Virus record (IMG/VR): IMGVR_UViG_3300025118_000119
Location: 1 to 26,102 of that record
DNA: 26,102 nt
Origin: a virus
Strand: one strand, 5' to 3'
Shown here piece after piece: positions 1 to 26,102 of this stretch (position 1 is its first letter; every line of letters starts with the position of its first letter). Below the pieces are notes generated by a model. The model saw only the letters and a list, made by a program, of their open reading frames with translations, did not search any database and had not been told where the DNA came from. The translations under genes and the position numbers were made by a program.

Positions 1-569
1 ACTAGAGTAAGTGTTTCAATGTAACCTGCTTTTTCTAGGTTATCATCAATATCACCCACTCCTGTATCAACAACAGAATCCTCATATCTGTAAAGCTCAC
101 ATCTGAGTTCGTATACGTAATTCTTCTTTAACTGATAGAATGGTTTCTCATGCTCTACAAACTTAATCTCAAATATTCTGTCTCCTAATGGGAAGTATAT
201 TAAATCTCCTTCCTTAGGTCTAGTTGCTAATTCTATGTTTGGTATATTCTTAATAAGTGGAGTAATATAATTCTCAAATCTATCTCTTGATATGATAAGA
301 GTTAAGTCATCCAATGCCTGAACGCCAAACTTGGATAGGAGAGAACCTTGTCCCTCATACCCATCAAAAGTATCCACATATGCTTCTAGTGGAATGGCTT
401 CCTCAAACTTAGATTCAATGACTTCCTGTATTACAGTAGTCTTGGTAATATATCTTCTGGGGATGTAATAAACATCAACCCCATACATCTTAATCTGTTC
501 ATTGATTAAATCTTGAACTAGATTTTGTTCGGTAGAAGACCCCTGTAAGAAATAAGGATTTAATGCCAT
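1..569 (-). CDS. 14: Neck protein gp14 (partial, 3' end cut by window edge)
   Basis: The reading frame opens at ATG 569 and stays open for 189 codons to the window edge, so the C-terminus is missing. The N-terminus reads MALNPYFLQGSSTEQ. It is followed by motifs typical of marine T4-like gp14, such as QMYG/KMYGVDVYYIPRRY near residues 27-40, ATRPKEGDLIYFPLGDR near 115-130 and FVEHEKPFYQL near 136-147. T4 gp14 has 256 residues and, with gp13, forms the neck that closes the DNA-filled head and binds the tail; that role is taken from the family. The start overlaps the gp13 stop in a TAATG junction, so translation is probably coupled. A short AGGA lies only two bases upstream of the ATG. Identification rests on remembered family sequence and on position next to gp13. 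Confidence 0.85.
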   Translation of the reverse strand, partial: MALNPYFLQGSSTEQNLVQDLINEQIKMYGVDVYYIPRRYITKTTVIQEVIESKFEEAIPLEAYVDTFDGYEGQGSLLSKFGVQALDDLTLIISRDRFENYITPLIKNIPNIELATRPKEGDLIYFPLGDRIFEIKFVEHEKPFYQLKKNYVYELRCELYRYEDSVVDTGVGDIDDNLEKAGYIETLTL

Positions 570-1402
570 TATCCTATCATATCAAGAGGAGGAAGTTCGT
601 ATGTATTAGACATATTCTCTCTTATCTTCTCTAAGTCTTTCTCTGCATCCTCATAGATTTCTCTACCATTTAATTCTACACCACCAGGCAATTTAACTCC
701 TTGGAACTTCAAAAGGTTTTGTCCCCATTGCTTCTTAATAAGAGCAGTAGCATATGGTTTCAAGAATGAATCATTCCATACTCTAGGATAAGATGATGGG
801 TCTAATAAAGTAAAACAGTCTATAATTATATAATCACCAACAGTCAAAGAACCCCAATCAATATCCAAATATAACCTATCTTGTCTCTTATTAAATCTAA
901 TTTGCTTCTCAGTAGTTAATAGGAAATTAATATCTTCCAAATAGGTCTTAACCATAGCATACGAAAGAAGTTCAGTAGAACCCCAATAATAAATGTCATT
1001 CAAGAATAACTGATACTTCACACTAAACATATTGTTAGTGATAGTATTACTTCCATCAAAATGGAATATCTTAGTAACTCCTATAATTTGTGGAGGGATT
1101 GGAATAAAATTACTATTCTCAGTGTAATCAAATTGAGTAGTAACTCCTACTGTTGTATCTACTGTAGTAGTTGTTATACCAGCACCACCAGTTGCCTTTC
1201 CTCTGTCTATATCTGCTTGAGTTACTTTATATTTTTGATAAGATTGATATACACCATCAAAATGTCTTTCTTGGAAGAACTGGACAGCATCATCTACCAA
1301 ATCTTCAATCTGTTCATCAGCAACATTTATCTCCAATACAGGCGCGCCAAGTTTTCTCTTACAGTAGTCTATTAACTCTCCACGTGTGCTTGGTTGCGCC
1401 AT
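569..1402 (-). CDS. 13: Neck protein gp13
   Basis: This 277-residue protein is close in length to T4 gp13 (309 residues). Its N-terminal block, STRGELIDYCKRKLGAP followed by an acidic helix with DEQIEDLVDDAVQFFQERH (residues 5-48), is characteristic of gp13 in marine T4-like phages. The C-terminal block is also typical, with YPRVWNDSFLKPYATALIKK near residues 209-228 and PGGVELNGREIYEDAEKDLE further on. In T4, gp13 and gp14 assemble on the portal after packaging and make the tail-binding neck; that role is inferred by homology. The gene follows the 129-residue protein after a 27-base gap and its stop overlaps the gp14 start by one base. No strong Shine-Dalgarno is visible; the start context is GTAAATAAATGGC. 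A Thr/Val-rich stretch near residues 75-90 looks like a surface loop. Confidence 0.88.
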   Translation of the reverse strand: MAQPSTRGELIDYCKRKLGAPVLEINVADEQIEDLVDDAVQFFQERHFDGVYQSYQKYKVTQADIDRGKATGGAGITTTTVDTTVGVTTQFDYTENSNFIPIPPQIIGVTKIFHFDGSNTITNNMFSVKYQLFLNDIYYWGSTELLSYAMVKTYLEDINFLLTTEKQIRFNKRQDRLYLDIDWGSLTVGDYIIIDCFTLLDPSSYPRVWNDSFLKPYATALIKKQWGQNLLKFQGVKLPGGVELNGREIYEDAEKDLEKIRENMSNTYELPPLDMIG

Positions 1403-1429
1403 TTATTTACTTTACTAGTATAAGATTAT

Positions 1430-1819
1430 TTAGGAAGGAGCAGAAGAGATACCTGCTATAACTAACACATCTCCTGATACTATCCTATAAACTGAAGAAC
1501 CAGAACCAATTAAAACATCATATACATATCTACCTTCTGATAAAGTTCTAGTAGCAGTAGAACCTAATGATAACCTAAACTCTCCACCTTTAGCACTAGT
1601 AAAACCAACTTCAAAGGTTTTTATTGCATGAGCAGAAGAACCAATAGCAACACTCTTTGCAAGTTGAGCAGAACCACTATATCCAGTAAAATCAAAAGCA
1701 GTGCCAGATGTACCAACTACAGTATAGTCAGCATCCAAGTCTGCTCCAGTGTTAAGGGTTAAATTGACACCATAGGCTACACCTGAACTGGGGTCGAAAG
1801 TAAGAGTGTTTTTAGCCAT
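1430..1819 (-). CDS. Small beta-sandwich structural protein, BppU N-domain-like (putative)
   Basis: This 129-residue protein has no signal peptide or membrane segment and is made of short beta-prone Gly/Ser/Thr/Val stretches. The C-terminal half resembles the pattern of baseplate upper protein (BppU) N-terminal domains. A strand with FTGYSGSAQLAKS is followed by FEVGFTSAKGGEFRLSLGS, then EGRYVYDVLI and finally a YRIVSGDVLVIAGIS hairpin. That pattern (tyrosine-rich YxYDV strand, then 'G-x-V-x-V-x-x-G-I') is the only family hint. The function is therefore a guess: a small virion or fibre-attachment protein. It starts 8 bases inside the preceding coiled-coil gene and sits between the giant gp10-position protein and gp13, well inside the structural operon, which supports a virion role. 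No Shine-Dalgarno is evident. Confidence 0.6.
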   Translation of the reverse strand: MAKNTLTFDPSSGVAYGVNLTLNTGADLDADYTVVGTSGTAFDFTGYSGSAQLAKSVAIGSSAHAIKTFEVGFTSAKGGEFRLSLGSTATRTLSEGRYVYDVLIGSGSSVYRIVSGDVLVIAGISSAPS

Positions 1820-2027
1820 TAGATAGTGCTTTTAGTAAAGTTTTGATTTCATTAATATCATCTTTTAAAGATTTTAAATCATCTTCCATATTATCTATCC
1901 TATCTGTTCCTTGCCTTCTTTTAGCACGGATAGATATGTATTGATTATACTCAGATGAATTTGTATTCAAAATAGCATTAGTATTTTCATCACGAATAAG
2001 ATGGTCATGACCTTCAACTTTTTTCAT
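1812..2027 (-). CDS. Small coiled-coil protein (71 aa), unknown function
   Basis: I choose the ATG at 2027 (MKKVEGHDHLIRDENTNAIL). It lies one base after the stop of the upstream giant gene (TAATATG) and gives the N-terminus I associate with this small family. A longer frame from a TTG at 2042 would add five residues and overlap the upstream gene by 14 bases, which is less likely. Residues 1-40 are polar and contain NTNSSEYNQY. Residues about 43-68 form a clear heptad helix with hydrophobic residues I, M, L, L, I, I, L, L at a/d positions and acidic/basic flanks, predicting an oligomeric coiled coil. Similar small proteins with a KKVxGxDHLxRD start occur in T4-like phages without a known role. 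Position suggests a structural or assembly protein; that is inference. Confidence 0.75.
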   Translation of the reverse strand: MKKVEGHDHLIRDENTNAILNTNSSEYNQYISIRAKRRQGTDRIDNMEDDLKSLKDDINEIKTLLKALSNG

Positions 2028-2028
2028 A

Positions 2029-5000
2029 TTATGCAAGTGCAAGTACTCTTAGATTTTTAACTCTAGGTGGTTGTGCCTGATTAGTACCAGTTCCTACAAG
2101 TTTAATACTAAAGTATTTGAAAGTAGGAAGATCATCAATATTCCATTCATAATCATGCCATACTAAATCCCCAGATAGATATGCTACTTTATCAGTCTTT
2201 GGTATAAATTTACTTGGTAAACCATTATTTTTAGCTGGATCTACAATCTGACCAGTTTGTGTTAGATTAGTATGTCCTGGGAATAATTGGTAAACTAATT
2301 CTTCATTTGGATCATCCGAAATAGCATATAATGCTCTAAGGTCACTACTTACATTAATATGACCTTCTAGAAGAATTTTAATAGAACTTGATCCTTCTTT
2401 CAAAGTAATTGGTTCTGTTGCATAAACAAATGAATTAGGATCTTGCTTTAAGGTATTAACCTTATTATCAGTAACCCAATCATCAACTGGATTGTCAATT
2501 CTATTAGAAGTAAGAATAACTCCAATTCTCTCCAAATCTACTATAGGTGAAACAGTTTCATCTGTACCAAATAAATTTAAACTCAAAGTAAATGATTTAT
2601 TATTCGGAAGAGTTACTAATGAAGCTTCTTCATTAATTTTAGAAGCAATTATTCTAGGAGTAGACATAAAATTATCACCATATAAATTTATATCTTCAAA
2701 TCCTTGATCCTGATAAGGAGCTTCAGAACCATCCACACTAGATCCAGTAACAGTTCTAATTGAACCTGTTACGTTAGTTCCTGATGGGGTCATATTTTGA
2801 ACTATAGGAGTTAAAATTTCAAATGGTATATTTTCAGTAGAAAGAGCATTAACTCCACCTGCAGATTTTGTTTCATTAAATTTAAGAACTGGAAGACTAG
2901 TTCCTACTGATCTATTCACTCCATTAGTAGAAGTATCTACTTTAATTTTATAGTAATCCATACCGATAGCATTACTTTCAGTAACATCTGTGAAATCATG
3001 ATTTGTATTAATTCTTCTCAAAGAAATACCATTTAACTCATACTTACGAAGGAAATCATCAGCACTGTGAGATAATGTTTGAGTAGAATCTACTCCTCTA
3101 ACAACACCAGTTAAAGTGTTACTAACTACCCCACTATAAGAAAGAATTTCACTTCCAATCTTAACATAACCCAAGTTAGTAGAACCAATACCGACACCTT
3201 CAAATTCAGCAAAGTCTGATGCATCATCTACAATGATAGAACCAGTTGAAGAAGAATCATAATCTGCTGCTAATTGAGTAGGAGCAACATCAGTTTCAAC
3301 ATCAGCAAAGGTTACTTTATTCTGAGTGAAATACATTCCATGATTTTTCTGATTAACCTTAATATGCAATCCATCAGTATCAGTTACAGGAGCTCCTGAT
3401 AACCAAACATTTCCTCCAGCAGCATAATTAAGTATTGTAGTACCAGCACCTGTAACATATTGAATAGTTTTACCTACCCCAGATGAAAATTCTCCTTGGA
3501 CATTATCAAGAACCCATTCATTAGTTCCTGTAACTGCAGCTATAGAGAATTTAATATTTCTTCCTAGAGAATTAATTCCAACAGATGTTATTCCAACCAC
3601 ATCACCTATAACATAACCACTACCTCCACTTAATATAGTTGCTGCAGAAGCTACTCCATTACTAATAGTAAGATTAGCAGTTGCGTTTCTACCATAACCT
3701 GTAATAGTATTAAGAGAAACATTTTGATAAGTAACAGCACCTGAAGAAGGAGTATATCCTACACCAGAATTTGTAATAGTTAAATTACCACTTGCTGTTC
3801 CTGCTGCTCCAACATATCTTCCACTAGCATTACTTCCATCTTGTTGAATTATATTTCCAAAAGTTACTCCAGTATCAGAAATAGTAGTATTAAATCCTAT
3901 TCTTATTTTATTAGATGAAATTTCAAAAGGATCTTTAAGTAAAGGACCAATATCCTCACTATATGTTAATAAAGAAGGATTGTGGAAATTAATAGATCCA
4001 GTCTCCGAAAGAAACTTTGCTTTATAAAGAGTAAATTTAAGATCTTCATATTGACTTGGATTCCAAGTTTCTCCATTTTGAGATTTAAATAATGATCCTA
4101 AAGTAGGCTGTGAACTTACGATTACCCTTTCAGATTCTGGTTTATCTACAGTTTGAATTTCAGTTTCACCCATTCTAGAAATCCAAGCAGTATATTCATT
4201 ACTGATTGATAGAAGAACTACTGAATAACTTTGATTAGGGGAAAGATAAACTGGAGCATTAAATGTAACTGTAGTAGCAACACTAGCATCATCAGAGATG
4301 TTAACGTCATCAGGATCTAAAATAATCTCTCCGAAAGGAAGTATAAGATTCTGAGGAACTCCAGCCTGCATAGGTCTTAATTGGACACTTACTGGTAAAA
4401 ACTGATCTTTACTTGCAAAATAAAGGTCTATTTTAGTTACATAAATTCCAGATGTATCTTCTATCCTAAAGGATTGTGCTAAAGGATCTTCTCCTGTAGG
4501 ACAACCGAACTTATTCTTAGGCCATGATTTGTATTGCTTTGCGGTATATCCAAACCTTTTTCTTGTATTTTTATTAAATTTTCTATTAGCGTTCATCTTC
4601 TTGACAGCATCCATCTTCTTCTGATTCCAACCTTTAGCTTCCACTTTCTTATCAAGAGATTCTTGTGATCTCTCGAGATACCATACTACCTTTTGATAAG
4701 CTTTATGTTCAAATCTACTACTTCCTGGAGTAATACCGAGCTTAGCCATATCAGATATAACCTGATTCTTCCAGTAGTGATGACCACCACCATCAGGTTT
4801 TCTGTTAAACACAGCAATATATGCTCTAGTTACAAAATCCTGTGGTGCTGGAGGTGGTGGGAGAATTATTACTGGCTTAGGAGGAATAATCTTAGGAGGA
4901 ATAATAACAACATCAACTTCAGGTGGTTTGATTGGTGGTGGTGGAGGAGAAGGAGGTAATCTATCTACTACAGCAGTAGAAGTAACACTAGTTGTTTCTC

Positions 5001-8000
5001 CTCTTGCTGTTGATGTTTCTACTCTTGTAAGAATATCTGTTGCTATATTTCTTACACTAATAATAGTTCCCTGTGTTGTATTAATACTTCCAGATGATTC
5101 GAAAACAGTGGTAGCATCAGTCTGAACATTTCCAGGAATTTGACTATTAAAGGGACTACTAGTAATTCTAAATACCTTCTTACCAGAATCAAATTTAGGA
5201 TTAGTTATCTCATTAGGATTAGGAATAAACAAAGATCCAAATACACTTCCAGAAATATCACTCCTAAGTCTTAGGTTCGAGATACTAGCTTGAGCATTAG
5301 ATGTTTGTCCTACTAATTTAAGACCTTTTTCAACATACCCAAAATAAGTATTATCTGCTTTATCAGATAAACTATCCAAATCTACATTAAGAATAGTTGA
5401 TGTTGAAGAATATAACTCAGGAACATTTACAACTGCAGAAGAAGCTGAATTGTTTACTGGAGGTACATTAGCAGAAGAAGATTGAGTTGGAACAATACTA
5501 TCAAGTAAAAGAGTAGTTCCTTTATAGAGGGGAGTAAACTGGTAATATGGGTTAGCTTTATAAACGTGTGTAGGCTCATTAAAAGGTCCTTTCTTATGAT
5601 TAGATTTGGCTACTTTAAATCTAACTATTTCTTTACCATTATTAGTCATACCTATAACAGTTTCTCCTACTGCAAAGGTTCCTGTAGTCATTGAAATTTC
5701 AAGAAGTTTAGGAATAATATACTTTGCTATATCTTGTCCATCAAAGAATGCATAAAGACCTGTATTTGGTTTTAATTTTTGAGCATCAAATTTAATATTC
5801 CTACTTCTTAGATAGGAAACTAACTCACTATTAAGTATTTTATCACCTTCATTAACAGTACTAAATGTTTCTCTAACTAATTTCTTAGTTCCTGTCCTTT
5901 TCTTTGTACCAATACGTTGTTTTGTAGTAGTGGTTCTTCTTACAAGCTCTCTTCCTTCCCATCTAGTATTAGATTTATTATCTACATGTTCATATCCAGT
6001 CCAATTCATTTTCCAAGCACCCCAAACCACTGGACTATATCCAGTTCTCTTATCAAATTCAGCAGCATTTAACTGAGAAGAAGTATTAGTATAAGTAGTA
6101 AGTTCTTTCTGTTTAGCTGTAAGTACAACTTCATCTATCCATATATCAGATTCTGGAGTTAAAAATACCTTTCCACCATAATAATTTACAAGATATGGAG
6201 TAACATTCTCAACTCTTGTAGCAAAAGGCTGGTTTAGTTGAATTACATCTTCATAATCTAAACTTAATACATTCCCAGTCTTTCTAATATTATTAGCACT
6301 ATTTAAATCTAATTGCAGATCTATTTCTGTAGTATGAGGAGAAGGTCTAAGTTCTCCATTTCTATAATCAATAGAATTTTTTACAATAGTCTCTTTAATT
6401 TGATTATCAGTATTGGAAAAATCATCTACAAAAAATCCAGATTTAAATCTATTCAACCCATCGCTATCAGTAATATTCAAATTCAAAGTATTACTTTCTA
6501 ATAAAGAAAGTGAAGTATAAAATTCTAAATTCTCAATTCTTTTTTCCAACTTATTAATATCACTCATCTGATATCTCTTATAACTTGCAAGAGTTATACT
6601 TGCATCAGTTACACTATAAAGATATGCTGGTAGTTCTATAGATGCTACTTGCAATGCTCCATCAATTGTAGCTGGGTATTCTGGATTCTCAGCAGGAGTT
6701 CCTTGCATCAATTGGAAAGTTCCATCTTTAGATAGATAAATTCTATCCAATCTAGGTAAGTAAAACTCATAACCTAATAAAATAGATTTATCAGATGCTA
6801 AAATATTTTTAGCTGAATTTCCATCTGCTGTAAAATTTCTACCTAAGAATTCAAATGGAGAACGTGAAGTTCCTGAAAAATCAGAAACTCTAGGTCTAAT
6901 ATCTAAGATATCACTTACCCTAGTATCATTAATTTCAGGTAAATCTCCATAATCAAAGTTCTTATAAGAACTAGGAGTGGTAAGATCTCCAGCGTCTGCT
7001 GCTGAGAAATATGCCGATTCAAATACAATTTTTAATTGTTTGGTGGGAGGATTGAAATTAGATTTTCTTACCAATCTAGCAAAATCATATATTGTATTCC
7101 TTTGCCCATCATCATAAGTAAATTCTTGAGTAATATTTTCTGAACCTATTATAAGAGAAGATGTAGTTGCAGTAATCCCAGATTCTTGGAAAATAATTTC
7201 TTCATTGAGTTGGAATTCATAATCATTTAACTTTATATAATTAATAGTAGAATCATCTACTCTACTGACATAAATTCCATTACACTTACTGGATTTTCCA
7301 GAAAATCTGTCTCCAATTAATAAATCTCCTGTTTTAGCTGTTGAACTATTAATAGCAATTAATGCAATTTGAGAAAAAGCTGGTTCACTAGAATTTTTAG
7401 ATTCAAGTATTCCATACACCTTCATAACATCAGGAACATTCAATGATATTTCTTCATCTTGAACTCTAGTTCCATAAACCGTACTATAGGTAAGTCCGTC
7501 ATTTAAAGTAGTAGAACCAATACCAGATTGAGAATTTTGAGACTTAGTTATAGTTAAAACATTAATCTTTTTCTTTTCCTTAATTTTTTCTGTTACATTT
7601 ACTTTACGTATTGTTGCTACTAATTTAGCACTACTATTAGCACCTAATCCGTTAATTATTAATTCAGTAGATCCTGTATTAAAATCAAACTTATCAGATG
7701 ATAAAGATTCTGTTGTTCCATCAGTCCTTATTAGAATATAATCTTCCTCATCATAAGGTAAAAATGTTTCGTGAGGACTTCCAGTAAGAATAGATCCTGT
7801 AGTACCGTCAGTAATATTAACATCAAACTGTTTTCTGATAGTAATATGAGAATTTGTTAGATCTACTGATTTAACATTATTTTTAGGAAATTGTGTATAT
7901 AAATTATTATCTTCTGAAGAATGAAAACGTGAAGATAATATCTTAAAATTAGATGGATTAATAGTAATTAAAGGTAATCCTCCTTCACAAATTCCCCCAA

Positions 8001-9957
8001 CAGTAGTAACACCAGAAATAGTTAAAGAATTTTTAGATACACTTTCAACTCTAGCATAAGAAGAAGTAGTTACTCCACTAATATTGGGATTAGTATATGA
8101 TACAATATTTCCCACTGTAGCAATTCCTACAAAGAACTTAGTAGCATCTGTACTAGTAACTGTAGAAATTCCTAGATATGTTCCAGAAGTAGTAGCTGCA
8201 CTAACACTAACTTCTCCAAAATTTGTTAATAAATTCTGTTTTACATCAGCATTAAATGTACTAGCTGTACTTACAGTTCCATGAATGGATTTAATATCGC
8301 TACTAGTATATGAAGTAGACCCTACTGAAATATTTCCATTTTCTATTCCATTAAAAATAAATTGCTCTCCTACAATAAAGGTTCCTTTAGTATTATACGC
8401 AGTAACACCAGTGCCAGAACTTACATCATATCTTAAATATCCTGTAGCTCCACTAGACTTTCCTTTAATATGAGTAGGAACACTTAAAGTAGCAGCTGTA
8501 TTTAAAGTTATATTTGTATAAGTTTGAATATCATATAAAGCAATATCCCATTCATTTTCGTTTGGTGTTGAAGTATTATAAGATCCAGATTCTAAAGCAA
8601 AATCATATACACGTGCTAATCCTACCTCTTTACCAGCAGAAGTGGTTGTTGCAGCACCAATTCTAGAATCTCTTAAACTTACTGTATAATTAGTCCCTAT
8701 TCCTATAGTAGGGGAACCAGATACCCTATTTAATGTAAATGTAGGTCCACTAACATAATTAAGACTTTGATTTTCTAATACCTTAACTGCTCTTGTTTTT
8801 GGAAAATCTAAAAATGCAGGAACTACAGTTTCTACTTCATATCCTTCAACAAAAGCTTTTCCTGGAGATATTTTATAAGTTCCTAAATCTTCACTAGGAA
8901 TTTGATTATTATAAGTGGTTTGATCTGAATTAAAAATTCCATCATTTCCTTCATAATCATTTAAAGTATTTCTAGGAGTAACGGAATATGGTTTAACATA
9001 ATAATTTCCAGATTCATCAAAAGTTCTTCTTGCAAATTCCTCTTCTATTTTATTATAATCAGTTTTTGTAGTAACATGAGCTAATACTCCACCAATAACC
9101 ACCATCAATTCTATAAAATTTGATGTTTTACTATTATCGTATGGTAAAGCTGTTAAATTTACTTGAATAGATAATCTATCTGCACCAGGAGCAGTATAGT
9201 TACTAAATCCAGCAGCATTATCACTTAAAGATGGATCTATATTGGCATTGATAATTGATTCATCAATTTGCAATCCTATTCTAAGATTAATATCATCAAT
9301 TCCATAAGGATCTAGAATAATAGTTTGTTCTTCTACTTCTATAAAATATCCTCTTATATAATAGACTCCAGCAGATAGAGTAGCTGATGCTCCTGTAAAT
9401 GTAGCATCTTCACTGACTACTTGAGCTAGAGTTTCTCCTGGTTGAAAAGTTAATGCTGTTTCACCATCTGGACCTAAAGTTTCAAATACATCTTGATCTA
9501 ATAATAAACTTTCTCCTGGCACAAATTCAGTATTATCTTCCCCTCCAGTATTTAAATATTGAACGTATAAAATATACCAATCGGCACCGAGTTGAGATTG
9601 TCCACTAACTTGCTTTATTTTAGCTTTTACACCAGATTCACTACCAATTACTACCACACTATCTTGAAGATTGAAATCGTAAATATAAGAATTTACATCT
9701 ATTCCTTCATTAAATTTTTCAATTCTAACTGATTGACATCCTGGATTATATACAACACCACCTCCTGTTACAGAAGCTCCATCTTTAAAAATATGTTCTC
9801 CAAATTTCTCAATTTGATTTTGAAGAATTGATTGAATTCCAGTTAATTCACGTGCCTGTACTGGCAACCCTGGTTTAAATAATATTTTGCAATAATTATC
9901 CTCTGAATTAAAATCGTCAAAATAAGGAGCGACGTTTAAATTGGTTTCCTGTGGCAT
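2029..9957 (-). CDS. Giant baseplate/tail structural protein in the gp9-gp10 position, DUF4815-like N-terminus, DUF4214-like insertion
   Basis: This 2642-residue protein begins MPQETNLNVAPYFDDFN and continues PGLPVQARELTGIQSILQNQ, the DUF4815-type start of large structural proteins in marine T4-like phages. Further conserved blocks are YGDLPEINDTRVSDILDIRPR (about 1000-1022), PNTGLYAFFDGQDIAKYIIP (about 1390-1412) and GEDPLAQSFRI followed by VTKIDLYFASKD (about 1820-1845). Between them lie a polyproline hinge (1667-1706), a DUF4214-like domain (1707-1765) and a basic tail (1766-1816). The region 2050-2300 carries beta modules also seen in gp7. T4 gp10 has only 602 residues. By synteny it follows gp8 where T4-like phages encode gp9 and gp10, so I infer the peripheral wedge and fibre connector, but direct similarity to T4 gp10 is not visible to me. 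It starts 6 bases after the gp8 stop with only a weak AAAGAA upstream. Confidence 0.82.
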   Translation of the reverse strand: MPQETNLNVAPYFDDFNSEDNYCKILFKPGLPVQARELTGIQSILQNQIEKFGEHIFKDGASVTGGGVVYNPGCQSVRIEKFNEGIDVNSYIYDFNLQDSVVVIGSESGVKAKIKQVSGQSQLGADWYILYVQYLNTGGEDNTEFVPGESLLLDQDVFETLGPDGETALTFQPGETLAQVVSEDATFTGASATLSAGVYYIRGYFIEVEEQTIILDPYGIDDINLRIGLQIDESIINANIDPSLSDNAAGFSNYTAPGADRLSIQVNLTALPYDNSKTSNFIELMVVIGGVLAHVTTKTDYNKIEEEFARRTFDESGNYYVKPYSVTPRNTLNDYEGNDGIFNSDQTTYNNQIPSEDLGTYKISPGKAFVEGYEVETVVPAFLDFPKTRAVKVLENQSLNYVSGPTFTLNRVSGSPTIGIGTNYTVSLRDSRIGAATTTSAGKEVGLARVYDFALESGSYNTSTPNENEWDIALYDIQTYTNITLNTAATLSVPTHIKGKSSGATGYLRYDVSSGTGVTAYNTKGTFIVGEQFIFNGIENGNISVGSTSYTSSDIKSIHGTVSTASTFNADVKQNLLTNFGEVSVSAATTSGTYLGISTVTSTDATKFFVGIATVGNIVSYTNPNISGVTTSSYARVESVSKNSLTISGVTTVGGICEGGLPLITINPSNFKILSSRFHSSEDNNLYTQFPKNNVKSVDLTNSHITIRKQFDVNITDGTTGSILTGSPHETFLPYDEEDYILIRTDGTTESLSSDKFDFNTGSTELIINGLGANSSAKLVATIRKVNVTEKIKEKKKINVLTITKSQNSQSGIGSTTLNDGLTYSTVYGTRVQDEEISLNVPDVMKVYGILESKNSSEPAFSQIALIAINSSTAKTGDLLIGDRFSGKSSKCNGIYVSRVDDSTINYIKLNDYEFQLNEEIIFQESGITATTSSLIIGSENITQEFTYDDGQRNTIYDFARLVRKSNFNPPTKQLKIVFESAYFSAADAGDLTTPSSYKNFDYGDLPEINDTRVSDILDIRPRVSDFSGTSRSPFEFLGRNFTADGNSAKNILASDKSILLGYEFYLPRLDRIYLSKDGTFQLMQGTPAENPEYPATIDGALQVASIELPAYLYSVTDASITLASYKRYQMSDINKLEKRIENLEFYTSLSLLESNTLNLNITDSDGLNRFKSGFFVDDFSNTDNQIKETIVKNSIDYRNGELRPSPHTTEIDLQLDLNSANNIRKTGNVLSLDYEDVIQLNQPFATRVENVTPYLVNYYGGKVFLTPESDIWIDEVVLTAKQKELTTYTNTSSQLNAAEFDKRTGYSPVVWGAWKMNWTGYEHVDNKSNTRWEGRELVRRTTTTKQRIGTKKRTGTKKLVRETFSTVNEGDKILNSELVSYLRSRNIKFDAQKLKPNTGLYAFFDGQDIAKYIIPKLLEISMTTGTFAVGETVIGMTNNGKEIVRFKVAKSNHKKGPFNEPTHVYKANPYYQFTPLYKGTTLLLDSIVPTQSSSANVPPVNNSASSAVVNVPELYSSTSTILNVDLDSLSDKADNTYFGYVEKGLKLVGQTSNAQASISNLRLRSDISGSVFGSLFIPNPNEITNPKFDSGKKVFRITSSPFNSQIPGNVQTDATTVFESSGSINTTQGTIISVRNIATDILTRVETSTARGETTSVTSTAVVDRLPPSPPPPPIKPPEVDVVIIPPKIIPPKPVIILPPPPAPQDFVTRAYIAVFNRKPDGGGHHYWKNQVISDMAKLGITPGSSRFEHKAYQKVVWYLERSQESLDKKVEAKGWNQKKMDAVKKMNANRKFNKNTRKRFGYTAKQYKSWPKNKFGCPTGEDPLAQSFRIEDTSGIYVTKIDLYFASKDQFLPVSVQLRPMQAGVPQNLILPFGEIILDPDDVNISDDASVATTVTFNAPVYLSPNQSYSVVLLSISNEYTAWISRMGETEIQTVDKPESERVIVSSQPTLGSLFKSQNGETWNPSQYEDLKFTLYKAKFLSETGSINFHNPSLLTYSEDIGPLLKDPFEISSNKIRIGFNTTISDTGVTFGNIIQQDGSNASGRYVGAAGTASGNLTITNSGVGYTPSSGAVTYQNVSLNTITGYGRNATANLTISNGVASAATILSGGSGYVIGDVVGITSVGINSLGRNIKFSIAAVTGTNEWVLDNVQGEFSSGVGKTIQYVTGAGTTILNYAAGGNVWLSGAPVTDTDGLHIKVNQKNHGMYFTQNKVTFADVETDVAPTQLAADYDSSSTGSIIVDDASDFAEFEGVGIGSTNLGYVKIGSEILSYSGVVSNTLTGVVRGVDSTQTLSHSADDFLRKYELNGISLRRINTNHDFTDVTESNAIGMDYYKIKVDTSTNGVNRSVGTSLPVLKFNETKSAGGVNALSTENIPFEILTPIVQNMTPSGTNVTGSIRTVTGSSVDGSEAPYQDQGFEDINLYGDNFMSTPRIIASKINEEASLVTLPNNKSFTLSLNLFGTDETVSPIVDLERIGVILTSNRIDNPVDDWVTDNKVNTLKQDPNSFVYATEPITLKEGSSSIKILLEGHINVSSDLRALYAISDDPNEELVYQLFPGHTNLTQTGQIVDPAKNNGLPSKFIPKTDKVAYLSGDLVWHDYEWNIDDLPTFKYFSIKLVGTGTNQAQPPRVKNLRVLALA
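4510..4960 (-). other. Polyproline hinge, DUF4214-like domain and basic tail inside the gp10-position protein
   Basis: Residues 1667-1706 are extremely proline-rich (runs such as PPSPPPPPIKPP and LPPPPAP separated by Val/Ile). Residues 1707-1765 read DFVTRAYIAVFNRKPDGGG then HHYW, matching the DUF4214 pattern 'FVxxxYxxxxxRxPDxxGxxYW', with a following helix ending in YLERSQES. Residues 1766-1816 are unusually basic and asparagine-rich (for example KKMDAVKKMNANRKFNKNTR). The conserved structural sequence resumes at GEDPLAQSF. DUF4214 domains are known from bacterial surface and S-layer-associated proteins; their biochemical role is not settled. I infer a flexible, exposed module, perhaps an adhesin. 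Confidence 0.7.
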
Positions 9958-9963
9958 GATTCT

Positions 9964-11532
9964 TTAGAATTGCAAAATGACTTTAATATCTTCTCTTTGG
10001 TTGGCAGACCTAGTAATAGAAGGTCTGTTATCAACATAGATTATATTTCCAGAGTATTTTTTAACTTCGGGATTGGAAATTCCGTCAATGAAACTCTGAC
10101 CAAGGTAATATGTTCTATTATTTATTACAGTACTTATACCAGGACTACCTGCTGTTCCGAAATTAGTATCTATTCCTAAAGTACCTTCATTACTAGCAAT
10201 ACTAACAGAACCTCCAGTATCTGGTGTTGCTGTAAATCCATGTAAAGAATATCCATAAGTAGGATCAGTTTTTAAAGATCCATCAGTATTAAATCCAACA
10301 AGACTCTTATCTTGCCAATACTTTAAAACACCAGTTGTTTGATCATAAGAAACAACTCTACCTACTGCTGTAGATCCTACACCAACAGTTTGAGTTACTT
10401 GCCCATCTAAATTAAAAGTAGCAGTAGTATATCCTGCTCCAACCAATTTTAAAGCAGAAAGAGCACTAGCTTTAGTAAGACTTAAATTTGCAGTTGAATC
10501 GTAAGCTTCAGGATTCTCTACTATTCCAATTCTAGCAATTTGATTTCCTGTTATAAAATCTGGATTTTCAGCATCATTTTCAATTCTAGAATAAACTAAA
10601 ACGTTTTGAGCTCCTAATTCCCTATAAATATCTGCTCCATGCCCTCCTTCAGGAGGAATAATAACATTAAAAACTGGAGCAGTAGATCCAGTAGGAACTC
10701 CACCACCAACTAAATCTAAAGTTCCATAAGTATATCCAGATCCACCTTTTGCAATATTAACAGATTCTACTTTAGAATCATTATTAATAACTATAGTAGC
10801 TTCAGATCCAGAACCATCTCCAGCAACAGGAACCCCAGTATAAGTTCTATTAGCAGTTCCTATACCAGCTCCTCTATTAATAATAGTAGCAATTTTTAAT
10901 TGCCCACTATCAGCAGCATTATCTCTTACAGCAGCATTAGCAGTCCCTGTTTCCCAATCTTTAGGAACAGGCATAAAATTAGTTGAATCAAATTTTGCAA
11001 TATCACTAGGTTTAATGGTAAATAAGTATTTCCAAATATAACCATCTCCACTATCACCTGCTGCCTTAGGTTCAAGATCTGTAAAAGTTGGTTGATCTAG
11101 TGAAGGTCTACCTGTAGTATTTTCTGGGTCTGTTCCATTTTGAAGGCAAATATAAACTTTATAATCTTCATTTACTACAAAATACTTCGAGTCATATAAA
11201 TTAGTTGCTCCTGATGGTTTTGCTGTATTAGTTCTACTAATATCTCCACGATACATGTCGTAAGTTATACCTGATGTCCAAGTATTTTTATTTACTACCC
11301 TACTAACATCAGAAGAAGTAATCTTCTTTAATGCTATCATAGTATCCCAATAATCATTCTCCTGATCAAAACAATCCTTAGGGGCAAGAGGATTGCTTTC
11401 CCAAGTAGCAGAATAATTGGTAGCATTAGGTAAACCAACAAAAGAATAATATGAATTTACTGAAGAAGTTGCAGCAGAAACAAAATTCTTAGCATTCAGT
11501 ATTCTTAGTTGATCAGTTATAATAGCTGACAT
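9964..11532 (-). CDS. 8: Baseplate wedge protein gp8
   Basis: This 522-residue protein starts MSAIITDQLRILNAKNFV, with YYSFVGLPNATNYS near residues 28-41 and a motif around WDTMIALKKITSSDVSRVV near 62-80, features of gp8 in marine T4-like phages. T4 gp8 (334 residues) is a dimeric wedge component binding gp10, gp7 and gp6; the present protein is about 190 residues longer. The extra length includes beta-rich modules: VESVNIAKGGSGYTYGTLDL near residues 254-273 matches the GG-x-GY module found repeatedly in gp7. The C-terminus SITRSANQREDIKVILQF is also family-like. The gene follows gp7 after 20 bases holding an ATAAATAAC late-promoter-like box, and is followed 6 bases later by the gp10-position gene. 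No strong ribosome site is visible; the leader before ATG is A-rich (TCGTAAAA). Confidence 0.82.
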   Translation of the reverse strand: MSAIITDQLRILNAKNFVSAATSSVNSYYSFVGLPNATNYSATWESNPLAPKDCFDQENDYWDTMIALKKITSSDVSRVVNKNTWTSGITYDMYRGDISRTNTAKPSGATNLYDSKYFVVNEDYKVYICLQNGTDPENTTGRPSLDQPTFTDLEPKAAGDSGDGYIWKYLFTIKPSDIAKFDSTNFMPVPKDWETGTANAAVRDNAADSGQLKIATIINRGAGIGTANRTYTGVPVAGDGSGSEATIVINNDSKVESVNIAKGGSGYTYGTLDLVGGGVPTGSTAPVFNVIIPPEGGHGADIYRELGAQNVLVYSRIENDAENPDFITGNQIARIGIVENPEAYDSTANLSLTKASALSALKLVGAGYTTATFNLDGQVTQTVGVGSTAVGRVVSYDQTTGVLKYWQDKSLVGFNTDGSLKTDPTYGYSLHGFTATPDTGGSVSIASNEGTLGIDTNFGTAGSPGISTVINNRTYYLGQSFIDGISNPEVKKYSGNIIYVDNRPSITRSANQREDIKVILQF

Positions 11533-11546
11533 TTTTACGATTTTTT

Positions 11547-11558
11547 AGTTATTTATGA
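11547..11558 (-). promoter_or_regulatory. Putative T4-type late promoter upstream of gp8
   Basis: On the minus strand the sequence TCATAAATAACT spans the gp7 stop codon and the start of the 20-base gp7-gp8 gap. ATAAATA is a seven-base match to the T4 late-promoter box TATAAATA read by the phage sigma factor gp55, and the flank ATAAATAACT is identical to that of the candidate box before gp25. It lies about 17-25 bases before the gp8 ATG, which would give a very short leader. In an AT-rich genome the motif can arise by chance, so this is a candidate only. Confidence 0.45.
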
Positions 11559-14500
11559 ATTATAATTTAAGTATCTTAACGGATTAACTCTTTCTACTAT
11601 AGGAGAGGTGGATATTCCAGATAATCCATTACTATCACCAGCATAAGATGTGAATACCCTTGCTTTTCCTCTAGGGGCAGTAGCAATTCTACCCCAACTA
11701 TATTCACCAAAGAATTCACTATGTCCAAGTCCAGTTAATCCATTATAATCTTGAACACTTACTGTAACTTGAGCGACATAGGTTAATCCAATTCCTATAC
11801 CCATAGTTTGAGCAATAGAAACTTGAGCAACTTCATAGACATTATCTAAGAAGGAAGTTCCTATACCAACCACAGTACCATTTTGATATAGAGAAGTTAC
11901 TGAAGCACCCACATTAGAATTAAAGACTGTGAAATAATAACCAGTTGAAATTCCACTCACTGTTAATGCACTTCCTACAACAGAACTATCTCTGAATAGC
12001 GATTCTTTTGGAAGAAGTAAATCAAAGACAATACCAGTGGATGCTACACCAACTGAAGTAGTTGAAATACCAGATATAATACCAAAATCACCAGAATATG
12101 ATACATCATTTATAGTTTCTATAGAAGTAACCAATTTTGGTTCTCCTATAAGAACTGATGGAGCAGCAGTGTTAGTATAAGCAAATCCAGTAGTAGTTCC
12201 TCCATAAGAAACTGTAATAGCATTGACAGTTCCTACTCCACTTATAGTAGCAGTTGCTCTAGCACCTTGAGATGTAGTTAGTCCTACAGGAGTGGTAATA
12301 GACACTGAAGGTACTATTGTATATCCAACACCAGGATTTGTAATATCAAATGAAGTTACAGTTCCAGCAGCAGAAACAAAAGCAGTAGCAGATGCTCCTA
12401 CTATACTATCCTGAGAAATAATTCTAATATCACTCTGTCCACTATAGTTTTCTTTTGAACTATCAAAGAAAGTTCTTATATTAGAAACAAAGATAACAGT
12501 AGATCCAACTCCAACAGATTGAATAATATTAGTATTTGGATATATCAATGGTTCATAATGAGGTCTATCTTTAGTAACTGCTTCACCATCAATAAATTTA
12601 TCTTCTTTTTGTCTAGACCATGTAAGAGCTCTTTCAAAACTTTCATTAGTAGTAATTCCAGGTCCAGCATAAATGTTAGTATTAAGACTATCTGAAGCAT
12701 TGATAACAGTTACTGTTCTCTTATTTTCTTCTAAAGCTATATCCTGATCATAAAGTTTAACAGTATCACCTTTTTTAACTGTTTCTAAAATATCAACATT
12801 AGTAACATCAACAGATCCTGTTCCTTGATAGAAAAGAATCTTAGAAGTATCTCCTTCTTTAGGAGCTTCCATAAAGGTGATATAACTACCACCTTTAAAT
12901 TCATATCCAACTCCAGGAACCTGAAGAATATCGTTAATGAATATTAATATAGCAACTTCAACATCTATATTTGATCCTGGTTTAGATTGAATAGTTTGCT
13001 GTACACCATTTAAATTTAAAGCAAATGAAGTTGCCTTTCCATCAAATAAAGAATCTAAAGGATCTAGAACTTGGAAATCTCCAACAGTCCATCCAACAAA
13101 ACTATCACTAACAGTTTCTTGAATTGTTAATTGGAATTCTCTAAATTCAGAAGCTCCTGCAGTTGGAATACCTACGGCACCACCAACACCAATAGTTAAC
13201 TTTTGAGTTTCACCATAACCATAACCTTCATTAATAACTTCAAAATCAATTACACTACCACCCAATCCAACAACTATATTTGCTCTTGCTTCTGATCCCA
13301 CTCCAGATTGATTTGAAGTATAGAATAGAGGCATATTATCATAAGATAATGGTTCATCTATTACAACTGATGGAGGATTAGTTGATGTATAACCAGTGCC
13401 AGGATTAGTAATAGCAATACTTACTATATTACCACCACTTATAGCAGCAGTACCAATAAATTCAATATTAGGTGCTCCAGTGCTTAATGTCTGAACACCC
13501 ACATTCACAACTGTCTGTATACCAGTTCTATATCCTGATCCACTATTTCCTATGCTTATAGAAGTAATAGTACCCAATCCAGAAACAATAGCAGTACCAC
13601 CTGCAGCAACTAATGGTTGATAACCTAAACCTTCTGTAGACCCAACAGAAACAATGATACCTCCAAGAGGTACATTAGAACTATTAGGATCGGATGCTAC
13701 TGATGAAATAGATCCTGTAAACTGTATACTAGTGATACCAACATTAGAAGCATTTTTACCTTCAATAAGAGTATAATCTCCTGGAACATGAACACCTCCA
13801 GTATATCTTTGTGGTCCTTGAGGAACTTGATTAACTAATATAAGAGCATTATTGGTTGAGAATCCTGCTATATTACTTCCTTCAGACTGAAGAGTAAATT
13901 GAGTAGTTAATCCAGTAAAGTTGCCAGAAATATCATCAAAGATATAATTCTTAGAATATGGTTCAGATGAACCTCCTGTAATACCAGATCTCATAAAGGA
14001 TCTTCCATTAAAGGATGAATGAGTAGCAATACCAACCCAATCCCTTTCATTAGGTTCATTAGTAGTAGTTGAAAGAGGAGTTAATCCAACAGGAGCAGTA
14101 AAGAAGTTAACAGTACTATCTACAATATTATAGTTACCTTCTACCTTAGTAATTAAACTTCCATTTGTATAAGAATCTTTTTCCGTTCCCATCCAAGGTC
14201 TAGTAACAAGTAAAACGTTAGTAGCACCTAATCCAACAGAGTCTACCTTCATAATCTCACTACCAATCTTCAACAAATCGCCACCAGTAATAGATGTAAT
14301 ACCTGACAATTTAATCTTATCAGTAGTAGCTGATACATCAGCACTAATTGTAGTTGTTACGGCAGTAGCAACTATTGGAGATTGAACCACATTATCAATA
14401 CTTAATACACATCTTGAATTCTGCTTCTTAGAAGTAAAGGAATGAGAAGTTCCAATACCTACAGCAGTAATATCCAAATAAGTAGGAGTGGTCTTCAATG

Positions 14501-17500
14501 CATTCTCAGCAGAAGTAGCAAGTCTAATACTAGTATCATCTACTTTAACAGCATAGACTGTAGAAGGCAATTTATCAGTAGTACCATATCCAGTTATAGC
14601 TTGTTCATCAATTTCAATTGCAGAAGTAGTACCAGCTCCAGTATATCTGTAAGATAATTCTTCCCCAGTAACAAAGTAATGATCAGGTATAGTAATAGTG
14701 TCTTCAGTTAAATTAACTGTAGTAGTAGCACTTCCAACAAAGTCTCTTTTAAAGATTGGTAATTGTCTATGCTTAAGGTCAAATGCTCTCTTAATATCAG
14801 TTTCAGTAGCAGTATAAGCACCAAAACCAGTATCAATACTAGCATTAGTAAGATTTATTTGAGTAATGGTACTCAACTCATTAACCAACCTTAAAGCAGA
14901 TTGGAACACTCTAACCTGAACATTAGCACTTGCTATAGGAGTAAATGTTAGAGTAGTGTAATCTCCAGAAATAGCAGCATCAAAATCACCAAGATTAGTT
15001 ACAGTTTGATTGATAGCATACTCTGTTATAAATGCAGTAGTACCATCATCAACTACTATAACTTCAGATATTTGATAATGACTATTAGTAGTATCCTCTA
15101 CACATACAATATAATAAGCACCATTAAATGTTTCGCTTTCATACTGAGCAACTGTAGTAGCAGATGGAGAACCACTAGAAGATATAGAAGTATATCTAGA
15201 ATCTAAATTAGCAGTATTTAATGCAGTAGTTCCTACTCCAGCAGATGAAGCATTTCCAAAATCAACATGAACAGTATTGGCAACATATGTGCTTGCAGTA
15301 GATACTGTAGGATGAAGGTCTAGATGAACTCTAGAACCAGCAATATATGCACTATAAGTTCCAAGACCAGGTTCACCAGAAGCACTTCCTACATTACCAG
15401 TAGTTAATTGACCATATTCAACCAAATCTACATTGGTTCCATCATGAACCAATGTTATTTCATCATGCTCCCAGTAAGAAGCGTCACTAGCAGCATATGA
15501 TACTAATACCTTAGATCCTCTATAAGTGGTAGCGAAAGATATAATACTATGTTGTGTGGTGATTCCTAAAGGTATGGTTGTGGTGCTACTTGTAATATTA
15601 ACAATACCTCCCAATCCAGTAGAACCTACACCAGCAACACTATCAGAAATATTAAAGGCAACGTTTGAAACATCATAATTGTTATATTGATATTTCTTAG
15701 GGAAGAATAAAAGTCTCCCATCATCACCAGCAATATCCATATCATAAGAACCCAAATCCCCACCAAACTCACCTAAGTCAGTATTAGTCTCAACTCTACC
15801 GTACTGATTTAAGAAAATATTACCAGTATCATCATGAAGTGAAGAAACTAGCATTACTTGTCTCTCTTTAGTATATCTCTTATCCCTAATATAAGTAATA
15901 TATTTCCTATATCTAACATTTGCTAAAGTAAAGCTATCTACAGCCATAAATCTATCTGTTCTAGCATTATTATTAAATAGTCCACTAATATCATCAATAG
16001 TTAGAACTCTATTACCAACAGACTCATTATAATCTAAAAGAATTTTAGATTCAAAAACTATTTCATCGGAAATTATACTTGCATCTATATCCAAAGTTTT
16101 TTCTCTTGCAAGATCAAAATCAAATACAGTATTAAGATCCATAACAGAAACTAAGTCATTAATAACGTTAAACTGAGTTTCTTCTTGAACTGTACTAATT
16201 CCTATATCTGTTTCTGTTCTTACAATCAAATCGCTAAATTTCTTAAATCCAGCAGTATGATTCAAAGAAGATACTGCTTCTTTCCATGTTTCATATTGTA
16301 CTTCAGATTCAACAGAATATGAAAAATACTGATAATAATCACTATCAATTACCCTCTGTAGACTATTATTTAAAAATCCACTATTTTTTTGGAACCCTTC
16401 ATTAACTATAGAAGAAGCTTCTATATCATATAAAGAATCACTAAGTACCACACTATTAATAGTCCCTCTAACTCCAGAAGAATGTGCTATAAAAGATTCT
16501 CCCTTCTCATAATCTTGAACTGAGGATACTCTAAGATATCCATAAAAATCATTCCAAGATTCTAAAATACCTTCTTTAGATCCAGATACTATCTTTTCCC
16601 CTTTATCAAAATTAGGAACTTTTAATGAAATATCAAAAATTGGGAAATCTTCCTGTGCGGTAATTTTACCAGAAGAAAGATTGGATTTAAATGTGCCAGG
16701 AATTTCTCCATCTGCAATAACATTAGATAAACTGTATCTTACAGTTCCGAGAGTTCCTCCAATATTAGGATCTGTTGCTAAAATTTCAAATAGAGTATAA
16801 TCAAAATTTTCACTATTAAAACCCTTTCCAGTACTTCCTATTCCAACACTAACTCCTTCAATCAATACTTTTTTACCTACTTCAAATGGATAATCAGCAG
16901 CATTACTAAAACTAGCTCCAATAGTAATTGTTACATCTTTATTTCCACTATTATAGTCAATATTATTGATACTAATTCCATTAGAATTACTAGTAGGAAT
17001 TATTATAGGAGTGACATTATTTAAAGTTTTAACGTTATTTAAAATACTAACCTGAGTGTCACCTAGAGTATAATCTAATTCTACATCACTAACTACTTTT
17101 TTAGTTAATCCATCTAAAAGAACCAAACCTGGAGAATCTAGATAATTTTTACCAACTGAATTAATTCCAATTCTATCAAGAGATTTGAGTAAATCTACTT
17201 TAAGTAATTGAGGAACTTTAGATTCAGGACGAAGAGTTCTATCTACAGAATAATCAAATCCAACATCTTGAATATCAATTCTGTCTATTCTACCTACAGT
17301 TTCACCTTCAGCCTGCAATACAGCATCCTTTCCATTAGTAGTGAATATGGTACTAATACCAGGCAAAGATCTATATTCCTTTCCTTCATTTCTAATATCA
17401 ACTGAAAATATAGGTCCTTCAGCATTTCCAGAATCTGTAGTATATTTGAATATACCATCAGAAGATGTATATTCTAATTTTTGAGGGATTTTGGAAAGAG

Positions 17501-20500
17501 TAAAATTAAATGTAGTAGTTCCTACTCCTACAAGAGTTTGGTTTCCTCCTAGAGGACTGATCTCTAAATTTAAAGAATTAGAATTTTTATTATTAATAGA
17601 ATCCCTAACAATCTCCTTCTTAACTGATGTATTTAATAAATCATTTATCGGAGTTAAATTATAATATAATGAGTCACTAATTTCTTCAATATTTTTAATA
17701 GTAAGATTTGCATTTGCGTCTACCCCCACTCTACCACTTCTACTAACATTAAAATCGTCGGTTTTTCCTGAAGTAACAAAAGAATTATTAAGTTTTGGAT
17801 CACTATAAAGATTTAACTCAAATGCACTATAATAAACTCCACCATCAACAAAAGATAAAGAAGAATCTGAAAGATCAAAATATATCTTAGAATTTCTTTC
17901 TGTTATAATTGGAGGATTGATTGGAGAAATAGTACCAGCAGAAGCACTACTAATATCAATTACTTTAGGTTCTACATTTATAGAATCATAATATTGAGTA
18001 GATAACTTAATAGTATTCTCATCTACTACTTGCGCATAATATATTTCATTATTACTCAATCCACCTGAAGAAGTAGATGCAGTATGAATAACTTTCTGAC
18101 CATTGGTATACCCATGTCTAGGAATAGTAATAGTATTATTAGTAGCATTAACATCACCTGCAACAAAAGTTCTAGGATCAATTACTAACCTTCTATTATA
18201 ATCATTATAAGCTACTTTAATAGTAGTAGTTATTCCTGTTCTAATATCTAAAGAAACATTATCTTCAGATTTAAGTCCATGAGTAGATGAGGTAGATACA
18301 GTAACTATACATCTACTTAAACCTCCACTTAATACATTATTATAATTACTAGATAAACTATGATATACTCCAGTACCTACACCAATAAAATATAGAGTTG
18401 ATGCTGTAGTGGTACTATTAATTCCTACAAAAGTACCTGTAGCTCCTAAACCTACTCTAGCAGTAGCAATTCCAATTATATCATCACTTATCTTTGCAGC
18501 ATATACTGTTTGTCCTTGAGTAAGAGCAAATCCATCAATACCATCAGTTGACACTGATACTGCAGTACCTGTATTTGTATTATAAGTTAATGCATCCCCT
18601 GTCAATAATCCATGATTTTTAAAATAAAGGGATTTAGTAGGAACAAATATTTCACTTAATCCTGCTCCTGGATTAGAGAATACTAAAGTAGATCCAACTC
18701 CCACCCCAGAAATAGTTCCTAATCCTATACTTTCTGTTGGGTTAAAATATAATTCTTTATTTAATTCAAAGTTAGAACCATCCAATTCCCTTAATACATT
18801 AAAACTAAATGTTCTAGGATCTTTAGAAAGAGCAATACCAGCAGTATGAGCAGTTCCTGTAGTAGAACTCCATTCCCTTAATACTCTAATTCTAGAAGAA
18901 AGGGTATCTACATTTAATACCTTTACTTTTTCTTGAGTTCCTACACCTATAATATCATTCTCTTTTATAGTAGAAGATAATGATTGTGGATCTAAATTTA
19001 AATACGTTACTATACCAGTAGCAGAAGGAGCTCCTATTGCAGTAAATAATTTAAATGTGTCGGTTCTTACTCCAATTTGTACTGACGAATCATTCCTAAA
19101 AGCACTAGTAGATAATCCTGAAACTGTTATAAATTCATTATTATAGAAATTATGAGGAAGAGTGCTATATCCAACAAATTGTTGATTAGAATTTCCTAAA
19201 ATAAACTCTACATTTGATATTTCTGTAGTAGCAACACTAATTTGACTTATAGCTTTTCCAGAAATACTACCTACCTGCGCTTTAGCAGCATAACCACTAG
19301 AACCAGAATTATTAAATATTATTTCATCGCTAACTTTATATCCAGACCCTCCAGTTTGAATTGCAACATTTGAAATACCTCCTGCAGTAACTCCATCAAT
19401 ATAACTAATTTGTCTATGAATAGTATTAGGATCTATTAAAAAATCATAAGAAGTATTTCTTAAAAGAAAATTATATGGAGAAGTATTTCTAACTAAATCA
19501 GTTTTATTCAAATCCACTAAATCTTGATTTGATTTATAATCAAAATTATATTCTATAGGTCTATATTTAAATGAATCACCTATCATATAAGGAAATTGTG
19601 GTTTCCTATAATTTTTAAAAGATCCTTCAGAATCCCTAAAATCAGGATTAATTAGAGAGAAATAAGCATAAACACCGTTAGGGAATTCTGGAGTTTTGCA
19701 AAATCTTCCATTATGTTGATCTAAGTCTCTACCATCTTTATAAGAATAATCTTCTATAAAAAATCCTTCAGAATATATTGGATCTCCATTAGATGTAAGA
19801 GGGTTAGGTCTATGAGTAGATATAGAAACAGAATATCCTGATTGAATAATCTTAATAGGACCTCCTGAATTGGTTGAATAAGCATATGGTCCATAAATTG
19901 GACATCCATCATAAGACCATCCTATAATAGGTGAATGGGTAATAGAATCTTCTTCTATATCATTTTCTAGAGATAAATCAGGAACAAAAATTTCTTTATC
20001 ACCTATAGCCTTTTTAATATAACTGGATTGTCTTAATTTTCTAGGAATGTATAAATGAGAATATTGAAGTCCATAATCTTCATTTAAACCAACACTCACA
20101 ACTCCATCATCAGTAGTAATCTGTTCATTTTGTATTAATCTTTCTACACTATTAATTGTCCATATCTTAGGATTAGAATAAAAATCAGACCCATCTCCAT
20201 TAGATGTTACAGTTATAGAAGCATCTGTTGCTGTATGTCCAATACCAGCATTAGATATAATAACTGAATCTACAGTTCCGTCTTTCAAAATAGGAATAAT
20301 CTTAGTTCCTTTACCAGCTCCTACCATTTTTAATTCTGGAGGAGAATTATATTCAGATCCCTTGTTCAATACTATAACTTCTGATAATTTTCCATCATCT
20401 ATTATAGGTAATAATTGAGCGTTCTTACCACTCTTTAAAGTAAAATTGGGTTGTCTATTATAATTGATTACGTCTGAAGATCCATAACCTACTCCACCGT

Positions 20501-23500
20501 TCGCAACATATACAGATTCAATAGGTCCTCTTACAACAGGTCTTAATTGAGCATTAAAATTTTGACCAGAAAAAGTGGAAACTCCTACATGTCCAATTAC
20601 TTCTACTTTTATTGGAGGATAATTAAATTCATTAATTCCTGCACCACCAGAAAGTAAATTCACATATTCCTTATTTTTTAAATAATAATTAGGTGCAGTA
20701 GATCCTACTCCTACTTGAGATAGTTTAAAAGAACCACTATCTATAGTAGTAACATAATAATTTGTTAAAGTGCTAAGTCCAATAATAGGAGTATTAGTAT
20801 TATCATATCTTATCAACTCTCCAGACTTATAACCATGATTAGATATACTAATAGTATTAGTAGCAGTATTAATTCCAGAAGAAGTAGCAGAAGTTAACTT
20901 ATTAGTATAATTATAACCAGAACTTGCTATACTTACATGACTAATAACTCTTTTCTTATTTGCACATTTAATTTCTTGAATACCTGATCCATAACCAGTA
21001 AGTCCAATAGTATCAATTCCAGCAATTGCATCTTGATAATTAAGGTGTAAAGCAACTGTAGAAGGTCCTACAATAGAACAATAATATGCAGCATCTGTAG
21101 TTAATCCAGCAATAGCAGTTTGAGTTTCTGTATTATATGTTATAAGTTCACCAAATCTAAATTTATGATAAGTTGAGAATCCTATTGTATTATCAGTAAG
21201 ATTAACATTTCCACTAGTTACAGTAGAATCAAAAGTTAAAGAATGATCTTTTAAAGTTAAATTTGCAAACGCAACACATCCAGAACCATTACCTCCAGAT
21301 ATTTTTAAAGTAGGTGTGGATAGATAATCAAATCCACCATCTACAACATCTATTCTTTCTACAGATCCATGTACTTCACAATAAGCAGATACTCCAATAC
21401 CAGTTGAATCGGTAATTGATAAAATAGGAGGATTGATAACATCATAATTATCTCCACCCTTAGTAACTGAAACTTCTTCTATAGGTCCATAATGTATAAC
21501 ATCGTTAGATTTATAATTAAGTATTTCAACTCCATTTACCAACATACCAATCTTCCCTCTAGGGGTAGATGTCTTAATAAGAGAATCTACTGGATCTTGA
21601 ATCTTTCTTATTAATTTCTGAGATTGTATTGTTTTTTGAGTAAACCTTAAAAGTTCGAATTTATTATTAGTTACAGTTCCAGAAAAAGAAACAAAGTTGC
21701 CCTTACCTATATTGGAACTACTCTTAGAAAGTTTAATAGTATCAATATCTACTTTTTTGACAAAATATTCTGTCTCTGCAATATCTAATTTATTAGTACC
21801 CTCTCCAGATACATAAATTATTCTTTCTCCAGTTATTAATCCATGATTAGGAATAGATATTTCTGTACTATCTTCAAAAGATCCTGAAAATGTTAAATCA
21901 GTTTCTCTAATATCTAAAGCATCACTAAAATAACTAGGAAGAGAAGGAGAAGTAATATATACATCATCTCCATCCAAATAAGAGTTCTGAATATTTGTAG
22001 TATAAATGCTAGTATTAGGGTAATTACTTAAATTAGCTTTAGACAATAATCTTTGAATTTTATATGATGCATTAAGATTTAATTCTCCAGAACCTTTAAT
22101 TAATACTTCCTTAGAGCTTATAAGAGAAATAATTTCGCAAGATATATCATTAATTAAAGCATTATCTCCTCCTATAAAATTATGCTCATCAAAAAGATTT
22201 AATTTATATGTAAAGTTTGAAGAGTCAATTAACTCAATATTTTCTACCAAATAAGTAGTAGAAACATTAGCAAATAAATTTTTAGTGACTATATTCTTAG
22301 AAACAGAACCTAAACCTTTTGGCTCAATAACACTTCCAGTTTGATTATAATAAGTATTATTGAAATTTAAATCTAAGTTAGATAAAACACCAGTTACTTT
22401 AACCTTAACTACATGAGAAGTTCCTATTCCAGAATATCCATAAGCATAAGCATCTAATCTTAAATCTTGTGTAGGAGAAATATCCTTATCAACTCCTGAA
22501 CATCCGAAAAATTGATTTAATGATTTTGAAGTATATTGTATACTATTACTAGTACCATTTCCAAAATCTGCAATCAATACTCCTGTAGTCCCAAATCCAA
22601 CAGTAGAATCTACAGTTAATACAGTAGAGCCTATAGAAACAGAATCGATTACTTTAGTATTAGGATGTATGGAAAAATCTTCAGTTACTCTATCTAATTT
22701 TCTATCAAAATCTAAACTTAATCTATAATATGTTTTTTCACCTCTTATTATCTTTTCTACGTTATTAATAGCTCCATTAGCTTTAGGGAAATCATAAACA
22801 TCATCTTGAAATAAATTCCTATTAATAAGATCCATAGGATCTCCTTCAATAGATTCTACTACAACTTGTTTTGAAGTTTTATAATCAGCATCGGAAGGAG
22901 TAAAAAGATAATCCCTTGGTTTAATTACTCTTACATCTTCCCCATACAAGGCTCTAAATAAAATCTCAAAGGATTGGTCAGTTCCTTTAGATGAATAAAA
23001 ATCTTTAGACTGTTTAATAAACAATCTTTTATTGAGATCAGAATCTAACTGTCTTTCTTCAAATCCTGGAGTTATTTGAGTTTTTACCTTTTTATAAAAT
23101 TCTTGTAAAAATCTAATACTTAAATTATTAACTACAGATCCAGAAGAATGCGTAGCTATCCCTGATTGAGAGAAAAGAAGTTCATCTGGTTGATTTGGAG
23201 TTCTATATGAAGTAATACCGCTAAACCCTCTAGAACACCCTGTAAAGGAGTTAGTAGTAATGCCAGTATAGGTAACAACCTCAGTGCCTATTTCAAGTAA
23301 TCCATAAGAATTTGGAAATCCGGTAGTAGAATCTACATTTATAACATTATCAGCAATTCCTACAGGAGAAGAAACATTTGTAGAATCTATAAGATCAGTT
23401 AATTCATCAATTTTAATATATTTGTCAATATTCTGTAAAACATCTAATGTAGATCCCTGACCTTCCAGAGCAGTATAATATTGTGCTAAAAATTCACCAG

Positions 23501-23582
23501 CAAGAGGATAATCCGCTCTTATAAAATCTGGCAGTTGGTTTTTAACAACCGAACTAATTTTGACTCTTGTATTTTCTGGCAT
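11553..23582 (-). CDS. 7: Giant baseplate wedge protein gp7-like (4009 aa)
   Basis: The N-terminus (VKNQLPDFIRADYPLAGEFL, then AQYYTALEGQGS) and the block FIKQSKDFYSSKGTDQSFEI with LFRALYGEDVRV (about 189-220) match large gp7-type wedge proteins of marine T4-like phages. A second conserved block is NSGFLNNSLQRVIDSDYYQ followed by VSSLNHTAGFKKFSDL (about 2396-2455). T4 gp7, the wedge initiator that binds gp10 and gp8, has 1032 residues, so this version is nearly four times longer. The extra length is largely beta modules: 'IGTE/IGSE' hairpins (about 78-125, 311-361, 3081-3133), 'HG-GE-Y' modules (six or seven copies), GG-x-GY modules (ten or more), a YHYH-like domain (1212-1335) and a three-copy tandem domain (about 2552-2896). 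It starts 18 bases after gp6, with AAGGA three bases before ATG. I see no frameshift or internal stop. Confidence 0.85.
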   Translation of the reverse strand: MPENTRVKISSVVKNQLPDFIRADYPLAGEFLAQYYTALEGQGSTLDVLQNIDKYIKIDELTDLIDSTNVSSPVGIADNVINVDSTTGFPNSYGLLEIGTEVVTYTGITTNSFTGCSRGFSGITSYRTPNQPDELLFSQSGIATHSSGSVVNNLSIRFLQEFYKKVKTQITPGFEERQLDSDLNKRLFIKQSKDFYSSKGTDQSFEILFRALYGEDVRVIKPRDYLFTPSDADYKTSKQVVVESIEGDPMDLINRNLFQDDVYDFPKANGAINNVEKIIRGEKTYYRLSLDFDRKLDRVTEDFSIHPNTKVIDSVSIGSTVLTVDSTVGFGTTGVLIADFGNGTSNSIQYTSKSLNQFFGCSGVDKDISPTQDLRLDAYAYGYSGIGTSHVVKVKVTGVLSNLDLNFNNTYYNQTGSVIEPKGLGSVSKNIVTKNLFANVSTTYLVENIELIDSSNFTYKLNLFDEHNFIGGDNALINDISCEIISLISSKEVLIKGSGELNLNASYKIQRLLSKANLSNYPNTSIYTTNIQNSYLDGDDVYITSPSLPSYFSDALDIRETDLTFSGSFEDSTEISIPNHGLITGERIIYVSGEGTNKLDIAETEYFVKKVDIDTIKLSKSSSNIGKGNFVSFSGTVTNNKFELLRFTQKTIQSQKLIRKIQDPVDSLIKTSTPRGKIGMLVNGVEILNYKSNDVIHYGPIEEVSVTKGGDNYDVINPPILSITDSTGIGVSAYCEVHGSVERIDVVDGGFDYLSTPTLKISGGNGSGCVAFANLTLKDHSLTFDSTVTSGNVNLTDNTIGFSTYHKFRFGELITYNTETQTAIAGLTTDAAYYCSIVGPSTVALHLNYQDAIAGIDTIGLTGYGSGIQEIKCANKKRVISHVSIASSGYNYTNKLTSATSSGINTATNTISISNHGYKSGELIRYDNTNTPIIGLSTLTNYYVTTIDSGSFKLSQVGVGSTAPNYYLKNKEYVNLLSGGAGINEFNYPPIKVEVIGHVGVSTFSGQNFNAQLRPVVRGPIESVYVANGGVGYGSSDVINYNRQPNFTLKSGKNAQLLPIIDDGKLSEVIVLNKGSEYNSPPELKMVGAGKGTKIIPILKDGTVDSVIISNAGIGHTATDASITVTSNGDGSDFYSNPKIWTINSVERLIQNEQITTDDGVVSVGLNEDYGLQYSHLYIPRKLRQSSYIKKAIGDKEIFVPDLSLENDIEEDSITHSPIIGWSYDGCPIYGPYAYSTNSGGPIKIIQSGYSVSISTHRPNPLTSNGDPIYSEGFFIEDYSYKDGRDLDQHNGRFCKTPEFPNGVYAYFSLINPDFRDSEGSFKNYRKPQFPYMIGDSFKYRPIEYNFDYKSNQDLVDLNKTDLVRNTSPYNFLLRNTSYDFLIDPNTIHRQISYIDGVTAGGISNVAIQTGGSGYKVSDEIIFNNSGSSGYAAKAQVGSISGKAISQISVATTEISNVEFILGNSNQQFVGYSTLPHNFYNNEFITVSGLSTSAFRNDSSVQIGVRTDTFKLFTAIGAPSATGIVTYLNLDPQSLSSTIKENDIIGVGTQEKVKVLNVDTLSSRIRVLREWSSTTGTAHTAGIALSKDPRTFSFNVLRELDGSNFELNKELYFNPTESIGLGTISGVGVGSTLVFSNPGAGLSEIFVPTKSLYFKNHGLLTGDALTYNTNTGTAVSVSTDGIDGFALTQGQTVYAAKISDDIIGIATARVGLGATGTFVGINSTTTASTLYFIGVGTGVYHSLSSNYNNVLSGGLSRCIVTVSTSSTHGLKSEDNVSLDIRTGITTTIKVAYNDYNRRLVIDPRTFVAGDVNATNNTITIPRHGYTNGQKVIHTASTSSGGLSNNEIYYAQVVDENTIKLSTQYYDSINVEPKVIDISSASAGTISPINPPIITERNSKIYFDLSDSSLSFVDGGVYYSAFELNLYSDPKLNNSFVTSGKTDDFNVSRSGRVGVDANANLTIKNIEEISDSLYYNLTPINDLLNTSVKKEIVRDSINNKNSNSLNLEISPLGGNQTLVGVGTTTFNFTLSKIPQKLEYTSSDGIFKYTTDSGNAEGPIFSVDIRNEGKEYRSLPGISTIFTTNGKDAVLQAEGETVGRIDRIDIQDVGFDYSVDRTLRPESKVPQLLKVDLLKSLDRIGINSVGKNYLDSPGLVLLDGLTKKVVSDVELDYTLGDTQVSILNNVKTLNNVTPIIIPTSNSNGISINNIDYNSGNKDVTITIGASFSNAADYPFEVGKKVLIEGVSVGIGSTGKGFNSENFDYTLFEILATDPNIGGTLGTVRYSLSNVIADGEIPGTFKSNLSSGKITAQEDFPIFDISLKVPNFDKGEKIVSGSKEGILESWNDFYGYLRVSSVQDYEKGESFIAHSSGVRGTINSVVLSDSLYDIEASSIVNEGFQKNSGFLNNSLQRVIDSDYYQYFSYSVESEVQYETWKEAVSSLNHTAGFKKFSDLIVRTETDIGISTVQEETQFNVINDLVSVMDLNTVFDFDLAREKTLDIDASIISDEIVFESKILLDYNESVGNRVLTIDDISGLFNNNARTDRFMAVDSFTLANVRYRKYITYIRDKRYTKERQVMLVSSLHDDTGNIFLNQYGRVETNTDLGEFGGDLGSYDMDIAGDDGRLLFFPKKYQYNNYDVSNVAFNISDSVAGVGSTGLGGIVNITSSTTTIPLGITTQHSIISFATTYRGSKVLVSYAASDASYWEHDEITLVHDGTNVDLVEYGQLTTGNVGSASGEPGLGTYSAYIAGSRVHLDLHPTVSTASTYVANTVHVDFGNASSAGVGTTALNTANLDSRYTSISSSGSPSATTVAQYESETFNGAYYIVCVEDTTNSHYQISEVIVVDDGTTAFITEYAINQTVTNLGDFDAAISGDYTTLTFTPIASANVQVRVFQSALRLVNELSTITQINLTNASIDTGFGAYTATETDIKRAFDLKHRQLPIFKRDFVGSATTTVNLTEDTITIPDHYFVTGEELSYRYTGAGTTSAIEIDEQAITGYGTTDKLPSTVYAVKVDDTSIRLATSAENALKTTPTYLDITAVGIGTSHSFTSKKQNSRCVLSIDNVVQSPIVATAVTTTISADVSATTDKIKLSGITSITGGDLLKIGSEIMKVDSVGLGATNVLLVTRPWMGTEKDSYTNGSLITKVEGNYNIVDSTVNFFTAPVGLTPLSTTTNEPNERDWVGIATHSSFNGRSFMRSGITGGSSEPYSKNYIFDDISGNFTGLTTQFTLQSEGSNIAGFSTNNALILVNQVPQGPQRYTGGVHVPGDYTLIEGKNASNVGITSIQFTGSISSVASDPNSSNVPLGGIIVSVGSTEGLGYQPLVAAGGTAIVSGLGTITSISIGNSGSGYRTGIQTVVNVGVQTLSTGAPNIEFIGTAAISGGNIVSIAITNPGTGYTSTNPPSVVIDEPLSYDNMPLFYTSNQSGVGSEARANIVVGLGGSVIDFEVINEGYGYGETQKLTIGVGGAVGIPTAGASEFREFQLTIQETVSDSFVGWTVGDFQVLDPLDSLFDGKATSFALNLNGVQQTIQSKPGSNIDVEVAILIFINDILQVPGVGYEFKGGSYITFMEAPKEGDTSKILFYQGTGSVDVTNVDILETVKKGDTVKLYDQDIALEENKRTVTVINASDSLNTNIYAGPGITTNESFERALTWSRQKEDKFIDGEAVTKDRPHYEPLIYPNTNIIQSVGVGSTVIFVSNIRTFFDSSKENYSGQSDIRIISQDSIVGASATAFVSAAGTVTSFDITNPGVGYTIVPSVSITTPVGLTTSQGARATATISGVGTVNAITVSYGGTTTGFAYTNTAAPSVLIGEPKLVTSIETINDVSYSGDFGIISGISTTSVGVASTGIVFDLLLPKESLFRDSSVVGSALTVSGISTGYYFTVFNSNVGASVTSLYQNGTVVGIGTSFLDNVYEVAQVSIAQTMGIGIGLTYVAQVTVSVQDYNGLTGLGHSEFFGEYSWGRIATAPRGKARVFTSYAGDSNGLSGISTSPIVERVNPLRYLNYNS
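14895..15929 (-). repeat. Three tandem copies of a beta domain in gp7
   Basis: Three consecutive segments of gp7 share one pattern. It comprises an aromatic/basic strand, a Q/E-rich strand ending in VHDGT or a variant, then EYG, LG-Y/F and an I-x-G strand, and finally an 'L-x-F/L-x-P' strand. Copy 1 (about residues 2552-2647) has QVMLVSSLHDDTGNI, LGSYDMDIAGDDGRLLFFPK. Copy 2 (about 2677-2776) has GSKVLVSYAASDASYWEHDE, LVHDGTNVDLVEYG, LGTYSAYIAGSRVHLDLHP. Copy 3 (about 2810-2896) has GAYYIVCVEDTTNSHYQISE, VVDDGTTAFITEYA, LGDFDAAISGDYTTLTFTP. The copies are diverged, so duplication is old or the units came by recombination. Confidence 0.7.
19578..19949 (-). other. YHYH-like domain inside gp7
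   Basis: Residues about 1212-1335 of gp7 begin with SPIIGWSYDGCPIYGPYAYS, the hallmark of YHYH-family domains ('P-I-x-G-x-x-x-D-G-x-P-I-Y-G-P-x-x-Y'). They end with HNGRFCKTPEFPNGVYAYFS and QFPYMIGD, corresponding to the family's 'L-D-x-x-N-G' and 'Y-x-Y-x-x-T-x-x-x-P-Y' end. The eponymous YHYH is here VYAYFS, so the two histidines are replaced. YHYH proteins are bacterial secreted or surface proteins with no settled biochemical role. In the phage baseplate I infer a folded, exposed module between beta repeats. Confidence 0.65.
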
Positions 23583-23600
23583 TTATCCTTACGGAGTGGA

Positions 23601-25595
23601 TTAATATGGTTGTGATGTAGGAGACCCTAAGATATATGTATCTGAGGAAATGAGGGTAGTATTTTCAACTTCTGAGTCTGTCATTCTACCCAAATCGCCA
23701 CTTATATAACTTGAAGTAGCTGTATAAAGATTACCAGAAGTATTATCTCCTGAAGAGACATTATCTGGTATCATATCAACAGTAGTATTACTAACATCTA
23801 ATTGTAAATACAAATCTTGCAATCCTACAATATCATTTGACTTGGGACAGGCAGAAATTTCTATTATTGAAATATTTTGAACTTTTTTAGATGTTCCTGT
23901 AATATTAATGGGTTTAATTAATATTTCTGCTCTTTGATAATCAATAGTACCAATATTATCAGCTACAATTGTAGGATTATTCCTGGATTCTAAACTAAAC
24001 AAAAATAAATTACCTGTAGATTGATTTTCATTTGGTATATCACTTAAATAGACAGTATCAGTTATTCCATAAACATTAAACCCTGATGATCTAATATTAT
24101 ATCCTTGTGAACTCTTTACGTAAAATGGATTACCAAAACAAAGTTCATATTCGGCATTCTGATTCAATTCTGGTATTAAATCCCTTCTTATTTCTATTTT
24201 AGTGATATTTGAAGTTATTGCAGCATTACTATTATCTACTACAGCTTGAAATTTACTATATTTGAATCTTGCTCCATATTTATTCATTTCAGCAGAATCT
24301 GCATAACTATTAACGTTATTTAATACCACTGTTTTAACAGAATCAGCACTTGATGTTAAATTAGGGTTAAAATAAGCATTAATATGTGCTTCGACATACA
24401 AATATTTAAGATCTTGTATTTCAGTAACAATTCCAGCAACAGAATACTTCCTTAACATAGTATTAAGGTTATTTTTAATAGATTCTGGAACATATGGACC
24501 ATAAAAAGGCTTAATCGTAATAAAAACCTTTCCGTATTGAGGTGGATTTAATTCTTCACCTCCAAAAGCTGATATTGATTGAGTTTCTGGATAAATTTTA
24601 GGAATTAATGCCTCATAATCAGATGCTGTAACTGCTCTATTGAAAGTAGAGTAAATTTTTGGAGCATATCTCTTAATTGAGTCTATAGATTCAATTTCTT
24701 TACCTCCTACAGACTCATTTACAGTAGAAATTATAGAAATTCCTTTACTTACTAAGTTATTGTTGTTATCTGCAAGTCTTCCATTGAAAGTAAAGGAAGA
24801 AATTCCATTTGCTGCCTCTCCATTGCTAGTAATATAAGAAATTTCAATATAATTTTTTGATTTTAGTGATTCTCCAAAAACTCCATCACCAAAAATGACC
24901 TCATATCTCTGATCTTCTACTTCCTGAAGGAAATATACCCTAGAAGTGGAGGTAACTTCGATTAAAGTGTCTGAAAATATAAAGTTTTTAACGTTAGTGC
25001 TAGATTGAGTATCTCTTACAGTAACTTCTAGGCTAGAAGTGTCAATATTTGCATTTTCTAAGATATATCTAGCAGGAGGAGCAGGAGTTAATGAAGAAAC
25101 AGTGAAATTTGAGGTTAAAAATGTCCCTTCATAGATGGTAACGTTGTTAAAAGTAGCAATTCCATCAACTACTGGTACAGTAATGTCATTAGGAATGCAA
25201 AAAGCATAACTTGTTGACCCTAATACTGCAGATGAAGTAGATACTACACCCTTTTTAAGGGTTAAAGTAACTGGTTTAGTGCTAAAACCAGTGGTATCTA
25301 CAAAAAATGAAATTATTGCCTTTGCAGCAGTTCTTGATCTAGGTGTATAACCAATATTTCTTGCTAATGCTACTACGTTTTCTCTTAAAGTAGCACTATC
25401 TATGAATACCTCATTGCTAATCATGTTAGCATTGTATGAGGAGATGTAAGTATTGTATGCTAATACATCAACTATACTAGAAAGATTAGATCCTTCAAAA
25501 TCATAGTCTGTAAAATTAGAATTTTCTCTCAAATAATCCTGCAATGAGGCTTTTATTTGATCGAAATCTAGATCTGTAAAGTTTACTAGTGCCAT
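23601..25595 (-). CDS. 6: Baseplate wedge protein gp6
   Basis: At 664 residues this is nearly the same length as T4 gp6 (660), so unlike its downstream neighbours it is not enlarged. It opens MALVNFTDLDFDQIKASLQD and continues NFTDYDFEGSNLSSIVDVLA (about 27-46), YNTYISSYNANM and TLRENVVALARNIGYTPRSR (about 70-89), all typical of gp6 in marine T4-like phages. Further support comes from YEVIFGDGVFGESLKS near 228-243 and APKIYSTFNRAVTASDYEAL near 310-329. In T4, gp6 dimers make the continuous ring of the inner baseplate that holds the wedges together during sheath contraction; that role follows from homology. The ATG follows the gp25 stop directly (TAAATG, with AAGA just upstream), so translation is probably coupled. 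The gp7 start lies 18 bases downstream. Confidence 0.9.
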   Translation of the reverse strand: MALVNFTDLDFDQIKASLQDYLRENSNFTDYDFEGSNLSSIVDVLAYNTYISSYNANMISNEVFIDSATLRENVVALARNIGYTPRSRTAAKAIISFFVDTTGFSTKPVTLTLKKGVVSTSSAVLGSTSYAFCIPNDITVPVVDGIATFNNVTIYEGTFLTSNFTVSSLTPAPPARYILENANIDTSSLEVTVRDTQSSTNVKNFIFSDTLIEVTSTSRVYFLQEVEDQRYEVIFGDGVFGESLKSKNYIEISYITSNGEAANGISSFTFNGRLADNNNNLVSKGISIISTVNESVGGKEIESIDSIKRYAPKIYSTFNRAVTASDYEALIPKIYPETQSISAFGGEELNPPQYGKVFITIKPFYGPYVPESIKNNLNTMLRKYSVAGIVTEIQDLKYLYVEAHINAYFNPNLTSSADSVKTVVLNNVNSYADSAEMNKYGARFKYSKFQAVVDNSNAAITSNITKIEIRRDLIPELNQNAEYELCFGNPFYVKSSQGYNIRSSGFNVYGITDTVYLSDIPNENQSTGNLFLFSLESRNNPTIVADNIGTIDYQRAEILIKPINITGTSKKVQNISIIEISACPKSNDIVGLQDLYLQLDVSNTTVDMIPDNVSSGDNTSGNLYTATSSYISGDLGRMTDSEVENTTLISSDTYILGSPTSQPY

Positions 25596-25997
25596 TTATC
25601 TTGTAGACTGTAGTGCAAAGTTTAATTGTTGAGGAAGAGCATCAATTCCTATGATATCATAGAAGATAGTCACGTTAAATTCATTATCATCATAGTTAGG
25701 TTCAACTTTAACCTTAGTTAATTTTATTCTAGGTTCGTATTTGTTAAGGGTTTCTTCAATTTCATCATGAATAGCTGATGCTGACATCTCATCTACATTG
25801 TCAAATAAGAGTTCACTCACCTGAGAACCTAAATTTGGGTTAAATAAACGTTCACCAGGAGTAGTAAGTACTAAATTTCTTACTGCACGTGCAATAGCAA
25901 CGTCATTTCTGACTGTTATAAGGTCATTATTAATAGGATTTACCTCAAAGGACAAGCTAATGTCCTTAAACCCTCTACTAAGCCTCTCTATAGGCAT
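25596..25997 (-). CDS. 25: Baseplate wedge protein gp25
   Basis: This 133-residue protein matches T4 gp25 in length (132) and shows the GPW/gp25 family core: a helix followed by RNLVLTTPGERLFNPNLGSQ (about residues 41-60) and SELLFDNVDE. It ends with a strand pair containing RIKLTKVKVEP and FNVTIFYDIIG. In T4, gp25 binds gp6 and gp53 in the inner wedge and contacts the first sheath ring; that role is taken from homology with T4 and R-type pyocins. It is the first gene of the unit, preceded by a terminator and by a late-promoter-like box about 22 bases upstream. The start MPIERLSRGFKD is well placed, but no Shine-Dalgarno precedes it, the ATG being flanked by a T-run (TTTTTTTC). The gp6 ATG follows the stop without any gap. 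Confidence 0.93.
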   Translation of the reverse strand: MPIERLSRGFKDISLSFEVNPINNDLITVRNDVAIARAVRNLVLTTPGERLFNPNLGSQVSELLFDNVDEMSASAIHDEIEETLNKYEPRIKLTKVKVEPNYDDNEFNVTIFYDIIGIDALPQQLNFALQSTR

Positions 25998-26019
25998 GAA
26001 AAAAACGGTAAATATAAGT

Positions 26020-26027
26020 TATTTATC
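26020..26027 (-). promoter_or_regulatory. Putative T4-type late promoter upstream of gp25
   Basis: The minus-strand sequence GATAAATA matches the T4 late-promoter box TATAAATA at seven of eight positions. It sits directly downstream of the terminator and about 22 bases before the gp25 ATG, where a promoter for the wedge operon is expected. The following bases ACT are the same as after the candidate box before gp8. Late promoters in marine T4-like phages are known to use this type of box; use at this exact place is inference. Confidence 0.6.
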
Positions 26028-26030
26028 ATT

Positions 26031-26055
26031 AAAAAAGGGACCCTCTAGGTCCCTT
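26031..26055 (-). terminator. Intrinsic terminator between the upstream gene and gp25
   Basis: On the minus strand an eight-base perfect stem, AAGGGACC pairing with GGTCCCTT, encloses the five-base loop TAGAG and runs into a T-tract (six T in all from 26036 down to 26031). It begins only three bases after the stop of the upstream partial gene. The GC-rich stem in an AT-rich genome and the T-run make this a convincing factor-independent terminator. It separates transcription of the upstream gene from the wedge unit. Confidence 0.85.
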
Positions 26056-26058
26056 GTA

Positions 26059-26102
26059 CTATTTGCCTTGTCCTCTATACCTTTTCTTAGGTTTATTGGC
26101 AC
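26059..26102 (-). CDS. C-terminal tail of an upstream gene (partial, 13 codons plus stop)
   Basis: The minus strand from the window edge reads ANKPKKRYRGQGK and then TAG at 26059-26061. The tail is very basic and asparagine/glycine-rich, as at the end of a disordered C-terminus. The frame call is supported by the strong terminator three bases after the stop and by the promoter and gp25 beyond it. The remaining protein lies outside the window. Position before gp25 suggests another baseplate or tail gene, but thirteen residues do not allow a name. Confidence 0.6.
   Translation of the reverse strand, partial: ANKPKKRYRGQGK

Follow-up and report, generated by a model that had tools for sequence, protein, structure and literature searches.

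The minus strand of virus record IMGVR_UViG_3300025118_000119, which was analyzed in its entirety (26,102 bases; hereafter, the window), carries a T4-type baseplate gene block. It encodes gp25 (25997-25596), gp6 (25595-23601), a gp7-like protein of 4009 aa (23582-11553), gp8 (11532-9964), and, next after gp8, a DUF4815 (VrlC-like) baseplate protein of 2642 aa (9957-2029), which is adjoined by a gene with a match to the L-shaped tail fibre assembly family (1819-1430), followed by a head-tail adaptor gene (1402-569). The open reading frame of the 2642-aa protein matches Pfam DUF4815 (PF16075) at 200.1 bits against a cut-off of 30, which establishes its membership, and the protein has a baseplate homolog from Staphylococcus phage phi812 in PDB entry 9euf. 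A preliminary description of this DNA had placed the protein at the gp10 position; that label reflects gene order only (gp25, gp6, gp7-like, gp8, then the DUF4815 protein), and Pfam and PHROG profile searches found no match to a T4 gp10 family. The gp7-like protein contains a YHYH domain at aa 1213-1310 (Pfam, 70.3 bits).

The source is an uncultured marine virus, probably with a cyanobacterial host. By gp6, the closest isolates are Synechococcus and Prochlorococcus phages (52-58% identity). The window contains no host marker; cyanobacteria are considered likely hosts because, in a clade relative (the record of locus L038), the major capsid protein shares 80% identity with its Synechococcus phage counterparts. 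The T4-like records searched are fragments and yielded no psbA. In the record of another locus (L065, G025), the gp23 match is split across two overlapping frames (6509-7637), a frameshift of either the virus or the assembly.

Within the DUF4815 protein, two conserved blocks enclose a long variable linker (all coordinates on the minus strand). The upstream block, aa 1397-1637 (5047..5769), begins with PNTGLYAFFDG (5737-5769) and is 61-73% identical to nearer clade relatives and 35-46% identical to the three isolates compared. The linker starts with a variable stretch, aa 1638-1664 (4966..5046), whose identity to the compared single-module relatives, apart from L002, is 37-56%, and continues with a 42-aa polyproline/valine hinge, aa 1665-1706 (4840..4965), that opens with DRLPPSPPPP (4936-4965). 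There follow a DUF4214-like helical core, aa 1707-1770 (4648..4839), in which FVTRAYIAVFNRKPD starts at aa 1708 (4792-4836) and HHYW at aa 1726 (4771-4782), and a basic tail, aa 1771-1815 (4513..4647). The final 115 residues ahead of GEDPLAQSF comprise 26 K/R and 9 D/E, for a net charge of +17. The beta-rich downstream block, aa 1822-1993 (3979..4494), starts with GEDPLAQSF (4468-4494). PHROG profile matches end at aa 1661 and restart at aa 1823. The arrangement originally proposed, in which a hinge, a DUF4214-like domain, and a basic tail lie between two conserved blocks, is present in full, and its motif positions were correct to within ∼10 residues.

The downstream block ties the protein to a solved baseplate. 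By phmmer, window aa 1823-1992 correspond to aa 791-952 of phi812 ORF65, and Foldseek searches with the block returned 9eui (E value, 2.5e-8) and 9euf (E value, 2.2e-5). From the FDG block to DPLAQSF, phi812 has ∼78 residues, whereas the window has ∼415. Homology in both sequence and fold assigns the module to a baseplate protein, without fixing which face it occupies. In relative L028 (6001-8415), the NCBIfam choice-of-anchor R model matches the block that follows the module (residues 632-775; 31.2 bits; cut-off, 30).

Several lines of evidence identify the core as a probable, if by Pfam cut-off borderline, member of DUF4214 (PF13946). Pfam hmmscan of the whole protein matched DUF4214 at aa 1706-1737 (E value, 4.3e-4; 20.7 bits), and hmmscan of the segment alone scored 22.6 bits (E value, 1.1e-4), both below the cut-off of 23.2 bits, while a six-frame search of the record gave 26.1 bits (E value, 2.2e-7), above it. 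The HMMER match ends at position 52 of the 72-position profile, and positions 53-72 can be aligned as RSQES after an insertion. The DUF4214 core motif Y...LGR.PD..G..YW is recognizable in AYIAVFNRKPDGGGHHYW, aligned with 13 others; the window reads FNR where most of these read LGR. The motif Y...[LF].R.PD.GG..YW backs the assignment. A profile built from the window and L002 modules matched canonical-motif relatives at 93.6% over 39 columns, and in two relatives (L032 and L018) the domain at the same site scores over the Pfam cut-off. Another marine phage record has DUF4214 repeats that share this motif. Searches with the module turned up little else: tblastn against phage isolates returned nothing credible, as was also the case for two canonical DUF4214 sequences; a viral-contig scan with the module alone recovered only two contigs, both already known; and a genome-contig scan gave 19 pattern matches, of which 0 were confirmed. 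The LPS-binding N-terminal domain of RsaA (PF19198) was tried as a DUF4214 relative and rejected for want of a significant match, with hhalign against a DUF4214-type profile giving 0.2%; the RsaA fragment used as a query, identical to PDB 6t72 over 248 residues, matches only RsaA_NTD in Pfam.

Structure prediction is in keeping with this assignment. The AlphaFold2 model of the domain is all-helical, with block-mean pLDDT of 81-95 across its first 70 residues. A longer model runs, in order, through a beta block, a disordered stretch (∼aa 1625-1700), the helical domain (aa 1708-1770), weaker helices, a second disordered stretch, and a beta block; pLDDT is 82-92 in the core and mostly under 50 in the hinge. 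The overall pTM of the longer model is only 0.34, too low to place its parts relative to one another. The prediction is thus of a compact helical domain between disordered stretches, with beta-rich flanks outside. Searches by sequence and by fold yielded no solved structure resembling the domain; the fold search, which covered the PDB and viral models, gave no significant match.

To place the linker in its wider family, we compared homologous loci. We fetched 80 IMG/VR loci first and added more with three relatives as queries, leaving 94 after removal of near duplicates. Linker classes were set by ad hoc motif patterns rather than by Pfam, three loci (L130, L131, and L134) were assigned as DUF4214-like by eye, and, since the module was already present in the queries, class frequencies should not be taken as population estimates. 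In the first locus set and the isolates, the linker between the conserved blocks ranges from 25 to 367 residues. Among eight isolate loci measured (L089 and L090 left out), six have linkers of 25-65 residues without a domain, and the two longer ones likewise lack it: that of S-SCSM1 (144 residues) is proline/arginine-rich, and that of DSL-LC03 (120 residues) is lysine-rich. The cultured cyanophages S-SSM7, P-TIM68, P-RSM4, and S-B05 have the same gene order after gp8 and both flanking blocks, but, unlike the window, they join the blocks by 25-65 residues without a domain. The segment, bordered by conserved blocks, is accordingly missing from some homologs, and the isolates examined hold 25-144 residues without a domain in its place. 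Of the two outcomes named beforehand as refuting, no DUF4214 hit or a segment shared by every homolog, neither was fully obtained.

In one uncultured clade, all 49 sampled members have a DUF4214-like module at this site (6 also have a Hint domain, described below; 43 do not), and lineages outside that clade have proline-only or short linkers. Pfam missed one type in our collection, DPI...A[YFW]...YW, in those members that were tried (L003, L004, L008, L013, and L015); this type is tied to DUF4214 by profile comparison alone (80-84% probability; 70% to the window). On a tree built from the flanks alone by a quick method (89 rows; L008 left out), the DUF4214-like linker requires one state change, and the fork of the 49 rows has a support of 95; Hint requires five changes, and acidic versus basic charge requires at least four. 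Given the single change, the module looks to have been gained once and kept, with Hint coming and going, although the count of state changes by itself cannot tell gain from loss. The view that the protein gains a segment thus stands relative to the cultured phages examined and fails as a private trait of the window phage, since the whole clade has the module.

The core and its surroundings have diverged at different rates. Compared with its nearest distinct relative, L002, the window has a dN/dS of 0.06 in the core (aa 1707-1760), a value from one pair only: across 54 codons, four changes are synonymous and one is nonsynonymous. The corresponding values are 0.40 for the tail, 0.34 for the hinge, where the alignment is unsure, and 0.17-0.25 for long regions outside the linker; the hinge is 57% identical to that of L002, and the flanks are 94-97% identical. 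Judged against L002, the core is under purifying selection. When more distant relatives are compared, the core of the window stands apart as an outlier, with ∼22% identity at 68% flank identity, whereas others have 47% at 73%. We considered a module swap between clades as the source of this outlier and dropped it, since fast divergence fits as well as replacement. Third-position G+C in the core and tail is 25 versus the 13.3 expected for the DUF4815 gene (z, 3.5), a weak hint of a different origin. The basic tail, initially taken as a feature of the module, is not conserved: in the final 115 linker residues, 33 rows are strongly acidic (net charge of −8 or lower), 10, including the window, are strongly basic (+8 or higher), and 6 lie between, with cut points picked after the values had been seen.

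We propose, as a tentative reading with somewhat less than an even chance of being correct, that the segment serves the DUF4815 baseplate protein as a lineage-specific tethered accessory module with a putative role in host-surface contact. The proline-rich, largely unstructured tether would hold the small helical domain just before the beta-rich DPLAQSF block and so expose it on the baseplate, where it might contact a polysaccharide or surface protein of the host reversibly, ahead of irreversible binding. The module would then be an adhesin of an auxiliary kind, distinct from the tail fibres, and a strong charge, whether positive or negative, would be in line with adaptation to differing surface chemistries. 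Domain identity is the sole basis for this functional reading. One paper regards DUF4214 of segmented filamentous bacteria as a likely surface anchor (PMC12780176), and another describes it in proteins linked to surface layers (PMC11970703); display away from the baseplate and host-polymer binding, as first suggested, would fit these accounts of bacterial surface proteins. The window shares the core motif with the DUF4214 of bacterial surface and exported proteins and differs from it in being a single divergent copy in a phage baseplate protein, with a polyproline tether, a charged tail, and extra residues inserted after YW.

The main rival, which we rate as possible but rather unlikely, is docking within the virion, in which the tethered domain would secure a further part of the tail, either a fibre or a neighboring wedge, and its charge would be matched to that partner. 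Contact with another virion part is equally possible for such a module, the L-shaped tail fibre assembly family gene lies alongside, and the module is kept in every sampled clade member. Moreover, the charge of the final 115 residues is strong in most rows, whether acidic or basic, and has switched at least four times on the tree, as coevolution with a partner could give; cultured relatives nevertheless manage without the module. It is improbable that the linker is merely a tolerated spacer, a disordered loop of variable length that acquired a domain of little use. The wide spread in linker length (25 to more than 360 residues) and the proline-only linkers of some lineages would suit such a loop, but the core dN/dS lies below that of the rest of the protein (again for one pair and 54 codons), and all 49 sampled clade members kept the module. 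Least probable is that the core resembles DUF4214 only by chance, through a short motif: the hmmscan scores just under the cut-off, the truncated profile match, and a similar motif in butyrophilin SPRY domains (a likeness limited to that short motif and presumably due to chance) leave room for it, but the six-frame score, the profile match, and the same-site domains of L032 and L018 speak against it, and the all-helical model is unlike SPRY domains, which are beta-sandwiches.

The segment marks a baseplate site, besides the tail fibres, where uncultured ocean phages bear an extra domain akin to those of bacterial surface proteins. If the proposed host binding is true, it would account for part of host recognition in uncultured phages, and the module, as a small soluble domain, is open to direct expression and assay.

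In six relatives (L024, L025, L028, L029, L095, and L096), the same linker also carries a Hint (intein-like) domain ahead of the DUF4214-like domain; the window has none. Pfam PT-HINT scored 28.6 bits in L028, over the cut-off of 27.7, and 25.7 bits in L029, under it, and the other four were recognized through their similarity to these two in a tblastn-confirmed scan and then read from the sequence. All eight distinct Hint sequences found by script retain Cys1, the block-B His, and the C-terminal His-Asn, and end in SHN followed by Lys. The +1 residue is thus Lys, not Cys, Ser, or Thr; these domains are known here from sequence only. Intein-like domains without a +1 nucleophile reportedly exist (Dassa 2004, in the reference list of PMC4031507). 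The linker end is basic in four of the six Hint-bearing rows, a coincidence that is a mere lead because the rows are related. A broader and more doubtful possibility is that the linker is a site of changeable tethered baseplate modules in marine T4-like phages. These would be DUF4214-like domains, either one or two and differing in the sign of their charge, joined in some lineages by a Hint domain with the potential to cleave or cross-link the baseplate protein once it has been assembled.

Hint domains of the same kind are also present in further proline-rich phage proteins, which lack the DPLAQSF block (L098, L099, and L102-L107); those of L102-L106 precede a DUF4214 motif. The record of L103 (G030), which also holds L111-L113, comes from an uncultured phage. 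This 80.5-kb contig ends in a psbA-type gene and has 11 DUF4214 matches across several proteins, one of which combines proline-rich stretches, Hint, and DUF4214.
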